Assembly: GCF_024227715.1 (NCBI RefSeq)
Contig: NZ_CP100448.1
Coordinates: 2,005,655-2,069,654, forward strand
Reading direction: 5' to 3'
Length of the DNA stretch: 64,000 bases
Source: Halomarina litorea
GTDB lineage: Archaea; Halobacteriota; Halobacteria; Halobacteriales; Haloarculaceae
Part shown: positions 1-64,000 of the stretch, piece after piece
Position numbering within the stretch: position 1 is the first letter of the stretch
Layout: every line of letters starts with the position of its first letter
Translations under genes and position numbers: made by a program
The notes under the pieces: generated by a model
Told to the model about the DNA's origin: nothing
Database searches by the model: none
What the model saw: only the letters and a program-made list of their open reading frames with translations

Positions 1-713
1 AGACGTTCGAGCGACACCGAGAGGTGCGTCCCACGTTTGTTCTCCGCCAGCGAGTGTATCTCGTCGACGACGACGTACTCCACGGTGCGGAGTTTCTCCT
101 TGAACTTCGGGGAGTTGAGCAGGATGGCCAGCGTCTCCGGGGTGGTGTTGAGGATATGGGGCGTCTCCTTCAGCATCTTCTGGCGGTCCGCGCTGCTGGT
201 GTCGCCGTGACGGATGGCGTGGCGGATGTCGATGGGTTCGTCCGCGAGTTCGGAGATGCCGTCGAGGGGCACCTCCAGATTGCGGTGGATGTCGTTTGCG
301 AGCGACTTGAGGGGTGAGACGTAGAGGCAGTAGACGGAGTTGTCGAGGCCGCCGTCGTTCTCCGCGTCCGTGTCGTCCCCGGACTCGCCCTCGCGCGCCT
401 TCCGGCCCTCCCGTTCCCGGCGGTACAGTTCGTCGATGATGGCCGTGAAGGAGGCGAGCGTCTTGCCCGACCCCGTCGGCGCGCAGATGAGCGCGTTCTC
501 CCGGTCGTGGATGCGCGGGATGGCCCCCTTCTGCGGCGGGGTGAAGAAGCCGCCGTTGCCGGGGACGTACTCGCCGAACTCGCGGACCCACCACTCCCGG
601 ACCGCGGGTTCGAGGAGATCGAGGACCTCGCCGTCGTCGATCTCCACGTCCTCGGCGAAGTCGTAGTCGAGCGACCCGAGGAGGTCCCTCCCGGTCTGCG
701 CGTCCCCACCCAT
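1..713 (-). CDS. lhr: Lhr-type DEAD/DEAH ATP-dependent helicase, N-terminal part (3' end outside window)
   Basis: This is the N-terminal part of a superfamily 2 helicase that runs off the left edge. A Walker A motif, APTGSGKT, lies near residues 78-85 after a typical lead-in that ends FFTPPQKGAIP. A run SPLKSLANDIHRNL (motif Ia type) and the Walker B box DEIHSLAENKRGTHL follow; the last two are characteristic of Lhr-family helicases. The family unwinds DNA or RNA-DNA hybrids in repair. The ATG at 713 is the first start before the Asp/Glu-rich N-terminus. The domain call is firm; the exact Lhr subgroup cannot be fixed because the WH and Lhr-C domains lie outside the window. Confidence 0.9.
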   Translation of the reverse strand, partial: MGGDAQTGRDLLGSLDYDFAEDVEIDDGEVLDLLEPAVREWWVREFGEYVPGNGGFFTPPQKGAIPRIHDRENALICAPTGSGKTLASFTAIIDELYRREREGRKAREGESGDDTDAENDGGLDNSVYCLYVSPLKSLANDIHRNLEVPLDGISELADEPIDIRHAIRHGDTSSADRQKMLKETPHILNTTPETLAILLNSPKFKEKLRTVEYVVVDEIHSLAENKRGTHLSVSLER

Positions 714-818
714 CAGTTGTGCCGGGTTGGCGGGGCAGGGGGAAGTGGGTTTGGCTACCGGAGCGGAAGTGGTCCGGGACGACGGAACGCCCTTCCCCAC
801 CGCCCACGACACCTCGGT

Positions 819-1589
819 ATGCGCGTCACCTTCCTCGGCACCGGCAGCGCGATGCCCACCGGCGAACGGTTCCAGACTGGCCTCCTCCTCGAAGCGGACG
901 GGCGCGATCCCCTGCTCGTGGACTGCGGGAGCGGCGTCCTGCACGCTCTCGCGCGGACCGACGTGGGCTACGAGGGCGTCTCGACCGTCCTGCTCACCCA
1001 CCACCACCTCGACCACGTCGCGGACCTCCTGCCGCTCCTGAAGGCCAAGTGGCTGGCGGGGACGACGGACCTCACCGTCGCGGGGCCCGAGGGCACCCGC
1101 GAACTCGTGGAGGGACTGCTGGACGTCCACGACTACCTGCAGGGGCGCGTGGACCTCACGTTCGAGGAGGTCGGTCCCGGGGCGTTCTCCGTCGGCGGGT
1201 ACGACGTGGAGGCCGTCGAGACGGTCCACTCGCTGTACTGTCTGGCCTACCGCTTCGCCGACCCCGACGGGGGTGACTTCGTCTTCTCGGGGGACTCGGA
1301 GGCCATCGACGCCATCGCCGACCTCGCGGAGGGCGCGAGCGTGCTGGCCCACGACTGTTCGTTCCCGGACAGCGTGGACGTCTCGAACCACCCCACCCCG
1401 ACCCAGTTGGGCGAGGTCCTCGCCGGCCACGATATCGGGACGGTGTACCTCACGCACCTCTACCCGCACACCGACGGCGAACACGAGTCCATGCTCGAGT
1501 CGGTCGGGGCCGACGACGACGACGAGGTGCGCTTCGCCCGCGACGGCCTGACCGTCGACACGGGGGGCACCGACGAGGAAGCGGGATGA
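819..1589 (+). CDS. MBL-fold metal hydrolase, ribonuclease Z-like
   Basis: A 256-residue metallo-beta-lactamase-fold protein starting MRVTFLGTGSAMPT, the glycine-rich opening strand of RNase Z/arylsulfatase-type MBL proteins. The metal motif HxHxDH is at residues 61-66 (HHHLDH), followed by a metal-bridging Asp in VFSGDSE and His residues in LAHDCSF and YLTHLYPH. The reading frame is open far upstream, but the ATG at 819 is chosen because the fold begins there. The family cleaves phosphodiesters or hydrolyses related esters. A tRNA 3'-processing role is possible but not certain, since haloarchaea carry several RNase Z-like paralogues. Confidence 0.85.
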   Translation: MRVTFLGTGSAMPTGERFQTGLLLEADGRDPLLVDCGSGVLHALARTDVGYEGVSTVLLTHHHLDHVADLLPLLKAKWLAGTTDLTVAGPEGTRELVEGLLDVHDYLQGRVDLTFEEVGPGAFSVGGYDVEAVETVHSLYCLAYRFADPDGGDFVFSGDSEAIDAIADLAEGASVLAHDCSFPDSVDVSNHPTPTQLGEVLAGHDIGTVYLTHLYPHTDGEHESMLESVGADDDDEVRFARDGLTVDTGGTDEEAG

Positions 1590-1646
1590 GCGGGGGTAGG
1601 CCTTCCCGACGGGGCTACACCTGTTGCCGCGCGGACGCCGAACGCT

Positions 1647-1664
1647 ATACACGTCGGCGTGTAT
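1647..1664. promoter_or_regulatory. Perfect 7-4-7 inverted repeat upstream of the exported PGA-hydrolase-like gene
   Basis: ATACACG, four bases, then CGTGTAT: a perfect palindrome 31-48 bp before the GTG at 1695. The right arm runs into a TATA-like stretch (gtgtattt) at the spacing expected for a leaderless haloarchaeal promoter, so it is placed like an operator. The binding protein is unknown. Confidence 0.4.
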
Positions 1665-1694
1665 TTCATGTAGTGGGGATTTTTCGGTGGCGGC

Positions 1695-2618
1695 GTGAAC
1701 GACAGAACGACCAGACGGACGTTCCTCGCGGCGGCCGGTGGCGCCGTGGCGGCCTCGTCCGTCGCCACTGCTGGGACCGGTGACGTGACCACGACTCGCG
1801 GCGACGTCGTCGTCCGCGTTTCGGCGGGACGCTGGGACGACGAGCGGTGTTCGCTCCCCGGGAGCGTCCTCGATCGATACGGACTCGTGACGGGCCAGCA
1901 GGTACGCCTCTGGTACGGCGGCACCTGCGCGCTGTTCACCGTCGACCGGACCGACGGCGACGAGGCCGTCGTCGCCGACGACGGGGCGGAACGTCTGGAG
2001 GCGCCCGAGGATGACTTCACTGCCGAACTCGACACGCAGGTCGTCGACCCCGCGGTGGACGAGACCACCGCCCGCGAGGAGGGTGGGTTCGTCGAGGCGT
2101 CGCGGTCGGGGACCGACCTGCTCGCCGTCGCCCCGCACGGCGGCTACATCGAGTACGGGACGGGCGACCAGGCCGAACGGGTCGCCGACGCCCTCGGCGG
2201 CGGCCTCTGGCGCTGTTCGGGGTGGTCGCCCGGCGGCGGTGCCTACCGGCGCTGGCACATCACCTCCACGGACCTCCATCCGGACTCGCTGCCCGCACTC
2301 GCGGACGTCGCCGAGGACGCCTATCGCCACGCGGTGGCGTTCCACGGCTGGTCGAACGACGGCGTCGGCGTCGGGGGCGGCGCACCGCGCGACGTACTCG
2401 AACACGTCCGCGACACCGTTCGTGAGCACGCCGACGGCGCGTTCCCTGTCTGTCTCGTCGCGGACCCGGCCTACGACGGGACCGACCCGGACAACGTGGT
2501 CAACTGGCTGACCGAGGGCGGCGACGGCGGCGTCCAGTTGGAGCAGGGCTGGTCGGTCCGGACCGACCACCGGGACGTCGTCGCGGACGCCGTCGTGGCC
2601 GCGTTCGACTCGCTGTAG
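1695..2618 (+). CDS. Tat-exported poly-gamma-glutamate hydrolase family protein
   Basis: The protein has 307 residues and starts with GTG, giving MNDRTTRRTFLAAAGG, a clear twin-arginine signal (RRTFL) with cleavage expected after the VATAG region. The C-terminal half carries zinc-amidohydrolase motifs of the PghP/DUF867 family: APHGGYIE at 146-153 (His148, Glu153), HITSTD with His188, and AFHGW with His217. Phage PghP enzymes of this family cut the gamma-glutamyl bonds of poly-gamma-glutamate, and some haloarchaea make that polymer, so an outer-surface or secreted hydrolase is a fair inference. Substrate is untested. No capsule genes are nearby. Confidence 0.75.
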   Translation: MNDRTTRRTFLAAAGGAVAASSVATAGTGDVTTTRGDVVVRVSAGRWDDERCSLPGSVLDRYGLVTGQQVRLWYGGTCALFTVDRTDGDEAVVADDGAERLEAPEDDFTAELDTQVVDPAVDETTAREEGGFVEASRSGTDLLAVAPHGGYIEYGTGDQAERVADALGGGLWRCSGWSPGGGAYRRWHITSTDLHPDSLPALADVAEDAYRHAVAFHGWSNDGVGVGGGAPRDVLEHVRDTVREHADGAFPVCLVADPAYDGTDPDNVVNWLTEGGDGGVQLEQGWSVRTDHRDVVADAVVAAFDSL

Positions 2619-2763
2619 CCGGCGGCGGGGCGACGCCACGGGGCGGAGTGAAAGTGTCCGGAGCGGCGGCGACGGCCACGGCCCCGGGGGACAGGAGCGC
2701 CCCACGACCACTTCCACTTCGGTGTTGGCTGGCGTTCTTGCCCGTCCCCGGCGGACGACAGGT

Positions 2764-3330
2764 ATGTCCTCACCGACGCGGGCGACGCCGGGCGACGCCG
2801 ACCGTACGAACCCCTCCGACCGGACCGACCGCTCGGGCGGGGCGGACGACTACATCGAGGCGTCGGGGGTGCTGGTTAGCGTCGCCGGGACGGTCCACGA
2901 CCCGGGGGTCGTCCGGGCGGCGGGGGCCCACGCCGCGGTGACGGGCGGCCACCTCGTCGTCCTCGCCGTCCTGCCGAACGACGCGTTCGTCGAACGCCAG
3001 CGGGCGCGGGCGGCCGTCCCCGAACTGCGACGGTTCGCGCTCTCGGAGGCGGAGATGGAGCGCCGACACGTCGCCCGGCGGGCCGCGAGGCGGGCGCTCG
3101 GCGGAGTCGACGTGCCCGTGACGGTGGTCGGCGCGGTGGGCCGGGAACCCGACCACGTTCTCGCGACTGCCCGCGAACACGGCTGCGACCACGTCTTCCT
3201 CGCGGACCGACCCGCCCCGGGACGAGCGCTGACCCGCGATACGCTCTCTGCGGTCTGCGAGCGCTTCGAGGGGCCCGTGACGGTCCTCTCGGAGCGGGAC
3301 GGGGAGAGCGACCGCCCGACGCCTCTCTGA
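2764..3330 (+). CDS. Universal stress protein (UspA-fold) family protein
   Basis: A 188-residue protein. After a roughly 40-residue charged, Thr/Asp-rich leader comes a Usp-like alpha/beta sheet: a strand VLVSVAG, a strand HLVVLAVLP, an amphipathic helix around residues 80-105, then VPVTVVGAVG and an AREHGCDHVFLADR segment. The classical G-2x-G-9x-G(S/T) ATP loop is not obvious, so nucleotide binding is doubtful. The ATG at 2764 is preferred over an upstream start because the text before it is arginine-rich noise. It ends 5 bp before the convergent pelota gene. Role unknown beyond the fold. Confidence 0.7.
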   Translation: MSSPTRATPGDADRTNPSDRTDRSGGADDYIEASGVLVSVAGTVHDPGVVRAAGAHAAVTGGHLVVLAVLPNDAFVERQRARAAVPELRRFALSEAEMERRHVARRAARRALGGVDVPVTVVGAVGREPDHVLATAREHGCDHVFLADRPAPGRALTRDTLSAVCERFEGPVTVLSERDGESDRPTPL

Positions 3331-3335
3331 GAGCG

Positions 3336-4403
3336 TTACTGGAGGCGGTAGCGCAGGATGGCGGCGACGCCGCCCAGTTGCTCCAGTTGCTCGCCGGGGT
3401 CGAACTCGTGGGAGAAGACGACGATGTCGCCGCCCTTCTGGTCGACCGTCTCCAGCAACTCGTTGGCGTCCACGGTCCACTCGCCGTCGCCGCCGCGTTC
3501 CTGTCGGAGGCGCTCGTCCACGACGAGGAGCGTCTCGACGGCCCCGAACTCGGCGGCTTCCTCGACCGCCTCGACGCCGTAAGCCGCCTTCTCGCCGCTC
3601 GCTATCTCCTGCATCAGGCGGTCGATGAGTTCCGCCTCGCGGGCGATTCTGGTCTCGGCCTGCACGTCCTCGACGGCACCGCGCTTGAGCACCTCGTGGA
3701 CGCCCCGGTCGCCGACGGCGCTGGTGTCGACCATCGTTATCAGTTCCGCCACCTCGGGGGCCTCCTCCTCGATGTACTTGTAGGCGTCCTGCTTCGTGAA
3801 CCCCGGCCCGGCGAGGATGATGGCGTCCACCTCCAGCCGACGAAGCACGTCGGTGAGTTCCGCGAACAGTTCCGACCGGGAGCGGGCGTACTCGCCTTTC
3901 CCCGTCGGGCCGGTCAGGGCCACGCGCTCTTCGGCGCCGTACTGGGCCACGTCGTGGACGTGCGCGGCGGCCTCCTCGACGGTGACGATGACGACGTCGG
4001 TGCTGTCGCGGGCCTCGACGGCCTCCTCCAGTCGCTCTAGCTGGTCGGGTTTCCAGTGTTTCGTCACCTCCAGCTCCTCCTGTTGCTCGACGTTGAGCGT
4101 GTGGTGGAAGCCGAGTTGGTCCTCGCGCGAGCAGTCCTCGATGGTTCCCGACACCCGCAGGCGGTTGGCGAAGCGGGCGAACTCCGTCTCCTCGACGGCC
4201 AGCGTGACGTACATGTGCTCGCGTTCGCCGCCGGAGTCGCGCAGTTGCTCGTCGTCGCGGCGCACCCGGCGGGAGGTGTCTCCCCCCACTCTGTCGCCGG
4301 GTTCGAGGATGTAGTTCAGGTGCCAGAGGTCGTCGACCGACTCGGGGACGACCGTGATCTTCTCGCGTCCTCCCTCGACGCGGTGACGGTCGGCGATTCG
4401 CAT
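3336..4403 (-). CDS. pelA: mRNA surveillance protein pelota
   Basis: A 355-residue archaeal pelota (Dom34) homologue, the usual length for the family. The N-terminal Sm-like domain shows [18 protein letters not shown] central domain contains [18 protein letters not shown] and the ELTDVL...[13 protein letters not shown] stretch shared with aRF1, and an L7Ae-like C-terminal domain ends AILRYRLQ. Pelota enters the A site of stalled ribosomes without a GGQ motif and, with aEF1A and ABCE1, splits them. The open frame extends upstream, but the ATG at 4403 gives the canonical start. RqcH, another ribosome-quality factor, lies about 1.7 kb away on the same strand. Confidence 0.93.
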
Positions 4404-4484
4404 ACCGGGCGTTCCTCGGCGCGTCGTAAGTGCCTGCCTCTTCGGGCCGCGACGGACGCATCGCTCGACAGTCCCGTTCCTCGT

Positions 4485-4499
4485 AATTACACTTATGGG
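4485..4499 (+). promoter_or_regulatory. TATA-like promoter of the alcohol dehydrogenase gene
   Basis: An AT-rich block (aattacacttatggg) sits 25-39 bp before the ATG at 4524, the spacing of a haloarchaeal TATA box on a leaderless or nearly leaderless transcript. It is also between divergent pelota and dehydrogenase genes, where a promoter is expected. Confidence 0.4.
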
Positions 4500-4523
4500 A
4501 ATGGTTTGCGATGGACACACGTA

Positions 4524-5588
4524 ATGCGCGCAGCAGTTCTCAAGAAGCACGGCGAACCGCTCGAAATCGAGGAGGTCGACGAACCGGACCTCTCGCCCAC
4601 CGGTGCCATCGTGGAGGTAGAGGCCTGCGGTATCTGCCGGTCGGACTGGCACGGCTGGCAGGGCGACTGGGACTGGCTGGACCTCAAGACGCCCGAGGGG
4701 CAGATTCTGGGCCACGAACCGGCCGGCCGAGTGGTAGAAGTCGGCGAGCAGGTGAGCCACATCTCGGAGGGCGACCACGTCGCCGTCCCGTTCAACCTCG
4801 GCGACGGCACTTGCATGGAGTGTCGCCGCGGCCACTCCAACACCTGCGAGAACGTGATGCCACTCGGGTTCGTCGAACCCGTCCCCGGCGCGTTCGCCGA
4901 GCAACTCCACGTCCCCGCCGCCGACCACAACCTCGTTCACCTCCCGGACGGCGTCTCCTCGGTGGACATGGCCGGTCTCGGCTGTCGGTTCATGACCTCG
5001 TTCCACGCGCTGGCCCACCGCGCAGACGTGAGCGCGGGCGACTGGGTGGCGGTCCACGGCTGTGGCGGTGTCGGCCTCTCGGCGGTCCACATCGCCGACG
5101 CTCTCGGCGCGAACGTCGTCGCCGTCGACCTCATGGACGACAAACTCGACAAGGCGAAGGAACTCGGCGCGGTCGAGGTGGTCAACGCCGGCGACGCCGA
5201 GAACGTCCCCGAGGACGTGAAGGCGCTGGCGGGCGGCGCGGCCGACGTGAGCGTGGACGCCCTCGGCATCGAGACGACCTGCCAGAACTCCGTGTTGAGC
5301 CTCGGCAACCGCGGTCAGCACGTCCAGATCGGACTGACGACGCAGGACGAACAGGGGATGATTCCCCTCCCGACGGACGCGATGGTGATGCAGGAAATCG
5401 AGTTCATCGGGTCGCTCGGCATGCCCCCGACGCGCTACGACGAGATATTCCGCATGGTCGCCACGGGCAAACTCAACCCGAGTGCGGTCGTCAGCGAGAC
5501 GGTCGCGCTCGACGACGTGTCGGACAAACTCGCCTCGATGACTGACTTCGAGACGGTCGGCATCCCCGTCATCGACCAGTTCGACTGA
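4524..5588 (+). CDS. Zinc-dependent alcohol dehydrogenase (MDR family)
   Basis: A 354-residue medium-chain dehydrogenase. Catalytic zinc ligands are visible: Cys35 in [11 protein letters not shown], and His64-Glu65 in GHEPAG. The structural zinc loop reads D94-G-T-C97-M-E-C100 then C108, so Asp replaces the usual first Cys; known Sulfolobus enzymes use Glu at this point. The Rossmann motif GCGGVGLS follows near residue 190, and [11 protein letters not shown] ends in an Asp at the position that favours NAD over NADP. It oxidises alcohols or reduces aldehydes in the cytoplasm; the substrate cannot be read from sequence. Single gene with its own promoter. Confidence 0.9.
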
Positions 5589-5615
5589 AACAGCCGGCGA
5601 GTCGCAACGAGCGAC

Positions 5616-5854
5616 TCAGTCGTCCCGGTCGACCGCGACGATCTCGAGGTCCCAGCTCGGGTCGGCCCGGTCGTCGCTCACTATCGGCCACCCGCCCTCG
5701 ACGTGGACGCCGTTGGCGCGGGCGTCGTTCACCAGCTTCCGGAGTCGTCGGTGGAACGCCTCCTCCGTCGTCACGTTCGTGTCGCGGTCCACGGCTACGC
5801 GCCCCGGCCGCAGTGCGATAGCGAATCGAACATCGTCAGCGGAGGGATACTCAT
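5616..5854 (-). pseudogene. Small conserved-looking protein with an N-terminal frameshift
   Basis: An open frame of 82 codons ends at 5616 and reads like a real small protein (SADDVRFAIALRPGR, then VTTEEAFHRRLRKLVNDARA, then EGGWPIVSDDRAD), but it begins directly after a stop at 5865-5867 and has no ATG, GTG or TTG until a GTG at 5792. One frame over, an ATG at 5854 gives MSIP and then would join SADDVRF if a single base were removed near 5841-5848. The simplest reading is one intact gene of about 79 residues with a 1-bp lesion or sequencing error. Function not recognised. Alternative: a short GTG-started protein, 5616-5792. Confidence 0.5.
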
Positions 5855-5884
5855 CAAGCGGTCTTCAATCACCTCCAATAACGA

Positions 5885-6081
5885 TTAGGTATCGGCGTCC
5901 TCGAGGACCGCCCGGACGACCGAGAGCGCGATGGGGGCCGGAGCGCCACCCGGTCCGACACCCCCTGGCCGCCACGAAGTCGGTCGTCGTGACCCTCCGT
6001 GGGACCGTCCCCCTTCGAGACCGCCGCCAGCAGGGGGCACTCCTCCCCGTCTGTCAGTCCGGACAGCGTCTCACTGGTCAT
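5885..6081 (-). pseudogene. Small protein, probable frameshift at a five-C run
   Basis: An ATG at 6081 gives MTSETLSGLTDGEECPLLAAVS and continues to a Gly-rich stretch. There the frame turns into arginine-serine noise that reads on to a stop at 5869. Adding one base to the C-run at 5961-5965 switches to a frame that reads GGVGPGGAPAPIALSVV and then RAVLEDADT with a stop at 5885-5887. Together these make a plausible 65-residue acidic haloarchaeal protein. Family not recognised. The call rests on codon character in both halves and is tentative. Confidence 0.35.
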
Positions 6082-6143
6082 CCTCCCCCATACCGTACCG
6101 AGCCTCGTCGTCGAGACGAACGGAATCCGGTCGGGGCGACTTC

Positions 6144-8279
6144 CTACTCGTCGACCATCCGACTGCCGCCCGCCGGGAGGAACTCCTGTATCTTGTCGGG
6201 GCTGGCGACCTTCCGGACGTACGTCTGATCGGTGAACCGCGAGCGGAACTCCCGGTACAGTATCTTCGCGATGTCGTTCTGGGCGTACTGGCCCGGTTCG
6301 ACCGCGATGGAGGTGACCGTCCGCGATTCGACGGCGCTCGGCGGCCCGCCGAGGACCTGCGACTGCGGTTCGACGGCGATACCCACCGCACACCCGACCG
6401 GGGTGTCCCGGAAGTAGGTGCGGTCGCCCCGGACGACGAACGACCCCTTCTCGACGTACTCGCCGCTCTCGGGCGTCTTGCTCACCTGGTTCGGTTCGAC
6501 CATGTAGACGTCCCCCGAGAAGTGGCCGTCCTTCCACACCGAGGAGTACGAGATGGCGAACTGGGCGGCCTCTTCGAGGGAGGACTCGGGGAAGTCGACC
6601 TCCTTCGACGCCTCGCTCGGTCCGGTCGCCTTCAGGACGGTGGCGGGCGCGCCGTGGGCCTGCGTGTGGAAGAAGCGGTCGCCCTTCTCCATGTACTTCT
6701 TGACGATCTCCTCGTTCTGGTCGGCGTTGCGTCCCCCGATGACGAGGAAGCCGTCGCTCGTGTGGAACCAGCGGAAGCGCTCGTACCACTGTTCGTCGCG
6801 CCTGACCGGCACGGACCCGCGGGTCAGCCAGTCGACGTCCTCCCCCTCCTCGTCGGGTTCCTCGGGCGCGTCGTCGGCCGACCACTCCTCCTTTCGCGCC
6901 TTCACGTCGGCCAGTTGCTCGCGGGTGTCCTCGATGGCCTCCAGTGCGCCCTCCTTCTTCTCCTCGATGCGCTTGGCCTCGGTGTAGAGGCGGTCGGCGT
7001 TCTTCTCGACGCCCATCGACGGGTCGACGGTGACGCGGGTGCCCTCGACGTCGAGCGTGACGGTCCCCTTCGCCCCGTCGACGTCGACGACGGCCTCTGC
7101 GGCCTCGATGCCCCGGTCGGCCCCCTCCTCGAAGCGCGCGGCGATGTCGTCCCACGGGGTGTCCTCGGCACGCGCGTTCCGGACCGCGGAGATGACGTCG
7201 TCGACGAGGTCGTAGCGCGAGTACAGCAGTTCCGCCTTCTCGCGTTCGTCCCGTGCGTCCTCCTCGAAGCTCTCGATGGCACCCTCCTGCTGGGCGATGA
7301 TACGTTCGTACTTCGCGATCTCCTCCTCGAAGTCGGGGCGGCCGTCGTCCGCGCCGCTGGACCCGCCGGTGTCGCTCTCCTCCTCGAAGTGGAAGAAGTA
7401 GTCGTCCAGCGCGTCGTTGAAGTTCGAGAACTGCTCGCTGTGGAGCGCCTCGTGTTCCTCCAGCGGGATGGGGGTGACGTCCACGCGCCGGCCCTCCTCC
7501 TCCGCGTCCTCACCCTCACCGCCCTCGTCGTCGTCGTAGTACACCCGCGGGTCGAACTCCCCCGAGCGCAGGACCGTCCGCAGACGGTCGAGTTCGCGGT
7601 ACAGCGCCTCGTAGTCCGACTCCTCGGCCTCCGTGATGTCCTTCGTCTTCTCGACGCCCGCGCGGGTGCAGAGTTCCTCCGCCCAGAGGCCGCCGAAGTT
7701 CAACTGGGTGGCGAGGGTGCGCACGATGTCGGTGTCCGACCCGTCCATCCGCGCGTCGAACCCCTCGCGGTCGACGCTCATCGGGTTGAACCGCGAGGAG
7801 GGGTAGTCGTACAGCGCGCCCGGCGCGACGGTCCGAGACTTCAGGCGAACCGTCTCCAGACAGCCGAGCACCTCGTAGTTGTCGTCGCAGACCGCGACGT
7901 TCCCGTCGCCGAACAGTTCCGCGACGATGTGAGTGTCGCCGTCCTCGCGTTCGAAGTGGAAGGTGAGGATGCGGTCGAACTCGAACTGGTCGACGCCCGC
8001 GAAGTCCGCCCCCGAGAGGCGATTCCTGAGCATCATCGCGAAGTTCGGCGGTCGACCCGGCGCGTCGGGGACGCGCTCGGGGGCCGAGAGGTGCGCCCGC
8101 TTCGGGTCGCCCACCTCCACGAGGAGTTCCAGACGCCCGCGCTCGAAGTCGCGGAGCTTCAGGCGCAGGAGGTCCTCGCCGTAGAGGTAGGCCTTGTCGA
8201 CTTTCGCCCCCTCGTACGCACCGAGTTCACGGACGAGGGCCGCACAGTCGACGCTCGTGAGCTCGCGCTTCTTGTCCAT
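6144..8279 (-). CDS. rqcH: RqcH / NEMF-Rqc2 family ribosome quality control protein (NFACT)
   Basis: A 711-residue NFACT protein. Residues 1 to about 220 form the NFACT-N domain (MDKKRELTSVDCAALVREL, LLRLKLRD, FAMMLRNRLSGA). A long acidic coiled-coil middle contains EEEIAKYERIIAQQEG and ERKxxA-like helices. The C-terminal NFACT-R (DUF814) domain has WYERFRWFHTSDGFLVIGGRNADQNE, TQAHGAPATVLKA and EAAQFAISYSSVWKDG. Rqc2/RqcH proteins bind the large subunit with peptidyl-tRNA after ribosome splitting and recruit Ala-tRNA for tailing. The ATG at 8279 begins the fold. Pelota on the same strand supports a local ribosome-rescue theme. Confidence 0.93.
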   Translation of the reverse strand: MDKKRELTSVDCAALVRELGAYEGAKVDKAYLYGEDLLRLKLRDFERGRLELLVEVGDPKRAHLSAPERVPDAPGRPPNFAMMLRNRLSGADFAGVDQFEFDRILTFHFEREDGDTHIVAELFGDGNVAVCDDNYEVLGCLETVRLKSRTVAPGALYDYPSSRFNPMSVDREGFDARMDGSDTDIVRTLATQLNFGGLWAEELCTRAGVEKTKDITEAEESDYEALYRELDRLRTVLRSGEFDPRVYYDDDEGGEGEDAEEEGRRVDVTPIPLEEHEALHSEQFSNFNDALDDYFFHFEEESDTGGSSGADDGRPDFEEEIAKYERIIAQQEGAIESFEEDARDEREKAELLYSRYDLVDDVISAVRNARAEDTPWDDIAARFEEGADRGIEAAEAVVDVDGAKGTVTLDVEGTRVTVDPSMGVEKNADRLYTEAKRIEEKKEGALEAIEDTREQLADVKARKEEWSADDAPEEPDEEGEDVDWLTRGSVPVRRDEQWYERFRWFHTSDGFLVIGGRNADQNEEIVKKYMEKGDRFFHTQAHGAPATVLKATGPSEASKEVDFPESSLEEAAQFAISYSSVWKDGHFSGDVYMVEPNQVSKTPESGEYVEKGSFVVRGDRTYFRDTPVGCAVGIAVEPQSQVLGGPPSAVESRTVTSIAVEPGQYAQNDIAKILYREFRSRFTDQTYVRKVASPDKIQEFLPAGGSRMVDE

Positions 8280-8375
8280 ACCCCCGATTCCTCGGAGGGA
8301 ACGAAAAGGCGTGTCGTTGTTCCTCGCGTGACTGTGGTTCCTGTGTGCACGCGCCCCAGCCGGTCTATCACGCAA

Positions 8376-8385
8376 GGGTTATCAA
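8376..8385 (+). promoter_or_regulatory. TATA-like promoter of the tandem cold-shock genes
   Basis: The block gggttatcaa lies about 26-35 bp upstream of the ATG at 8411. This is the expected TATA spacing for a leaderless haloarchaeal transcript that would serve both cold-shock genes. Confidence 0.4.
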
Positions 8386-8410
8386 TGGGTAGCCCGGATA
8401 ACCGAAGGTA

Positions 8411-8605
8411 ATGGCGAAAGGTAAGGTTGATTTCTTCAACGACACCGGCGGCTACGGTTTCATCTCGACGGACGATGCGGACGAGGACGTCTTCTTCCAC
8501 ATGGAGGACGTCGGCGGTCCGGACCTCGAAGAGGGGCAGGAAGTCGAATTCGACATCGAGCAGGCTGACAAGGGCCCGCGCGCCAAGAACCTGCAGAGGC
8601 TCTAA
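8411..8605 (+). CDS. cspA: Cold-shock domain protein, copy 1
   Basis: A 64-residue protein made only of a cold-shock OB fold. RNP1-like KGKVDFFNDTGGYGFI and RNP2-like DVFFHMEDV are present, and it ends KGPRAKNLQRL. Such proteins bind single-stranded RNA or DNA and melt RNA structure; in haloarchaea they are abundant and not only cold induced. It is followed after two bases by a nearly identical copy, differing at only a handful of residues (S/T, D/E, E/V), so the pair arose by tandem duplication and is surely co-transcribed. Confidence 0.96.
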   Translation: MAKGKVDFFNDTGGYGFISTDDADEDVFFHMEDVGGPDLEEGQEVEFDIEQADKGPRAKNLQRL

Positions 8606-8607
8606 TC

Positions 8608-8802
8608 ATGGCGAAAGGTAAGGTCGACTTCTTCAACGACACCGGCGGCTACGGTTTCATCACGACGGACGAGGCGGACGAGGACGTCTTCTTCCACATG
8701 GAAGACGTCGGCGGCCCGGACCTCGAAGAGGGGCAGGAAGTGGAGTTCGATATCGTGCAGGCCGACAAGGGCCCGCGCGCCAAGAACCTCCAGCGCCTGT
8801 AA
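8608..8802 (+). CDS. cspA: Cold-shock domain protein, copy 2 (tandem duplicate)
   Basis: A second 64-residue cold-shock protein, whose ATG starts two bases after the TAA of copy 1. It differs at scattered positions (ITTDEADED for ISTDDADED, FDIVQADKG for FDIEQADKG). The RNA-binding aromatic residues are unchanged, so both copies should be active. With no gap for a separate promoter it depends on the upstream start, and a hairpin follows its stop. The near identity suggests recent duplication or gene conversion. Confidence 0.96.
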   Translation: MAKGKVDFFNDTGGYGFITTDEADEDVFFHMEDVGGPDLEEGQEVEFDIVQADKGPRAKNLQRL

Positions 8803-8813
8803 CCAGGTCACTC

Positions 8814-8826
8814 GCCCCTTCGGGGC
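8814..8826 (+). terminator. Short GC hairpin after the cold-shock pair
   Basis: GCCCC-TTC-GGGGC forms a perfect 5-bp stem 12 bases after the stop at 8802. No strong T-tract follows, so it may be a terminator element or an RNA 3'-end stabiliser. Confidence 0.35.
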
Positions 8827-8891
8827 AGCACTAACGCATTCTCACCATTATCGACCGAACAGTTACCCGCAGGGCTCCCGACTGCGATGGT

Positions 8892-9518
8892 ATGACCTCC
8901 GACGTAACGGAACTCGCAGCGGGCGTCTACGACATCACCTGTGTCCGGCGTGCGGAGGGGCGCATCCGCGCCTTTCTCGTCGACGCCGACTCGCCCACCC
9001 TGTTCGACGCGGGCCTCCCGGACACGGCCGACACCCTCGTCGAGGGTATCGAGTCGACCGGCGTCACCCCCGAACAGGTCGCCGTGACTCACGCGGACTT
9101 CGACCACGTCGGCGGCGCGGACGCGGTCTGCGACGCCTTCGACGCCGACCTCCTCGTTCCGGAGGGGTCCGACCCCGACGTGGAGACCACCCCCACCTTC
9201 TACGGCGCGGGCGAGACGGTCGCCGGGTTCGAGGCCGTCCACGTCCCCGGCCACCGCGGCCACCAGCACGCCTGGGTCAACGAGGAGCGCGGGGTGGCCG
9301 TCCTCGCGGACGCCGTCAGCGGGGCCGACCAGCGCGGCCTCCCGCAGGGCTACTTCCACCTCCCGCCCGCGAAGTACACCGACGACCTCAACCTCGCGGA
9401 GGAGAACCTCGCCGCCTTCCGCGAGTACGACTTCGAGGTCGGACTCGTGTACCACGGCTCCTCGGTCCTCGACGGCGCGAGCGAGACCCTCCACGAGTAC
9501 GCGGCGATAGTGGAGTAG
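8892..9518 (+). CDS. MBL-fold metallo-hydrolase (glyoxalase II-like)
   Basis: A 208-residue MBL protein. The metal motif is THADFDHVGG, with Asp in place of the second His (HxDxDH), then HVPGHRGHQHAW supplying further His ligands and VLADAVSG supplying the bridging Asp. The length matches glyoxalase II-like or general thioesterase members rather than RNase Z. A weak hairpin separates it from the cold-shock genes. It ends 5 bp before a convergent flavoprotein gene. Substrate unknown. Confidence 0.83.
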   Translation: MTSDVTELAAGVYDITCVRRAEGRIRAFLVDADSPTLFDAGLPDTADTLVEGIESTGVTPEQVAVTHADFDHVGGADAVCDAFDADLLVPEGSDPDVETTPTFYGAGETVAGFEAVHVPGHRGHQHAWVNEERGVAVLADAVSGADQRGLPQGYFHLPPAKYTDDLNLAEENLAAFREYDFEVGLVYHGSSVLDGASETLHEYAAIVE

Positions 9519-9523
9519 ACCGA

Positions 9524-10573
9524 CTACTCGCCGTCGCCGTCCGCGATTCGCTCGCCCACCTCCAGTCCGTTCCGCAGGGCGGCGTGGACCCGGCCCTCGC
9601 CGGCCACCCAGTCACCCGCGAAGTAGAGGCTCGCGTCCTCGCACGCGAGGTGCGCGCCGCCCTCGACGCCCGCTTTCGGCTGTGCGTAGCGCCAGCCCTG
9701 ATAGTCTGTCCAGTCCGGGTCGGCGAACCGGCCCTCACCGAGCAGTTCGGCTACGTGTCCGACGGCCTCCGCGACCACCTCGTCGGAGTCGTCGTCGATT
9801 CGCTCCGCGGACCACTCCTGGCCCATCTGCGCGATGAGCAGCGACTCCCCCTCGGGGACGTGGCCGTCCTTGCACTCCTCGCGCGAGAGCCACCCGACCG
9901 GGTGGTCCTTGTCGGTGTTGACGGCGGCGTACCACGGGTACTCGGTGGGGAAGGGGTAGTGCAGGACGGCGGTGACGATGGAGACGTACTCGACGGACGC
10001 CACGGCGTCGTGGACCCTCGCCCGGCGGTCGTCGTCCCACGACATCGCCGAGAGGAGTTCGGCGGTCTGTGGGGCTGGGGGAGTGAGCAAGAGGGCGTCG
10101 AACGTCCCCAGTCCTTCGCCGTCGGCGTCCGCGAGCGTCCAGCGGTCGCGCCCCTCCTCGCTCTCGTGAGTGACGTCGCAGACGCGCGTAGCGTGTTCGA
10201 CGGTGGCGTCCGCGGTGGCGAACAGCCGTTTGCCCAGTTGGGTGAGACCCTCCGTGTAGGTCCACTTGTGCTCGTCGGCGTCCCGGCCCTCGGAGATGGT
10301 CCCGTCGGCCTCGAAGGCGTAGACGGGTTCCTCGACGTCGACGAGGCCCTCCGTGTCGAGGACGGACGTGAGGAGGTCGTTCACGCGGCCGTCGTCGCTC
10401 TTGACGTAGTTTGCGCCGTGGTCGTACCGGCAGTCGTCCCGCCGGCGGGTGGCCGCCCGGCCAGTGACGCCGCGTGACTTCTCGAAGACGGTCACCCGGT
10501 CGCCGGACTCGCGGAGGGCGTAGGCGGCCGCCGCACCGGCCGCGCCGGCACCGACGATGGCGATGTCGCGCAT
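9524..10573 (-). CDS. FAD-dependent oxidoreductase, renalase-like
   Basis: A 349-residue flavoprotein. The N-terminus MRDIAIVGAGAAGAAAAYAL is a textbook GxGxxG dinucleotide-binding fold, and VTVFEKSRGVTGRAATRR is the FAD-ribose/phosphate stretch of the renalase/amine-oxidase group. A C-terminal segment, LYFAGDWVAGEGRVHAALRNGLEVGERI, closes the FAD site. Renalase-type enzymes oxidise isomeric dihydronicotinamides or amines, but the substrate here is not known. ATG 10573 is preferred to the GTG six bases upstream because the Rossmann strand begins at once. It is convergent with the MBL gene and followed upstream by another MBL gene on the same strand. Confidence 0.85.
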   Translation of the reverse strand: MRDIAIVGAGAAGAAAAYALRESGDRVTVFEKSRGVTGRAATRRRDDCRYDHGANYVKSDDGRVNDLLTSVLDTEGLVDVEEPVYAFEADGTISEGRDADEHKWTYTEGLTQLGKRLFATADATVEHATRVCDVTHESEEGRDRWTLADADGEGLGTFDALLLTPPAPQTAELLSAMSWDDDRRARVHDAVASVEYVSIVTAVLHYPFPTEYPWYAAVNTDKDHPVGWLSREECKDGHVPEGESLLIAQMGQEWSAERIDDDSDEVVAEAVGHVAELLGEGRFADPDWTDYQGWRYAQPKAGVEGGAHLACEDASLYFAGDWVAGEGRVHAALRNGLEVGERIADGDGE

Positions 10574-10609
10574 ACTCACATCACGGGCGGGCGCGGCAAA
10601 AGACCGGGG

Positions 10610-11305
10610 TTAGAGGCGGTCCGCGAGGCTACGGAGGCGGGCGTCGGCGTTGCGGACGAACGGGACGCCGTGGCCGGGACAGATGGCCGACACCTCGCCC
10701 GCGCTGTCGGCGAACCGGCGGACGCTCCGACGCAGTTCGCGCATGTCGTAGGAGTCCCCCCAGAAGGGCGTCGTGAGTTCGCCGTCCGTCTCCCAGAGGA
10801 GGTCACCGACGAACGCCGTCCCGTCGTCGTGGACGTAGGCGGTGTGGCCGGGGTTGTGCCCGGGCGTGTGGTGGGCGGTGAACCCCGCGATGCGGTCGCC
10901 GCCCTCGACGGGCCGCAGGTCGGCGTCCGAGAGGTCGACCAGTCGGCGGACGGCCCGGTGGAACAGGCCCTTGTGGTGGACGAGCGGCGGGTCCCACGAC
11001 CCGCGGACGAGTGCCACGTCGCGCGCGCCGAGGTACACCGGGCAGTCGAACCGGCAGACGCCGCCGACGTGGTCGAGGTCGTAGTGCGTGAGGAGCACGC
11101 GGTCGACGTCACCCGTCTCGTAGCCCGCCGCGCGCAGTTCCGCGGGGAGCGAGCGGCGATTGAAGCGGAGGCCCGTGTCCACGAGCGTCACATCGCCCGT
11201 CCCGCGCGCGCCGTCCCGGTCCGTCTCGTGGACGTACGCGTTCACGACGACGGGTTCGCGCCAGCCCAGTTCGAGGCGTGTGGTGTCCACACCGAGTCGT
11301 TCCAT
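10610..11305 (-). CDS. MBL-fold metallo-hydrolase
   Basis: A 231-residue MBL protein with THYDLDHVGG as the metal motif (HxDxDH variant), HHTPGHNPGHTAYV carrying the third histidine, FVGDLLWE with the bridging Asp, and CPGHGVPF with a last His. It starts MERLGVDTTRLEL and resembles glyoxalase II/quinolone-resistance-type hydrolases. Its stop is 36 bp from the flavoprotein start on the same strand, so the two may share a transcript. Third MBL protein within 11 kb; no specific substrate can be assigned. Confidence 0.83.
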   Translation of the reverse strand: MERLGVDTTRLELGWREPVVVNAYVHETDRDGARGTGDVTLVDTGLRFNRRSLPAELRAAGYETGDVDRVLLTHYDLDHVGGVCRFDCPVYLGARDVALVRGSWDPPLVHHKGLFHRAVRRLVDLSDADLRPVEGGDRIAGFTAHHTPGHNPGHTAYVHDDGTAFVGDLLWETDGELTTPFWGDSYDMRELRRSVRRFADSAGEVSAICPGHGVPFVRNADARLRSLADRL

Positions 11306-11408
11306 CGTCGGGTGTAGGGGGAGCGCCCGGATAAGTCCTCCACGGACTCCGGGTCGACATCGGCGCTCGGCCGCGAGACTTTACCCGCGCGGGTGCGTCG
11401 GTTCCACC

Positions 11409-11825
11409 GTGAACCGGCGCTGGGCCCTCCCGTTCGGGTTCGCCATCGTGGTCGTCGCACAGGTCCTCGTCGCGGTGTTCGGCGGGACGCTCCTGACGGC
11501 CCCCTACGTGCTCGGCTACCTCCTGTTGACCCTCGCGGGGGGACTGTTCATCGTCGCCGGGACGGGCGAGACGCTGGTCGTCGGCGACCGCACCGTCCCG
11601 TGGTACCGGCTGGTCGGCCTCGCAGACGTCCTGCTGGCGGTCACGATGGTCGTCTGGTCCGTCGCGGACGCCACCGACGACGGGACGACGACGGCCGAAC
11701 TCCTCGTCCTCGTCGCCAGCGTGGGCGTGGCGCTCGCGCTCGGCTACGCGGGGATGGGCCTCGCGCGCGACCGGTCGCCGGCGCTGGCGCGTGAAGAGGA
11801 GGAGACCGCCGCGACGACGGAGTAG
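11409..11825 (+). CDS. Small membrane protein, four predicted helices
   Basis: A 138-residue protein starting at GTG (VNRRWALPFGFAIVVV). Four hydrophobic segments at roughly residues 7-27, 33-52, 72-92 and 98-120 indicate an integral membrane protein, with an acidic C-terminal tail ending EEEETAATTE on the cytoplasmic side by charge. It is convergent with elp3 (5 bp gap). Family not recognised and no functional residue stands out. Confidence 0.65.
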   Translation: MNRRWALPFGFAIVVVAQVLVAVFGGTLLTAPYVLGYLLLTLAGGLFIVAGTGETLVVGDRTVPWYRLVGLADVLLAVTMVVWSVADATDDGTTTAELLVLVASVGVALALGYAGMGLARDRSPALAREEEETAATTE

Positions 11826-11830
11826 CCGGC

Positions 11831-13486
11831 TCAGAGGTACGTCGAGACGTACGGGCCGTCCTGGTGGTAGCCCAGTTTCTCGCGGTAGTACTCGCGGACG
11901 CCGATGCCCGAGATGACCGAGAGCTTCCCGTAGCCGGCGTCGCGGGCGCGTCGTTCGGCCTCGCGGAGCAGTTTCGTCCCGTAGCCCCTGTGCTGAAAGT
12001 CGTCGTCGGAAGCGAGGCCGACGCCGACCTCGTTCCCGTAGACGTGGAGTTCGCGCACCACCGCGCCGTTCTCCAGTTCGCGGCGCACCGGGTCGCCGGG
12101 GAATCGCAGGCGGCAGAACCCGACGAGGAGGTCCTTCTCGGGGTCCTCGTAGCTGATGAACTGCTCGGTCCCCCCGCAGGCCTCGTACTCTAGCACATCG
12201 AGTTCGACGCGGTCCGGCGTCTCCTCGTTCATCCCCACCTCGCGACAGCGGATGCAGTCACACGTCCAGCCGTGTTCCTCCATGCGCTCGCGGGCCAGTT
12301 GCCTGAGGTTCGACTTCCAGACGCCCGCGTCGATGAAGTCGGCGGGGATGTCGCGCTGGACTCGCTGGAGGCGCGTGTACTTCGGAATCATCGACTTCAC
12401 CTCCGCGACGAGTTCGGCGGCCTCTTCGTTTCCCAGCGGGTCGTACTCGTCGCGCCGCCACATGTCGTAGGTGCGGGTCCCGCGGACGACGAGCGTGGGG
12501 TATATCTTCAGGTAGTCGGGCCGCCAGTCGCCGTTCTCGAACAGTTCGCGGAAGTCTTGCAGGCACATCTCGCGGTCCATCCCCGGCTGGCCGGGCATCA
12601 TGTGGAAGCCCACCTTGAACCCGGCGTCGCGCAGGCGGCGGTTCGCGTCCACGCTCGCCTGAATCCCGTGGCCGCGGTGCATCTCGCGGTTGATGCGCTC
12701 GTAGGTCGTCTGGACGCCGAGTTCCACCTTCGTCCCCCCGAGGTCGAGCATCCGGTCGATCTGCTCCGGGTCACACCAGTCGGGCTTGGTCTCGAAGGTG
12801 GTGCCGATGTTGCGAACGTCGGCCGTCTCGTTGGTCGCGACGACGTCCTCCAGATAGCGGAACTCGTACTCCTCGGGCGACTGGGCGAACGACTCGTCCT
12901 CGGCGGGTTCGGGTTCCTTCGTCACGTCGTAGTCGTTGAGCGCCTGCAGCGCCCGCTTGACGAACTCCTCCTGGTAGTCGTGGCTCCGGGCGGTCATCGT
13001 CCCGCCCATCAGGATGAGTTCCACCTTGTCGACGGGATGGCCGATCTTCCTGAGCTGTTCGAGGCGGAGCGTCACCTGCCCGTACGGGTCGTAGTCGTTC
13101 TGGACGCCGCGCGCGGCGGCGGGTTCGTGGCCGGTGTAGGACTGCGAGGAGTCGAACTCGCTCGCCGGCCCGCCGGGACAGTAGAGGCACTTCCCGTGGG
13201 GGCACATGTGCGGCGAGGTCATGATGGCGACGGGCGAGACGCCCGAGGCGGTGCGGACGGGCTTGCGCCGGAGGACGGGTTCGAGTTCCTCGCGGAGTTC
13301 GGGGTCCTGTTCGGCCGCGTAGTCGAGCAACTCGGAGTTCTTGGGGACCTTCGGCGCGGAGAACTCCGAACAGACGTCGAGTTTCGCGCTCTCTAGGTCC
13401 TCGCGGTCCACCTCGCCCGCGAGGATGCGCTCGACGAGCGCCTCGCAGACCCGCTCGAACGCGTCCGTCTCGGTTGCCGAGCTCAT
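11831..13486 (-). CDS. elp3: Elp3: tRNA uridine-34 5-carboxymethyl synthesis enzyme
   Basis: A 551-residue Elp3. The radical SAM cluster motif is C95-x4-C100-x2-C103 (MCPHGKCLYCPGG), and the surrounding SPVAIMTSPH, YDPYGQVTLRLEQL and ELGVQTTYERI segments are highly conserved in Elp3. The C-terminal acetyltransferase domain includes FQHRGYGTKLLREAE and ISGIGVREYYREKLGY. Archaeal Elp3 acts alone, using acetyl-CoA and SAM to make cm5U at tRNA wobble U34. Start ATG 13486 was chosen over the long upstream open frame because the text before it overlaps the next gene's end and is non-coding in style. Confidence 0.96.
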   Translation of the reverse strand: MSSATETDAFERVCEALVERILAGEVDREDLESAKLDVCSEFSAPKVPKNSELLDYAAEQDPELREELEPVLRRKPVRTASGVSPVAIMTSPHMCPHGKCLYCPGGPASEFDSSQSYTGHEPAAARGVQNDYDPYGQVTLRLEQLRKIGHPVDKVELILMGGTMTARSHDYQEEFVKRALQALNDYDVTKEPEPAEDESFAQSPEEYEFRYLEDVVATNETADVRNIGTTFETKPDWCDPEQIDRMLDLGGTKVELGVQTTYERINREMHRGHGIQASVDANRRLRDAGFKVGFHMMPGQPGMDREMCLQDFRELFENGDWRPDYLKIYPTLVVRGTRTYDMWRRDEYDPLGNEEAAELVAEVKSMIPKYTRLQRVQRDIPADFIDAGVWKSNLRQLARERMEEHGWTCDCIRCREVGMNEETPDRVELDVLEYEACGGTEQFISYEDPEKDLLVGFCRLRFPGDPVRRELENGAVVRELHVYGNEVGVGLASDDDFQHRGYGTKLLREAERRARDAGYGKLSVISGIGVREYYREKLGYHQDGPYVSTYL

Positions 13487-13550
13487 CGATTGTCGGAGCG
13501 AGGCGGCGCGGAGCAAAGAGCCTGCGGGTTCCGCGCGGCCCTCGACCGCC

Positions 13551-14423
13551 TCACCCGACGGTCGTCGCGTCGCTGTCGTCCCCGGACGAAGTCGAGGCGT
13601 CCCTCCGGTCCTCGCGTTCGGCGAGGAACGCCCGTACCGCCTCCGTGAAGAACGCGGGATTGTCGAGGTTCGAGGCGTGGGCACCGTCGGGCACCTCGAC
13701 GACTCGCGCGCCGGGTATCGAGGCGGCCATCAGCGCCGCGTGGCGCTTCACGAACCCCATCTCGTGTTCCCCGTAGACGACGAGCGTCGGGACCGCAACC
13801 GTCGAGAGGTCGATGTCGGTCTCCGGGAACTGGACGAGCGCCTCGACGACCTTGGCGAACTCGTCGGTCGTCATCCTCGGACCACCCGCCCGGACCTCGC
13901 CGATTCGCTCGTAGTCGCCGCTGGCCTCCTCGCCCCGGACGCGCTCCTGGAACCACACCATCGCCCGTTCGACGCGTTCGTACCCGACGAGTCGCGCCGG
14001 GAGGACGGTGCCCCGGAGCATCGCCCACTGGAGGCGTTCGGGCCACCGCCAGTCGCCGGGGGTGAACGTGTCGGCGAGGACGAGCCCCGAGAGCCGGTCG
14101 GGGTAGCGCGTCGCGTAGGCCTGCGCGACGGCCCCGCCCAGCGAGAGGCCGCAGACGACGGGCCGGTCGAGGTCGAGAGCCTCGACGAGGGCGGCGAGGT
14201 CGTCGGCGAACAGGTCGACGGAGTACGACTCGCGGTCGGAGCCGCCGGTCCGCCCGTGGCCGCGCACGTCGTAGGCGACGACGGTGTACTCGTCGCTCAG
14301 CGCCTCCATCTGCGGCTCCCACTGGCCGTGGTCGACGATGGCCCCGTGGACGAAGACGACGGACGGACCGTCGCCCCGTCGCTCGTAGTAGGTCGTGACG
14401 TCACCGGTCCGAATCGTGGGCAT
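13551..14423 (-). CDS. Alpha/beta-fold hydrolase
   Basis: A 290-residue alpha/beta hydrolase. The oxyanion-hole strand VVFVHGAIVD is near residue 23, the nucleophile elbow GLSLGG places Ser94, and a C-terminal histidine lies in DGAHASNLDNP. The acid position reads YGEHEMGF, so Glu may stand in for Asp. It resembles non-haem perhydrolase/3-oxoadipate enol-lactonase-type proteins, but the substrate is open. An Asp/Ser-rich tail of about 20 residues follows the fold. It lies 64 bp upstream of elp3 on the same strand. Confidence 0.83.
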   Translation of the reverse strand: MPTIRTGDVTTYYERRGDGPSVVFVHGAIVDHGQWEPQMEALSDEYTVVAYDVRGHGRTGGSDRESYSVDLFADDLAALVEALDLDRPVVCGLSLGGAVAQAYATRYPDRLSGLVLADTFTPGDWRWPERLQWAMLRGTVLPARLVGYERVERAMVWFQERVRGEEASGDYERIGEVRAGGPRMTTDEFAKVVEALVQFPETDIDLSTVAVPTLVVYGEHEMGFVKRHAALMAASIPGARVVEVPDGAHASNLDNPAFFTEAVRAFLAEREDRRDASTSSGDDSDATTVG

Positions 14424-14526
14424 CTCCCTACAGTATGGTCACGTCAGCGTTTGAACCTGTCTCGCACTGGTCAGAGCGTCGGCGCGCTCGCCGGGGCGAC
14501 GAACAGAAGAAGCGGGTCGGGAGTGT

Positions 14527-16758
14527 CTACGCGAGGTCCGCGATGGCGTCGACGACGGCGTCGACGACGGCGTCGCGTTCGCCGGCGACGAACTCGATGC
14601 GGTTGCGGCCGCCGCGGGCGGCGACGCCCGCGTCCTCGACCGCCTCGGCGGCCCGGTCGGCCACCCTCCGCACGTCGAGGTCGAACGTGGAGCGGACGTG
14701 GAGTTCGTCCGTCCCGACGCCCAGCGTGACGAACGCCCCGTCACGGTTGCGCCGGTGAATCTCGTCGAGCAGGAGTCCCGTCGGCGGGAAGTCGAAGCGG
14801 TGGGTGAACGCGTCCGTGTCGAGGACGGCGAAGGCGACACCGCCCTCGGAGCGCGTCTCGAGGTTCGCCTCGGCCGTCTCCACCTCGGTGGCGAGTTTCT
14901 CGCGGAACTGCTCGCTGATCTGTTCGGCGAGGCCCGCCGTGTCCTCGAACAGGAGGTCGATGACGAGTTCGCGCTTGTCCTCGTAGGACTGGTAGTACGC
15001 CTCCAGCGCGATGGCCTCGCGCAGGCGCTCGACGCGGTCGGCGTCGTAGCCCGCCTCGCCGGCGAGGTCGACGTACGCGTCGGGGGCGTCCTCCCAGAAG
15101 CTCACGGCGGGGAGGTGGCGCAGGTCGTCGGCCACGCCGTCGTTGACGTGGGCGGCGACGTTCGCGGCGAGTGCGGTCGCGCTAGTGTCGCTCTCGCTCC
15201 CGGCGAGCGCGGGGTTGACGACGGCGTCCCCGTCCTCTGCGATCTCCTCGTCGGCCGCGCCGCCGTCGATGACGACGCGGTCGGCGCCGTACACCGACAG
15301 GAGGCCGAACCCGTCGAGAGAGTCGCGGGTGGTGCCCGCGGCGGCGAAGACGACGAGCGGGAGCTTCTCGTCGTGCCGCTCGCGGTTCGAGAGCATCGAC
15401 GTGGTGTCCTTCGTCGCGTCGTCCATGTCGTAGACGCCGTCCTCCAGCGGGCGACGGTCGAAGTAGTGGTAGGCGGCGTCCGAGTCCGTGTGCTCCTCCG
15501 CGACGAGGGGGAGGACGGCACGCTCGATGGCCGCGCCGGCGAGGTAGCCGTCCACGCTGGCGTCGTGGCGGACGATGACCGGGCGGGACTCGATGACGGC
15601 CCGGCGGATGGCGGTGGCGGCCTCGCGGATGCCGTCGAGGGAGTCCTCGACTGCGGGGTCGTCGGCGAGCGGTTCGAGTTCCGCGGGACGGGCGCGCTCG
15701 TCGAGTGCGTCGTCCATCCGGCCGGTGACCGTGGCGGCCTCGTCGTCGTCGAGAACGACCAGCGCCTCGGTCTCGACCTGCAGTTCGCCGCGGCGTTCGC
15801 GGACCTCGCCGTCGAGTCGGACGAGGTCACCCCGGTCGACGTCGGGGTAGGCGCGGACGCCCGCCTCCACGAACGCGGCGCAGTCGACGACGCCCGTCTC
15901 GTCGCGCAGTTCGAACACGGTCGGTCCGCTGGTCTGCCGGGCGGTGACGATACGCCCCTCCAGGCGGACGACCTCCTGGAGGTGGTCGCGCAGGGAGTCG
16001 ACGCTGACGCGCTCGATGTCGGCCGCCTCCTCGGTCTCGGGGCGTTCCTGCTGGACCACCGCGCCCTCCTCGGAGCCGCGCTCGGACCGGCCCCCGGCGT
16101 CCGTCTCGACCGACCCGCTCCCCGGCGAGGCGGCGCCGTCCTCCGTGGCTCCGGCGTCGGACTCGATGCCCTCGTCTGAGTCGGTGTCGGGCCCGGACCG
16201 GTCGAGCCGCGTGTCCGACTGGCCCTCGGCCGCGGCGGCCTCGTCCCCGCCTTCGGGTTCGGGTTCGGCCTCGGACTCGGCCTCGCTCTCGTCCTCACTG
16301 TCCGGGTCGGGGGTTCGGACCTCCGGCGTCGGCGGTTCCGCCTCGCTCTCGGAGGCCGCGCCCTCCTCCTCCTCGGGGAGGAAGGTCGGTTCGTCGGCGT
16401 TCGGGTCGTCGACGAGTGCGCCGCGGAACTCCCGTTCGGCCTGCCGGATGGACCAGCCGAGGTCGACGTTCCCGTTGTCCCGGACGTTCTTCACCTGTAC
16501 GAAGACGGTGTCGCCCGGTTCCCAGGTGAGGCTCTCCAGTCGCCGGTCGAGTTCGCTCCGGTGGAGGAGACCGGTGACGTGGTCGCCGATGTCGATGAAC
16601 ACGCCGAAGTCGGCGTAGCCGTCGACGGACCCGCGGTAGAAGCGGCCGTTGGTCAGTTGGTCGGGGCTCGTTCCTCGGAACTCGAAGACGACGTCCTCTT
16701 CGTGGCTCTGGCAGATGCGGCCGTCAGTCGACGTGCCGCAGATGATACAGCTACCCAT
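14527..16758 (-). CDS. S1 and OB-fold nucleic-acid-binding protein with DHH/RecJ-like phosphoesterase region
   Basis: A 743-residue multidomain protein. It begins with a zinc knuckle (CIICGTSTDGRICQSH). An S1 domain at about 35-105 (FYRGSVDGYADFGVFIDI, VTGLLHRSEL) and an acidic low-complexity linker at about 130-240 follow. Next is an OB fold at about 255-345 (VVRLEGRIVTARQTSGPTVF). The last ~380 residues form a RecJ/DHH-type phosphoesterase region (RPVIVRHDASVDGYLAGAA, DRVVIDGGAADEE). The DHH signature itself is degenerate (RHDAS), so nuclease activity is unsure. Related haloarchaeal RecJ paralogues work in replication and repair. Confidence 0.8.
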   Translation of the reverse strand: MGSCIICGTSTDGRICQSHEEDVVFEFRGTSPDQLTNGRFYRGSVDGYADFGVFIDIGDHVTGLLHRSELDRRLESLTWEPGDTVFVQVKNVRDNGNVDLGWSIRQAEREFRGALVDDPNADEPTFLPEEEEGAASESEAEPPTPEVRTPDPDSEDESEAESEAEPEPEGGDEAAAAEGQSDTRLDRSGPDTDSDEGIESDAGATEDGAASPGSGSVETDAGGRSERGSEEGAVVQQERPETEEAADIERVSVDSLRDHLQEVVRLEGRIVTARQTSGPTVFELRDETGVVDCAAFVEAGVRAYPDVDRGDLVRLDGEVRERRGELQVETEALVVLDDDEAATVTGRMDDALDERARPAELEPLADDPAVEDSLDGIREAATAIRRAVIESRPVIVRHDASVDGYLAGAAIERAVLPLVAEEHTDSDAAYHYFDRRPLEDGVYDMDDATKDTTSMLSNRERHDEKLPLVVFAAAGTTRDSLDGFGLLSVYGADRVVIDGGAADEEIAEDGDAVVNPALAGSESDTSATALAANVAAHVNDGVADDLRHLPAVSFWEDAPDAYVDLAGEAGYDADRVERLREAIALEAYYQSYEDKRELVIDLLFEDTAGLAEQISEQFREKLATEVETAEANLETRSEGGVAFAVLDTDAFTHRFDFPPTGLLLDEIHRRNRDGAFVTLGVGTDELHVRSTFDLDVRRVADRAAEAVEDAGVAARGGRNRIEFVAGERDAVVDAVVDAIADLA

Positions 16759-16802
16759 TACCAGAAACTACCTGTCGGGGTTGAAACGGTTGTCGGAATC
16801 GC

Positions 16803-17489
16803 TTAGACCAACTGGACCGCGAGTGTCAGGTCCACGAGCGCCGCGCCCGTCGCGTTCGTCTCGTTCGAGACTGCCCAGAGGAGCCGTCCGTCTGCCATCT
16901 GCGCGGCGGCCGCGAATCCGCGAAAGCCGTAGCCGAAGACGAGGACGCCCGGCAGGACCGTCGCCACGAGCGCCCGCGGCCACGAGAGGTCGTGGACCGT
17001 CCCGATACCGACGACGAGGAGGACGAAGCCGTAGCCGGCGGCGAGCGACTGTAGGACCGGAACCGGCGCGCCCGAGAGGGCACACGGCGCGGTGGCGTAG
17101 GCGACGGCCTGTACGGTCTGACTCACGCCCGCGCGCTCGCCGACCACGCCGACCGCCGAGAGGACGACGAGCAGGACGGTCTGGAGCGCCGCCGTGAGGT
17201 GGAGCGCGAGGGGGGCGGCGATGAGCGCCGCCACGAGCAGGGCGAACCCGAGACTCGCCGTCGGGCGGCCCGCGATGACCGGCACCTGCGCCGGGTCGAG
17301 GAGGAATCGGACGGTCACGTGCGCCAGCGTCACCGCGACGGCGAACACCAGCCCCGGCGCCTGGTCGCCCGGCGCGACCCCGTTCCGGAAGAACCGCCGC
17401 GGGCGGACCATCACCTCGGCCCACGCGCGCAGGAGGCCCGCCGGTCCCCGGTCCCGCCCACCCGACGGCGTCTCGACCCACTGAGTCAC
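16803..17489 (-). CDS. YIP1-family integral membrane protein
   Basis: A 228-residue membrane protein. The start is placed at the GTG giving MTQWVETPSGGRDRG, which matches the typical amphipathic lead-in (RPRRFFRNGVAPGDQAPG) of haloarchaeal YIP1 proteins. About five hydrophobic segments follow, including LALHLTAALQTVLLVVLSAV and ATAPCALSGAPVPVLQSLA. The family has no established archaeal role. It sits 44 bp downstream of the S1/DHH gene's start codon side, on the same strand, and may use its own promoter. Confidence 0.75.
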   Translation of the reverse strand: MTQWVETPSGGRDRGPAGLLRAWAEVMVRPRRFFRNGVAPGDQAPGLVFAVAVTLAHVTVRFLLDPAQVPVIAGRPTASLGFALLVAALIAAPLALHLTAALQTVLLVVLSAVGVVGERAGVSQTVQAVAYATAPCALSGAPVPVLQSLAAGYGFVLLVVGIGTVHDLSWPRALVATVLPGVLVFGYGFRGFAAAAQMADGRLLWAVSNETNATGAALVDLTLAVQLV

Positions 17490-17583
17490 GTGCGTGAGGA
17501 CTCGTGGACACCGCAAAGGGGTTGCGGGATTCTCTCGGTGTGCCACCGCCAATTATTTAACTATTCGTGAAAGTAACTGAGTA

Positions 17584-17970
17584 GTGAATAGCCTCCGTCG
17601 ACGACGCTTCCTCGCGACCCTCGTGCTCGCGCGGACGGCGTCACTCGCGGGCGGCGTCGACGTGCCGCAAAGCGTCGACACCGCCCGCGACGAGGTCGGT
17701 GGCCTCGACTCGGGGGACGCGGCCGAATCGGAGGACACAGCCGAAACGAGAGACCCGGCGGACACGCCAGATGCGGCGGACCTCGCGGGAGAGGAGCAGT
17801 CCGCCGCGTCGGAGGAGTCGCCGGAGGACCCGGGTGCGGCGAGCGGCGGCAACGAGATGGGCCTGCTGGACGCCGAGGACACGACCGCCCGGCCCCACGA
17901 TACGCCACGGGACGCGGGGGCGGCCACGCCCGACGCCGAGGACGCGACCCCCGACGAGTCGGGCCAGTGA
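17584..17970 (+). CDS. Tat-signal, acidic low-complexity secreted protein (tentative)
   Basis: A 128-residue frame from a GTG. The start LRRRRFLATLVLARTASLAGG is a twin-arginine-like signal. The rest is almost wholly Asp/Glu/Ala/Ser/Thr-Pro repeats (SEDTAETRDPADTPDAAD style) with no cysteines and no visible fold. A TATA-like tatttaa lies 25-35 bp upstream. An equally long open frame on the opposite strand warns that the composition alone may keep frames open. If real it is an exported, disordered, highly acidic protein; function unknown. Confidence 0.5.
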   Translation: MNSLRRRRFLATLVLARTASLAGGVDVPQSVDTARDEVGGLDSGDAAESEDTAETRDPADTPDAADLAGEEQSAASEESPEDPGAASGGNEMGLLDAEDTTARPHDTPRDAGAATPDAEDATPDESGQ

Positions 17971-18009
17971 CGGACGGGCGGCGGGCCGCCGACTGCGGGA
18001 GGCGGACCG

Positions 18010-18588
18010 TCAGTCCCCAGCGCCCTTGTTCTGCTGGGCTTCGACGGTCCGCGGGTCGGGTTCGATGTGCGCGTACTGGACGGCCCGGCGGCCGAGGACG
18101 TCCACCCGTTCCGCGAGGCTCTCGTCCGTCAGGTCGCCGTCGGCGAACTGCGCGTGCGCCCGGGGGATGGCAGCCTGATGGGGGAGGACCCACGCGTTGA
18201 GCGCCCGGCAGACCAGTCGCATGTGGTCGAGCGTCCCGCTGGGAAAGGCCCCGCCCGCGACGGCGAGGAGTCCCACGGTGGTGTGCTCGAACTCGTCGAA
18301 CCCGCAGTAGTCGAGGGCGTTCTTCAGCGGCGAGGAGAACGACCCGTGGTAGACGGGCGAGCCGAGGAGGACCGAATCGGCCTCCCCGACCCGCCGGGTG
18401 AGTTCGGCGGCGTCGGCCGGGTCGTCGGCGTCGGGGTCGAACACCGGCAGGTCGAGGTGCCGGAGGTCGACGAGGTCCGTCTCCGCGCCGAGCGACTCGG
18501 CGGCCCGGAGCGCGCGTTCGAGGCCCTGTCGGGTGTAGCTCGCGTCCCTGAGGCTCCCACAGACCGCCGCCACGCGAACGTCGTCCAT
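18010..18588 (-). CDS. NADPH-dependent FMN reductase family protein
   Basis: A 192-residue flavodoxin-like reductase. It starts MDDVRVAAVCGSLRDASYTRQGLERAL, the FMN-phosphate loop of the family. SVLLGSPVYHGSFSSPLKNALDYCG is the second signature, holding the isoalloxazine, and VGLLAVAGGAFPSG is the third. These enzymes reduce quinones, azo compounds or free FMN with NADPH in the cytosol. Length and all three loops are normal. It stands alone between a divergently placed small gene and the small membrane gene. Confidence 0.9.
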   Translation of the reverse strand: MDDVRVAAVCGSLRDASYTRQGLERALRAAESLGAETDLVDLRHLDLPVFDPDADDPADAAELTRRVGEADSVLLGSPVYHGSFSSPLKNALDYCGFDEFEHTTVGLLAVAGGAFPSGTLDHMRLVCRALNAWVLPHQAAIPRAHAQFADGDLTDESLAERVDVLGRRAVQYAHIEPDPRTVEAQQNKGAGD

Positions 18589-18652
18589 GGAGGACGTGAC
18601 GACGCGCGGGACATAACCCCACCGCCCCGCCTCCCGACCGGACTCGCGGGGG

Positions 18653-18820
18653 CTACGACCGACCGACCATCAACGCGCCGATGGCGAAGCCGATGCCGAG
18701 GGCCGTCCCGAAGACGAGCACCTGTTGAATCGGGAGGCCGACGAGTGCGCCGACGACGGCGACGCCGAGGAGCGCACCCACGAAGCCCACGACGGCGCGC
18801 CCGAGGTTCTCGGTCTTCAC
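18653..18820 (-). CDS. 55-residue two-helix membrane protein downstream of mutY
   Basis: A GTG start at 18820 gives MKTENLGRAVVGFVGALLG, followed by two hydrophobic helices separated by a short turn (GLPIQQ) and ending GALMVGRS. The GTG lies two bases after the mutY stop, so the gene is translationally coupled to mutY and probably in its operon. The N-terminal charge and Gly-zipper helices suggest a small integral membrane protein. Family not recognised; unlikely to act in repair itself. Confidence 0.6.
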   Translation of the reverse strand: MKTENLGRAVVGFVGALLGVAVVGALVGLPIQQVLVFGTALGIGFAIGALMVGRS

Positions 18821-18822
18821 GT

Positions 18823-19737
18823 TTATCGTCGGAGCGAGGCCCTCTCCTCGTCGACGGTCACGAGGCCGTCCGATTCGAGGTCCGAGAGCAGTCCCCGCAA
18901 CCACTCGCGGCCGTACTCGCCGTCGGGTGCGTAGTCCACGCGGACCCGGTGGCCCAGCGTGTCCAGTTCGAGTTCGTCGCCCTCACGGAGGGCACCCACC
19001 ACTCGTCCGCGCATCTGCCGCCTGCTCCCCTCGAATTTCGGCTGAGTGGGCACGTCGGGGGCGGTGAAGTCGCCCGTCGCGTAGGCGTGACACCACTCGC
19101 GCCACGGGCACCCGGCCTCGTCACACCGGGGGGCCTTCCCGCAGGCCACCCCGCCGAGTTCCATGACGGCGTTGTTCCAGACTCTGGACTCGCCCTCGGG
19201 CATGAGGTCGTTCGCCCACGCCTCGAAGGCCGCGTCGTCGTCCGGCACGTCGAACGCGCGGTGGAGGACGCGCTTGACGTTCGTGTCCACCACGGCGTCG
19301 CCGGCGTTGAACGCGAAGGAGGCCACCGCGTTGGCGGTGTACGGGCCGACGCCGTGGAGGTCCTGCAGTTCGTCGGGCGTCTCGGGGAACCCGCCGCGCT
19401 CGACCACCTGTCCGGCGGCGGTGTGGAGGTACTTCGCGCGGTTGTTGTAGCCGAGCGAGTGGGCCGTCCAGAACCCCACGACGTCGCTCCGGTCGGCGGC
19501 CGCGAGGTCCTCGACGGTCGGCCACTCGTCGAGGAACTCGCGGTAGGCCTCCTCGACGCGGGCCAACTGGGTCTGCTGGCTCATCACCTCGGAGACGAGG
19601 ATGCGGTACGGGTCGTCCGTCTCGCGCCACGGGAACGAGCGGTGGTCGGCCTCGTACCACGAGACGAGGGCCTCGCGCACCGCCTCGCGGTCGAACTCGG
19701 CCGCCGCGTCCGCCTCCGTCGGGAGGGCGTCGGTCAT
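18823..19737 (-). CDS. mutY: A/G-specific adenine glycosylase MutY
   Basis: A 304-residue HhH-GPD glycosylase. The catalytic Glu50 lies in SEVMSQQTQ, the helix-hairpin-helix in LHGVGPYTANAV (127-138), and catalytic Asp151 in VVDTNVKRVL. The 4Fe-4S loop is C199-C205-C210-C216, spaced 5-4-5 rather than the common 6-2-5. MutY removes adenine opposite 8-oxoguanine. The C-terminal part (QMRGRVVGALREGDEL) is shorter than the bacterial NUDT1-like domain. ATG 19737 is preferred to an upstream start with a Gln/Ser lead. Confidence 0.93.
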   Translation of the reverse strand: MTDALPTEADAAAEFDREAVREALVSWYEADHRSFPWRETDDPYRILVSEVMSQQTQLARVEEAYREFLDEWPTVEDLAAADRSDVVGFWTAHSLGYNNRAKYLHTAAGQVVERGGFPETPDELQDLHGVGPYTANAVASFAFNAGDAVVDTNVKRVLHRAFDVPDDDAAFEAWANDLMPEGESRVWNNAVMELGGVACGKAPRCDEAGCPWREWCHAYATGDFTAPDVPTQPKFEGSRRQMRGRVVGALREGDELELDTLGHRVRVDYAPDGEYGREWLRGLLSDLESDGLVTVDEERASLRR

Positions 19738-19853
19738 TGCCCCCGATTGCGCCGTCACCCGCTTAGGCGTGCTGTTTCCCCCGCGGTGGCGGTGCGCAAC
19801 ACGGTTGTATCACCGGTCGGTACGCTCATGGCACCGGCCGGCGACCACCGGAC

Positions 19854-20516
19854 ATGGCCTTCACCGACGAGTTGCGCGAGGCCGCCGACCCCATCTGGGC
19901 GGCGACGATGGACCACCCGATGGTGCAGGGCATCGGCGATGGCACCCTCGACGAGGACCGCTTCCGCGAGTGGGTCAGACAGGACTACGTCTACCTCGTG
20001 GAGTACTCGCGGGTGTTCGCCCTCGGGGCGGCGCAGGCACCGGACCTCGCCCGCCTGCGGACGTTCGCGGACCTCCTCCACGAGACGGTCGACACCGAGA
20101 TGGACCTCCACCGCGCGTACGCCGCCGAGTTCGGTATCTCGGAGGCCGACCTCGAAGCCACGGAACCGAGTCCGACCACGCGGGGGTACACCGACTTCCT
20201 CGTCAGGGCGGGCCACGAGGGGTTCGGCGAGACGGTGGCCGCGCTCCTCCCCTGTATGTGGGGGTTCCACGAGACGGGCCGCCGTCTGGACGAACAGGGG
20301 CGACCCGACCACGACCTGTACGCCGAGTGGATAGACACCTACTCCTCACAGGAGTTCGCCGACCTCGCCGCGTGGTGTCGCGACCTGATGGACGAGGTGG
20401 CCGAGGGTGCCGGACCCGAACGCCGCGCGCGCCTGCGAGAGCTGTTCGTCACGTCCTCGCGCTACGAGTACCGCTTCTGGGACGCCGCGTACCGCGGCGA
20501 GGAGTGGTCCGTATGA
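19854..20516 (+). CDS. tenA: TenA-family aminopyrimidine aminohydrolase, cysteine type
   Basis: A 220-residue TenA. The active-site cysteine is present in LLPCMWGFHE (Cys134, matching Cys135 of Bacillus TenA), and the conserved Glu205 lies in SSRYEYRFWDAAY. The N-terminal MDHPMVQGIGDGTL and FREWVRQDYVYL stretches are standard. TenA_C enzymes hydrolyse thiamine or aminomethyl-HMP to HMP for thiamine salvage. Its stop overlaps the next gene's ATG by ATGA, so translation of the two TenA paralogues is coupled. Confidence 0.92.
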   Translation: MAFTDELREAADPIWAATMDHPMVQGIGDGTLDEDRFREWVRQDYVYLVEYSRVFALGAAQAPDLARLRTFADLLHETVDTEMDLHRAYAAEFGISEADLEATEPSPTTRGYTDFLVRAGHEGFGETVAALLPCMWGFHETGRRLDEQGRPDHDLYAEWIDTYSSQEFADLAAWCRDLMDEVAEGAGPERRARLRELFVTSSRYEYRFWDAAYRGEEWSV

Positions 20517-21256
20517 CCGACGACTCGCCCGCCGCGGACGACGACCTGTTCGCCGCGAGCGACCACGACCGGTTCACCGACTACCTGCGCGAACGCGCCG
20601 AACCCGCGTGGACCGAGGCCACGGACCACCGCTTCACCGAGGCCTTACTCGCCGATACCCTCCCGGACGAGGTGTTCGCGCGCTACCTCGTCCAGGACTA
20701 CGCGTTCGTCCGGACGCTGGCGAGCGTCGTCGGCCACGCGGCCGGACAGGCCCCGACGCTCGCCGCGAAGGCCGAGTTCGCCGCCTTCCTCCGAACCGTC
20801 GCCACCGACGAGGACGACTTCTTCCGGCGGTCGTTCGACGCCCTCGCCGTCCCCGAGGCCGACCGGGAGGCCCCGGCGCTCCACCCCGTCACCGCCCGCT
20901 TCGACGACCTGTTGCGCCGCGCGGTCCACGAGGGCGACTACGCGGAGACGCTGGCCGTCCTCGTCCCCGCCGAGTGGGTGTACCTGACGTGGGCGTCGCG
21001 GTGTGAGTCCCCACCCGAACGATTCTACCTCGCCGAGTGGGTCGACCTCCACCGCGGCGCCGGGTTCGAGGGCGTCGTCGGGTTCCTCCGGGGGGAACTG
21101 GACGACGTCGGGCCGACCCTCTCACCCCACCGCGAACGGGCCGTCCGCCGCCTGTTCCGACGGACCGTCGAGTACGAGGTGGCGTTCTTCGACGCCGCCT
21201 ACGAGGGGGTCGCCGCGGGCGACGCGGACGGCGGGAGCGAGGCGCGAGACGGGTAG
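20513..21256 (+). CDS. TenA-family protein, glutamate (Cys-less) type
   Basis: A 247-residue TenA homologue with an acidic 20-residue N-terminal extension. The site that is Cys in the upstream gene reads VPAEWVYLTW: Ala153 replaces Cys and Glu154 follows, as in the TenA_E class. The terminal Glu motif is kept (VEYEVAFFDAAYEG). TenA_E members studied in plants act on amino- and formylamino-HMP, one step away from the TenA_C reaction. The ATG overlaps the stop of the first TenA gene, so the pair likely salvages damaged thiamine together; substrate order is inferred. Confidence 0.88.
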   Translation: MTDDSPAADDDLFAASDHDRFTDYLRERAEPAWTEATDHRFTEALLADTLPDEVFARYLVQDYAFVRTLASVVGHAAGQAPTLAAKAEFAAFLRTVATDEDDFFRRSFDALAVPEADREAPALHPVTARFDDLLRRAVHEGDYAETLAVLVPAEWVYLTWASRCESPPERFYLAEWVDLHRGAGFEGVVGFLRGELDDVGPTLSPHRERAVRRLFRRTVEYEVAFFDAAYEGVAAGDADGGSEARDG

Positions 21257-21298
21257 GCGGAGCGAAACCCGTTTCCGGCCCGCGTCGCTCGATGGGGT

Positions 21299-21616
21299 AT
21301 GAGTCTCGACGACCTCTCACAGGAGGTACAGGACGCGTACGGCGACCTCGGCGAGGACCTCTCGGTCGAACTCGACCGCGAGACGCGCAACGAACTCGCC
21401 TTCCTCACCACCGTCCTCGGCGCCGACGCCGACGACATCCTCGGACGGGCGCTCCACCAGTTCTTTCAGGGCACCGTCGAGACGGGCCGCGTGGACTTCC
21501 ACCTCCGGCGGGGCTACGACGTCACCTACGACGAGTACCTCTCGGGGATGACCTACGAGCAGATGACCGGCCAACCCGACCCACCGGACAACGACGGCCG
21601 ACGCTACCAGTTCTAG
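21299..21616 (+). CDS. Conserved-looking haloarchaeal protein, unknown function
   Basis: A 105-residue, strongly acidic soluble protein starting MSLDDLSQEVQDAYGDL. An alpha-helical N-terminal part (LDRETRNELAFLTTVLGADADDIL) is followed by a mixed segment GRVDFHLRRGYDVTYDEYLSGM. No cysteines, signal or membrane helix. It begins 42 bp after the TenA pair on the same strand and could be the last gene of that transcript. Codon use is typical of neighbours, so it is very likely a gene; family not recognised. Confidence 0.7.
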   Translation: MSLDDLSQEVQDAYGDLGEDLSVELDRETRNELAFLTTVLGADADDILGRALHQFFQGTVETGRVDFHLRRGYDVTYDEYLSGMTYEQMTGQPDPPDNDGRRYQF

Positions 21617-21730
21617 CTCCGAGTCCCGCCCTCGACTGTCGCCCTCGCGGCGGCGGGCGGCCCCGACCCGACTTCTATCGGGTCGAGCAGTGAACGTGAA
21701 TCTTACCTCTTCGTTCGTGTAAGACTACGC

Positions 21731-22096
21731 ATGGCGCTCGACGCTGTCGACGGGGAACCGCCGGAGGGCCGGCGTTCCACCGTCGCGGAGGGGGACCTGG
21801 AGAGGTTGCGGGCCGAAGTCGACGCCGGGGCACTCGCGGAGACGCTGAACGAACTCGATGCGGGCGGGTTCGTCGGCCGGGAGGTCGAAGCGGGGTCGCC
21901 CCCGCGCGTGGCGTACTCGCTCGGGGAGCGCGGTGACCGTGCGCTGCGCGACTGGCGCCTCTACCGGTCGGGCGTCGTCACCTGCCGGCGGTGCGGGGAC
22001 CGACTGCACGACGTCCGTGGCTGTTCGTACTGTAGCGGCACGTACTGTTCGACCCACCGACTCCCCGAGAACCACGACTGTCCGGGTATCGAGTAG
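21731..22096 (+). CDS. AN1-type zinc-finger protein with winged-helix-like N-terminus
   Basis: A 121-residue protein. Residues 20-75 look like a small winged-helix (LERLRAEVDAGALAETLNEL and YSLGERGDRALRDWRLY). Residues 85-117 are an AN1 finger with C85, C88, C98, C101, C106, H109, H115 and C117, the full C2-C2-C-H-H-C set. Archaeal AN1 proteins of this kind are uncharacterised; a role in protein or nucleic-acid binding is only a guess. A TATA-like stretch (aatcttacc) lies about 25 bp upstream. Confidence 0.82.
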   Translation: MALDAVDGEPPEGRRSTVAEGDLERLRAEVDAGALAETLNELDAGGFVGREVEAGSPPRVAYSLGERGDRALRDWRLYRSGVVTCRRCGDRLHDVRGCSYCSGTYCSTHRLPENHDCPGIE

Positions 22097-22111
22097 CGAT
22101 CCGCGCCAGGG

Positions 22112-22327
22112 TCACCCGGCGGGCGTCGCGCGCAAGGCGAGTTCCAGTTCCGCACCGCAGGCCGTACACCGGCCGGACGCGATGACCTCGCGGAGCAACT
22201 GGTCGCGGAAACAGCAGGGACAGGCCACGCCGTCCATCGGCCCCGGCATGAACTGGAAGGTGTTGTCCCCGTCCAGTCGGACCTCCACGCTGTGCCCCCC
22301 GCTCCCGATACTGTCGGAAGTCGCCAT
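22112..22327 (-). CDS. Small zinc-ribbon protein
   Basis: A 71-residue protein convergent with the AN1 gene (15 bp gap). Two cysteine clusters, C36-x-C38-C39 (VACPCCFRD) and C54-x2-C57 (RCTACGAEL), form a probable rubredoxin-like zinc ribbon. The N-terminal half has beta character (SVEVRLDGDNTFQFMPGP). The start ATG 22327 is preferred to one five codons upstream because of spacing to a TATA-like element. Many such ribbons in haloarchaea are uncharacterised. Confidence 0.65.
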   Translation of the reverse strand: MATSDSIGSGGHSVEVRLDGDNTFQFMPGPMDGVACPCCFRDQLLREVIASGRCTACGAELELALRATPAG

Positions 22328-22372
22328 GCGTGAGTAACTCATCCGAGGGGGATAACCGTTCGTCCCGGCGAT

Positions 22373-23713
22373 TCAGGCGGCGTCCTCGATGGACGCGAGG
22401 AGGAGGTCGACCGCGAGGTCGATTTCGCGCTCGGTCACGTCGAGCGGCGGGAGCAGTCGCAGGGTCTTGTGGCCACACCCGAGCGTGAGAAAGCCCCGGG
22501 CGAGTGCGGCCTCCTGCACGTCGTCCCGGAGGTTCCTCGTCTCGAACTCGACGCCGAGCATCAGACCCTTCCCGCGCACGTCGACGACGCCCTCGGGGGC
22601 GGCGTCCCGGAGCAGTTCCAGACACTGCTCGCCCCGCGCGGTGGCGTTCGAGAGCAGGTCGTTCTCGCGGATGGCGTCGATGGTGAGCGCCCCCTGCGCG
22701 CTGGCGATGATGTCGCCCGCCCCCCACGTCGAGGAGAGGCGGCCCGACTCGTCGGGGAACACCGCCTCGCGCCCGACGGTCGCACCGACCCGGAGCGCCT
22801 TCGCAGATGTGATGACGTCGGGTTCGAGGGGGTAGTTGTCCGCGCCCCACCACTCGCCCGTGCGGCCCATGCCCGATTGAATCTCGTCGGCGACGAGCGT
22901 CAGGTCGTGTTCCTCGACCAGCGCCGCGACCTCCTCGACGAACGCGTCGCTCGGGAAGTAGTAGCCGCCCTCGCCCTGTACGGGTTCCATGATGAGGTAG
23001 GCCACCTCGTCGGCGTTGACGTACCCCGTCTCGGGGTGGAGCATCTTGCGCAACTGGGAGGTGCCGCCCGCGAAGAAGCCACACCCACACGTCGCGGGCG
23101 TACAGCCCTCGTCACGACAGAACGGCGCGTCGTGGATGCTCGGAATCTCGGGGAACTCGCGGCGGTAGACCTCCTTCGAGCGGTTGAGCGAGAGCGCCCC
23201 CAGCGTCCGGCCGTGGAAGGCCCCCTCGAAGGTGATGCCGTACTTGCCGCCCGTGTGGTCGTAGGAGATCTTGATGGCGTTCTCGACGGCCTCCGCGCCG
23301 GAGTTCGAGAGGAAGACGGTGTCCATCCCGTAGTGGCCCGTAATCTCGGTGAGGCGGCGCATCAGGCCCGCGGGACCCGGCATCCCAACGTCCTCGCCGA
23401 CGTTCTCGCCGGAGACGTAGAAGTCCTGTCCGGCGATCTTCAGCGGGTCCACGAGGTCGAACTCCCGCAGACGGTCCATGACGAGGGGGTTGTTGTAGCC
23501 GAGCGGTGCGGCCCCGACGTGGCTCGTGAAGTCCATGAGGACGTTGCCGTCCACGTCGGTACAGAACGGCCCCTCGGCGTCGCCCGCCAGGTCCCAGACG
23601 AAGTCGTAGACGTAGGTGCTCGTCGCCGCGTGTTCCCGGTGGCGCTCCGCCCACTCGCGAGCCTTCTCGCCGGGCATCGACCCCACGTCCGGCGTCGCCG
23701 TCTCACGGTTCAT
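22373..23713 (-). CDS. Class III PLP-dependent aminotransferase
   Basis: A 446-residue aminotransferase. It shows VFLSNSGAEAVENAIKIS (PLP phosphate), FEGAFHGRTLGALS, LVADEIQSGMGRTG, and ITSAKALRVGATVG with Lys305 as the PLP Schiff-base lysine. The family includes 4-aminobutyrate, ornithine and acetylornithine aminotransferases; the exact amino donor is not readable. A Cys-rich insert at 199-211 (CRDEGCTPATCGC) is unusual for the family and could bind a metal. A strong TATA-like box lies about 25-30 bp upstream of the ATG. Confidence 0.92.
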   Translation of the reverse strand: MNRETATPDVGSMPGEKAREWAERHREHAATSTYVYDFVWDLAGDAEGPFCTDVDGNVLMDFTSHVGAAPLGYNNPLVMDRLREFDLVDPLKIAGQDFYVSGENVGEDVGMPGPAGLMRRLTEITGHYGMDTVFLSNSGAEAVENAIKISYDHTGGKYGITFEGAFHGRTLGALSLNRSKEVYRREFPEIPSIHDAPFCRDEGCTPATCGCGFFAGGTSQLRKMLHPETGYVNADEVAYLIMEPVQGEGGYYFPSDAFVEEVAALVEEHDLTLVADEIQSGMGRTGEWWGADNYPLEPDVITSAKALRVGATVGREAVFPDESGRLSSTWGAGDIIASAQGALTIDAIRENDLLSNATARGEQCLELLRDAAPEGVVDVRGKGLMLGVEFETRNLRDDVQEAALARGFLTLGCGHKTLRLLPPLDVTEREIDLAVDLLLASIEDAA

Positions 23714-23735
23714 GGCGGCCGTTCGGACGAGGGGG

Positions 23736-23745
23736 TTAAATAAAC
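23736..23745 (-). promoter_or_regulatory. TATA box of the aminotransferase gene
   Basis: On the minus strand this reads TTTATTTAAC, ending 23 bp before the ATG at 23713. Composition and spacing fit a strong leaderless haloarchaeal promoter; surrounding DNA is otherwise GC rich. Confidence 0.5.
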
Positions 23746-23797
23746 AGTCGGGTTGTGGGCAGTATTTACGACGCCGACAGGACGGGTTTCGGACGGG

Positions 23798-25057
23798 TCA
23801 GACCAGCAGGGCGAGGCTCACGCCCGTCGCCGCGACGGCGAGGCCCGCGCTCCACACCGAGACCCGGTAGCCAAACGACCGGGTCGGCCCCGCGAGCGTC
23901 AGTCCCGCTTTCACGAGGACGCTGGCGACGGTGGCGACCATCACGCCGAGGATGGCCGTCTGCTGGCCGATGGCTCCGCCGTTGTAGAGGACGACGGCGG
24001 AGGTGGTCGCCCCGGCGCTGGAGACGAGTCCCGAGAGCGCCGCCGCCAGCAGGAACCCGGAGTCGCCGAACAGCGCCTGCGAGACGGCGCTGGCCGCGAG
24101 GACGATGGCGAACAGCGCGCCGAAGCTGAGCGCGTTCTTCGTCGAGAACGGGCTCTCGAGGTCGATCTCGATCGACTCCGACCAGTCGGCGGTGAACGCG
24201 GCCACGGCGACGCTCCCGACGATGACGACGCCGAGGGGCACGACCAGTCCCACCAGCGGTCCCGTCCCGAGCGTGAACGCGAGGACGATGGCGAGGTTCC
24301 GGACGGCCATCGCGGCGTCCGCAAGGAGGACGGCGGCGACGGCGTAGGAGATGGCCTCCGGACGCTGGCGGACGTGGTCGAGCATCGTCCCGACGACGGC
24401 CGTCGAGGACGCGAGCCCGCCGAAGAAGCCCGTCACGGCGATACCGCGGCTCCCGTAGGCCTTCACGATGGCGTAGTTTACGATGCCGATGGCCGCCACC
24501 GAGACGACCAGCAGCCACACCATCCGGGGTTCGATGGCGATGTCGAGGCCCGCCACGGTGACGGGCATCTTGCCGGGCGGAAGCAGGGGGTAGACGACGA
24601 ACGCGAGGACGCCGAACTCCGTCGCCGAGCGCACCTCCTTCCGGGTGAGGCCCCACGCGAAACTGTGGAGCTCCCGCTTCAGGATCAACAGGAGCGACGA
24701 GAGGATGGTGACGGTGACCCCCTCGGTGATGAGGCCGACGCCGACGAGGACGCCCACGCCGTAGGCGATGAGCATCGAGGTGGCCGTCGTCAGCGAGAGC
24801 CCCTCGTCCTCGCGGAACAGTCCCCGGACGACGAGCGCCGCCCCCATCAGGACGACCAGCACCGCGCCGACGGCGAGCAGCAGGTCGCGTTCGAGGACGG
24901 TGAACAGCGCCCCGAGCAGGGTGATGAGCGAGAACGTGCGGATACCTGCAGAGCGGTGTGACCACTCGCGTTCGAGGCCGAGGAACAGCCCCAGCGCCGC
25001 CGCGAGCATCAGCCGGAGGAGGGGCCCGTCCGCTACGACGGGTATCTGCATATCCAT
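23798..25057 (-). CDS. MgtC/SapB N-terminal domain plus DUF4010 membrane protein
   Basis: A 419-residue polytopic membrane protein. The MgtC signature appears at the N-terminus: LGLFLGLEREWSHRSAGIRTF and LITLLGALFTVL. The remainder carries about nine more hydrophobic helices including VTGFFGGLASSTAVVGTML and LSGLVSSAGATTSAVVLYN, typical of DUF4010. Transported ion or role unknown. Start is the ATG giving MDMQIPVV at 25057; ATG 25051 is an alternative. It diverges from the AI-2E gene across 82 bp of AT-rich promoter DNA, including acttaagc about 30 bp upstream. Confidence 0.85.
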   Translation of the reverse strand: MDMQIPVVADGPLLRLMLAAALGLFLGLEREWSHRSAGIRTFSLITLLGALFTVLERDLLLAVGAVLVVLMGAALVVRGLFREDEGLSLTTATSMLIAYGVGVLVGVGLITEGVTVTILSSLLLILKRELHSFAWGLTRKEVRSATEFGVLAFVVYPLLPPGKMPVTVAGLDIAIEPRMVWLLVVSVAAIGIVNYAIVKAYGSRGIAVTGFFGGLASSTAVVGTMLDHVRQRPEAISYAVAAVLLADAAMAVRNLAIVLAFTLGTGPLVGLVVPLGVVIVGSVAVAAFTADWSESIEIDLESPFSTKNALSFGALFAIVLAASAVSQALFGDSGFLLAAALSGLVSSAGATTSAVVLYNGGAIGQQTAILGVMVATVASVLVKAGLTLAGPTRSFGYRVSVWSAGLAVAATGVSLALLV

Positions 25058-25139
25058 ATATTCTACTATGTAGCTCTCGGTATTGCTTAAGTACGGCGCT
25101 TGCGAGGGGGTTTTTGTGACCAGATAGCTACTGGCACGT

Positions 25140-26303
25140 ATGGAACTCCCCCGCCTCGACCGGTCCCGACTGGCGTGGGGCATCGTCGGTCTCCTCCTCG
25201 GCGTCGCCCTCCTGTACGTCGTCTACTCGTTCGTCGGGACGTTCGTCTTCGGCGTCTTCATCTACTACTCGACGCGCCCGGTGTACAACCGCCTGAAGCG
25301 CCGCGTCTACCCGCCGAGTCTCGCGGCGGCCATCTCGCTGTTCGTCCTCGCCCTGCCCGCCATCCTGCTGTTCGTCTACACGCTGGCCATCGGGATACAG
25401 GAAATCGCCCGCCTGCTGGCGTCCGGGGCCGTCGACCTCGGTCCCCTCGAACCCCTCATCGAGCGGTACCTCGACATCTCCAGCATCGTCGAGGACCCCT
25501 CCTCTTTGCTGGAGAACCCCAGCCTCCGGGACGCCTTTCAGGCGGTGTTCGACCAGGCGCTGGGGTACGTCGGCTTCATCGGGAACGCCCTCCTCCACCT
25601 GTTCGTCATGCTCGCCATCGCGTTCTACCTCCTCCGGGACGGCCCCCGTCTCTCTCGGTGGGTGACGGGACGGTTCGGCGACGACCGGGGCGTCTTCGAG
25701 GAGTACACCCGGGCCGTCGACACGGACCTCGCCTCCGTCTTCTTCGGCAACATCCTCAACGCCATCATCACGGGCGTCATCGGGGCGCTGGCGTACACCA
25801 TGCTGAACGAGATCGCGCCGGGCGTGCGCATCCCCTACCCCACGCTCCTCGGCTTGCTGACGGGCGTCGCCAGCCTCATCCCCGTCGTCGGGATGAAACT
25901 CGTCTACTTCCCGGTGACGGGCTACCTCGTCGCGCGGGCGGTGCCCGGCGGCGAGGGCCTCTGGTTCGCCGCCGTCTTCTTCGCCGTCTCGTTCGTCGTC
26001 GTGGACGCCGTCCCCGACTTCGTCCTCCGCCCCTACGTCTCCGGGCGGAACCTCCACATCGGGATGGTGATGTTCGCGTACATCTTCGGCCCGCTCCTGT
26101 TCGGCTGGTACGGCATCTTCCTCGGGCCGGTCCTGCTGGTCCTCGTCTTCCACTTCGCGCGCATCGTCCTCCCGGTGCTGTTCGACGGGAAGCCCATCCG
26201 ACCGTACGCGGTGGACCCGGCGGCGATGACCGTCGAGTCCACCGAGATGGATCCCGGCGCACCGACGCCGGTCGACGGCGCGACCACGGACAACGACGAC
26301 TGA
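25140..26303 (+). CDS. AI-2E family (PerM/TqsA-like) membrane transporter
   Basis: A 387-residue membrane protein of the AI-2E/UPF0118 family. It has two N-terminal helices, FVFGVFIYYSTRPVYNRL, a soluble middle with LLRDGPRLSRWV, and four or five C-terminal helices containing FFGNILNAIITGVIGALAY, PYPTLLGLLTGVASLIPVVG, DFVLRPYVSGRNLHIGMVM and FGPLLFGWYGIFLGPVLLV. Members move small signalling molecules or sodium for protons. The tail after residue 360 is acidic and disordered. ATG follows a plausible TATA region shared divergently with the MgtC gene. Confidence 0.9.
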   Translation: MELPRLDRSRLAWGIVGLLLGVALLYVVYSFVGTFVFGVFIYYSTRPVYNRLKRRVYPPSLAAAISLFVLALPAILLFVYTLAIGIQEIARLLASGAVDLGPLEPLIERYLDISSIVEDPSSLLENPSLRDAFQAVFDQALGYVGFIGNALLHLFVMLAIAFYLLRDGPRLSRWVTGRFGDDRGVFEEYTRAVDTDLASVFFGNILNAIITGVIGALAYTMLNEIAPGVRIPYPTLLGLLTGVASLIPVVGMKLVYFPVTGYLVARAVPGGEGLWFAAVFFAVSFVVVDAVPDFVLRPYVSGRNLHIGMVMFAYIFGPLLFGWYGIFLGPVLLVLVFHFARIVLPVLFDGKPIRPYAVDPAAMTVESTEMDPGAPTPVDGATTDNDD

Positions 26304-26364
26304 CGGGCGAGAATTCACACGGCGCGACCGCTCGGGTGGCGGCGTATCGAGGAGTGCGGGCGGT

Positions 26365-26646
26365 TCAGGCTTCGATGTCGACGTACTGGCCCTCCCACTC
26401 GCGGCGGGCCTGGAGTTCGCGCCGACCGCGGCGGGTCACGGTGTAGAAGTTCGTCCGGCGGTCGCGTTGCCCCTTCTCGACGAGTCCCTTCTCGACCAGC
26501 GTGTCGAGGTTCGGGTAGAGCCGACCGTGGTGGATCTCCTTCTCGTAGTAGTCCTCCAGTTCCTCCTTGATGGCGAGGCCGTGCGGGTCGTCGCTCCCGG
26601 AGATGACGTACAGCAGGTCGCGCTGGAACCCCGTCAGATCGTACAT
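26365..26646 (-). CDS. PadR-family transcriptional regulator
   Basis: A 93-residue winged-helix protein. Start ATG 26646 yields MYDLTGFQRDLLYVISG, the usual opening of haloarchaeal PadR proteins, then the recognition segment HHGRLYPNLDTLVEKGLVEK and a wing FYTVTRRGRRELQARR. It lacks a long C-terminal dimer helix, as in PadR-s2 types. Target unknown. A TATA-like cgcataagcg (26675-26684) lies 29-38 bp upstream of the start. Frame continuing upstream is rejected since it lacks protein-like content. Confidence 0.88.
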   Translation of the reverse strand: MYDLTGFQRDLLYVISGSDDPHGLAIKEELEDYYEKEIHHGRLYPNLDTLVEKGLVEKGQRDRRTNFYTVTRRGRRELQARREWEGQYVDIEA

Positions 26647-26841
26647 GTGTCTTTCAAGATAGTATCCGTTACCACGCATAAGCGTATCGCCATAGCGCAC
26701 CGGTCCAGTGGGCCTTCTGTCGGTTTCGTCGGCGCCGTGCGACAGGACGGGCGGCCGACAGGACAGGTCGCCAGACGATCTACTCAACGGATAATCATGT
26801 CTGAGCGAGGGGCTTATCGTCTCGGCAGACACACCAGGTCC

Positions 26842-27117
26842 ATGGAAGAAGTCCTCTTCAAGTCGGAACACGAGGAGAACCGCGCCGCCATCGCCGACTA
26901 CCTGCGAGCCGTCGCCGACAAACTCGATGCCGGGGGGGCCGTCACCCTCTCGGACGGCGGGGAGTCGGTCACCCTCGACGTGCCCGCGCGGGCGACGTTC
27001 GAGGTGAAGGCGGAACGCGAGACGGGGAGCGGTGCCCCCGAGTTGAGCGTCGAGTTCGAACTGGAGTGGACCGAGGGCGACGAGGAGGCGGGTGGGACCG
27101 GCCTCAACATCGAGTAG
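26842..27117 (+). CDS. Amphi-Trp domain-containing protein
   Basis: A 91-residue protein beginning MEEVLFKSEHEENRAAIADYLRAVADKLDAGG, the amphi-Trp domain signature, followed by VTLSDGGESVTLDVPA, a Glu-rich strand and the ending ELEWTEGD with the domain's conserved Trp. The domain forms a small sheet-helix fold of unknown function, common in haloarchaea. TATA-like ggcttatcg is about 25 bp before the ATG. It is convergent with a small acidic gene across a 250-bp hairpin-rich gap. Confidence 0.88.
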   Translation: MEEVLFKSEHEENRAAIADYLRAVADKLDAGGAVTLSDGGESVTLDVPARATFEVKAERETGSGAPELSVEFELEWTEGDEEAGGTGLNIE

Positions 27118-27239
27118 CGTCGCCGCTCAGGTCCTGACCTGATTACGGGTAGGGTAGAGTAGTCGTCGGAGCGGCGAGCGATGGGTCACTCGGGAGTTGG
27201 AGAAGCGACTCGCTCGACGGGTAGTCTCGGAAAGGAAAG

Positions 27240-27327
27240 CGGGCCGGGCGGGATGAAAACGCCCGCCCCGGCCCGCCGCCCTGAAATTGGTCCCCGCTGA
27301 CGCTTCGGCCCTCCAAGCGAAGCGTCA
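27240..27327. other. Two strong hairpins in a convergent intergenic gap
   Basis: Hairpin 1 (27240-27275) pairs cgggccgggcggg with its near-perfect complement, one bulged base, around an A-rich loop. Hairpin 2 (27298-27327) is a perfect 10-bp stem TGACGCTTCG with a 10-nt loop. The gap 27118-27371 holds no credible gene. Both hairpins would form on either strand, so they may be a bidirectional terminator for the convergent genes or a small RNA. Confidence 0.45.
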
Positions 27328-27371
27328 CTTGACTCAAGCCGCCAGTCCATCATAAAGGTACCGGCAGCGCC

Positions 27372-27518
27372 TCAGATGTGCTCCTCTTCGAGGACCCACC
27401 CCAGCGCCCGCCGGTAGTGGGTGAACATCTGCCTGACCCCCTCGTGGCGCATCTCCTCGCTCTCCAGTTGCTCTTTCAGGAACTCGTACTGCTCGCGTAT
27501 CTCCTCCTCGTCTCGCAT
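27372..27518 (-). CDS. 48-residue acidic helical protein, unknown
   Basis: ATG 27518 gives MRDEEEIREQYEFLKEQLES, then EEMRHEGVRQMFTHYRRALGW and the end EEEHI. It is one or two charged helices, codon use is normal, and the start is followed by no signal. An ATG nine codons upstream (27545) is possible but adds only Ser/Ala text. It ends facing the hairpin gap. Such short helical proteins are frequent in haloarchaea; no family recognised. Confidence 0.6.
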   Translation of the reverse strand: MRDEEEIREQYEFLKEQLESEEMRHEGVRQMFTHYRRALGWVLEEEHI

Positions 27519-27591
27519 GGCCGACGCTTCACGCGCCGACGACATAAGGTTCGGGCGTGCACGGACCGCCGATGGAGCGACGGCGGCGGCG

Positions 27592-28530
27592 TCAGCGGCG
27601 GTCCAGTCGCGACAGGCCGTGCCAGACGGCGTCGACCAGTCGTTGCTCGCCGCTCCCCTCGGCGTCCGACCAGCCACGGGCGAGTGCGTCCTCCAGCACC
27701 ACCAGCGAGTGGTTCTCGAAGTTGTTGATGCCGCGGAACTCCTCCAGTGCGGCCCGCGCGTCCTCGCCGAACCCCTCGTCGGCGGCCTCCGCCCCCTCGC
27801 CGTCGTACAGTCCGAGGTCGGCGAGCGCCGCGCGCACCTCGCGGGCCGTCTCGCCGGTCAGTTCGCGCGTCTCTGCGGGTTCGACGCGCTCCAGCAGGGT
27901 CACGTCGTACACCTTGAACACGCGCTCCAGTTCCTCGATGGGGCGGTCGTGGTCGTCGACGCGCACGTCCACCCAGCGGTCGTTGCCGCCGTCGTAGCCA
28001 CCCTCCGGCTTGGCGACGTACAGCGCCGCGCTCTGCTCGCCGCGCCTGTCGCCGCCCGCCTCGTTGCCGGCGTGGAGCGCCGCGACGAGCCGTTCCGGGA
28101 GGCCGCCGTCGGTCGACTCGTAGGCGTCGGCCATCGCCTCCAGCGTCTTCGCGTTCTCGAGGATGTTCCCCTGGACGGTGTAGTGCTCGCCCTGCAGGTC
28201 CCCGGCGTAGTCGAGGCACTCCTCGCCGGTGAACGCCGCGACGGAGCCGTCCCGCCCGACGACGCCCACCTGTCGCGTCGCCGCGTCGTCGTCGGCGTCG
28301 GTCAGCGCCTCGACCACCTCGGTGGCGGACTTCCCGTCCCGCAGGTGGTCGAGTCCCTCGGGGCCGTAGGCGACGTTCGCGAAGCTCTGCGTGGCGATGG
28401 CGCCCGCGTCTGCCGCGGCGAACGGTACGACGGAGCCGACGCTGACGAACTTCGACTGGACGGCGACGCCGACGGCGTCCGTCTCCGGGTCGCGGGCGAC
28501 GATGGAGAACGTCGATGGTCTGGGCTGCAT
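27592..28530 (-). CDS. DUF1028 domain-containing protein
   Basis: A 312-residue DUF1028 protein, an Ntn-hydrolase-like family. Residues 1-215 carry family blocks TFSIVARDPETDAVGVAVQS, SVGSVVPFAAADAGAIATQS, VAYGPEGLDHLRDGKSA and YTVQGNILENAKTLEAMA, plus LYVAKPEGGYDGGNDRWVDVRVDDH. The rest is an acidic helical tail with a putative peptidoglycan-binding-like segment (ALADLGLYDGEG...ALEEFRGINNFE), seen in many members. Enzyme activity is unproven for the family. ATG 28530 starts the first strand. Confidence 0.88.
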   Translation of the reverse strand: MQPRPSTFSIVARDPETDAVGVAVQSKFVSVGSVVPFAAADAGAIATQSFANVAYGPEGLDHLRDGKSATEVVEALTDADDDAATRQVGVVGRDGSVAAFTGEECLDYAGDLQGEHYTVQGNILENAKTLEAMADAYESTDGGLPERLVAALHAGNEAGGDRRGEQSAALYVAKPEGGYDGGNDRWVDVRVDDHDRPIEELERVFKVYDVTLLERVEPAETRELTGETAREVRAALADLGLYDGEGAEAADEGFGEDARAALEEFRGINNFENHSLVVLEDALARGWSDAEGSGEQRLVDAVWHGLSRLDRR

Positions 28531-28612
28531 GAGACGACCCACGGACGGCCCGACCAAATGTCTCGGTGTCGCGGCACGGCGCGACCGTCCACGGGGACTG
28601 TGGGGAAGTGGC

Positions 28613-29017
28613 TCAGTCCTCCGTCGGTACCTCACCGTCGCTCGTCTGCCTCTCGCCCTTGCGGGCGGTGAGGGGCTGGCGCTTGACGATTCGACAGTCG
28701 AACTCGGGGTGTTCCGCGACGTGCCAGACGAGCATGTGGCGGCGGCCACCCGTCGCCCACTCCACGTCGTCCGCGGTGAACGTCTCGGGCAGGGCGTCGT
28801 AGCGCGCCCGGAGGGCCGCGAAGGAGTCGAACACCCGGCGGTGGCCCGAGGACGAGGCACGCCGACGCGAGACGACGTACGACCCGTCCGGGCGCTGTTC
28901 GCCCGTCGTGTGCGTGAACTCCGTCACTCGGTGGAGGGCGTCGTCGAGCGCCGACCGGAGGGTTCGGGCCTCCGCGGCGTCGAGGACGTGCGAGTCGTCG
29001 CCGAGACGCACGACCAC
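28613..29017 (-). CDS. Haloarchaeal protein of unknown function, N-terminus uncertain
   Basis: An open frame ends at 28613 with protein-like content: VVVRLGDDSHVLDAAEART, a helix LRSALDDALHRVTEFTHTT, then SYVVSRRRASSSGH and a C-terminal DVEWATGGRRHMLVWHV. Conserved text continues upstream of the GTG at 29017 (ETPDSGTSRVTADSDGH) but no ATG, GTG or TTG starts it. A different frame has an ATG at 29117 (MSRSTHAPGREILRY, stop). A one-base lesion between about 29060 and 29075 would join them to a protein of about 168 residues. The coordinates given use the first usable GTG. Family not named. Confidence 0.55.
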   Translation of the reverse strand: MVVRLGDDSHVLDAAEARTLRSALDDALHRVTEFTHTTGEQRPDGSYVVSRRRASSSGHRRVFDSFAALRARYDALPETFTADDVEWATGGRRHMLVWHVAEHPEFDCRIVKRQPLTARKGERQTSDGEVPTED

Positions 29018-29269
29018 CTCGTGGCCGTCGCTGTCGGCGGTTACACGTGATGTACCCGAGTCGGGCGTCTCAGTACCGGAGAATTTCTCGACCAGGAGCG
29101 TGGGTACTCCGTGACATACGGTCGAACGGTACGACGGCGGCCGTATAAAGCCCGGCGGTCGGACAGGTCGGGGTGTCGGACGCCGCGCCCCTCGGGTCAC
29201 GCGGCCGGAGCGCGCCGGACCACGCCCCGACCACGTATCGTTTTCCCTCGGAGGGCTGTAGAGGCCCAC

Positions 29270-29977
29270 ATGAAGGTCCGGGGGCAACGCGAGTGTACGG
29301 ACTGCGGCACCCAGTGGTCGTACTACGAGACCGGGACGGTCGAGTGTCCGAACTGTGGGAGCCTCAGGAGCCGCGGCGTGGACGAACGCACCGAACACAC
29401 GGACACGCCCGTCACGTTCGACCTCACGCCGGCACGAAACCGCGTGGACGACGGACTGCTCGACGCCGCCGAAGAGGCCGCCGAACTCTGCCGCGAGTTC
29501 GTCCGCAAGACGGGGTTCGTCCACGCGGGCGACCTCAAACCGCTCTCGGACACCTACCTCGCCGCGGCCGAACTCGCGGCCGTCACGTCCTCGCTCCGTC
29601 GCGCCATGCGCACCACCGACGAGGAGGAGCTGTACCTCCTCGACTTGCTCCGCGGTGCCGACCACGGCGAGCGACCCGACCCCGAGTCGGTCCCCGAGTC
29701 GCTACACGCCGCCCGTGGCCTCGCGTACGCCGCCGCCGTCGACGACTACCGCGACGACGTCCGCACCTACCTCGGGGAACATCCCGACTCGGCGGCGAGC
29801 GCCGCCCTCCAGACCGTCGCCAACCACGTCCGGCAAATCGAGGCGCTGGACGGCGAGGTGGACGTCCGGACCACCGAACGGGTCGTCCGCGCCACGCAGG
29901 ACGTTGGCCGGTACCTCGTGGAGGGTGACGAGGGTGCACTGGCGGCCGCCCGCGAGCGACTCGCCGAACTGGAGTGA
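29270..29977 (+). CDS. TFIIB-type zinc-ribbon protein with helical domain, unknown function
   Basis: A 235-residue protein. The N-terminus is a zinc ribbon with C9, C12, C26 and C29 (RECTDCGTQWSYYETGTVECPNCGS interrupted here for length at the ribbon). The remaining 180 residues are helical and acidic (LDAAEEAAELCREFV, LKPLSDTYLAAAELAAV, LHAARGLAYAAAVDDYRDDV). Such ribbon-helix proteins are widespread in haloarchaea but uncharacterised; nucleic-acid contact is possible from the ribbon. The ATG follows a TATA-like cgtatcgttttccc about 30 bp upstream. Confidence 0.78.
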   Translation: MKVRGQRECTDCGTQWSYYETGTVECPNCGSLRSRGVDERTEHTDTPVTFDLTPARNRVDDGLLDAAEEAAELCREFVRKTGFVHAGDLKPLSDTYLAAAELAAVTSSLRRAMRTTDEEELYLLDLLRGADHGERPDPESVPESLHAARGLAYAAAVDDYRDDVRTYLGEHPDSAASAALQTVANHVRQIEALDGEVDVRTTERVVRATQDVGRYLVEGDEGALAAARERLAELE

Positions 29978-30100
29978 CCCAATAGTCAAGCCGCGGGGCC
30001 GCACAGTCCCCGCCATGCGAAGCGACCGCTGCGCCGACGCGCGTCCTCCCGCAGACCATCACGTACCGACCACCGACGGTGCCATCGTGGAGGGGTCGCG

Positions 30101-31180
30101 ATGAGGCTCTGTGACGTGACGCTCCGCGAGGCGAGCCAGATGCCGGGGCGGGAGTACACGGTCGACCAGCGACTCGTGGCGGGACGGGCCCTCGACCGAC
30201 TGGACCTGCCGCTCGTGGAGGCTGGCTTCCCCGCGACGGGCGACCACGACGCGCGCGTGGTCTCGACGCTCGCGGGCGAACTGGACGCAGACGTGGTCGC
30301 GATCGCCCGCGCCCGAGAGGACGACGTGGCCGCCGCTATCGAAGCCGGCGCGGACGTCGTGAACGTGTTCGTCCCCGTCTCCGAACGTCAACTGGAGCAC
30401 ATGGTGGGGATGACCCGCGAGGAGGCGTTCGCGGCCACCGCCGAGGCACTCGACCGCGCGGCGGAGGGGGGCACCCGCGCGCACCTCACGCTCACCGACG
30501 CGTTTCGGGCGGAACCGAGCGCCGTCGGCGAGGCGTTCGACCGCTTCGACGCGTCCATCGCGCTGGCGGACACCGTCGGCGCGCGGACCCCCTCGTTCGT
30601 CGCGGGGTACCTCCGGACGCTCGCGGAGGAGGGCGCGGACGTCACCCGGATGGGGGTCCACTTCCACGACGACCTCGGGTGTGCGACGGCGAACGCCCTC
30701 GTGGCCGCGTCGCTCGGCGTCGACCGTATCGACGTGAGCGTGGCCTCCCTCGGTGAACGCGCCGGCAACCCCGCGCTCGAGGAAGTGGTCGTCGCCGCGC
30801 GTCAGGAGGGGACGGAGACCGGTCTCGTCGAACGCGAACTGGTTCCGGTCTGCCGGGAGGTACTGGACGCGCTCGACGAGTCCGTCGACCCGCGGAAGGC
30901 CGTCATCGGCGAGGCGGTGGCGAGCCACGAGTCGGGCCTCCACACGGCCGCGATGCTCTCGGATCCGGCGACGTTCGAAGCGTTCGACCCGACGGAGTTC
31001 GGTGGGGAACGACGGCTCCTGTTCGGGGCGCAGACCGGCCGAGAGTCGGTTCGCCGCCTCCTCGAACGCGCGGGTCGGGAGCCGACCGACGAGCGGGTGA
31101 CCACACTGCTCGACGAACTGGAGCGAGAGGGACCGCTCGGTCTGGACGAGGCGACCACCCTCGCGGGGCGGGTGGACTGA
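30101..31180 (+). CDS. LeuA-like (HMGL-type) alpha-isopropylmalate/citramalate synthase homologue
   Basis: A 359-residue TIM-barrel enzyme of the DRE metallolyase family. The opening DVTLREASQMPGRE replaces the usual RDGEQ by REASQ. The metal-binding motif is VHFHDDLGCATANAL (HxHD), and SVASLGERAGNPALEEVV is the family's product-site loop. ESGLHTAAML in the last third is also a family block. It lacks the C-terminal leucine-feedback domain, so it is not a full LeuA. Candidates are citramalate, homocitrate or re-citrate synthases. The gene stands alone, so context does not decide. Confidence 0.82.
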   Translation: MRLCDVTLREASQMPGREYTVDQRLVAGRALDRLDLPLVEAGFPATGDHDARVVSTLAGELDADVVAIARAREDDVAAAIEAGADVVNVFVPVSERQLEHMVGMTREEAFAATAEALDRAAEGGTRAHLTLTDAFRAEPSAVGEAFDRFDASIALADTVGARTPSFVAGYLRTLAEEGADVTRMGVHFHDDLGCATANALVAASLGVDRIDVSVASLGERAGNPALEEVVVAARQEGTETGLVERELVPVCREVLDALDESVDPRKAVIGEAVASHESGLHTAAMLSDPATFEAFDPTEFGGERRLLFGAQTGRESVRRLLERAGREPTDERVTTLLDELEREGPLGLDEATTLAGRVD

Positions 31181-31319
31181 CGGCGAGTGGCGAACAGGCG
31201 GCACGGCCGTACTGACAGGTGGTGTGCCACGCTACCGCGGTGCGACTCGGCGTCGCGCCACCCGCCAGCCGACAGTCAGGTCACGTCGGTCACGGGGGCG
31301 CTGGTCGCCCCCTAGTACG

Positions 31320-31880
31320 TCAACCCTCGCGTGCGAGCAGTCGCCGAACGAGTTCGCGGTCGAAGACGTCCGCCGGGAGGTCGGCGTGCCACGCCACCGC
31401 CGCGATGTCCTCGTCGGGGAGGCCGGGGTCGTCGCTCGGCGTCGGGTCCGCCGCCCGGGGCGTGGCGTCGAAGGTGGCGAAGTAGAACTCGAAGCGTCGG
31501 TCGTCCGCCGCGTGGACGAACGTCTGTTCGCTGACAGCGGCGAGGCTCTCGACGTCGACGGCGATACCCGTCTCCTCGCGCACCTCCCGGGCGGCCCCCT
31601 CGGCATGTGTCTCGCCCGCCTCCAGCATCCCACCGGGGAGGACCCAGTCGCTCGCCTTCGCGTCCTCCCGGACGAGGAGGACGTCCCCGTCGCGGGTCAC
31701 GAACCCACCGACGCCCCACTTCCCCCCGTCGCGGTCGAGTTTCGCCCACTGGTCGGGCGGGAGTTCGATGGTGTTGCGCTGGCGCACGACGGTGTCGCCC
31801 GCGTCGTACTCCGCGACGAGGGCGTCGGGAGGGCGGACGCGCGGGTCGCCCCCCTCTCCGGGAGCCTCCGACTCAGTCAC
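31320..31880 (-). CDS. Nudix hydrolase
   Basis: A 186-residue Nudix protein. The Nudix box is complete: GGMLEAGETHAEGAAREVREETGI, shown here only in part as G-x5-E-x7-REV-x-EETGI, so the metal-binding Glu residues are intact. It is preceded by an N-terminal 40-residue acidic extension and VGGFVTRDGDVLLVRED. The family removes nucleoside diphosphates linked to other groups. Its ATG overlaps the folD stop (ATGA), giving coupled translation with one-carbon metabolism, though the substrate is unknown. Confidence 0.92.
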   Translation of the reverse strand: MTESEAPGEGGDPRVRPPDALVAEYDAGDTVVRQRNTIELPPDQWAKLDRDGGKWGVGGFVTRDGDVLLVREDAKASDWVLPGGMLEAGETHAEGAAREVREETGIAVDVESLAAVSEQTFVHAADDRRFEFYFATFDATPRAADPTPSDDPGLPDEDIAAVAWHADLPADVFDRELVRRLLAREG

Positions 31881-32770
31881 GGCAGGTCGATGGGCACGTC
31901 GGCCCGTTCGCTCGCGGCCTTGACAGTGTTGTAGAGGAGCATCGCGCGGGTCATCGGACCGACGCCGCCGGGGACGGGCGTGATGACGCCCGCCCGTTCC
32001 TTCGCGCTCTCGAACTCCACGTCGCCGACGAGTTCGTAGCCCTTCTCGGTGTCAGCCTCGACCCGGTTGACGCCGACGTCGATGACCGTCGCCCCCTCCT
32101 TCAGCATGTCGCCGGTGACGAGTTCAGGGACGCCCGCGGCGGCGACGACGATGTCCGCCTCGCGGGTCTTCGCCGCGAGGTCACGGGTCCGGGAGTGACA
32201 CACCGTCGTCGTCGCGTTCCCGAGGGGGGCCTTCTGGATGAGGAGGTTCGTTATCGGCTTGCCGACGATGTCCGAGCGCCCGACGACGACGGCGTCGGCG
32301 CCCTCTGTCTCCACGTCGGCCGCCGCGAGGAGTTTCTGGATACCGTGGGGCGTGCAGGGCTTGAACCGGGGGTCCCCGGCGACCATCCGACCCACGTTCT
32401 CGGGGTGGAAGCCGTCCACGTCCTTCGCGGGGTCGATGGCCCGGAGGACGCGGCGCTTATCGACGTGGTCCGGGACGGGCATCTGGACGAGGATGCCGTG
32501 GACGGCGGGGTCGGCGTTCAGGTCAGCGACGGTGTCGAAGAGGTCCTCGGCGGGCGCGTCGGGGGCGAGTTCGACGTGGCTCCCGTCGATGCCAACCTCC
32601 TCGCAGTCGCGCTGTTTCATCGAAACGTACGTCTCGCTCGCCGGGTCGTCGCTCATCAACACGGTGGCCAGGCCCGGACGCGCGCCCGCGTCGGCCAGCG
32701 TCTCGATGCTCTCGCGGAGGCCGTCGCGGACATCGGCGGCGACGGCGTTGCCGTCGAGGACTGTCGTCAT
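31877..32770 (-). CDS. folD: FolD bifunctional methylenetetrahydrofolate dehydrogenase/cyclohydrolase
   Basis: A 297-residue FolD. Signatures: YVSMKQRDCEEVGI with the catalytic Lys in the YxxxK motif, VHGILVQMPVPDHVD, DPAKDVDGFHPENVG, CTPHGIQKLL, VVVGRSDIVGKP, and the terminal TPVPGGVGPMTRAML. It interconverts methylene-, methenyl- and formyl-tetrahydrofolate in the cytoplasm. Length and all motifs are normal. It is first gene of a coupled pair with the Nudix hydrolase, and GlyA, which makes its substrate, is on the same strand about 0.9 kb upstream. Confidence 0.97.
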   Translation of the reverse strand: MTTVLDGNAVAADVRDGLRESIETLADAGARPGLATVLMSDDPASETYVSMKQRDCEEVGIDGSHVELAPDAPAEDLFDTVADLNADPAVHGILVQMPVPDHVDKRRVLRAIDPAKDVDGFHPENVGRMVAGDPRFKPCTPHGIQKLLAAADVETEGADAVVVGRSDIVGKPITNLLIQKAPLGNATTTVCHSRTRDLAAKTREADIVVAAAGVPELVTGDMLKEGATVIDVGVNRVEADTEKGYELVGDVEFESAKERAGVITPVPGGVGPMTRAMLLYNTVKAASERADVPIDLP

Positions 32771-32902
32771 TGGGTGGAGTGGCGCGCCGACCGCCCTTCA
32801 ACCCTCGGGTTCGTGCCCAGATTGGCGTTCGAACTCTCCGTTGTATGCACGTTCTTGGAGGACAGTCGCGAGCGGTCGCCGTCGTCGAACGTCGTCAGGC
32901 GC

Positions 32903-33496
32903 TCATCCTTCGACAGTGTAGTCCTCGAACGAGCGCGGTTCCGGTCCCTGATCTACCGCGTCGATGGCCTTCGAGTCGAGGTCCGTGGCCATCGCGACGC
33001 CGCCCCGTCCGTTCAGACTGTCGACGCCGCGCGCGACGACGCGGGTGACCCCCTCTGGCACGTTCACCTCGAAGGAGGCCTTCCGCGTCGACGGACCGGG
33101 GCCGTCGAACGACTTCTCACCGAGGGGGTCCCCGCCGGCCGTCTCGACGACGATGCCCTCGACGTACCCGATATCCGTCACCCGTTCGCGTTCGACGGTG
33201 ACTCGGAAGGTGTACGACCGACCCTCGCTGCTGTAGAACAGACCCGACACGTTCGTCTCCAGGTCGTCGCGCTCGGGCGTCGACGTCCCGCCGCTCCCGT
33301 TCCCGGTCGTGTTCGCGTCCGTCGTCCCGGTAGTCCCGTTCGTCGACCCGTTCGTGTCGCTCCCGTTCCCGTCCCCGGCGGACGGTCCGGTGTTGCACCC
33401 CGCGAGGAGTGTGAGGCCGCCACCGGCGGCGGCGAGAACGGCGCGGCGAGTCGGGGACGGGTCGTCGGACCGGGAGGTGGGCGTCGTATCACGCAT
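32903..33496 (-). CDS. Tat lipoprotein of unknown function
   Basis: A 197-residue exported protein. Residues 15-34 combine a twin-arginine signal (PTRRAVLAAAGGG) with a lipobox (LLAGC), so it is a lipid-anchored Tat protein. A Gly/Asn/Thr/Ser linker of about 40 residues precedes a beta-rich domain (LFYSSEGRSYTFRVTVERER, KASFEVNVPEGVTRVVARG). The linker style is typical of surface lipoproteins in haloarchaea. No metal ligands or catalytic residues are seen. It lies between glyA and folD but is not obviously linked to them. Confidence 0.8.
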   Translation of the reverse strand: MRDTTPTSRSDDPSPTRRAVLAAAGGGLTLLAGCNTGPSAGDGNGSDTNGSTNGTTGTTDANTTGNGSGGTSTPERDDLETNVSGLFYSSEGRSYTFRVTVERERVTDIGYVEGIVVETAGGDPLGEKSFDGPGPSTRKASFEVNVPEGVTRVVARGVDSLNGRGGVAMATDLDSKAIDAVDQGPEPRSFEDYTVEG

Positions 33497-33661
33497 ATTG
33501 AATCTCGTACGCCGGCTTCACGGGTTCTCCGTAAGGCGGTTTCGGCCCACGACGCCGCTCGTCTGACGCGCGTCTGACGAGTCGAGTCGTCCGGGGGCCA
33601 CCGGCGCCGCACGGCTCCCCGTTCGGGTTTCGGAGGTCCTCACTCGCGGCTCCGAACCTCC

Positions 33662-34912
33662 CTACTCCTCGTACAGCGGGAAGTCCGCACAGAGCGCGGC
33701 GACGTCCTCGGCGGCCTCGGCCTTCACGTCCTCGTCGTCGTGGTGTTCGACGACGCGGGCGATGATGTCGGCCACCTCCCGGGTGGCCGCCTCGTCGAAC
33801 CCGCGGGTCGTCAGGCCGGGCGTGCCGGCGCGGATTCCCGACGGGTTGAACGGCGAGCGGGTCTCGCCGGGGACGGTGTTCTTGTTGAGGACGATGCCGA
33901 CGTCCTCCAGTGCGCGCTCGGCGTCACCGCCCGTGGTCTCGGGATGCGAGTCGCGCAGGTCGACGAGAACGAGGTGCGTGTCGGTCCCGCCGGAGACGAT
34001 GGAGAAGCCGTGGTCGGCGAGCTGGTCCGAGAGCGCCTCGGCGTTGTCGACGACCTGCTGGGCGTACTCGCCGAACGCGGGCTGGAGCGCCTCCTTGAAG
34101 CCGACTGCCTTGCCCGCGATGTTGTGCATGAGGGGGCCGCCCTGTCCGCCGGGGAAGACGGCCGAGTCGATGTCGTCGGCGTGCTCCTCGCCGCACATGA
34201 TGATGCCGCCGCGACCGGCGCGGATGGTCTTGTGCGTGCTCCCGGTGACGAAGTCGGCGACGCCGACGGGCGAGGGGTGGACGCCCGCGGCGACCAGCCC
34301 CGTGATGTGCGCGATGTCCGCGAGATGGTAGGCACCCACGTCGTCTGCGACCTGCTGGATGCGCTCCCACTCGACCTCGCGGGGGTACGCCGAGTAGCCC
34401 GAAACGATCATGTCCGGTTCGAACTCCTCGGCCGTCTCCGCGAGGCCCTCGTAGTCGACGTAGCCCGTCTCGGGGTCGACCTCGTACTGTTCGACCTCGA
34501 ACAGTTGCCCCGTGAAGTTCGCGGGGTGGCCGTGGCTCAGGTGGCCGCCGTGGGTCAGCGAGAGCGAGAGGATCTTGTCGCCGGGGTCGAGCGTCGCGAG
34601 GTAGACGCCCATGTTCGCCTGCGTCCCGGAGTGGGGCTGGACGTTGACGTGTTCCGCGCCCCACAGTTCCTTCGCGCGGTCGATGGCGAGTTCCTCGACG
34701 TCGTCGGCGTACTCACAGCCAGCGTAGTAGCGCTCGCCGGGGTACCCCTCCGCGTACTTGTTGGTGAGGGCGCTCCCCTGCGCTTCGAGGACGGCCTTCG
34801 AGACGTGATTCTCGCTCGCGATCATGGCCAGCGTCTCGCGCTGGCGGTCGAGTTCCCCCGCCAGTGCGTCGGCGACTTCCGGGTCGACCTCCCGGACGTG
34901 GTCGTACTCCAT
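33662..34912 (-). CDS. glyA: Serine hydroxymethyltransferase GlyA
   Basis: A 416-residue SHMT of normal archaeal length. It has LAMIASENHVSKAVLEAQGS, NKYAEGYPGERYYAGCE, HGGHLSHG, the PLP lysine in GSTHKTIRAGRGG (Lys228), and the substrate loop FNPSGIRAGTPGLTTRG. It moves the serine hydroxymethyl carbon to tetrahydrofolate, making glycine. ATG 34912 gives MEYDHVREVDPEVA; the open frame nine codons upstream adds only Gly/Pro text. It diverges from the CHAT-protein gene. Confidence 0.97.
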   Translation of the reverse strand: MEYDHVREVDPEVADALAGELDRQRETLAMIASENHVSKAVLEAQGSALTNKYAEGYPGERYYAGCEYADDVEELAIDRAKELWGAEHVNVQPHSGTQANMGVYLATLDPGDKILSLSLTHGGHLSHGHPANFTGQLFEVEQYEVDPETGYVDYEGLAETAEEFEPDMIVSGYSAYPREVEWERIQQVADDVGAYHLADIAHITGLVAAGVHPSPVGVADFVTGSTHKTIRAGRGGIIMCGEEHADDIDSAVFPGGQGGPLMHNIAGKAVGFKEALQPAFGEYAQQVVDNAEALSDQLADHGFSIVSGGTDTHLVLVDLRDSHPETTGGDAERALEDVGIVLNKNTVPGETRSPFNPSGIRAGTPGLTTRGFDEAATREVADIIARVVEHHDDEDVKAEAAEDVAALCADFPLYEE

Positions 34913-34997
34913 ATCCGGCCCTCCGGGATGCCCTCCCAATAATCTACCCCTCCATACGTCGATACACCTTTACGAGTCTGAGTGGACTACGTGATAG

Positions 34998-36689
34998 ATG
35001 ACCGAGCGCGGTCCGGACGCGTCGTCGCCCGGCGACGAAGCCGGCCCCCCCGAACTCGTGGTCGCGCCCACCGTCGACGGCCTCGCGACGGCGCTTACCC
35101 ACATGCCCTCCCGCCTCCGGGCGACGGCCCCGGAGCGCTCACACCCCGCCGTTCGCCCCCACCCGCCGCTGGTCACGGTCGACCCGGACGCCGCGGAGAC
35201 GACGGTACCCGGGTCGCTCGCGGCGGCGCGTCCCGACACCGAGGTCCACCTCGCGCTCCCGGCCGACCGCGAGCACCTGTTCGTCGCCGCGCCGCTGGCG
35301 TACTACCTCGGTGCCGCGGTGTCGGTCGGGGCCGACCAGCCGCGCCTGTCGACCCCCGGCGGTGAGTACGACCTCGACCCGTTGCCGGCGTTCCAGCACG
35401 AGGCCGCGGCACTCCTGCGCGACGTCTTCACCCTCGACGCCCTCGTCCGCGACCTGTCCGGCGAGGGGCGCGCGTGTCGCGTCGACCTCGTGACCGACCT
35501 CGGCCTCTGCCCGGCGGGCCTGCGCGGGTCGTCGCCGGGCGTCCGCCTCGACGCCTACCTCGGCGTCGACCGGGACCGACTCGCCGGGAAGCGTCCGGAG
35601 TGGCACCTCTCGACGTACGCGGACCCGACCGACGAGGCGCTTCGGTGTCTCCCCTTCCTGCTCGACGCCCTCAGCCTCGTCTACCTGCCGGAGTCCTCGG
35701 ACATCGACGAACAGGGCCTCCTGCGCTACTCGCTTGACGACTTCTACCGGTGTCCCCCCGGCGGGCGGGTCGCCTCGGTGGACGTCGTCGAACCGACGCT
35801 CCACTCGGGCGAACTCCACGCGTGGCTGGCGGAGGGCGTTCCCGTCTCCGCGTTCACTCTCAGGCCGGCGGCGTTCGAACACCGGCGCGCGGCCCCGCCG
35901 CCGGACGGCGAACTCGCCGTTGCGGTCGTCCTCAACGACGGTTCGATGGCAGGCGAACACGACGTGGTCGCCGACACCTACCGGAAACGTGCTGAGGGCC
36001 TGCCCGCGTCGGTGTCGCTCTACGAGTCGCTGCGCGCCGACGAACTGGCCGACCTGCTGGAGACGCCACACGACTTCGTCCACTACATCGGCCACTGTGA
36101 GGTTGACGGCCTCCGGTGTCCGGACGGGAGCCTCGACTGCGCGAGTCTCTCGACGTCGGGGGCGCGGACCTTCTTCCTCAACGCCTGCGGGTCGTTCCAC
36201 CAGGGACGGACGCTCGTCGACGCGGGGAGCATCGCGGGAGCCGTCACGCTCCGGACCGTGCTGAACGAACAGGCGGCGACGGTCGGGACGACGTTCGCCC
36301 GCCTGCTGATGCGCGGATTCGGCATCGAGCGGGCGATGCAACTGGCCCGCCGACAGATCATGATGAGCACCGACTACACCGTCGTCGGGGACGGCACGTT
36401 CTCGCTCACGGACGCCGAGCCGTCGGTCCTGAAGGTCGAACCCCTCGGACAGGACGGCGGGAACGACGAGGAGGCCGCCTACGCCGTCACCTACACCGTC
36501 CCCGCGGACGGCTGGCCGGGCGGAAGCTACCGCGCACCCTTCGAGGACTGTCGACGACTGCGGGGGACGACCGTCGAGACGACGCTTAATGCCCCGCAGG
36601 TGCGCGATTTGCTCGAAGAACGATGGATGCCGGTCGTCCACGACGGGTCGCTCCACTGGAGTGATGAATTCCTCGTGAATTTCACGTAA
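34998..36689 (+). CDS. CHAT-type caspase-fold protease-like protein
   Basis: A 563-residue soluble protein. Near the C-terminus is a His-Cys dyad arranged as in CHAT peptidases: VHYIGHCEVDG (His366 as the likely base) and TFFLNACGSFHQG (Cys397 as the likely nucleophile), followed by AVTLRTVLNEQAATVGTTFARLL, shown partly as the usual GA-x-A strand-helix. The first 300 residues are acidic and mixed alpha/beta with no named domain. CHAT proteins cut target proteins in death, defence or signalling systems. No partner such as TPR or Cas genes adjoins it. Next on the same strand is a TbsP-like regulator. Confidence 0.7.
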   Translation: MTERGPDASSPGDEAGPPELVVAPTVDGLATALTHMPSRLRATAPERSHPAVRPHPPLVTVDPDAAETTVPGSLAAARPDTEVHLALPADREHLFVAAPLAYYLGAAVSVGADQPRLSTPGGEYDLDPLPAFQHEAAALLRDVFTLDALVRDLSGEGRACRVDLVTDLGLCPAGLRGSSPGVRLDAYLGVDRDRLAGKRPEWHLSTYADPTDEALRCLPFLLDALSLVYLPESSDIDEQGLLRYSLDDFYRCPPGGRVASVDVVEPTLHSGELHAWLAEGVPVSAFTLRPAAFEHRRAAPPPDGELAVAVVLNDGSMAGEHDVVADTYRKRAEGLPASVSLYESLRADELADLLETPHDFVHYIGHCEVDGLRCPDGSLDCASLSTSGARTFFLNACGSFHQGRTLVDAGSIAGAVTLRTVLNEQAATVGTTFARLLMRGFGIERAMQLARRQIMMSTDYTVVGDGTFSLTDAEPSVLKVEPLGQDGGNDEEAAYAVTYTVPADGWPGGSYRAPFEDCRRLRGTTVETTLNAPQVRDLLEERWMPVVHDGSLHWSDEFLVNFT

Positions 36690-36780
36690 CCATGTATTAA
36701 GACCGTCACGGTGTTGCGATTTCGCCCCAAACCGTCGACGAAAGAACTCTCGACCCGTTTTGGGATGCACTAGTGCGGTG

Positions 36781-36790
36781 AAATTAAATA
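36781..36790 (+). promoter_or_regulatory. TATA box of the TbsP-like gene
   Basis: aaattaaata lies 24-33 bp before the ATG at 36814 within a clearly AT-rich 90-bp stretch. It gives a leaderless-type promoter that separates this gene from the CHAT gene upstream. Confidence 0.55.
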
Positions 36791-36813
36791 CCAGTTGCCC
36801 CTATAGTTTAACA

Positions 36814-37626
36814 ATGAACTCGAACTTACTCGAGTCAGATGTGGAAGCGCTCCTCGGAGCGGCACTCGCGGACGCCGACGGTACGGCCTATCTGGTCAAC
36901 CCGTCCGCCGAGACGCTCGAAGCCGCCATCGAGGCCGTCGAGGGAGCCGAGGACGTCTCGGTCCGCCTGCTCGGCGGGGAACGAACGCTGAAGGACGTCT
37001 TCGGCGACTTCATCGTCGCGAGCACGGCCGCCGACCTCATCGACGCCGGTCGCCTCGAACTCCGGACGTTCGACGACGCGGCGAACACCCTCATCATCAC
37101 CGAGGACGCCGTCGTCGCCGTCGTCGCCGCCGGTGACATGGTCGCGGGTCTCGTCACCGACGACGACGACTTCGTCGACCGCGCCCTCGAGCAGTACGCC
37201 GACACGTGGGAGGCGAGCGAGAGCTTCAACCTCCGGACGCCCGCCATCACGCGCGTCCGTCAGTCCCTCTCGACCGAAATCGGCGACGACGTCGCCGCCG
37301 ACTTCGACAGCGTCCTCGCGTCGCTGGAGACGGCCCGCGGCGACGGCGACGGCCTCGACGAGGTCACCATCAGCCTGCTCGTGGCCGCGAAGAACGAGGA
37401 ACTGCTCTACGACATCAGCAAGTGGGGCGAGGACGTCGGCATCGCGTCGAAGGCGACGTTCTCCCGCACCAAGACCCGGCTGGAGGAGATGGGCCTCATC
37501 GACACCGAGAAGGTCCCCATCGACGTGGGCCGCCCGCGCCTCCGCCTCGTCCTCGGCGACGACCGCCTGCGCGGTGCCGACAACGGCGAACTCGCCAACG
37601 TCGCCCAGTCCCTGCTGGCGTCCTGA
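36814..37626 (+). CDS. tbsP: TbsP-like transcriptional regulator (DUF5821 type)
   Basis: A 270-residue protein resembling haloarchaeal TbsP. The N-terminal 180 residues form an acidic alpha/beta domain (GTAYLVNPSAETLEAAIEAV, RLLGGERTLKDVF). The last 90 hold a winged helix-turn-helix: LLVAAKNEELLYDISKWGEDVGIASKATFSRTKTRLEE is the DNA-reading part, quoted only in pieces: SKATFSRTKTRLEEMGL. TbsP acts with TrmB on glycolytic gapII control in Haloferax by published work, but assignment of this gene rests on recalled similarity. It is preceded by its own strong TATA box. Confidence 0.65.
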   Translation: MNSNLLESDVEALLGAALADADGTAYLVNPSAETLEAAIEAVEGAEDVSVRLLGGERTLKDVFGDFIVASTAADLIDAGRLELRTFDDAANTLIITEDAVVAVVAAGDMVAGLVTDDDDFVDRALEQYADTWEASESFNLRTPAITRVRQSLSTEIGDDVAADFDSVLASLETARGDGDGLDEVTISLLVAAKNEELLYDISKWGEDVGIASKATFSRTKTRLEEMGLIDTEKVPIDVGRPRLRLVLGDDRLRGADNGELANVAQSLLAS

Positions 37627-37708
37627 TCGCACCGGGTGGCGGCCACGGCGCTCCGCCGGTCAGTTCCGACTGAACCGCCGCCGACTTCCACACACCCAGA
37701 CCGCTCCC

Positions 37709-37762
37709 ATGACGGACGAACGGGAACGCCTTTTTGACCGTCGGACCAGCGAGGAGACATGA
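37709..37762 (+). other. 17-codon upstream ORF overlapping the YcaO start
   Basis: ATG 37709 encodes MTDERERLFDRRTSEET and its TGA overlaps the YcaO ATG as ATGA. It has no Cys, so it is a poor azoline precursor. Its middle contains a T-rich run that could be the TATA element of the YcaO promoter, which would make the frame fortuitous. Confidence 0.25.
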
Positions 37763-39459
37763 CTGTCGCACTCGTCGGTGACGGCCCCGCGGCGGACGCG
37801 GTCCGGGTGACCCTGACCGACGCCGACGCGGCGCTGACGACGACCGACCCGGCTGGAATCGGGGAGGCGACTCTCGCCGTCGTCGTCGCGGGCGTCGGCG
37901 AGGGAGTCCACGAGACCGCGAACGAGGTGGCCCTCGACGCGGGCGTCCCCTGGCTCGCGGTGGAACTGGGCGGTGTCGGCGCCACTGCGGTGTCGGGCGT
38001 CGAGGCCGCCGTCTCCGGCTTCGGACCCGATACGGCGTGCTACGACTGCCTCGGGGGACGGGTCGCCGCGAACCGCGACGGGAACGACGGGGGGGACGCG
38101 ACGCCCCCGGACGCGGCGACGGCCCGTCTCGCGGGCGCACTCGCCGGTCGCGAGGCCGTCCGCCTCCTCGACGGCGCCTCGGACGTCATCGGGTCCGTCA
38201 CCGAGGTTCCTCACGCGCGGCGCGACCTCCTCCCCCTCCCGCGCTGTACGTGCGGATCCGGGGTCGACCGGACGCTCCGACAGGAGTACGCCCCGCAGGA
38301 CCTCGACGGCGCGCTCGACCGGGCGGAACGCGCCGTCGACGACCGCGTCGGCATCGTCCGGCAGGTGGGCGAGGTGGCGTCGTTCCCTGTCCCTTACTAC
38401 CTCGCGCAGGTGGGCGAGACGACCGGCTTCAGCGACGTACAGGCGAGCCAGCAGGCCGCGGGGGTGGCGCTGGACTGGGACGCCGCGTACATGAAGGCCA
38501 TCGGCGAGGCGCTGGAACGCTACAGCGCGGGCGTCTTCTCGACGGCCGACTTCGGCACCGCCCGGGCCGGCGACGTGCCGAACACGGTCGGACTGGACGA
38601 GTTCGTCCTCCCCGACGACGTGGAGACGGGCGGCCAGCGCCGGTGGGTCACCGGCGAGCACCTCCACGACGGCGAGTCCGTGTTCCTCCCCGCCGAGCGC
38701 GTGCAGTTCCCCCTCTCGGGTGCGGGGCCGACCATCACGACGGGCCTCGGCCTCGGGAACTCGGGTGCCGAGGCGCTCGTCGCGGGCCTCACCGAAGTCG
38801 TGGAACGCGACGCCGCCATGCTCTCGTGGTACTCGACGTACGACCCGCTCGGACTCGCCGTCGACGACGAGGGGTACGACACCCTCGTCCGGCGCGCCCG
38901 CTCGGAGGACCTCTCGGTGACGGCGACGCTCCTGACGCAGGACGTGGACGTGCCGGTCGTGAGCGTCGCCGTCCACCGAGAGGGCGAGTGGCCCCGATTC
39001 GCCCTCGGGACGGACGCCGACCTCGACGTGGCGAACGCGGCCCGCGCTGCGTGCTGCGAGGCGCTCCAGAACTGGACGGAGCTCTCGCGGATGGGGAAGG
39101 CGGACGCCCGGAACGCGGGCGGACGCATCGGCCACTTCGCCTCCCTGCCCGACTCCGCGCGGGCGTTCACCGACCCCGAGACGACGATACCCGCCGACAG
39201 CGTCGGCGACGACGTCGCGGGGGAGGACGAACTCGACGAACTACTCGGACGGGTGGGAGACGCCGGACTCGACGCCTACGCCGCCCGCCTGACTCCGCGC
39301 GACGTGGAGCGACTGGGCTTCGAGGCGGTTCGCGTGCTGGTCCCCGAGGCGCAACCGCTGTTCATGGGCGAGGCCTACTTCGGGGAGCGCGCGGAGACGG
39401 TTCCGGGGGACCTCGGGTTCGAGGCTCGACTCGGCCGGGAACACCACCCGTTCCCCTGA
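37759..39459 (+). CDS. Single-chain YcaO-family protein with N-terminal E1-like zinc domain
   Basis: A 566-residue protein. Residues 1-165 form a ThiF/E1-like Rossmann fold (TVALVGDGPAADAVRVTL) with a zinc tetrad C94, C97, C163, C165 (CYDCLGG and CTCGSG). From about 190 follows a YcaO domain, with ATP/Mg acidic helices AYMKAIGEALERYSAG, LVAGLTEVVERDAAML and ARAACCEALQNWTELSR. The chain ends EHHPFP, near the Pro-rich end of azoline-forming YcaO proteins. YcaO enzymes phosphorylate amide oxygens to make azolines, thioamides or amidines. No precursor peptide or TfuA gene adjoins, so its target is unknown. Confidence 0.82.
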   Translation: MTVALVGDGPAADAVRVTLTDADAALTTTDPAGIGEATLAVVVAGVGEGVHETANEVALDAGVPWLAVELGGVGATAVSGVEAAVSGFGPDTACYDCLGGRVAANRDGNDGGDATPPDAATARLAGALAGREAVRLLDGASDVIGSVTEVPHARRDLLPLPRCTCGSGVDRTLRQEYAPQDLDGALDRAERAVDDRVGIVRQVGEVASFPVPYYLAQVGETTGFSDVQASQQAAGVALDWDAAYMKAIGEALERYSAGVFSTADFGTARAGDVPNTVGLDEFVLPDDVETGGQRRWVTGEHLHDGESVFLPAERVQFPLSGAGPTITTGLGLGNSGAEALVAGLTEVVERDAAMLSWYSTYDPLGLAVDDEGYDTLVRRARSEDLSVTATLLTQDVDVPVVSVAVHREGEWPRFALGTDADLDVANAARAACCEALQNWTELSRMGKADARNAGGRIGHFASLPDSARAFTDPETTIPADSVGDDVAGEDELDELLGRVGDAGLDAYAARLTPRDVERLGFEAVRVLVPEAQPLFMGEAYFGERAETVPGDLGFEARLGREHHPFP

Positions 39460-39484
39460 GTTCGGGGGAAGGGTCGAGAACGCC

Positions 39485-40654
39485 TCAGATACCGAACGTC
39501 GCCCGGAGCATGTCCCGGGTTCCGGGACCGAGACCGACGGCGACGATGGCGACGAGGAGGAGGATGGCGTACCGGGGGTTCTCCTCGAAGATGGTCTCGT
39601 CGAAGATGTAGACGACGGCGGTGGCGGCGACGATTTTCACGAGGAGGAAGGGCCACGCCCGCCCGATGGTGTCGATGACCGACGGCGGGAGGACGGCCCC
39701 CGTGACGTTGATGATGAACTCGTTGACGGGGTGTTTCGGCGAGTAGGAGAAGGGCAGGCCGAGCAGTTCCGCCCAGTCGGCTGCGAGGACGTTCGCCACG
39801 CCGTCCAGCGCGTGGGCGAACAGGACGACGAAGCTCATCAGGCCCGTGCCGGCGGTGACGGCGGGCGCGGCGCGGTCGTAGAGGAGGTAGAGGCCGCCGG
39901 CGATGACCGTCGAGAGGATGAGCGTGAGCAGGAGGATGAGCGGGTAGAACCCGGCGCTCGGGTGTTCGGGGCCGAGGCGAGCCGTCGTGAACCAGACGAG
40001 GTACCCGACGGTCGCGACGAGGACTGCCGACCCGATGGCCGCCAGCGGGTACTCGTACCGGGAGACGACGTCCCGGCGGGCGAGCGCCACCGAGAGGACG
40101 AGTGCCGCGAGCGTGATGGCGAAGACGGTGAAGTAGATGACGGGACTGATGATGAGCGAGTTCAGCGGGTAGGCGATGCCCGGTTCGACGCCCTGCGGGA
40201 CGGCGTCGTTCGCGTCCTCGACGACGCGCAGTGCGCCCCCGAAGAACATGAACGGGATGAGCGCGAAGAGCAGGCCGCGCTCGCGGCCCACCTTCAGTCG
40301 GCGCAGGAGGAAGAGGACGCCGGCGAGCATGAACACGAGCGTGGCGGCGTAGCCCACCTCGGAGACGAGAGTGTAGCCGGGTTCGGCGACGATGTTCCCG
40401 CCGGCGGCGACGGCCTCCTCGCAGGCAGCCGTGGAGTAGAGCAACTCGGTCGTGCCGCCGCCCCGCACGGCACAGGCAGCGTTGTTCGCGTCCGCGAAGA
40501 CGGGCCCCCAGAAGTAGTGCCAGAGGAAGCCGTCCCAGACGGTCCCGCGGAAGACGAGGGACCCGCCGACGAGGGCGACGAGGGCGACGGCGGCGGTCAG
40601 AAGCCACACCCGTTCGGGGCCGAGGCTCCGACCGAACCGGTGGTCGAGTTCCAT
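39485..40654 (-). CDS. DUF63 family membrane protein
   Basis: A 389-residue integral membrane protein with eight or more hydrophobic helices. It matches the DUF63 pattern: [14 protein letters not shown] near the N-terminus, [33 protein letters not shown], a central [20 protein letters not shown] and [13 protein letters not shown]. The charged ALRVVEDAN segment is the conserved loop of the family. Function unknown; found through Euryarchaeota. It is convergent with the YcaO gene (25 bp) and monocistronic. Confidence 0.85.
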
Positions 40655-40759
40655 ACCGATGTGCCCGCCCGCGCTATGTTGAGGGTTCCGGTCGCGTGTG
40701 CCCGACGTGCAGGACCCCGAAGCGCGGTGGGGGAGCGTTCCCCGCTCGACGAATCGGTG

Positions 40760-41572
40760 TCAGTCCCACACGCCGACGTCGCCCTCGATCTCCCGCGCGG
40801 CCTCGAGGACCACGTCGTGGCAGGCGCCGCTGGAGGCGACGAACCCCGGCGAGTCGTGTCGCCACGGTTCGCCGTCCAGTCCCGTCACGGTCCCGCCGGC
40901 CCGTTCGACCATGAACGCGCCCGCGACGGAGTCCCACGGGTTGGGATCGACGTTCGTGATGGTCCCGTCGAGACCACCTGCCGCGACGAGCGAGAGGGTC
41001 GCCTGCGCACAGCCGAGACGGCGCATGTCCCCGAAGCGTTGGACGATGGCCTCGCAGGCGGCGGCGTACTCCTCGCGGTGGTCGAAGTCCCACCAGATGG
41101 TCGGGGCGACGGTGCACTGTTCGGGGTCCTCGACGTCGCGGGCGGACACCTCGTGGCCGTTCCGGGTGACGCCGTCGGGGCCGGCGACGTAGGCGTCGCC
41201 CCACGCGGGCAGGACGTTCGCGGCGGCCACCGGCTCCCCGTCGCGGACGGCGGCGACGCTCGTCGCCCAGATGGGCAGGTCGCGCACGAAGTTGTTCGTC
41301 CCGTCGATGGGGTCGACGACCCACGCCGGCCCCTCCTCGGGTACCTCCTTCAGGGCGTCTTCCTCCTCGCCCACGACGGCGTCGTCGGGGTAGACGCCGC
41401 GGATGATCTCGATGACGCGTTCCTGCGTGCGCCGGTCGGCCCACGTCACCACGTCCGTCTTGCCGTCTTTCGTCTCCACGTCGATGTCGTCCCGGAAGGC
41501 GTCGAGCGCGACTGCCGCGCCGGCGCGGGCCGCCCGTTCGGCCACGGCCACGCGCGTCCGTTCGTCGTCCAT
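40760..41572 (-). CDS. Inositol monophosphatase-family phosphatase
   Basis: A 270-residue Mg-dependent phosphatase. Motif A is VDPIDGTNNFVRDLP, the Glu ligand is in VVGEEEDAL, and motif B is NPWDSVAGAFMVERAGG. These are the three metal ligand sites of IMPase/FBPase-type enzymes. Possible substrates are inositol monophosphate, fructose-1,6-bisphosphate or PAP; archaeal members often act on more than one. ATG 41572 (MDDERTRV) is placed over a longer upstream frame. Divergent from the next gene over a 66-bp promoter gap. Confidence 0.9.
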   Translation of the reverse strand: MDDERTRVAVAERAARAGAAVALDAFRDDIDVETKDGKTDVVTWADRRTQERVIEIIRGVYPDDAVVGEEEDALKEVPEEGPAWVVDPIDGTNNFVRDLPIWATSVAAVRDGEPVAAANVLPAWGDAYVAGPDGVTRNGHEVSARDVEDPEQCTVAPTIWWDFDHREEYAAACEAIVQRFGDMRRLGCAQATLSLVAAGGLDGTITNVDPNPWDSVAGAFMVERAGGTVTGLDGEPWRHDSPGFVASSGACHDVVLEAAREIEGDVGVWD

Positions 41573-41638
41573 GGGCAGGGTCGCTCGCGGCGCGTCAAAG
41601 CGCCACCGATTAAGTCCGTCCGTGGCGACAGGTGCGGT

Positions 41639-41920
41639 ATGAACCGACTGGCGAAGCGGGTCCACAACCTCACCCCCGACCCGGTGCGGCTGACGCTCGC
41701 GGGCGGCGAGACGCTCGACCTCGACGTGTCGAGTACCGAGTTCTTCCAGGAGTCCTTCCAGGGGGAGGCGAGCGACGGCGAGACGACCTACCGGATGGTC
41801 TCCGACGGCGACGACGACCCCCTGCTGGTCGCCCGCCAGACCCCCGACGGGTGGGAGGTCCTCGGCGAGGTGGAGTCAGTCGAATCCGCCGCCGAGGGTG
41901 GCACCGACGGAGCGACCTGA
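41639..41920 (+). CDS. Small acidic haloarchaeal protein, unknown
   Basis: A 93-residue protein starting MNRLAKRVHNLTPDPVRLTL. It reads as a beta-rich fold (AGGETLDLDVSSTEFFQESF, TYRMVSDGDDDPLLVARQ, GWEVLGEVESVES) with an acidic tail. A gattaag TATA-like box about 25 bp upstream supports it. No motif, cysteine or signal. It precedes the secreted MBL gene on the same strand by 42 bp. Confidence 0.65.
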   Translation: MNRLAKRVHNLTPDPVRLTLAGGETLDLDVSSTEFFQESFQGEASDGETTYRMVSDGDDDPLLVARQTPDGWEVLGEVESVESAAEGGTDGAT

Positions 41921-41962
41921 CGAGGGAAGCGGGGAAGTCCCTGCGAGTGCTGTGTCGGGTAG

Positions 41963-43378
41963 ATGCGACTCGTCGCCCTCTGCTGTTGTCTGCTCGTCGT
42001 CCTCGCGGGGTGTAGCGGCGCGTTCCCCGGTGGAGTGCCGGGAGGAACGCTCGGCGACGGGGCGTCGACCCCCGGAACCGAACCCGGAAGCGGCGACGAG
42101 GTCGCACCCGACGCCGTCCCTCTCGGGGGGAACGGGACATTCAGCGTCCACTTCATCAACGTCGGCCAGTCCTCCGCGACGCTGGTGGTCGCCCCCTCGG
42201 GCGAGACGGTGCTCGTGGACACGGGCGACTTCACCGACCGCGGGGAGGATGTCCTCGACTACCTCCGGGCGCGGGGCATCGACCGAATCGACCACCTCGT
42301 GACGAGTCACGCCGACGCTGACCACATCGGGGGCCACGCCGCCGTCATCGAGTACTTCGAGACGGAAGGTGAGGGCGTGGGCGCGGTGTACGACCCCGGC
42401 ATCGCCGCCTCGACGCGCACCTACGAACGCTACCTCGACGCCGTCGAACAGTACGACGTGCCCCTCTACCTCACGCTCGCGGGCGACGAGATTCCTGTGG
42501 CCGGCCTGAACGTGTCGGTGCTCGCACCGCCCGAGGACTACCTCGCGGGCGAGGCGCGCAACGAGAACAGCCTCGTCCTCCGGGTCGACTACCGGGAGGC
42601 GAGCGTGCTCCTCACCGGCGACGGGGAGGACGAGGCGGAGTCGTACCTCGTCGCGAACCACCGCGAGGCGCTGAACGTCACCGTCCTCGCGGCGGGCCAC
42701 CACGGGAGTCGCTCCAGCAGTTCGGCGGCGTTCCTCGAGGCCGCCTCGCCCCAGGTGATCACGGTATCGAGCGCCTATGACTCGCGCTACGGCCACCCAC
42801 ACGAGGAGGTCCTCCGCCGACTCGCGGCCCTGTCGGTGCCCGTCTTCTGGACCGCGACGCACGGCGACACCGTCGTCGCCAGCGACGGCCGGAACGTGAC
42901 CGTCTACACCCAGCGGACGGCACCGACGGCCCCCCTCGACCTGCGGGCCAGCGAGGCTATCGCGCCCGACGCGACCGACTCGCTCCAACCGCGCCTGACC
43001 TTCGCCGCGGGCGGGTCCGCGGGACCACCCACGGGGATACCCGCGAGCGACCTCGCCGTCGACTCGGTCCACGCGGACGCCGCGGGCGACGACCGGACCA
43101 ACCTGAACGACGAGTACGTCGTCTTCGAGAACACCGGCGAGGAGACCATCGACCTCTCCGGGTGGACCGTCAGCGACGAGTCCGGACGGACCTACACCTT
43201 CCCAGACGGGACGACGCTCGGTCCGGGCGAGCAGTTGACCCTGCGGACGGGAAGCGGGTCGAACACCGCCGCCGAACACTACTGGGGCGCAGCGGGGCCG
43301 GTGTGGAACAACGACGGCGACACCGTCACGGTCGAAACGGCCAACGGGTCGCGGGTCCTCACGGAGGCGTATGCCTAG
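41963..43378 (+). CDS. Exported lipoprotein: ComEC-type MBL hydrolase fused to a lamin-tail domain
   Basis: A 471-residue protein with a Sec-type lipobox (VVLAGC, Cys17), so it is anchored outside the cell. Residues 58-320 are an MBL domain of the ComEC/Rec2 class: FINVGQSSATLVVAPSGETV, metal motif HADADHIGGH (116-125), a second site AAGHHGSRSSSS. Residues ~355-465 form a lamin-tail domain (NDEYVVFENTGEETIDLSGW). LTD domains occur on secreted nucleases and may bind DNA or surfaces. It overlaps the DUF3006 gene by eight bases. Confidence 0.86.
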   Translation: MRLVALCCCLLVVLAGCSGAFPGGVPGGTLGDGASTPGTEPGSGDEVAPDAVPLGGNGTFSVHFINVGQSSATLVVAPSGETVLVDTGDFTDRGEDVLDYLRARGIDRIDHLVTSHADADHIGGHAAVIEYFETEGEGVGAVYDPGIAASTRTYERYLDAVEQYDVPLYLTLAGDEIPVAGLNVSVLAPPEDYLAGEARNENSLVLRVDYREASVLLTGDGEDEAESYLVANHREALNVTVLAAGHHGSRSSSSAAFLEAASPQVITVSSAYDSRYGHPHEEVLRRLAALSVPVFWTATHGDTVVASDGRNVTVYTQRTAPTAPLDLRASEAIAPDATDSLQPRLTFAAGGSAGPPTGIPASDLAVDSVHADAAGDDRTNLNDEYVVFENTGEETIDLSGWTVSDESGRTYTFPDGTTLGPGEQLTLRTGSGSNTAAEHYWGAAGPVWNNDGDTVTVETANGSRVLTEAYA

Positions 43379-43664
43379 ATACACCGCGGTCCTCGACCGC
43401 TTCGAGGGCGACGACGCGGTCCTCGTCCTCGAACGCGGGGGAGAGGACGTCGACGACATCGCCGTCCCCCGGTCGGACCTGCCGGAACGCGGGCGCAAGC
43501 AGGACGCCGTCTTCGCCGTCGTCGTCCGCGACGGCGAACTACGCAGCGTCCGCTACAAGCCCCACGCGACGCGCTCGCGGGGCGAACGCGCCCAGTCGCG
43601 CTTCGACCGACTGGCCCGTCGCCCACCCCGACGTGGTGACGACGGTGACGCGGGCGAGTCGTAG
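43371..43664 (+). CDS. DUF3006 domain protein
   Basis: A 97-residue protein starting MPRYTAVLDRFEGDDAVLVLERGGED, the DUF3006 beta-barrel signature, with LPERGRKQDAVFAVVVRDGE and an Arg-rich tail. DUF3006 genes often follow ComEC-type MBL genes in bacteria as well, so the pair is likely functional. Here the ATG lies inside the last codons of that gene (8-base overlap), so translation is coupled. No signal peptide: this copy is cytoplasmic. Confidence 0.88.
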   Translation: MPRYTAVLDRFEGDDAVLVLERGGEDVDDIAVPRSDLPERGRKQDAVFAVVVRDGELRSVRYKPHATRSRGERAQSRFDRLARRPPRRGDDGDAGES

Positions 43665-43724
43665 TCCTCCTCGACACGACACACGGGCGAGCGTTCAAGT
43701 ACGGTGACGGGACCACCGCCCCGT

Positions 43725-44129
43725 GTGACCTCCCTCCGGTACCTCGCCTGTGCGCTCCTCGCCCTCTCACTGACCGCGCCCGTCGACCCCGCGGGGTCGG
43801 CCCCGACCACCCGAACCGCGGTCCTCGACCGCTTCGAGGGCGATCGGGCAGTCCTCGTCGTGGAGGACGCGGACTCCCCCGAGACGCTCACCGTCGACCC
43901 GGCGCGCCTCCCGAGTGCGGGTCGCCACGTCGACGCGGTGTTCGCCGTCAGCCTCGCCCACGGGTCGCTGACGAGCGTGGAGTACGACCGGCGAGCGACT
44001 CGGCGGCGCACCAGGTCCGCCCGCCAGCGGTTCGCGGGCCTCGCGCGCACTCAGAGCGACCGCGTTCCGAGCACCTCGACGGGGTCGCCGACGGAGAGCG
44101 CCACCCCGACCTCGGATTCCGGTACGTGA
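43725..44129 (+). CDS. Second DUF3006 protein with a signal peptide
   Basis: A 134-residue protein from GTG 43725. Residues 1-26 form a Sec-type signal (LRYLACALLALSLTAPVDP), then a DUF3006 domain TRTAVLDRFEGDRAVLVVEDADS, shown in part, and LPSAGRHVDAVFAVSLAHG. So one DUF3006 copy is internal and one is exported, matching the exported MBL partner. The last 25 residues are Ser/Thr-rich and overlap 79 bp with the convergent MOSC gene, so the true 3' end may be different. Confidence 0.75.
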   Translation: MTSLRYLACALLALSLTAPVDPAGSAPTTRTAVLDRFEGDRAVLVVEDADSPETLTVDPARLPSAGRHVDAVFAVSLAHGSLTSVEYDRRATRRRTRSARQRFAGLARTQSDRVPSTSTGSPTESATPTSDSGT

Positions 44130-44891
44130 GTGTTCACCATGAGGCGGAAGTAGTGGTCGAAGCGGTCGGTGTCGAGCCACTCCGGTCGTGTGGCCGCCCG
44201 CCGTTCGAGGAAGCGTTCGCGGAACCCGGGCGTCTCCGCGCCCGTGTTCGGGTCCCGCGAGGGGACGACACAGCGCTGGCACGGGGTGACGCCGAGCAGT
44301 TCCGCCTCGCCGACCCTGAACGCGACGGCCTCGCCGTGGTCCGCGACCAGTCGGTCCTCCCAGAACGGCGGGACGTCCGGGGCGCCGACCTCGAGGTTCG
44401 CCCGGAACCGCCGCCGTGCGCTGTCGACGCTCACGTCGAACCACGAGGCCACCTCGCGGAGCGTGGCCGTCGAGACCACCGTGGGGCCGTGGGCCTCGCG
44501 GTCGTCGGGGTTAGCCCCCGACGGGTTCGCGCCGGACGCTCACCTCGGAACCGAAGTACGCCGAGAGCCACTCGTTCAGGTCGCCCCGCTCGGAGAGGTC
44601 GAACTCGTGGCGTTCGTCCTCGCCGTGGACGCGGAGAGTGAGCGTCCGCGAGTCGGGGTCGAACGACGAACGTAAGCAGTGGACCGCCGCGGTCCGCTTG
44701 CCGTTGACGTACACGCCCGACCCGCCCACCGAGGCTGTCTCGGGGTCGTGGGGTTCGTCGGCGGGCCTGGCGACGACGGCGTACTCGCGGTCCCCGGCGA
44801 GTGCGCCCGCCGGGCCGAGTTCCGCCGTCTCCGCGTCGTGCGGGTCGAGGGACTTGACGGGGTAGGTGGTGATGCGCCGGAGTTCGACCAT
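44051..44891 (-). pseudogene. MOSC-domain protein with a single-base frameshift
   Basis: Two frames join into one MOSC protein. The first half (ATG 44891, MVELRRITTYPVKSLDPHDAE, then a beta-barrel N domain) ends REPVGG-stop at 44511. The second half begins in another frame with GANPDDREAHGPTVV and carries LLGVTPCQRCVVPSRDPNTG, the conserved MOSC Cys, and NTHVPESEVGVALSVGD at the end. Removing one C from the run at 44515-44519 restores a full 280-residue reading frame. MOSC proteins carry sulfur or molybdenum cofactor transactions. Whether the lesion is real is not decided by this sequence. Confidence 0.82.
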
Positions 44892-45036
44892 TGACGGGGA
44901 GTGGCGGTCGCTCAGACAAGAAGTGGAGTGGTCGAGCGGGCGGTCCCAGCGAGCGCTCTTCAGTCGTAGTCGGTGAAGGTTTTGCGAGGGAAGACCGCCC
45001 TGCGGCCTTCCGCACTCCCGCACAGTGGTGCGGTCA

Positions 45037-45120
45037 TGCGAGGGGTAGGATTTGAACCCACGGACCTCTACAGGAGCGGAGCTTGAATCCGCCGCCGTTT
45101 CCAGACTTGGCTACCCTCGC
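45037..45120 (-). tRNA. tRNA-Leu (anticodon CAA)
   Basis: A full class II tRNA reads on the minus strand. Acceptor stem GCGAGGG pairs with CCCTCGC, discriminator A. D-arm GCCAAGTCTGGAAACGGC, anticodon stem GCGGA/TCCGC with loop TTCAAGC (anticodon CAA, reads UUG), a long variable arm, and T-arm GTGGGTTCAAATCCTAC. No intron and no encoded CCA. The 84 bases end precisely at the paired stem. Confidence 0.96.
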
Positions 45121-45191
45121 ACGCGACCGAGTGTATCCCGTCTCGGGGTTTCAAGGCTCCGGTTCGCGGTGTGTCCGGCCGGGAGCCTCCG

Positions 45192-45392
45192 TCACTTGGT
45201 GTAGACGGCCATCACGTCCACCGTCGGGCCAGCCCTGACGATTCCGACGACCCAGATGCCGTGGTTGTATCCGCGCTCGATGAAGTTGTAGGCGAACTCG
45301 CCGGCGTTGTAGTTCCCACCGGGGCAGCGGTGGAAGCCCAGCGTCGTCGCCCGCCTCGAAGCCCCCAGTTTCGGAACCGGAATGGTATATGT
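45192..45392 (-). pseudogene. Start-less reading frame, probable gene remnant
   Basis: A frame ending at 45192 reads LGFHRCPGGNYNAGEFAYN and then FIERGYNHGIWVVGIVRAG before MAVYTK and a stop. This does not look like noise: it is rich in aromatic and Gly residues and free of Arg-Pro runs. Upstream it stays open to a TGA near 45434 without any ATG, GTG or TTG. It is best read as the C-terminal end of a decayed gene, possibly a small surface or secreted protein. Family not recognised. Confidence 0.35.
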
Positions 45393-45416
45393 ACTACGCG
45401 CGCGAGCAGGGGATGT

Positions 45417-45475
45417 CGAGTACGTACTCGGTCAACCTCGTCCCGACGTACGTACTCGGTCGACCCCGTCCCGAC
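45417..45475. repeat. Two tandem 28-bp repeats and a 14-bp palindrome
   Basis: gtacgtactcgg units at 45420-45447 and 45448-45475 are 28 bp long and differ at two bases. The first overlaps CGAGTACGTACTCG (45417-45430), a perfect palindrome. They lie in a 450-bp gene-poor stretch 96-154 bp upstream of the HhH gene start, where operator sites could be. Confidence 0.6.
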
Positions 45476-45570
45476 CCCGACGGCCCGGAGACGGGTGCGC
45501 GAGCCGAGTCGTCCTCCGTGTGCACCCCAAAGAGCCACGATCTCACGTCGCCTACACGTCACGATCGACG

Positions 45571-46032
45571 ATGTCGAGTACGGAGTTAACGAGGAGAGAC
45601 GACAGCGCGACGGAGACCCGCCTCACCGCGGTCTGCAAGGACGGGACGACGGTCGAGTGTGCGAACTTCACGGCCATCGAGAGTGGCGTCCTCCTGACCG
45701 AGGACCTGAAGCGAAAGCAGGTCGTCGGGTTCGTCCCCCACGAGGAACTCCGGTACGTCCTGCCGACGACGGTCGCGCGAGAGGCGACCGAGGGGCCGGA
45801 ACCAACCTTCGAGGACGAACTGATGGAACTGCCCCGACTGGGCGAGACGTACGCGAAGCGCCTCCGCGCGGCGGGCTACGCCTCGATGCGGGAACTCGCC
45901 GCGGCGTCGACCGCCGACCTCGTGGACGCGACGGGCGCACGCGAATCCGTCGCGGAGGAGTGGCGCGAACAGGCCGCGGAGCGTGGCCACGAGGACGCCG
46001 ACGCGGCGGGCGGGTGGACCTCCGGGGCGTGA
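45571..46032 (+). CDS. Helix-hairpin-helix domain protein
   Basis: A 153-residue protein. A beta-rich N-terminal part (RLTAVCKDGTTVECANFTAI, VVGFVPHEELRYVLP) precedes a HhH motif at about 93-135 (LPRLGETYAKRLRAAGYASM, AAASTADLVDATGARESVAEE). HhH motifs bind DNA backbone without sequence preference. The tail is acidic. It follows a repeat-bearing upstream region. Its partner or pathway is not evident. Confidence 0.78.
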   Translation: MSSTELTRRDDSATETRLTAVCKDGTTVECANFTAIESGVLLTEDLKRKQVVGFVPHEELRYVLPTTVAREATEGPEPTFEDELMELPRLGETYAKRLRAAGYASMRELAAASTADLVDATGARESVAEEWREQAAERGHEDADAAGGWTSGA

Positions 46033-46114
46033 GTGGCCCGCGCCGAGCGACCCGCCAGCAGTTATCAAATTCAGGATAAGAACTTCTAATACCGTACCCG
46101 GCCTGGATTAATAC

Positions 46115-46546
46115 ATGACCGTGGTCAGCGTCTCGATGCCCGAATCCCTTCTGCAGCGACTCGACGACTTCGCCGAGGAACACGGCTACACCGGCCGGAG
46201 CGAGGTGGTCCGGGAGGCCGCGCGCAACCTCCTCGGGGAGTTCGAGGACAAGCGACTGGAGGACCGCCAGTTGATGGGCGTCGTCACGGTGCTGTTCAAC
46301 TACGAGACGACCACCGTCGAGGAACGGATGATGCATCTGCGCCACGAACACGAGTCGCTCGTCTCCTCGAACGTCCACAGCCACGTGGGCAACCACTACT
46401 GCATGGAACTGTTCATCCTCGAGGGGACCCTCGCGGAGATATCGACGTTCGTCGGGAAGATTCGCGCGACGAAGGACACCCTCACCGTCGACTACTCGGT
46501 CATCCCCGTCGACGACTTCGAGGCCACCCTGTCGAGTCACTCGTGA
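46115..46546 (+). CDS. nikR: NikR-like nickel-responsive regulator (CopG family)
   Basis: A 143-residue ribbon-helix-helix protein. Strand [19 protein letters not shown] and helix [16 protein letters not shown] form the RHH DNA-binding domain. The C-terminal ACT-like domain has the nickel site of NikR: His77, His88, His90 and Cys96 in LRHEHE and [14 protein letters not shown], matching E. coli His76, His87, His89 and Cys95. It represses nickel uptake genes in bacteria. No nickel transporter is adjacent, so its targets lie elsewhere. A TATA-like cttctaatacc is about 25 bp upstream of the ATG. Confidence 0.92.
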
Positions 46547-46622
46547 CCGCGTCTCGCTCGTTCTGACCCGACACCCCGGAGCGAACCACGTCACACTTGC
46601 CCCGGGAGGCCCAACGTGGGGT

Positions 46623-47063
46623 ATGGCCACTTCGCCCCACCTCGTCCGCGACGACGACCAGTTGAAACTCGACGTGTCGGTGGGGACCCACCGACGACAG
46701 TTGGTCCTCTCGGACGCCGCCGTCAACCTCCTGCGAGAACAGGGGTACGGCCCGGCGGACATCGTCCCGTGGGTGACCACGAAGACACTCGTCCTCTCGG
46801 ACGGCGCGTCGCTCCCGGAGGGCAGCGACGCGCGGGACGTCTCGTGGGACATCACGGGTGCCGACGGCGGCCGGCAGGCCGACGAGACGGAACTCCGGGC
46901 GCTGGCGGACTACCTCCGCGGGCGCACGGTCGCGGACCGCTCGCTCGACACGCTCCGCGAACACGTCCGCAGGACGGGGCTCTCGCGCTTTCTCGACCCC
47001 GACGAGTTGCAGGGGCGCGCCGAGAAGGTCCGTGGCCTGAACGACATCGCCCGCGGCCTCTGA
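46623..47063 (+). CDS. Uncharacterised haloarchaeal protein
   Basis: A 146-residue soluble protein starting MATSPHLVRDDDQLKLDVSV. Beta segments (HRRQLVLSDAAVNLL, YGPADIVPWVTTKTLVLSDG) lead to helical acidic text (ALADYLRGRTVADRSLDTLREHV) and RAEKVRGLNDIARGL. No cysteine, metal or signal motif. It is followed after 21 bp by the DUF309 gene on the same strand, probably a short operon. Confidence 0.7.
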   Translation: MATSPHLVRDDDQLKLDVSVGTHRRQLVLSDAAVNLLREQGYGPADIVPWVTTKTLVLSDGASLPEGSDARDVSWDITGADGGRQADETELRALADYLRGRTVADRSLDTLREHVRRTGLSRFLDPDELQGRAEKVRGLNDIARGL

Positions 47064-47084
47064 GTCAGTCGCACGAACCACCAC

Positions 47085-47618
47085 ATGGACGACCACACCC
47101 ACGACCCGACCGTCGCCCCGCCCGAGCGGGGAACCCCAACCGGGTGGCTCCCCGAGGACGGGCACTGGGAGCACGGCACCCTCCGGCGCGCCACCGTCCA
47201 CGGCGTCCGCCTCTACAACGCCGGGGAGTTCCACGAGTCACACGACTGCTTCGAGGACGAGTGGTACAACTACGGACGGGGGAACGCCGAGTCAAGGTTC
47301 CTCCACGGGATGGTGCAGGTCGCCGCGGGCGCGTACAAGCACTTCGACTTCGAGGACAGCGAGGCGCAAAGCGCCTCGGGAGGCCGGACGGGGTCCGGCA
47401 ACGACGACGGCATGCGCTCGCTCTTCCGGACGGCGCTCCAGTACTTCCACGGCCTTCCCAACGACTTCTACGGCGTGGACCTGCTGGACGTCCGCACGGT
47501 CCTCACGAACGCGCTGGAGGACCCGACGGCCCTCCACGGGTGGCAGGTTCGACTCGACGGGGGGACACCGACCGCCCGGGAGGAGGACTTCGCCTACGTC
47601 GAGTCGCTGGAGCACTGA
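47085..47618 (+). CDS. DUF309 family protein
   Basis: A 177-residue protein with the DUF309 signature: [24 protein letters not shown], quoted in part as [17 protein letters not shown], then [16 protein letters not shown], both rich in conserved His, Glu and Trp. [13 protein letters not shown] follows. The helix-hairpin fold may bind metal through the HExxDxxE-type residues. The family is widespread but unsolved in function. Soluble, no signal. Confidence 0.88.
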
Positions 47619-47651
47619 CGGGAAGGGTGGTCCGCTCGCGGGCCGGCGCGA

Positions 47652-48113
47652 CTACCCGTCCTCGTCGAAGCAGTTGAACGAAATGGTCACCTCGTCGAGG
47701 GAGTCCCCTGCGCCATCGACGGCCACGAGGCGGTACTCGCCGTGTCGTGGACGCTGGCCGAGGACGTGTTCGTAGCGCACCTGACCGTTCGCGACATCGT
47801 CGTCCATGTAGGTCCTGTCGTCCGCCGAGACGGGGATACGGCGGTCGAGGGTGTCGCCGACGTACAGTTCGACGGCGACCATCCCCGTCTCGCGCACCTG
47901 TTCGGCGTCAAGCGGAATCGAGAGTCGGACCTGTCCGCCGTCGGCCATCGCCATCGCACCGCCACTCAGGATGTCGCCGTCGCCGTGTGCGCGGGCGCTC
48001 GTGTGGCAGGCCGTGTCGCTCAGCTTGCCGGAGTTCGACCCACCGGCACAGCCAGCGAGGAGGGCGGCGGCACCACTGGCTACCGCTGTCAGCACCGTTC
48101 GTCTGGAGGGCAT
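47652..48113 (-). CDS. Tat lipoprotein of unknown function
   Basis: A 153-residue exported protein. MPSRRTVLTAVASGAAALLAGC combines a twin-arginine motif and a lipobox (ALLAGC), so it should be membrane anchored outside. The mature part has beta-strand character (QVRLSIPLDAEQVRETGM, VAVELYVGDTLDRRIPV) and ends FNCFDEDG with a late cysteine. Similar to other haloarchaeal surface lipoproteins but no known domain. It is convergent with the DUF309 gene. Confidence 0.75.
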   Translation of the reverse strand: MPSRRTVLTAVASGAAALLAGCAGGSNSGKLSDTACHTSARAHGDGDILSGGAMAMADGGQVRLSIPLDAEQVRETGMVAVELYVGDTLDRRIPVSADDRTYMDDDVANGQVRYEHVLGQRPRHGEYRLVAVDGAGDSLDEVTISFNCFDEDG

Positions 48114-48284
48114 CGGCCGATGGTGTGACGGGTGCCGGTAAATGTCTTCGGGAGGGAGTGTCGTGTCCGACGAGTAGTTCCTGTCCGGGCTGGGGACGGA
48201 ACGCGCCCGAGGTCCTCTCGGACCGTTGACGGACCGTCCGCGGACCGGGTGACTCTTTATCCGTGACCGGTAACGAACGGGTGA

Positions 48285-49112
48285 ATGTACGTCGAACAGT
48301 TGGGAGAGGGTGAGCCGGAAGTCGCGGTGCTCGCGGCCGTCCACGGCGACGAACCGTGTGGCGTCCACGCCGTCGAGACCATCCTCTCGGAGTCGCCCGA
48401 CGTCGAACGGCCCGTGAAGTTCGTCGTCGCCAACGAACGCGCACTCGCCCGTGGCGTCCGCTACACGGAGGAGGACCTGAACCGCATCTTCCCCGGCGAC
48501 CCGGACGCCGACACGCACGAACGCCGCCTCGCACACGAGTTGCTACAGGAGATACGCGACTGCATCACGTTCTCGATGCACTCGACGCAGTCGTACGACG
48601 ACCCCTTCGCGGTGGTCGAGGAGACGGACACCCTCACCGAGACGGTCTGTCCGTACCTCTCGGTGGACGCCGTCGTGGAGGCGACGGGGTTCACCGAGGG
48701 CCGACTCGTCGAGTACGCGGACGTCGTCGAGGTGGAGTGTGGCCTGCAGGGGACCGAACGCGCCGCAGAGAACGCCGTCACTCTCGTCCGGGAGTTCCTC
48801 GCCGCGGTGGGGGCGCTCCCCGGCGGCGAACCCGAGGAGCGCGAGATACCCATCTTCCGCCTCTCCCACCTCGTCCCGAAGCGACCCGCCGAGGACTACG
48901 CCGTCTTCGCGGCGAACTTCGAACGGGTGCCCGCCGGCGAACCGTACGCCGCTATCGACGGCGAACACCTCGTCGCCGAGGAGTCGTTCTACCCCATCCT
49001 CATGTCGCCGTACGGCTACGAGAACGAGTTCGGCTACGCGGGTGAACTCACCGGGAAACTCGGCGGGTCGCCCGTGCAGGGCCGGTCGGCAGAACAGTCC
49101 TACGGCGGGTAG
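48285..49112 (+). CDS. AspA/AstE-type zinc deacylase (succinylglutamate desuccinylase family)
   Basis: A 275-residue M14-like enzyme. The zinc ligands are His20 and Glu23 (HGDEPCG) and His99 (SMHST). The family uses zinc to remove acyl groups from amino acids such as N-succinylglutamate or N-acetylaspartate. A further Glu is expected in VVEVECGLQGT. C-terminal beta segments end the fold. The substrate is not fixed. A TATA-like ctctttatccg lies about 25-30 bp upstream of the ATG. Confidence 0.85.
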   Translation: MYVEQLGEGEPEVAVLAAVHGDEPCGVHAVETILSESPDVERPVKFVVANERALARGVRYTEEDLNRIFPGDPDADTHERRLAHELLQEIRDCITFSMHSTQSYDDPFAVVEETDTLTETVCPYLSVDAVVEATGFTEGRLVEYADVVEVECGLQGTERAAENAVTLVREFLAAVGALPGGEPEEREIPIFRLSHLVPKRPAEDYAVFAANFERVPAGEPYAAIDGEHLVAEESFYPILMSPYGYENEFGYAGELTGKLGGSPVQGRSAEQSYGG

Positions 49113-49462
49113 TCGTCCTCGGTGCCATTCGGACTGCTGGGAAGTACAATTTTGCCACTGATTCAGATATCCCCGAACGAAATGTAGTCCGGCATCTCGG
49201 GTGACGGAGTAGTCCGACTATCAGAGTAGCATCGGTGGCAAGAATTCTCTGTCTCCACATCTAATAATTGTGCTAAATAAATACAGTATAGAAAGACTTA
49301 TAGATTATACTGATTGTTGTATTGTACGGTGCGCTGCAGTAACGCTCGGAATGATCATCACTGAAGAGTGCCCCGGCGACCTGCTGAAAGGGAGAATCGT
49401 CCTTGACGTGCTGTTTGCGTCTGCCTGAGTAGGTCCTGTCTGGCCAGTGAGTTCCGCGCGTA
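49113..49462. other. AT-rich gene-free stretch
   Basis: About 350 bp, with 49260-49330 strikingly AT rich (taataattgtgctaaataaa style) inside a very GC-rich genome. No convincing frame, tRNA or repeat was seen. A short minus-strand peptide reading of about 60 codons ends near 49305 but has no family look. It may be a decayed mobile-element edge. Confidence 0.4.
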
Positions 49463-49735
49463 TCAGCGTCGTGCGGTCCCCTCGTTCGCCCATCCGGTCC
49501 ACGTCGGTGTGAGGGCGGGTTCGACGGAACGCCAGACGTCCCGACAGCGTGGCGCGCCGTCGTGGTCCCCACTCGGCGGGCGGCCGACGAGGACGAACGC
49601 CTCGTCCGCGTCGAAAGCGAGTGACTCCACCAGCGCGACGAGGGCATCGACGTAGCTGGTCGGGCGGACGAGCAGACGGCTGTGACCCTCGAACGTGGCG
49701 GGGTCGGGGAGCGCGGTGCGGGGCGTGGAGGACAC
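49463..49735 (-). CDS. Small unknown protein
   Basis: A 90-residue frame from GTG 49735 starting MSSTPRTALPDPATFEGHSR. The middle reads LLVRPTSYVDALVALVESLAFDADEAFVLVG, given here in part, which looks like an ordered alpha/beta segment. It ends with Trp/Thr-rich text. It borders the AT-rich gap and could be truncated at its 3' end. Codon use is acceptable. No family recognised. Confidence 0.5.
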   Translation of the reverse strand: MSSTPRTALPDPATFEGHSRLLVRPTSYVDALVALVESLAFDADEAFVLVGRPPSGDHDGAPRCRDVWRSVEPALTPTWTGWANEGTARR

Positions 49736-49765
49736 GGCGTGACGGGCGGGGAGGACGGTGCCGGG

Positions 49766-50215
49766 CTACGTCTCCTCGCGGGGTTCGAACTCCACGAGGG
49801 TCAGGTCCCGGTCGAGCGCACAGTAGTCGTGCGGCGGGTCGCCGACCACCTCACGTATCTTGTAGCCCGTCTCGAACTCGGCGCCGAGGGGTTCGCAGAA
49901 CTCGTGGCTCGGGCAGTCGGTGTAGGGACAGGGCCCCTCGAGTTTCGCGTTCGATCCGGCGTAGGCGCTGTTGGAGGCGACGTTGGCGCGGATGGGTGCG
50001 GGTTCCACCTCGACGGCGGTGACGCCCGTGTCGTGGACGGCGCACTCGAGGGTTCCCGACTCGCGCACGCCGGTCACCTGGTAGCGCATCCCCTCGGTGA
50101 GGTTGAGACACTGCCCCCGATAGGGACAGCCCTCGCAGTCTGGGGACTCCCCCTCGAAGACGAACTCCGTTCCCTCCTCCGCGAGTCGTGGACCGATGAG
50201 CGTGACGGTGGCCAT
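49766..50215 (-). CDS. UPF0179 family protein
   Basis: A 149-residue protein starting MATVTLIGPRLAEEGTEFVF, typical of UPF0179. It has cysteines in CEGCPYRGQCLNL, TLECAVHD, GPCPYTDCPSHEFCEP and DYCALDR, enough for one or two metal sites, perhaps iron-sulfur. The family is archaeal and has no known function. The ATG at 50215 is used instead of the one two codons upstream. Confidence 0.9.
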   Translation of the reverse strand: MATVTLIGPRLAEEGTEFVFEGESPDCEGCPYRGQCLNLTEGMRYQVTGVRESGTLECAVHDTGVTAVEVEPAPIRANVASNSAYAGSNAKLEGPCPYTDCPSHEFCEPLGAEFETGYKIREVVGDPPHDYCALDRDLTLVEFEPREET

Positions 50216-50240
50216 GTCCAACTCTGGACGAGCGAGGCGG

Positions 50241-50630
50241 TTAAGCCTCCCGACCGGTCAGTTCCTCCAGTTTCTCGAAGTAGCGCTCCCGTGGCACCTG
50301 ATACATCCCCCGGTAGTCCACCTCGCCGTCGGCGAACCGGGCGGCGAGGGCGGCGGCCCCGTCGAGGGCCTCCTCGCGGGAGTCGTAGTGGTCGCCGCCG
50401 TGGTCCACGTCGGGTTCGAGGAACAGGGTGACGACCCACGGGTCGCCGGGTTGGGGGTTCGGGCGGACCCCCGGGCGGCGGGTGCGTCGGCCCCGCGTGA
50501 GGTAGATGGTGGGGAGACACTCCGGCGGGAAGTCGCCGCCGTTGAACACGTCGGGGCGGTACGCGAGGACGAGTCTGTCGCCGCCGTCGTTCCAGACGGT
50601 CCACCCCGCGGCGAGCGAATCGGCGTCCAT
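50241..50630 (-). CDS. DUF5820-like haloarchaeal protein
   Basis: A 129-residue protein starting MDADSLAAGWTVWNDGGDRL. Text blocks VLAYRPDVFNGGDFPPECLP, PWVVTLFLEPDVD and SREEALDGAAALAARFADGE lead to a YFEKLEELTG end. It looks like a compact alpha/beta domain conserved in haloarchaea. Its stop is 26 bp from the UPF0179 start on the same strand, so they may be cotranscribed. The DUF number is recalled and tentative. Confidence 0.7.
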   Translation of the reverse strand: MDADSLAAGWTVWNDGGDRLVLAYRPDVFNGGDFPPECLPTIYLTRGRRTRRPGVRPNPQPGDPWVVTLFLEPDVDHGGDHYDSREEALDGAAALAARFADGEVDYRGMYQVPRERYFEKLEELTGREA

Positions 50631-50690
50631 GCCCCGCGCTTTCTCGGCGGCGGGGAAGAGTCGTGTGGTCGGCCCTCGGGAGACAGAGAA

Positions 50691-50700
50691 GTATATAAAC
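50691..50700 (-). promoter_or_regulatory. TATA box in the DUF5820/PrkA divergent gap
   Basis: On the minus strand this reads GTTTATATAC, 61 bp before the ATG at 50630, a strong TATA consensus. It probably serves the DUF5820-like gene with a short leader, but it could also be read on the plus strand. Confidence 0.45.
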
Positions 50701-50805
50701 CCCGAAGTGGTCCGAACACCGACCGGTTCGGCGGTCCGCTCCCCGCCACACGGTTTCGCGGGTGAATCGCCGGGCCGAACGCCTCGGTTACGCTAGGATA
50801 GCGGC

Positions 50806-50817
50806 AAGGCTTATGTG
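50806..50817 (+). promoter_or_regulatory. Probable promoter of the PrkA operon
   Basis: aaggcttatgtg is a BRE-plus-TATA-like match. A start site about 25 bp on would leave an mRNA leader of roughly 190 nt before the ATG at 51035, long for this group where most genes are leaderless. Confidence 0.4.
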
Positions 50818-50977
50818 TGTGTGAACACTTAACAATAACCATAGTATCGGTGGTCGTCCCGCGGTGCGTCCTCCCCGGTGTCAGCCGGCCCGTGACAGGG
50901 TCGTAGGTCGCCGGAGAGTGACAGACGGTGCCACGTGACATGGTACGGGCAACGCGTGGGGTGGCCGCTGAGGCTTG

Positions 50978-51025
50978 CGGACAGCGTGGCTGTCCGGCCC
51001 ATCGGGGGAAGAGACGCAACGTCTC
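50978..51025 (+). promoter_or_regulatory. Two hairpins in the leader just before prkA
   Basis: CGGACAGC-GTG-GCTGTCCG is a perfect 8-bp stem at 50978-50996, and GAGACG-CAA-CGTCTC is a perfect 6-bp stem at 51011-51025. They sit 10-57 bases before the ATG at 51035. Their place suggests control of translation or RNA stability. No known riboswitch class fits. Confidence 0.4.
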
Positions 51026-51034
51026 CGTGATACA

Positions 51035-53107
51035 ATGACAGGTGACATGGAAACACTCGAAGACCTCAGCCGTGAGTACCGGGACTCGATTCCGTCGGAC
51101 CTGCGTGAGACCCACGCGTTCGACTGGTATCTGGAGGAGGTCTACGCGGACCCGCGGGTCGCGCGCAACGCACACCAGCGCGTCGCAGACATGTTCGATT
51201 ACTACGGTACCGAGTACAACGAGGACCTCGGCGTCGTGGAGTACCGACTCGCAAGCGAGGACCCCCTCAACGACGGGGAGAACGTGTTCTACGGGCGCAA
51301 CATCCACGAGTCCATCCACGAGTTCGTCAACAAGGTGAAGTCGGGCGCTCGCGGACTCGGCCCCGAGAAACGCATCAAACTCCTCCTCGGGCCGGTCGGG
51401 TCGGGCAAGTCCGACTTCGACCGACAGGTCCGGCGCTACTTCGAGGACTACACGAACCGCGAGGAGGGGCGGATGTACACGTTCCGGTGGACCAACCTCT
51501 GTGACGTCATCCCCGACCAGGACCCCGCCGACGACGTGGTCCGCTCGCCGATGAATCAGGACCCCATCGTCCTGCTCCCGCTCCAGCAACGCGACCGGGT
51601 CATCGAGGACCTCAACGAGCGACTCGACGCCCCCTACACCATCCGCAACGAGCAGAGCCTCGACCCCGCGGGCGAGTTCTACATGGACCGCCTGCTCGAC
51701 CACTACGAGGACGACCTCCAGCAGGTCTTGGAGAACCACGTCGAGATCATCAGGCTGGTCGCCGACGAGAACAAGCGCCAGTGCGTCGAGACGTTCGAAC
51801 CCAAGGACAAGAAGAACCAGGACGAGACCGAACTCACGGGCGACGTCAACTACTCGAAGATCGCCATCTACGGGGAAAGCGACCCGCGGGCGTTCGACTA
51901 CTCCGGGGCGTTCTGTAACGCCAACCGGGGCATCTTCAGCGGGGAGGAGCTGTTGAAACTCCAGCGGGAGTTCCTCTACGACTTCCTGCACGCCACGCAG
52001 GAACAGACCATCAAGCCGAAGAACAACCCCCGGATCGACATCGACCAGGTCATCGTCGGGCGCACGAACATGCCCGAGTACAAGGACAAGAAGGGCGACG
52101 AGAAGATGGAGGCGTTCAACGACCGCACCAAGCGCATCGACTTCCCCTACGTCCTCCAGTACGAGGAGGAGTCTCGCATCTACCGGAAGATGCTCCGGAA
52201 CGCCGACGTCCCCGACATCCACGTCGAACCTCACACGCTGGAGATGGCGGGCCTGTTCGGCGTTCTGACGCGCATCGAGGAACCCTCGGGCGGGCAGATC
52301 GACATCGTCCAGAAGGCCAAGGCCTACAACGGCGAGATCGACGACGCCGACGACGTCGACGTGAAGAAACTCCGCGACGAGGCCGCGACGACGGCCGACA
52401 TCGGCGAGGGCATGGAGGGCGTCTCCCCGCGGTTCATCGGCGACGAGATCGCCGAGGCCATCATGGACTCGATGCACCGCGGCCGGCAGTTCCTCTCGCC
52501 GCTGACGACGTTCAACCACCTCGAGCACAACCTCGAGAACCACGGCTCCATCCCCGAGGACCGCTTCGAGCGCTACTACCGCTACCTCGAGATGGTCCGC
52601 GAGGAGTACAAGGACCGCGCCATCGAGGACGTGCGCCACGCCCTCGCCTACGACGTCGACGAGATCCAGCGACAGGGCGAGAAGTACATGGACCACGTGA
52701 TGGCGTACATCGACGACGACACCATCGAAGACGAGATAACCGGCCGGGAGCAGGAACCCGACGAGAAGTTCCTGCGGAGCGTCGAGGAGAAACTCAACAT
52801 CCCCGAAGACCGCAAGAACGACTTCCGCCAGGAGGTGTCGAACTGGGTCTCGCGGCGCGCGCGCGAGGGCACCTCGTTCAACCCGCAGGACAACGACCGC
52901 CTGCGCCGCGCCCTGGAGCGGAAGCTCTGGGAGGACAAGAAGCACAACATCAACTTCTCGGCGCTGGTCTCCAGCGGCGAGTTGGAGGACGACGAGCGCA
53001 ACGCGTGGGTCGAGGCGCTCGTCGAACAGGGCTACTCGCGCGAGGGTGCGAAGGAGGTCCTCGAGTTCGCCGGCGCGGAGGTCGCCAAAGCCGAAATGGA
53101 GGAATGA
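51035..53107 (+). CDS. prkA: PrkA-family serine protein kinase, first of operon
   Basis: A 690-residue PrkA-type AAA-like protein kinase. Walker A is GPVGSGKS (119-126). [20 protein letters not shown] and [15 protein letters not shown] follow in the AAA region, and a long helical C-terminal domain ([37 protein letters not shown]) is normal for the family. Bacterial YeaG is active in nitrogen and stationary-phase stress. ATG 51035 ([11 protein letters not shown]) follows the structured leader; ATG 51047 is an alternative. Its stop overlaps the next ATG (ATGA). Confidence 0.93.
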
Positions 53108-55383
53108 AACGCGACTACATCGCCGAGGCGGACCGGGCGCTGACCGAGACCTACGAGGAGCCGATGACCCTCGGGGCGTACGTCGACCGCATCTTCGAGC
53201 GGCCACAGTTGGCCTCCCACGCCTCGAAGTACCTGCTGGAGGCCATCGAGGCCGCCGGCACCCGGACGGTCATCGAGGAAGGCGAGGAGAAGGAGCGCTA
53301 CGTGTTCTTCGACGACCCGTACAACGACGGCGAGCACGCCATCCTCGGCAACACCGAGGTGTTGAACGAGTTCGTCGCGGACCTGCGCTCCATCGCGGCC
53401 CGCCGCGGCAAGGAAGAGAAGATCGTCTGGCTGGAGGGTCCCACCGCTACCGGCAAGTCCGAACTCAAGCGCTGTCTCATCAACGGCCTGCGCGAGTACT
53501 CGAAGACCGACGAGGGACGGCGCTACACCGTCGAGTGGAACGTCTCGGGGGCCGACTCGGAGGGCAGCGGGTTCACCTACGGCGAGCAACCCGTGAGCGA
53601 CGACGAGCAGTGGTACGTCAGCCCCGTCCAGTCGCACCCGCTTTCGGTGTTCCCGAAGAACGTCCGGCGCGACCTGCTGGCCGAACTCAACGACCGCCTC
53701 GACGACCACATCGCGGTGCAGGTCGACGGAAAACTCGACCCGTTCTGCCGCGAGGCGTACGACTACCTCGAAGAGCGCTACCGCAGGCAGGGCCGCAACG
53801 ACCTGTTCTCGGCGGTGACGAACCCGAAGCACCTGCGCGTGAAGAACTTCGTCGTGGACGTGGGCGACGGCATCGGCGTCCTCCACAGCGAAGACGACGG
53901 CACGCCGAAAGAACGGCTGGTCGGATCGTGGATGCACGGGATGCTCCGCGAACTCGACTCGCGCGGCCGGAAGAACCCGCAGGCGTTCAGCTACGACGGC
54001 GTCCTCTCGCAGGGCAACGGCCTCCTGACGCTCGTGGAGGACGCCGCCCAGCACGCCGACCTGCTCCAGAAACTGCTGAACGTCCCCGACGAGGGCCACG
54101 TGAAACTGGACAAGGGCATCGGGATGGACATCGACACGCAACTGGTCATCATCTCGAACCCGGACCTCGAAGCCCAGTTGAACCAGCACGCAGAGCGGGC
54201 GGGTGCGGACCCGCTGAAGGCGCTGAAGCGCCGGCTGGACAAACACGAGTTCCGCTACCTGACGAACCTCTCGCTGGAGACCGAGTTGCTCCGGCGGGAA
54301 CTCACGAACGAGACGACGGTGTGGACCGCCGAGTCCTACGACGAACTCGAGCGCAAGATCCGTCAGCCGGTCGAGATCAAGGTCCGCGACAACAAGCGGC
54401 AGGTGTTCACGAAGGAACTCGCGCCGCACGCCATCGAGGCGGCGGCGCTGTACAACGTCGTCTCGCGACTGGACACCGACGACCTGCCGACGGGCCTCGA
54501 CCTCGTGGACAAGGCGTTGCTGTTCGACGCGGGGTTCATCAGTCAGGGCGACGAGCGCCGGGAGAAAGACGACTTCGAGTTCGAGTCGGACCCGCGCGAC
54601 GGCATCCACGGCATCCCCGTCACCTACACGCGGGACGTCGTCGCGGACCTGCTCCACGAGGAGTCGGACCGCCACCACCCGACCCTGCCCGTCGAGCACG
54701 TCATCATGCCCCGCGACGTGCTGAACGCGATGGCAGATGGGTTCGTCGAGGCACCCGTCTTCTCCGACAGCGAGCGCACCGAGTTCGAGAACCGGGTGGT
54801 ACAGGTGAAAAACCGTATCTTCAGCCAGCAGGAGTCGGACGTGCTCGCGGCCATCATGCGCGAGAAGCGCGTGGACGAGGCCACCGTCGAGGAGTACATC
54901 GAGCACGTCTACGCGTGGACGGAGAACGAGCAGATCGAGAACGACCGCGGGGAACTACTCGACCCCGACCCGCTGAAGATGAAGGTGTTCGAGATAGAGC
55001 ACCTCGGGCGGTTCGACGAGGACGACTACGAGGGCTCCGAGGCGGGTCCAGACGTCGAGGAGTTCCGCTCGGAGCGCGTCATCACGGCCATCAACCGCCA
55101 CGCGTGGCGCAACCGCGACGAGGAGTTCCGGGTGGCCGACGTGAACGTCAAGGAGATTCCCGTCATCCGGACGGTCCTCGGCAGTCACGACTGGAGCGAC
55201 GTCCGCCGGGCGTTCGAGGACTTCGAACCCCGCCAGTGGGACGACCCGCCGGCGGGCACGGAGACGGCCGCGGTCAAGGAGCGGACGGTCCGCAACATGA
55301 TGGAGATGTTCGACTACAGCGAGGCGTCGGCCGAACTCACGAGTCGGCACGTCATGAGCCAGGTGAGCTACAGATGGGACTGA
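53104..55383 (+). CDS. Second PrkA-type kinase-like protein
   Basis: A 759-residue paralogue of the upstream PrkA. Walker A is GPTATGKS (112-119). It keeps [20 protein letters not shown] (signal for the family's sensor region), [19 protein letters not shown] and a long C-terminal domain with [20 protein letters not shown]. It is only distantly similar to the first and has an added C-terminal part. Translation is coupled to both neighbours (ATGA before, 10-base overlap after). It may form a heteromeric kinase with its partner; substrate unknown. Confidence 0.88.
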
Positions 55384-56696
55384 GAGACGACCTCGAACGG
55401 TATCGGGAGGTGGGCGAGGAGCGCAGACAGGATCTCTCCGAGTTCATCCAGTACGGCGACCTCGGCCGGTCGCTTCCCGACGAGGTGAAGATACCCATCA
55501 AGATCGTCGACCTCCCGGCGTTCGAGTACGACGTCCGCGACAAGGGCGGCGTCGGGCAGGGTCAGGGCGGCACCCCCCAGCCCGGCGACCCGGTCGGTCA
55601 GCCCCAGCCACAGCCCGGCGAGGGCGACGGCGAGGGGAAACCCGGCGAGGAGGGCGGCGACCACGAGTACTACGAGATGGACCCCGAGGAGTTCGCCCAG
55701 GAACTCGACGAGCAGTTGGGTCTGGACCTCGAACCGAAGGGCAAGAAGGTCATCGAGGAGAAGGAGGGCGACTACACGGACATCACCCGGACGGGGCCGG
55801 CGAGCACGCTCGACTTCGAGCACCTGTTCAAGGAGGGCCTGAAGCGCAAGCTCGCGATGGACTTCGACGAGGAGTACGTCCGCGAGGCGCTGAAGGTCGA
55901 CGGGTGGGGTCCGACGCGGGTCTACCGGTGGGCGCGCGAGAAGAACATGCCCGTCTCGCGGGCGTGGATCGACGACGCCTACTCGTCGCTCTCGGCCGAC
56001 GAGCGCACGAAGTGGGCCAGCATCGAGGAGATGGAGGCGAACGTCGAGGAGACGACGACCATCCAGCGCATCCGCCGTGACGGCCTCAAGCAGGTCCCGT
56101 TCCGCCGCGAGGACGAGCGCTACCGCTACCCAGAGATCATCGAGGAGCGAGAGAAGAACGTCGTCGTGGTCAACATCCGCGACGTGTCGGGGAGCATGCG
56201 CGAGAAGAAGCGCGAACTCGTCGAGCGGGTGTTCACGCCCCTCGACTGGTATCTGACGGGGAAGTACGACAACGCGGAATTCGTCTACATCGCCCACGAC
56301 GCCGACGCCTGGGAGGTCGAACGCGAGGAGTTCTTCGGCATCCGCTCGGGCGGCGGGACGCGCATCTCCAGCGCGTACGAACTCGCGAAGGTCCTCTTAG
56401 AGGAGTACCCCTGGAGCGAGTGGAACCGCTACGTGTTCGCGGCGGGTGACTCGGAGAACTCCTCGAACGACACCGACGAGCACGTCATCCCGCTGATGGA
56501 GTCGATTCCGGCGAACCTCCACGCCTACGTGGAGACCCAGCCGAGCGGGAACGCCATCAACGCGACCCACGCCGAGGAGGTCGAACGACACTTCCAGGAG
56601 AGCGACAACGTGGCCGTCGCCTACGTCACCGGCCCGGAGGACGTGGTCGACGCCATCTACACCATCCTGAGTACGGAGGGGAAAAAGGCACAATGA
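55374..56696 (+). CDS. YeaH/YhbH family (DUF444) von Willebrand A-type protein
   Basis: A 440-residue DUF444 protein. A Gly/Pro/Gln-rich linker ([18 protein letters not shown]) is at 60-95, then a VWA domain with the metal motif DVSGSM at 270-275 and [22 protein letters not shown]. In E. coli yeaH is next to yeaG (a prkA homologue). The ATG lies within the last codons of the second kinase gene (10-base overlap). Likely a scaffold or target of the kinases. Confidence 0.92.
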
Positions 56697-58687
56697 GCGA
56701 ATCAGACCAGGACCGAGTGGCGAAACAGCGCATCGCGAAGGAACTCGAAGAGCCGGTTCGGGAGGCCAACGCGCTGGCTCGGAGACTCGGTCTCGACCCG
56801 TTCCCGGTGAACTACTGGATCATCGACTACGACGAGATGAACCAGCTCATCGCCTACGGCGGGTTCCAGGAGCGCTACCCCCACTGGCGCTGGGGGATGC
56901 AGTACGACCAGCAGCGCAAACAGCGCCAGTTCCTCGGCGGGAAGGCCTTCGAGATCGTCAACAACGACAACCCGAGCCACGCCTTCCTGCAGGAGTCGAA
57001 CGCGCTGGCCGACCAGAAGGCCGTCATCACGCACGTCGAGGCACACGCCGACTTCTTCAAGAACAACCAGTGGTTCAACCTCTTCAGCGAGAACCCCGAC
57101 GCCGCCGCGATGCTGGCGAGTCACGCGAGCATCGTCGAGTCGTTCATGGACGACCCCGAGGTCGACCGCGAGGAGGTCGAGGAGTGGATCGACAACGTGC
57201 TCTGTCTGGAAGACTGCATCGACCAGCACCGCCCGTTCACGACCGTCGAGTCCGAGGCCCTCTCGCTCGACCCGGACGACATCGACGAGCGACTGGACGA
57301 ACTCGGCCTCTCGGAGGAGGTGCGCCGGCAGGTGTTCGACGAGGAGTGGCTGGAGTCCCAGCGCCCGGAGGTCGGCGCGGCGCGGTTCCCGGCGGAACCC
57401 GAACTCGACGTCATCGCCTTCCTGCGCACCCACGGGATGCGCTACGACCGCGAGAGCGGGAAGGCGGTGGAGTTCGAAGACTGGCAGCGCGAGGTGCTCG
57501 AACTGCTGCGCCGGGAGGCGTACTACTTCGCCCCCCAGAAGATGACGAAGGTGATGAACGAGGGGTGGGCGGCCTACTGGGAGTCGATGATGATGGGCGA
57601 GGAGGGGTTCGCGGACGCCAACGAGTTCATCCACTACGCCGACCACCAGGCGATGGTGCTCAACTCGCCGGGGTTCAACCCGTACAAACTCGGCAAGGAA
57701 CTCTGGGAGTACATCGAGAACACGACCAACCGCCGGGAGGTCGTCGAGCGCCTCCTCCGGGTGGAGGGCGTCACGTGGCGGAACTTCCGCGACCAGGTGG
57801 ACCTAGACGCGGTGCTGGCGGCGCTGGAACCCGACCCCGCCGTCGCGACCGTCGGGAACGACGCCCTCGACCGACTGGACCCGGACGACCCGCGCGTGGA
57901 CGTGGAGGGACTGGCGGCGGCGAAGGCGGGGGAGGTGGACGCCGACCGCTACCCGTGGAAGGTGTTGACCTACGAGGGCCTCTGTGAGCGCCACTACTCG
58001 CTGGTGAAGGCACAGAACCGCGGGTTCCTCCACCGCCTGACGCAGTCCGACCTCGAACGTATCGCGCGATACCTGTTCGACGACGCGCGCTACGCCACCG
58101 TCGAGGAGGCCCTCGCGGACGTGGACCGCACCGCCGGGTGGGACCGGATGCGCGAGATTCGCGAGAGCCACAACGACGTGACGTTCTTAGACGAGTTCCT
58201 CACCCAGGAGTTCGTCGACGAGAACCACTACTTCACCTACGAGTACACCCAGACCACGCGCGACTTCCGGGCGACGAGCACCGACGTCGAGGACGTCAAG
58301 AAGAAGTTGATGCTCCAGTTCACCAACTTCGGCAAGCCCACCGTCGTCGTGGAGGACGCGAACTACGACAACCGCAACGAACTGCTGTTGAGCCACCAGT
58401 ACAACGGCGTCATGCTCGACGTCAGGCAGGCCGAACAGGTGCTCGAACGCGTCTTCGAACTGTGGGGCCGGCCGGTGAACCTCAAGACCATCGTGAAGGA
58501 ACTCGACGAACACGACGTGGAGGTGGCCCGCCGGCGCGACCGGGAACCCGTTCCCGACGAGCAGGGCAAACTCATCCGGTTCGACGGCGAGGACTTCGAA
58601 GTGACCGACCTCGCGTGGGACGAGGTCGAACACCTCGCCGCGTCGGACGTGGACTACGACACGAAACCCGAGGAGTGGCTGGCCTGA
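56693..58687 (+). CDS. SpoVR family protein
   Basis: A 664-residue SpoVR/YcgB protein. It has the family's conserved opening [20 protein letters not shown], in part, then FPHWRWG-like [27 protein letters not shown] and [19 protein letters not shown], which are the diagnostic His/Glu/Trp-rich blocks. The bacterial role is linked to spore cortex or stationary stress; haloarchaea do not sporulate. The ATG overlaps the yeaH stop (ATGA), so it is the fourth gene of the operon. It has no known enzyme motif. Confidence 0.94.
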
Positions 58688-58824
58688 CCAATTATTCCAT
58701 AAGTATATTTTATTGATGTTAGTGTAATTTCTGATGTCCCTACATCGGGGGCTACCGTGTAATCCACTATCCTTTTATTCAGGAAAATTTACCATACGTA
58801 CGAGACCTATTCGGTCGGGTGACT

Positions 58825-59361
58825 ATGGCAATCGTTCAACAAGAGCAAACCCTCGACGAGGGGGACATCCACGACGTCCTGCGAAACACGCGGCGGCGAC
58901 TCACCATCGACAGCCTTCAGGCGAGCGAGAACGGCACGATGAGCGTCCGCGACCTCTCCGAACGGGTCGCGACCGAGGAGACGGGCGAGGACCCGCCGCC
59001 GCGGAAGAAACGCCAGAGCGTCTACGTCTCGCTCCACCAGACGCACCTGCCGAAACTCCACAAACTCGGCATCGTCGAGTACGACGACGACAGCAAGGTC
59101 GTCTACCTCCAGGAGCGCGTCCGCGAGGTCGAGGTGTACATGGAGGTCGTCCCGCGCTACGGCATCTCGTGGGGCGAGTACTACATCGCCTTCGCATTCC
59201 TCGGGATGCTGGTCGTCATCGCGGCGGAACTCGGTATCGTCGGATTCGCACTCATCACACCCGCCCAGTGGGCCATCATCTTCTTCCTCGGGGTCGTCCT
59301 CTCGGCGACCTACCACGTCTACACCCAGCAGGGTGGCCTCCCGTTCAGCCGGTTGTACTGA
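58825..59361 (+). CDS. DUF7344-type winged-helix protein with two transmembrane helices
   Basis: A 178-residue protein. Residues 15-110 form a winged-helix resembling DUF7344 (DIHDVLRNTRRRLTIDSLQ, VRDLSERVATEET, HQTHLPKLHKLGIVEYDDD). Two hydrophobic helices then lie near 125-145 and 150-170 (FAFLGMLVVIAAELGIVGF, WAIIFFLGVVLSATYHV). Such proteins are membrane-linked regulators in haloarchaea. The upstream 137 bp are AT rich and hold the promoter; no other gene shares it. Confidence 0.82.
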   Translation: MAIVQQEQTLDEGDIHDVLRNTRRRLTIDSLQASENGTMSVRDLSERVATEETGEDPPPRKKRQSVYVSLHQTHLPKLHKLGIVEYDDDSKVVYLQERVREVEVYMEVVPRYGISWGEYYIAFAFLGMLVVIAAELGIVGFALITPAQWAIIFFLGVVLSATYHVYTQQGGLPFSRLY

Positions 59362-59413
59362 CCGGGAGCGCGAGGGGCAGACCCACCCGCCGCAACCCAC
59401 CGCTACCTGCCCC

Positions 59414-59530
59414 GTGGCATCAGTCATCGTCTACTTCCGGTCCGACCGCCGCGTCCACGACGAGAGCCGCTGCTGGCCGTCGTGGCGGCCGACCGGGTCG
59501 TCCCCGTCTACTGCGTCGACACACGGACCC
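59414..59530 (+). pseudogene. N-terminal remnant of a photolyase/cryptochrome gene
   Basis: GTG 59414 reads ASVIVYFRSDRRVHDE, the photolyase opening (I/V-x-W/Y-FRxDLRxxDN type). After one frame lesion near 59459-59466 it continues as PLLAVVAADRVVPVYCVDTR, the next block of photolyase/DASH cryptochrome. Nothing more of the gene follows; the convergent KaiC-like gene ends at 59552. It is a truncated, frameshifted remnant of about 39 codons. The full gene needs over 450 codons. Confidence 0.65.
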
Positions 59531-59551
59531 CCGGGAGAACGCCCGTCGGAC

Positions 59552-61126
59552 TCACCGGAACTCGGACGGGTCGTCCCGGTCCCGGTGTGGCTGCTGGACG
59601 CGGACGTACGGCGGGTCGTCGGTGTACTCGACCAGCCGGGTGTCCCCGAGGCGGCCGGTCGGCGACTTCGCCAGTTTCACGTACTGGAGGCCGCTCTCGT
59701 GGAGCCACGTCCGCACGACCTGGTCGGCGTCGTAGACGAACGACTCGGAGAGTTCCTCGGCCATGACGCTCGGGTTCTGGACGAACAGGACGGAGTCGCG
59801 GTCGTCGAGGAGCGACTCCTTGCCCCAGTAGTGGATGCGTCTGACGTCCGTCGGGCTGAACTCCTGAAGGAGGGCCTCGGTGTAGGTGACGGCCGTCGCG
59901 GGACGACCGTCCCGGTCGTCGTTCATCCGGTTGAAGACGAACCGGAGGAACCACGAGAGAGCTGGCTTGAACGACGTGAGCAGTTGCGTGGCGAGGCGAC
60001 TCGACTCGGGGAGTGTGTAGACGTTCGGCCCCCGGTCGCGCCACGTCCCGACGAGGTCGAGGACGAACAGGCGGTCCGTCGCCAGCAGGTGGTCGACGGA
60101 CCCAACGCGACCGTCGAGGACGCGGTCGAGTTTCTCCGGAGAGAGGTTCGCCGGCGGGAGGAGGACGACGACACCGCCCTCGTCGATTCGCTCGACGATG
60201 GCGTTCGAGACGAACCCGAGGACGTCCGCCCGCCCGTCGTGTTCGACGAGGGTGGTCCCGCCCCGGACGAACCCGCCACCGCAGAGCGAGTCGAGGCCCT
60301 CGATGCCGGAGGACACCACCTCGAACGGGAGGAAGGCGGGCGACGGCGTTCGCATCAGGGGGCCCACGTGGAGGCCATCGGGGGCGATCTCCACCTCGAA
60401 CTGCCGGGTGGCGTGGTCGACGCCGCGCATCTTCGACACCTGCAGGTGTCGCCGGTAGTCCCGGTCGACCTGCTCGCGCCAGAGGTTGACGACGCCGTGC
60501 GTGTTGAACTGCAGCATGTTGTGCGAGACGAGGTCTGCGTGGGACTCCCCGGCCAGGTCCTCCTCGGCGAGGAACAGCGTCGTCGCGCCGAACTCGTCGG
60601 TGAACAGTCTGATGAGGTCGAGGACGAACCGGCGAAACCGGTGTTCGTCCGCCGTCATCACGGAGAGCCCCGAGATGCTGTCGAAGACCACCCGGTCTGC
60701 GGGTCGGTGGGACCGGACGAACTCGCGGACGTACTGCCAGGAGAACGGAACGGCGTGACCGCCCATCCCCGTCTCGGTGCCGCCCTCGCCCCACGCGTCC
60801 GACTCCGTCCCCAGCGACTCGATGACGAGTTGGTCCGCGCCCCCCTCCAGCGTCGTCCCCTCCCCGGCGTGGACGGTCGCGAGCGAGAGTCCCTCGTGGT
60901 CCAGGCCGAACGAGAAGTCCTCGAAGGAGTCCCGAATCTCCGCGACGGTCTGCTCCGTGCTGATGAACAGGCAGCGCTCGCCGCGGTCGAGACCCGCCTG
61001 CAGGAACTGCATCCCGAGCGTGCTCTTTCCCGTCCCCGGTCCACCCGTCACGAGTACCGTCCGTCGTTCGGGAATTCCACCGGCGAGAACCGCGTCGAGA
61101 CTCGTCGACCCCGTCGATACAGCCAT
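59552..61126 (-). CDS. KaiC-like RecA-superfamily ATPase
   Basis: A 524-residue protein with two KaiC-type domains. Domain 1 is complete: GGPGTGKST (28-36) and a catalytic Glu pair in FISTEQTVAEI. Domain 2 starts SSGIEGLDSLCGGGFVRGG, but where Walker A should be it reads TTLVEHDGRADV, so it cannot bind ATP normally. Single-active-domain KaiC-like proteins are common in haloarchaea with light, gas vesicle or signalling links that remain open. A palindrome and a TATA box lie immediately upstream. Confidence 0.8.
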   Translation of the reverse strand: MAVSTGSTSLDAVLAGGIPERRTVLVTGGPGTGKSTLGMQFLQAGLDRGERCLFISTEQTVAEIRDSFEDFSFGLDHEGLSLATVHAGEGTTLEGGADQLVIESLGTESDAWGEGGTETGMGGHAVPFSWQYVREFVRSHRPADRVVFDSISGLSVMTADEHRFRRFVLDLIRLFTDEFGATTLFLAEEDLAGESHADLVSHNMLQFNTHGVVNLWREQVDRDYRRHLQVSKMRGVDHATRQFEVEIAPDGLHVGPLMRTPSPAFLPFEVVSSGIEGLDSLCGGGFVRGGTTLVEHDGRADVLGFVSNAIVERIDEGGVVVLLPPANLSPEKLDRVLDGRVGSVDHLLATDRLFVLDLVGTWRDRGPNVYTLPESSRLATQLLTSFKPALSWFLRFVFNRMNDDRDGRPATAVTYTEALLQEFSPTDVRRIHYWGKESLLDDRDSVLFVQNPSVMAEELSESFVYDADQVVRTWLHESGLQYVKLAKSPTGRLGDTRLVEYTDDPPYVRVQQPHRDRDDPSEFR

Positions 61127-61151
61127 ATCGTATCGAGAATGGAGACAATTA

Positions 61152-61178
61152 CGTATAAAGTACACAGCTATCTGTGTA
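61152..61178 (-). promoter_or_regulatory. Promoter and operator-like palindrome of the KaiC-like gene
   Basis: On the minus strand CTTTATACG (61152-61160) lies 26-34 bp before the ATG at 61126. Directly upstream, 61161-61178 is TACACAG-CTAT-CTGTGTA, a perfect 7-4-7 inverted repeat abutting the BRE/TATA. This is a classic site for a regulator. Confidence 0.55.
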
Positions 61179-61234
61179 TGGTAAGTCACCGAGAAGCCGC
61201 GTCGTCCGGGAGGGGGGGTCGCGCGACGCCCCGG

Positions 61235-61921
61235 TCACCCCTCGTGGGCGTCGAGGATGGCCCGGTAGTACGGGACCATCACCTCGACGGCCTCCCGCCA
61301 CGCGGCCTCGGTGTGTCGGTCGTGGAGTTCGACGCCGAGGACGTACCGGACGGGGAGCGACCCCGGCCCGGACTGCCCCTCGCTCGGCTTCTCGGGGAGC
61401 GGGGTGTCGCCGAACGCCACCGCGAGTTCCACCCGCTGGGCATGCATGAACGGGGTCCAGTAGTCGCCGCCGGTCTTGTGTCGGCGCCACGCCGTCGTCG
61501 TCCGCTCGGCGTAGCGCTCGGACATGCCCACCACCTCCGCCCGCCGGGCGAGAGCGTCCCGGACCGGCGACCAGTCGGCCTCGGCGATGGTCTCGCTGTC
61601 GATGATGCCCGCCCCGTCGACGTGGTCGCGCTCGACGGCGTCTTTCGCCCAGAGGGCGTCGACGTAGGACTCAGCGGCCGTCCGCGCCGTCGACTCGTCG
61701 AGGTCCCGGAACTGACGCGCGTCCACGAAGTGGAAGGCCGCGACGGTCCCCTCCCTGTCGTCGTCGTCGTGCAGCATGAAGCCCGCACAGACCTGCTCTG
61801 CCATCCGGCGGGCCGTGCACCGCTTCCCGGACGTCCCGGACGACCCGTCCGTCGATTCCTCGCCAGCCCCGCCGAGGATACCGTCCAGTCGGTTCCCCGG
61901 GGAATCAGTTCGCCTGGTCAT
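61235..61921 (-). CDS. Unrecognised soluble protein
   Basis: A 228-residue protein from ATG 61921 (MTRRTDSPGNRLDGILGGAG). A Cys/Arg patch (KRCTARRMAEQVCAGFML) is followed by acidic text (HDDDDREGTVAAFHFVDARQ) and aromatic-rich blocks (KTGGDYWTPFMHAQRVELAV, RHTEAAWREAVEVMVPYYRA). Length and codon use are convincing for a real gene. No family is recognised and no signal peptide is seen. It is on the same strand as the KaiC-like gene but separated from it by the palindromic promoter. Confidence 0.6.
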   Translation of the reverse strand: MTRRTDSPGNRLDGILGGAGEESTDGSSGTSGKRCTARRMAEQVCAGFMLHDDDDREGTVAAFHFVDARQFRDLDESTARTAAESYVDALWAKDAVERDHVDGAGIIDSETIAEADWSPVRDALARRAEVVGMSERYAERTTTAWRRHKTGGDYWTPFMHAQRVELAVAFGDTPLPEKPSEGQSGPGSLPVRYVLGVELHDRHTEAAWREAVEVMVPYYRAILDAHEG

Positions 61922-62195
61922 TCGTCCCCCCTCCACGTGCCTGCGAGCGTGTCGCCCCCACACGTCGGGACGACCCAGTCCCGGCCCGGCCCTCGACGCC
62001 GGCGCTGTCTATGGGTTCGTGGTCGGCGCTCTCCCCGCTGACCTCGTCCGGTCCCGACGGGGACGACCGCTCGGTGTGGATAGATATCTCTGTTCCGGGG
62101 GTGAGAGCACATAACCCCTGCGTTCCCGAGAGCCGTGGCCACGACGGCGTCGATACCCGGCGTCGCGGGACCCGGTGCCGCCACCGTCATCGTGG

Positions 62196-64000
62196 TCAGT
62201 CCGCCGTCGCCGACTGTTCTCGACCGTAGATGTCCGCCAGCTGGTCGTTGTACCGGTCGAGGATGTTCCGGCGTTTCTTCTTCATCGACGGGGTCATCAG
62301 GTCGTTCTCGGCCGTCCACTCGTCGGGGACGAGCGCGAAGCGCTTGATGCGCTCTTCCTTCTCGAGGCCCTCGTTGACCTCCTCGACGACCGTCTCGACG
62401 TACGCCCGCACCTGCTCGTGCTCGCAGATGGCGGCCCGTTCGGCGGGCAGGTCCACGTCGTACTTCTCGGCCCACTGGCGGACGGCCTCGAAGTTCGGCA
62501 CGACGAGTGCGCCCACGAACTTCTCGCTGTCGCCGACGACCATCACCTGGTCCACCCGGTCGCTGGTGGCGAAGCGGTCCTCGATGGGACCGGGTGCGAT
62601 GTTCTTGCCCGTGTCGAGGACGAGAATCTGCTTCAGGCGCTCGTGGAAGACGAGGTAGCCGTCGTCGGTCAGTTCGACGATGTCGCCGGTCCGGAAGTAG
62701 CCGTCGTCGGTGAACGCCTCCTCGGTCGCGTCGGGGCGGTTCCAGTACCCACGCGTCACGTTCGAGCCGGAGACGAGCAGTTCGCCCACCTCGCCGCGCG
62801 CCCGGCGCTTCTGGTCGTCGGTCAGCACACTCCCGTCGACGCGGACGTCGATGTCGACGAGGGGGACGCCAAGAGTCCCCGCACGGACGTCCTCGGGCGG
62901 GTTGACGCTCACCACGGGGGCCGTCTCGGTCAGGCCGTACCCCTCGAGGATGGTCAGGCCCATCCCGTTGAACAGTTCCGCCAGTTCCTTCGAGAGACTG
63001 CCGCCCCCGCTGACGAAGAAGTCGATTTCGCCCCCCATCTTCTCGCGCACCCCCGAGAAGACGAGGCGGTCGGCGACGCGGTACTTGGCTTCGAGGGCGA
63101 GTCCGGGGTCGTCGGTCCGGTCGTACTCCCGGCCGACGTCGACGGCCCACTCGAAGATGCGCTGTTTCACGTCGGACTCGCTCGCCTGCTCGCGCATGGC
63201 GTCGTGGATGCGCTCGTACACCCGCGGGACGCTGGTGACGACGTTCGGCGAGAGCGTCTGGATGTCCTCCGCGACGGTGTCGGCGGACTCGGCGTACCCG
63301 ACGCAGGACCCGGAGGCGAACGGGAGGAAGTGGCCCGCCGTCCGCTCGAAGACGTGCGCCAGCGGGAGGAACGACATCGTGTTCGTGTGCGCGCCGAGCG
63401 TCGGGATATCGGCGGAGCGGTCCGGTCGCGGCCCCATCCGTTTCCGGTTCTGGTTGACGTTCGACCGGAGGTTGTGATGAGTGAGTTCGACGCCCTTGGG
63501 CTTGCCCGTCGTCCCCGAGGTGTAGATGAGACTCGCGAGGTCCCCGGGCGAGCGCTCGTCGAGCCACGACTCGTGGGCGGCGGGGTCGAACACCTCCCGA
63601 CCCCGTTCGTGGAGTTCCCCGAGGGTCAGGACGTCCTCGCGGTCGCCCGTGTCCGCCTCGTCCATCACGACGACAAAGGAGAGGTCGAGGTCGTCCTCGA
63701 CTTCGAGCACCCGGTCGAGCAACTCGGCGTTTTCCACCACCACGCCTGTCGCGCCCGGGTCCGAGAGGAGATACCTGACCTGCCGGGACGAGGACTCGGT
63801 GTACACTGTGGTGACGACCCCGCCGGCCTGCAGGAGGGCGAAGTCGGTCTGTGCCCACTCCATGCGCGTGCTGGCGAAGATACCTACCCGGTCGCCCGCC
63901 GTGAGGCCGAGGTCGCGAAAGCCCGCCGCGAGGTGGTGGACGACGTCGCGCATCTCGGCGTAGGTGAGCGTCGCGTACCCCCCGCGCGGGGCGGCGTCGA
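62196..64000 (-). CDS. Long-chain acyl-CoA synthetase (AMP-forming), 5' end outside window
   Basis: The visible 3' part of a class I adenylate-forming ligase. It shows LIYTSGTTGKPKGVELTHHN (P-loop A3), AFFLPLAHVFERTAG-like SFLPLAHVFER, GYGLTETAPVVSVNPP (A5), YFRTGDIVELTDDGYLVFHERLKQILVLDTGKNI, quoted in parts, for A7-A8, and a final A10 region with DLMTPSMKKKRRNILDRY. It activates a fatty acid with ATP and CoA. Fifteen or more codons of the N-terminus are still in frame at 64000, so the gene continues past the edge. Confidence 0.93.
   Translation of the reverse strand, partial: DAAPRGGYATLTYAEMRDVVHHLAAGFRDLGLTAGDRVGIFASTRMEWAQTDFALLQAGGVVTTVYTESSSRQVRYLLSDPGATGVVVENAELLDRVLEVEDDLDLSFVVVMDEADTGDREDVLTLGELHERGREVFDPAAHESWLDERSPGDLASLIYTSGTTGKPKGVELTHHNLRSNVNQNRKRMGPRPDRSADIPTLGAHTNTMSFLPLAHVFERTAGHFLPFASGSCVGYAESADTVAEDIQTLSPNVVTSVPRVYERIHDAMREQASESDVKQRIFEWAVDVGREYDRTDDPGLALEAKYRVADRLVFSGVREKMGGEIDFFVSGGGSLSKELAELFNGMGLTILEGYGLTETAPVVSVNPPEDVRAGTLGVPLVDIDVRVDGSVLTDDQKRRARGEVGELLVSGSNVTRGYWNRPDATEEAFTDDGYFRTGDIVELTDDGYLVFHERLKQILVLDTGKNIAPGPIEDRFATSDRVDQVMVVGDSEKFVGALVVPNFEAVRQWAEKYDVDLPAERAAICEHEQVRAYVETVVEEVNEGLEKEERIKRFALVPDEWTAENDLMTPSMKKKRRNILDRYNDQLADIYGREQSATAD

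Follow-up and report, generated by a model that had tools for sequence, protein, structure and literature searches.

A separase-like caspase-fold protease gene paired with tbsP across Halobacteria, and a possible cleavage site for it in the TbsP linker

The Halomarina litorea genome encodes a CHAT-like caspase-fold protease directly upstream of the gene for the transcription regulator TbsP, and in Halobacteria the presence of this protease coincides with strict conservation of four residues, TARG, in the linker between the N-terminal part of TbsP and its winged helix. The two genes may constitute a haloarchaeal module of TbsP and a clan CD (separase/CHAT-like) cysteine protease that operates outside CRISPR. 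A signal acting through the N-terminal regions of the protease would activate it, the activated protease would cut TbsP after Arg175 in the (S)-L-E-T-A-R|G-D-G linker, and the cut would part the N-terminal domain from the winged-helix DNA-binding domain, switching the TbsP regulon. We give this reading an even chance of being correct. Its evidence comprises a predicted caspase fold, an invariant His-Cys dyad, pairing of the two genes across families, ectopic duplication of the pair, and protease-dependent conservation of TARG, from which we infer the proteolysis, Arg at P1, the cut at TARG, the direction of the effect, and the existence of a trigger. TbsP is the favoured candidate substrate.

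The protease gene occupies positions 34998–36689 (forward strand) of the 64,000-nucleotide stretch of DNA analyzed here (the window) and encodes 563 residues. The sequence reads HYIGH(366) and FFLNAC(397)GS, in agreement with the CHAT-type pattern HxxGH ... (N/S)AC. The ORF and its His-Cys pair are in place as the earlier note had claimed, and homologs share 60–66% identity in other Halomarina and 40–50% in many haloarchaeal families. Halomarina halobia, H. oriensis, and H. rubra rank nearest to this genome among named species. The predicted catalytic residues His366 (codon 36093–36095, forward) and Cys397 (36186–36188, forward) are unchanged, as is H362, in all 57 orthologs, and the H/C pair occurs in 138 of the 141 family rows in which neither column is a gap. 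In the exceptions both residues are gone, mostly along with N313 and E320. The latter belong to a segment that follows the first strand of the catalytic domain, N313-D314-xx-M317-xx-E320 (35934–35957, forward), of which N313, M317, and E320 are found in 138 of 150 family rows and are missing from dyad-less members. Loss of N313 and E320 alongside the dyad is expected if these residues serve catalysis, and the segment could hold the acids of an S1 pocket. Both dyad residues, and in most cases N313 and E320 as well, have disappeared from divergent members at loci L136 (genome G076), L137 (G061), L138 (G080), and L133 (Methanocella-like); judging from their sequences, these are likely pseudoproteases.

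The Pfam CHAT model (PF12770) matches residues 323–458 at 18.1 bits, below its gathering cut-off of 24, and we therefore use the term CHAT-like and do not file the protein as a Pfam CHAT member. Pfam gave no domain over residues 1–320, NCBIfam and PADLOC scans of the protease gave no match, a PHROGs search returned nothing useful, and neither Pfam nor NCBIfam has an entry that the family matches above threshold. The protein represents a new CHAT-like family of caspase-fold proteases, with predicted peptidase activity.

An AlphaFold2 model built from an alignment of the 57 orthologs (mean pLDDT 87.8, pTM 0.88) divides the protein into an N-terminal alpha/beta region with no named domain (residues 18–298; 35049–35891, forward; pLDDT mostly above 90 up to residue 230), a caspase-fold catalytic domain (residues 306–464; 35913–36389, forward), and an unnamed C-terminal beta-rich domain in which G508 and W554 are conserved (residues 477–563; 36426–36686, forward). 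The catalytic domain follows the caspase order strand-helix-strand-helix-strand, hairpin, strand-helix-strand-helix-helix-strand. His366 lies directly after strand 3 (residues 358–364) and Cys397 ends strand 4 (residues 389–397), giving the caspase-hemoglobinase alpha/beta fold of clan CD together with its dyad, first His and then Cys, placed where strands 3 and 4 end. Foldseek matches in the PDB (among them 8tl0, 5fby, 1cvr, and 4jqy) were led by the SAVED-CHAT protein 8tl0 (E 7.7e-8) and separase ctSPD (2.6e-6), followed by gingipain R (4.3e-5) and procaspase-3 (2e-4). A 695-aa ortholog returned the identical match list, and a profile sequence search of the PDB yielded chance matches only. 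Structure prediction and family-wide conservation thus both back the CHAT/caspase fold and conserved dyad that had been claimed from the letters, and the dyad geometry is found within the predicted fold.

The N-terminal region had been described as large and without a named domain, and as a possible sensor of something new; the absence of a Pfam domain stands, but the region is shorter than in most orthologs, which carry ~140 extra N-terminal residues, predicted to be beta-rich. Halomarina, Halocatena, and Actinarchaeum do without them, and these same lineages cluster in the tree. Elsewhere in the H. litorea genome (contig C2, L142:5489-5887), a 133-aa ORF whose similarity to the family is confined to the N-terminal beta domain is, from its sequence, probably a relic. 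In the model, residues 58–251 run as strand 58, helix, strand 84, helix 91, strand 107, hairpin 116/122, insert, strand 204, helix, strand 227, and helix 238. Because this strand order resembles that of the catalytic half, we think that the N-terminal part may be a pseudo-caspase half of the kind found in separase and gingipain. An internal duplication of the catalytic half was not supported, the profile comparison being non-significant (E 0.07–0.15).

The gene downstream, tbsP (36814–37626, forward; 270 aa, PF19138 and PF23336), matches NF047393 at 390 bits over residues 1–268 against a cut-off of 300, and the neighbour previously called TbsP-like is thus TbsP itself, a full equivalog match. 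The pair sits inside a generally conserved block with the divergent glyA (33662–34939, reverse; PF00464, 508 bits), which is not thought to take part, and a YcaO-domain gene (37759–39459, forward; PF02624, 147 bits), which was used as a negative control. In 76 of 80 named loci, TbsP lies downstream of the protease and is read in the same direction, and it adjoins the ortholog in 31 of the 32 relatives that have one; the gene order is not peculiar to a single genome, and the dyad is conserved. A protease-tbsP operon was considered and rejected, as gaps of 43–848 nt and a TATA-box-like sequence read by eye ~27 nt before the TbsP ATG (AATTAAATA, 36782–36790, forward) point to separate promoters. 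The latter sequence suggests that tbsP may have its own promoter; a sigma-70-type promoter scan, being unsuited to archaea, was disregarded. In genomes that lack the protease, glyA, tbsP, and ycaO follow one another cleanly, and TbsP therefore works without the protease.

Adjacency alone is not taken as proof of a functional link, since glyA accompanies the protease almost as constantly, adjoining it in 66 of 80 loci. The protein could be a real protease with other substrates, its position beside tbsP being inherited synteny and the erosion of TARG in protease-negative genomes resulting from shared ancestry and faster evolution of TbsP. The empty sites, which are the conserved block minus the protease, and the greater average divergence of TbsP in protease-less genomes agree with this explanation, which we consider rather unlikely. 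Against it, genome G160 carries four further protease-to-TbsP pairs at other loci (L289, L290, L291, and L293) that occur without glyA, and its glyA-side TbsP has no protease beside it; the two genes therefore duplicate or travel together. As a separate observation, TbsP is expanded in G236 (11 copies) and G262 (8 copies), where none of the copies at the loci inspected has a protease alongside and most are without the TARG linker.

The link to TbsP, inferred in the earlier note, gains much strength beyond gene order from these co-duplicated pairs and from the protease-dependent conservation of the TbsP linker site. The linker, S-L-E-T-A-R(175)-G-D-G-D-G-L-D-E-V, joins the N-terminal part of TbsP to the winged helix; its core, S-L-E-T-A-R-G-D-G-D-G-L (residues 170–181), is encoded at 37321–37356 (forward), and the codon of Arg175, the proposed P1 residue, at 37336–37338 (forward). 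The linker is fixed in protease-positive genomes, and many protease-negative ones have an eroded, substituted, or shortened version of it. TARG is intact in 108 of 108 protease-positive rows of the discovery set versus 8 of 37 negative ones, with the losses on protease-negative branches. A replicate of 60 further genomes, picked after the prediction had been noted, gave 59 loci, with TARG intact in all 42 with the protease adjacent and in 10 of the 17 without it. The part of the noted prediction that had TARG invariably kept beside the protease was borne out, and the part that had more than 50% loss in protease-less replicate TbsP was missed (7 of 17 lost). In the two sets combined, TARG is intact in 150 of 150 protease-positive rows (131 of 131 distinct sequences) versus 17 of 53 without the ortholog, both by rows and by distinct sequences. 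The 17 protease-less TbsP proteins with TARG indicate that something else, such as recent loss, a paralog, or another role, can maintain the motif.

The scoring behind these counts was mostly by adjacency or locus, the 150 positive rows being loci with an adjacent gene plus four genomes with the gene known elsewhere. A paralog-like protease (33%) lies upstream at L230/L234, and G155 is excluded from the combined counts. The glyA-side TbsP of G160 (L223), which has an intact TARG, entered the counts as protease-negative despite homologs elsewhere in that genome, a choice that works against the hypothesis. When 44 protease-negative or uncertain genomes were searched for the protease, ortholog-level matches (40% or more) were found only in G155 and G160. 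Six genomes have both genes apart and keep TARG, namely Natronorubrum bangense, N. sulfidifaciens, Halostagnicola sp. A56, G055, G155, and G160. In three of the four ectopic pairs of G160, the divergent TbsP retains the linker Arg despite differing surroundings; the pair at L289 has no Arg at this position.

The motif was spotted by inspection before the statistics, and the co-variation figures include the discovery set. Of 13 pairs that were phylogenetically independent and lay on supported branches, 6.8 ran in the expected direction and 0.0 in the opposite one (sign test, median p 0.016). Every one of the 9–10 losses of TARG falls on a branch without the protease (P 5e-7 to 2e-6 against branch length). 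When 81 conserved TbsP columns were scanned, T173, R175, G176, and A174 ranked first to fourth, whereas the YcaO-neighbour control showed no signal at the TARG columns. Thus the test scaled to branch length still picks out four adjacent columns, the independent pairs all point one way, and the control is flat; together with the ectopic pairs free of glyA and the genomes that keep TARG with the two genes apart, this speaks against other substrates combined with inherited synteny. A site cut by the neighbouring protease would be expected to leave such a pattern, and cleavage at TARG is proposed on this basis.

The same covariation could arise if the TARG loop were a docking or regulatory surface, which the protease binds without cutting, or a DNA or dimer contact that the protease stabilizes. 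An Arg-Gly in a Gly-rich loop beside the winged helix could touch DNA, and the divergent sister subfamily without the dyad indicates that non-catalytic roles exist in the superfamily. However, every TbsP-linked member that is complete in the dyad region keeps the dyad, and the loop varies freely, deletions included, in the TbsP of genomes without the protease, where the HTH is otherwise conserved. We regard this explanation as improbable, and cleavage of TbsP remains the favoured reading.

An effector of abortive infection or cell death, similar to SAVED-CHAT or the bacterial caspase-like defence proteases, would account for a nearest solved structure that belongs to a type III CRISPR SAVED-CHAT protein, but is very improbable for a near-universal, vertically inherited core gene that lies beside metabolic genes and has no PADLOC match. 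As the earlier note had claimed, the ten neighbours scanned include no Cas, TPR, or defence partner. In the same scans, TbsP residues 148–232 (the winged helix) gave a weak match to the CRISPR regulator Csa3 (E 7e-4), and a protein at window positions 41963–43378, with a metallo-beta-lactamase fold, a lamin-tail domain, and several weak PADLOC matches, is likely of ComEC type. It is just as hard to credit that the protease is the source of the caspase-like activity in Haloferax volcanii extracts: a caspase fold is present in nearly all Halobacteria and the reported activity had no gene assigned, but that activity cuts after Asp and the extracts were inactive on Arg-type substrates (PMC3615174), whereas the proposed TbsP site has Arg.

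The family profile matched in 365 of the 391 Halobacteria genomes sampled (93%), whereas archaeal caspase-fold proteases have been described as having no clear gene homologues (PMC3615174). Outside Halobacteria, 197 sampled genomes of the phylum yielded members only in four, all of a single family and two of them Methanocella-like. The tree, built from 58 members, splits a TbsP-side clade, to which the H. litorea protein belongs, from a paralogous clade with 0–8 copies per genome. DUF7504 genes adjoin the paralogs in 11 of 20 loci, and the H. litorea genome has seven DUF7504 copies. Paralogs beside DUF7504 include those at L033, L034-L036, L038-L040, L043, L046, L050, and L051, among others, and some of these loci have a third, receiver-like gene (L035:4363-4896). 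Arg-Ser/Gly precedes a variable linker in all 20 paralog-linked DUF7504 proteins; these residues are a lead only because at least two unlinked copies have them too. More tentatively, and with somewhat less than even confidence, we suggest a class-wide, CRISPR-independent archaeal switch in which an Arg-specific protease of separase type, dating back to the ancestor of Halobacteria and with homologs in Methanocella-like genomes, would cut TbsP at the protease-dependent site, and the DUF7504-linked paralogs would form further pairs on the same plan.

The literature searched seems to contain no description of a conserved TbsP linker site that tracks a protease. If the cut is true, it would represent an archaeal case of regulated proteolysis acting on a DNA-binding regulator and a CHAT-type system operating outside CRISPR, and would offer a handle on the signal input to TbsP, a known metabolic regulator. 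The prediction is precise, involving one bond and one catalytic Cys, and is cheap to check. TbsP is the HVO_2861 type regulator, and in Haloferax volcanii it regulates gapII jointly with TrmB, as cited in PMC13286277.

Among characterized proteases, the type III CRISPR SAVED-CHAT protein (8tl0) shares the best fold match and the CHAT-type His-Cys dyad, but the haloarchaeal protease has no identified SAVED domain or adjoining Cas genes, and its genomic partner is a transcription factor. The usual CHAT companions (TPR, SAVED, and Cas) were found neither in the protease nor among the ten neighbours scanned. The TPR-CHAT protease Csx29 controls transcription by cutting its partner Csx30 in a flexible loop (PMC10028731), and this system (Craspase) provides a precedent for a CHAT protease that cuts a transcription regulator in a loop. 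Craspase requires Cas7-11 and target RNA, whereas the haloarchaeal pair consists of chromosomal core genes in which the proposed substrate itself binds DNA; the ten neighbours scanned include no Cas gene, the weak Csa3-like winged-helix match on TbsP being the only such signal. Separase (5fby, 5fc2) is the second-best fold match. Its substrate consensus, ExxR| (PMC6858450), resembles the ETAR|G site of TbsP, where P4 is Glu in 99 of 131 distinct sequences, and by analogy the protease may be specific for Arg at P1. Separase differs in being eukaryotic, very large, and controlled by securin, in cutting cohesin, and in sharing only ~11–18% identity in structural alignment, and its long helical-repeat N-terminus has no counterpart in the 563-aa haloarchaeal protease with its alpha/beta N-terminus.

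Follow-up and report, generated by a model that had tools for sequence, protein, structure and literature searches.

The closest described relatives of the protein analysed here are the haloarchaeal 'haloazolisin' proteins, which belong to the same family and are likewise short fused proteins with a weak C-protein domain. Cox et al. (2015; PMC4603692) named the family the haloazolisin cyclodehydratase, described its N-terminus as missing, expressed doubt whether a TOMM is made, and counted 31 precursor candidates and nearly 100 haloazolisin clusters. Costa et al. (2023; PMC9953058) reported ycaO in all haloarchaeal genomes, placed the Haloferax gene in an SHMT/folD setting, and suggested that it may serve a pathway common to these organisms; the proposed precursors were not alike across species, and in two of these they were interrupted by stop codons. 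In the same study, deletion of ycaO from Haloferax mediterranei had essentially no effect on viable counts or antagonism and produced an FTIR shift; since the deletion was viable, the gene is not essential there. Neither the family nor the idea of a housekeeping pathway is therefore new, and no substrate of the haloarchaeal enzyme is named in the literature found on haloarchaeal YcaO, haloazolisin and YcaO-made thioamides or azolines.

Two YcaO systems are known to act on proteins rather than on peptides. The McrA-thioamidating enzyme (TIGR03266), which goes with TfuA, has the YcaO domain in common with the protein described below. The other, Escherichia coli YcaO, is an orphan without an RRE that modifies a folded ribosomal protein, uL16, making this the second known case of protein thioamidation by a YcaO; it required Na2S, ATP and Mg in vitro and carries a TPR domain (PMC13063428).

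The window, a stretch of 64,000 nucleotides from Halomarina litorea (contig NZ_CP100448.1), contains one ycaO gene, which a genome search showed to encode the sole YcaO of this genome. Its product joins an E1-like domain to a YcaO domain and ends in REHHPFP (Table 1). The first-pass annotation had described just such a single chain of 566 residues with an HHPFP end, and placed its start at 37709, which belongs to a 17-codon frame; ycaO itself begins at 37759. The YcaO domain scored 147 bits against the Pfam model PF02624 (curated cut-off 25.7). Residues 235–566 cover the full length of TIGR03604, the model for SagD-type TOMM cyclodehydratases, with a borderline score of 217.1 bits (cut-off 219.25); other scores for the same protein were 214.7 and, with neighbours in frame, 219.8.

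Table 1. Features of the ycaO locus in window coordinates; fractions refer to the aligned orthologues or compared loci.
Feature	Positions	Strand	Remarks
CHAT-like protein	34998..36689	+	563 aa
tbsP, transcriptional regulator, neighbour	36814..37626	+	NF047393, 390 bits; ORF from 36760, likely start 36814
17-codon frame	37709..37762	+	judged not a gene; on the promoter-like T-run
T-run of presumed own promoter (TATA-like)	37731..37735	+	−28 to −24 relative to the ATG
ycaO, fused E1-like/YcaO protein	37759..39459	+	566 aa plus stop, one chain
E1-like (ThiF/SagC-type) domain	37759..38274	+	residues 1–172; profile and fold comparisons
First Cys pair, C94/C97, presumed zinc site	38038..38049	+	51/54 orthologues each
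Second Cys pair, C163/C165, presumed zinc site	38245..38253	+	51/54 and 50/54 orthologues
YcaO domain	38461..39351	+	residues 235–531; PF02624, E 1.1e-42
ATP/Mg site motif E250-x-x-E253-R254	38506..38520	+	54/54 orthologues
ATP/Mg site motif E346-x-x-E349-R350-D351	38794..38811	+	54/54 orthologues
ATP/Mg site motif E434-x-x-Q437	39058..39069	+	54/54 orthologues
C-terminal HHPFP, cyclodehydratase-type end	39442..39456	+	HP[FY]P in 54/54 orthologues
DUF63 membrane protein, convergent neighbour	39485..40654	-	31/54 loci
Small ORF of a tRNA-related cluster	45052..45204		overlaps tRNA-Leu

The identity of the N-terminal part was established from profiles and from predicted structure. Residues 33–166 aligned with haloarchaeal SagC-type proteins over 128 columns with an hhalign probability of 97.6, with both Cys pairs in register. 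The whole protein was poorly predicted (mean pLDDT 41.7, three sequences), and the fold search was therefore carried out with the E1-like domain alone (mean pLDDT 69.6, three sequences), which matched ThiF, MoeB and E1 enzymes with Z scores of 12–13. E1 and ThiF proteins also led the Foldseek matches to this domain, with LynD at rank 12 and MusD matched as well. A profile of 24 aligned copies found LynD weakly (E 0.0013), at the right place. The cyanobactin heterocyclases LynD and TruD are built like the window protein, with an E1-like domain carrying a CxxCL..R motif followed by the YcaO domain, and profiles match both parts. LynD, however, has 775 residues, of which the first ≈125, including its RRE, have no counterpart in the window protein: our chain begins inside the E1-like domain and the alignment starts at LynD residue 126. 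With no residues ahead of that domain, the enzyme carries no leader-binding RRE, which could possibly be supplied in trans. Unlike in the LynD and TruD systems, no cyanobactin genes or precursor were seen near the window gene.

Conservation was assessed in an alignment of 54 orthologues, consisting of the window protein and those from 53 of 55 fetched loci (L048 and L087, in which the gene caller found no ycaO, were left out); L002 and L045 are apparently one genome, so that the 54 rows represent 53 genomes. The first-pass annotation had made its reading depend on conservation of the acidic ATP-binding residues, and nine ATP-site and adjoining positions proved to be invariant in all 54 sequences, including the E250-x-x-E253-R254 motif that we take, from YcaO structures, to be ATP-binding. 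The HP[FY]P end was equally constant in the universal orthologues and was absent from all 22 YcaOs taken, irrespective of McrA type, from the other classes of the phylum. The Cys residues of the zinc site that had been proposed for the E1-like domain were also found, the set of four being complete in 50 of the 54 sequences, although zinc itself is presumed. One orthologue (L084) has three Cys and one His in their place, and in three members of family f4 (L056, L091 and L092) all four Cys have been lost as a set, with the ATP site still intact. The presumed zinc thus appears to be dispensable. The median pairwise identity of the orthologues was ≈54% (44% for the E1-like part and 58% for the YcaO part), compared to ≈74% for SHMT and FolD, 59% for TbsP and 50% for DUF63 from the same loci. 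The lower conservation relative to SHMT and FolD suggests that contact with a substrate need not be tightly constrained.

A search of the 292 genomes of the class recovered the fused protein from 290 (E ≤ 1e-10). The two that lack it, L147 and L148, belong to a single family (f11); neither gave a weaker YcaO match or a SagD-type match, and in both the tbsP locus lies on a gap-free 20-kb stretch from which ycaO is missing. These two (same order, tbsP kept, YcaO absent) offer a useful comparison for finding the substrate. In a 294-genome sample of the phylum, all of the matches outside the class, among those listed, started at profile position 151 or later, which indicates stand-alone YcaOs without the E1-like part.

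The only neighbour that commonly adjoins ycaO on the same strand is tbsP, which lies upstream of it in 33 of 54 loci. SHMT (31 loci) and FolD (21 loci) are found farther upstream, a setting that the window gene's family has in common with haloazolisin in Haloferax (PMC9953058), and no consistent same-strand gene follows ycaO in the 54 loci. TbsP was considered as a functional partner, but it was present in all 12 genomes tested, including both of those without YcaO, and dependence of one on the other is unsupported.

The gene probably has a leaderless promoter of its own, judging from the bases upstream of its start. Leaderless transcripts, with a TATA box positioned near −27, are common in haloarchaea. 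Among the 42 start-anchored orthologues, that is, those with a start codon at the aligned start, 34 had TTTT within −32 to −25 of the start, compared to 0–2 of 42 in non-overlapping windows, and the A/T fraction of the orthologous upstream regions rose to 0.76–0.95 at −29 to −26 from about 0.3 around it. This element bears on the 17-codon frame that had been noted across the ycaO start. The frame exists, has no Cys, and overlaps the ATGA of ycaO with its TGA, but it spans the promoter-like T-run, and nothing corresponding to it lies within 60 bases upstream of the gene in the same-genus loci L034 and L035; we consequently judged that it is not a peptide gene and rejected it as a precursor. In 10 of the 42 start-anchored loci, a frame beginning with an out-of-frame ATG ran open into the ycaO start, and the clusters listed in the small-ORF survey included no shared peptide family at this position.

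That survey, which was similarity-based, covered 1442 small ORFs in the 54 universal loci and yielded no conserved Cys/Ser/Thr-rich precursor family. It did find a ≈70-residue acidic protein without Cys (6 loci), a zinc-ribbon protein (6 loci) and frames related to tRNAs; the largest clusters, which span up to 14 loci, appear to be frames within or next to tRNA genes, and include one member in the window (Table 1). Conserved frames inside folD were also considered as a precursor and rejected, since genes of high GC content have open alternative frames in any case: the antisense codon-register frame contained only 0–2 stops (medians) in the five genes tested, a comparison for which stop counts alone were used because the alignment was gappy. 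ORFs overlapping folD are therefore cheap.

A contrast was provided by genomes that carry a second, distant YcaO, seen in 7 of 38 genomes examined, which had been picked for diversity and partly for having shown two YcaO matches. These second-copy clusters (L074–L080) resemble the universal gene in having SagD-type YcaOs, HP[FY]P-like ends and C proteins homologous to the E1-like domain, and the three tested scored over the SagD cut-off (241, 278 and 245 bits). They differ from it in having separate C and D proteins, with SagC or other leader-binding proteins, SagB dehydrogenases and Cys-rich precursors, none of which occur at the universal locus; several also have neighbours that, judged by eye, are ABC-transporter-like. 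Their small ORFs resemble textbook precursors, with ends such as STCTTTSTCRGTTTSTTVSTN (L077), CGGGGGCGGGGCSCGADVTNSN (L074) and GGRCSSSSSTCCCSPS (L079). Cys-rich candidates lie at L077:6814-7008, L080:12188-12328 and L079:7061-7210, and others at L074:7221-7454 and 11621-11836 and at L075:11509-11727. A single precursor filter, fixed post hoc after these examples had been seen, rang at 7 of 7 second-copy loci compared to 2 of 54 universal loci. Six of the seven matches are convincing; that in L078, where the position of the YcaO was set by hand and is approximate, looks like a zinc-finger protein, as does one of the two universal-locus matches (L044, zinc-finger or zinc-ribbon). The survey method thus sees precursors where they exist. 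The first-pass annotation had reported neither a precursor nor TfuA near the gene, and for the precursor this now holds for the neighbourhoods of the haloarchaeal homologues as well, with no conserved precursor family beside them in the 54 loci. In this respect the locus departs from the haloazolisin description: the protein itself is no different, and it is the gene cluster and the precursor that are missing from the window locus.

TfuA, for its part, was found in 0 of 145 genomes of the class by a search in which Methanosarcina acetivorans rang as a positive control. The window YcaO scored 77.2 bits with the McrA thioamidation model TIGR03266, far below its cut-off of 365, and gave no match to the E. 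coli-type model NF040716 at E ≤ 0.001. SagB, a dehydrogenase type that is a non-obligatory feature of a TOMM/RiPP cluster, had no match in the genome of H. litorea or in 108 of the 145 class genomes; it was matched in the other 37, over the cut-off in 34. A tree from a quick search, with long branches for L121, L074 and L078, recovered the universal group as one side of a branch with an SH-aLRT of 98, and put it together with the haloarchaeal second-copy TOMM cyclodehydratases on one side of a further branch, with a support of 100, that split both from the other-class YcaOs. The absence of TfuA, the lack of an HP[FY]P end in other-class YcaOs and the position in the tree favour, at the level of sequence, azoline chemistry over TfuA-dependent thioamidation. 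TfuA, which had been put forward as a natural partner of YcaO, is thus unsupported in that role for a protein that groups with SagD-type cyclodehydratases.

We consider the best explanation, with a probability of roughly 0.5, to be that ycaO encodes a stand-alone, class-wide, ATP-dependent enzyme of the cyclodehydratase (SagD/azoline) type that modifies backbone amides in a core protein or peptide encoded elsewhere in the genome. The YcaO domain would bind ATP and Mg and phosphorylate a backbone amide, and the side chain of an adjacent Cys, Ser or Thr would close onto the amide to give an azoline. The fused E1-like domain would serve as a scaffold or for substrate docking rather than as an activating enzyme. 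The enzyme would recognize its substrate with no leader-binding RRE of its own, much as E. coli YcaO does folded uL16; since the RRE is missing, and the E. coli enzyme shows that a folded surface can be read, the substrate is probably a structured protein. A stand-alone gene with its own promoter and no adjoining substrate gene probably modifies an everyday protein of the cell. A housekeeping target had already been raised as a possibility in the first-pass annotation, and it fits the presence of the gene in all but two genomes of the class, the stand-alone promoter and the lack of a precursor-like small ORF. The viable deletion, the two genomes without the gene, the moderate divergence of the protein, its borderline TIGR03604 score and the fact that no target or product was found count against this explanation. 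The narrower proposal, that in almost every haloarchaeon this enzyme places a housekeeping azoline or another backbone mark on a core protein with a defined structure, is more tentative.

The same enzyme might instead thioamidate a core protein, for example one of the ribosome, using sulfur directly. Both of the known protein-directed YcaOs, acting on MCR and on E. coli uL16, make thioamides (PMC13063428), and E. coli YcaO is like the window protein in being an orphan with no precursor and no RRE, for which a conserved housekeeping role is plausible. Because that enzyme worked with Na2S, ATP and Mg, the absence of TfuA is not decisive on this point (PMC13063428). However, E. coli YcaO has its TPR domain where the window protein has the E1-like domain, neither thioamidation model recognizes the window protein, and the HP[FY]P end and tree placement are those of the cyclodehydratase type; we regard a thioamide as unlikely. 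A natural product, that is, an azoline-containing RiPP (haloazolisin) with a precursor nearby or elsewhere, would agree with the grouping with TOMM cyclodehydratases and with the 31 published candidates (PMC4603692), and our survey was confined to the loci, so that a precursor could be encoded in trans. Yet precursor-like ORFs that are clear at second-copy loci have no conserved equivalent at the 54 universal ones, the H. litorea genome has no SagB, the enzyme lacks an RRE in front of its E1-like domain, and near-universality is unlike a RiPP cluster. The dissimilar and interrupted precursors reported by Costa et al. (PMC9953058), and the ease with which open frames arise opposite folD, point the same way, and such a product seems improbable. 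The loss of the presumed zinc site from three orthologues and the slight phenotype of the deletion (PMC9953058) might also suggest that the protein is retained as a scaffold, degenerate or without catalytic activity, that serves in structure or regulation, but the invariance of the ATP-site motifs and C-terminus in 54 of 54 sequences makes this very unlikely.

Backbone modification of ordinary proteins is rare, and the thioamidation of MCR and uL16 is all that is known of YcaO action on proteins. If the haloarchaeal enzyme does mark a core protein in this way, it would be the first of the cyclodehydratase branch of YcaO to act on a protein, and would imply an undiscovered modification of a core protein in archaea that are easily grown and genetically tractable. 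Genome-mining counts of archaeal TOMM clusters, such as the nearly 100 assigned to haloazolisin (PMC4603692), would then include many that do not make natural products. What is added here to the published descriptions is the promoter-like element, the contrast with true TOMM clusters, the absences of TfuA and SagB, the C-terminal signature and the tree.

Two other proteins were observed near ycaO on the same strand. In the window, the 563-residue protein upstream of tbsP has a weak match to CHAT (caspase-like) proteins that falls short of the cut-off (E 0.0019), and CHAT-like homologues lie upstream of ycaO in 18 of the 54 loci. The zinc-ribbon micro-protein of ≈55 residues follows ycaO in L040, L044, L051, L053, L068 and L072; it was rejected as a partner because it is found at these 6 of 54 loci only. 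Its distance from ycaO is 98–178 bases, except in L051, where it is 1177.
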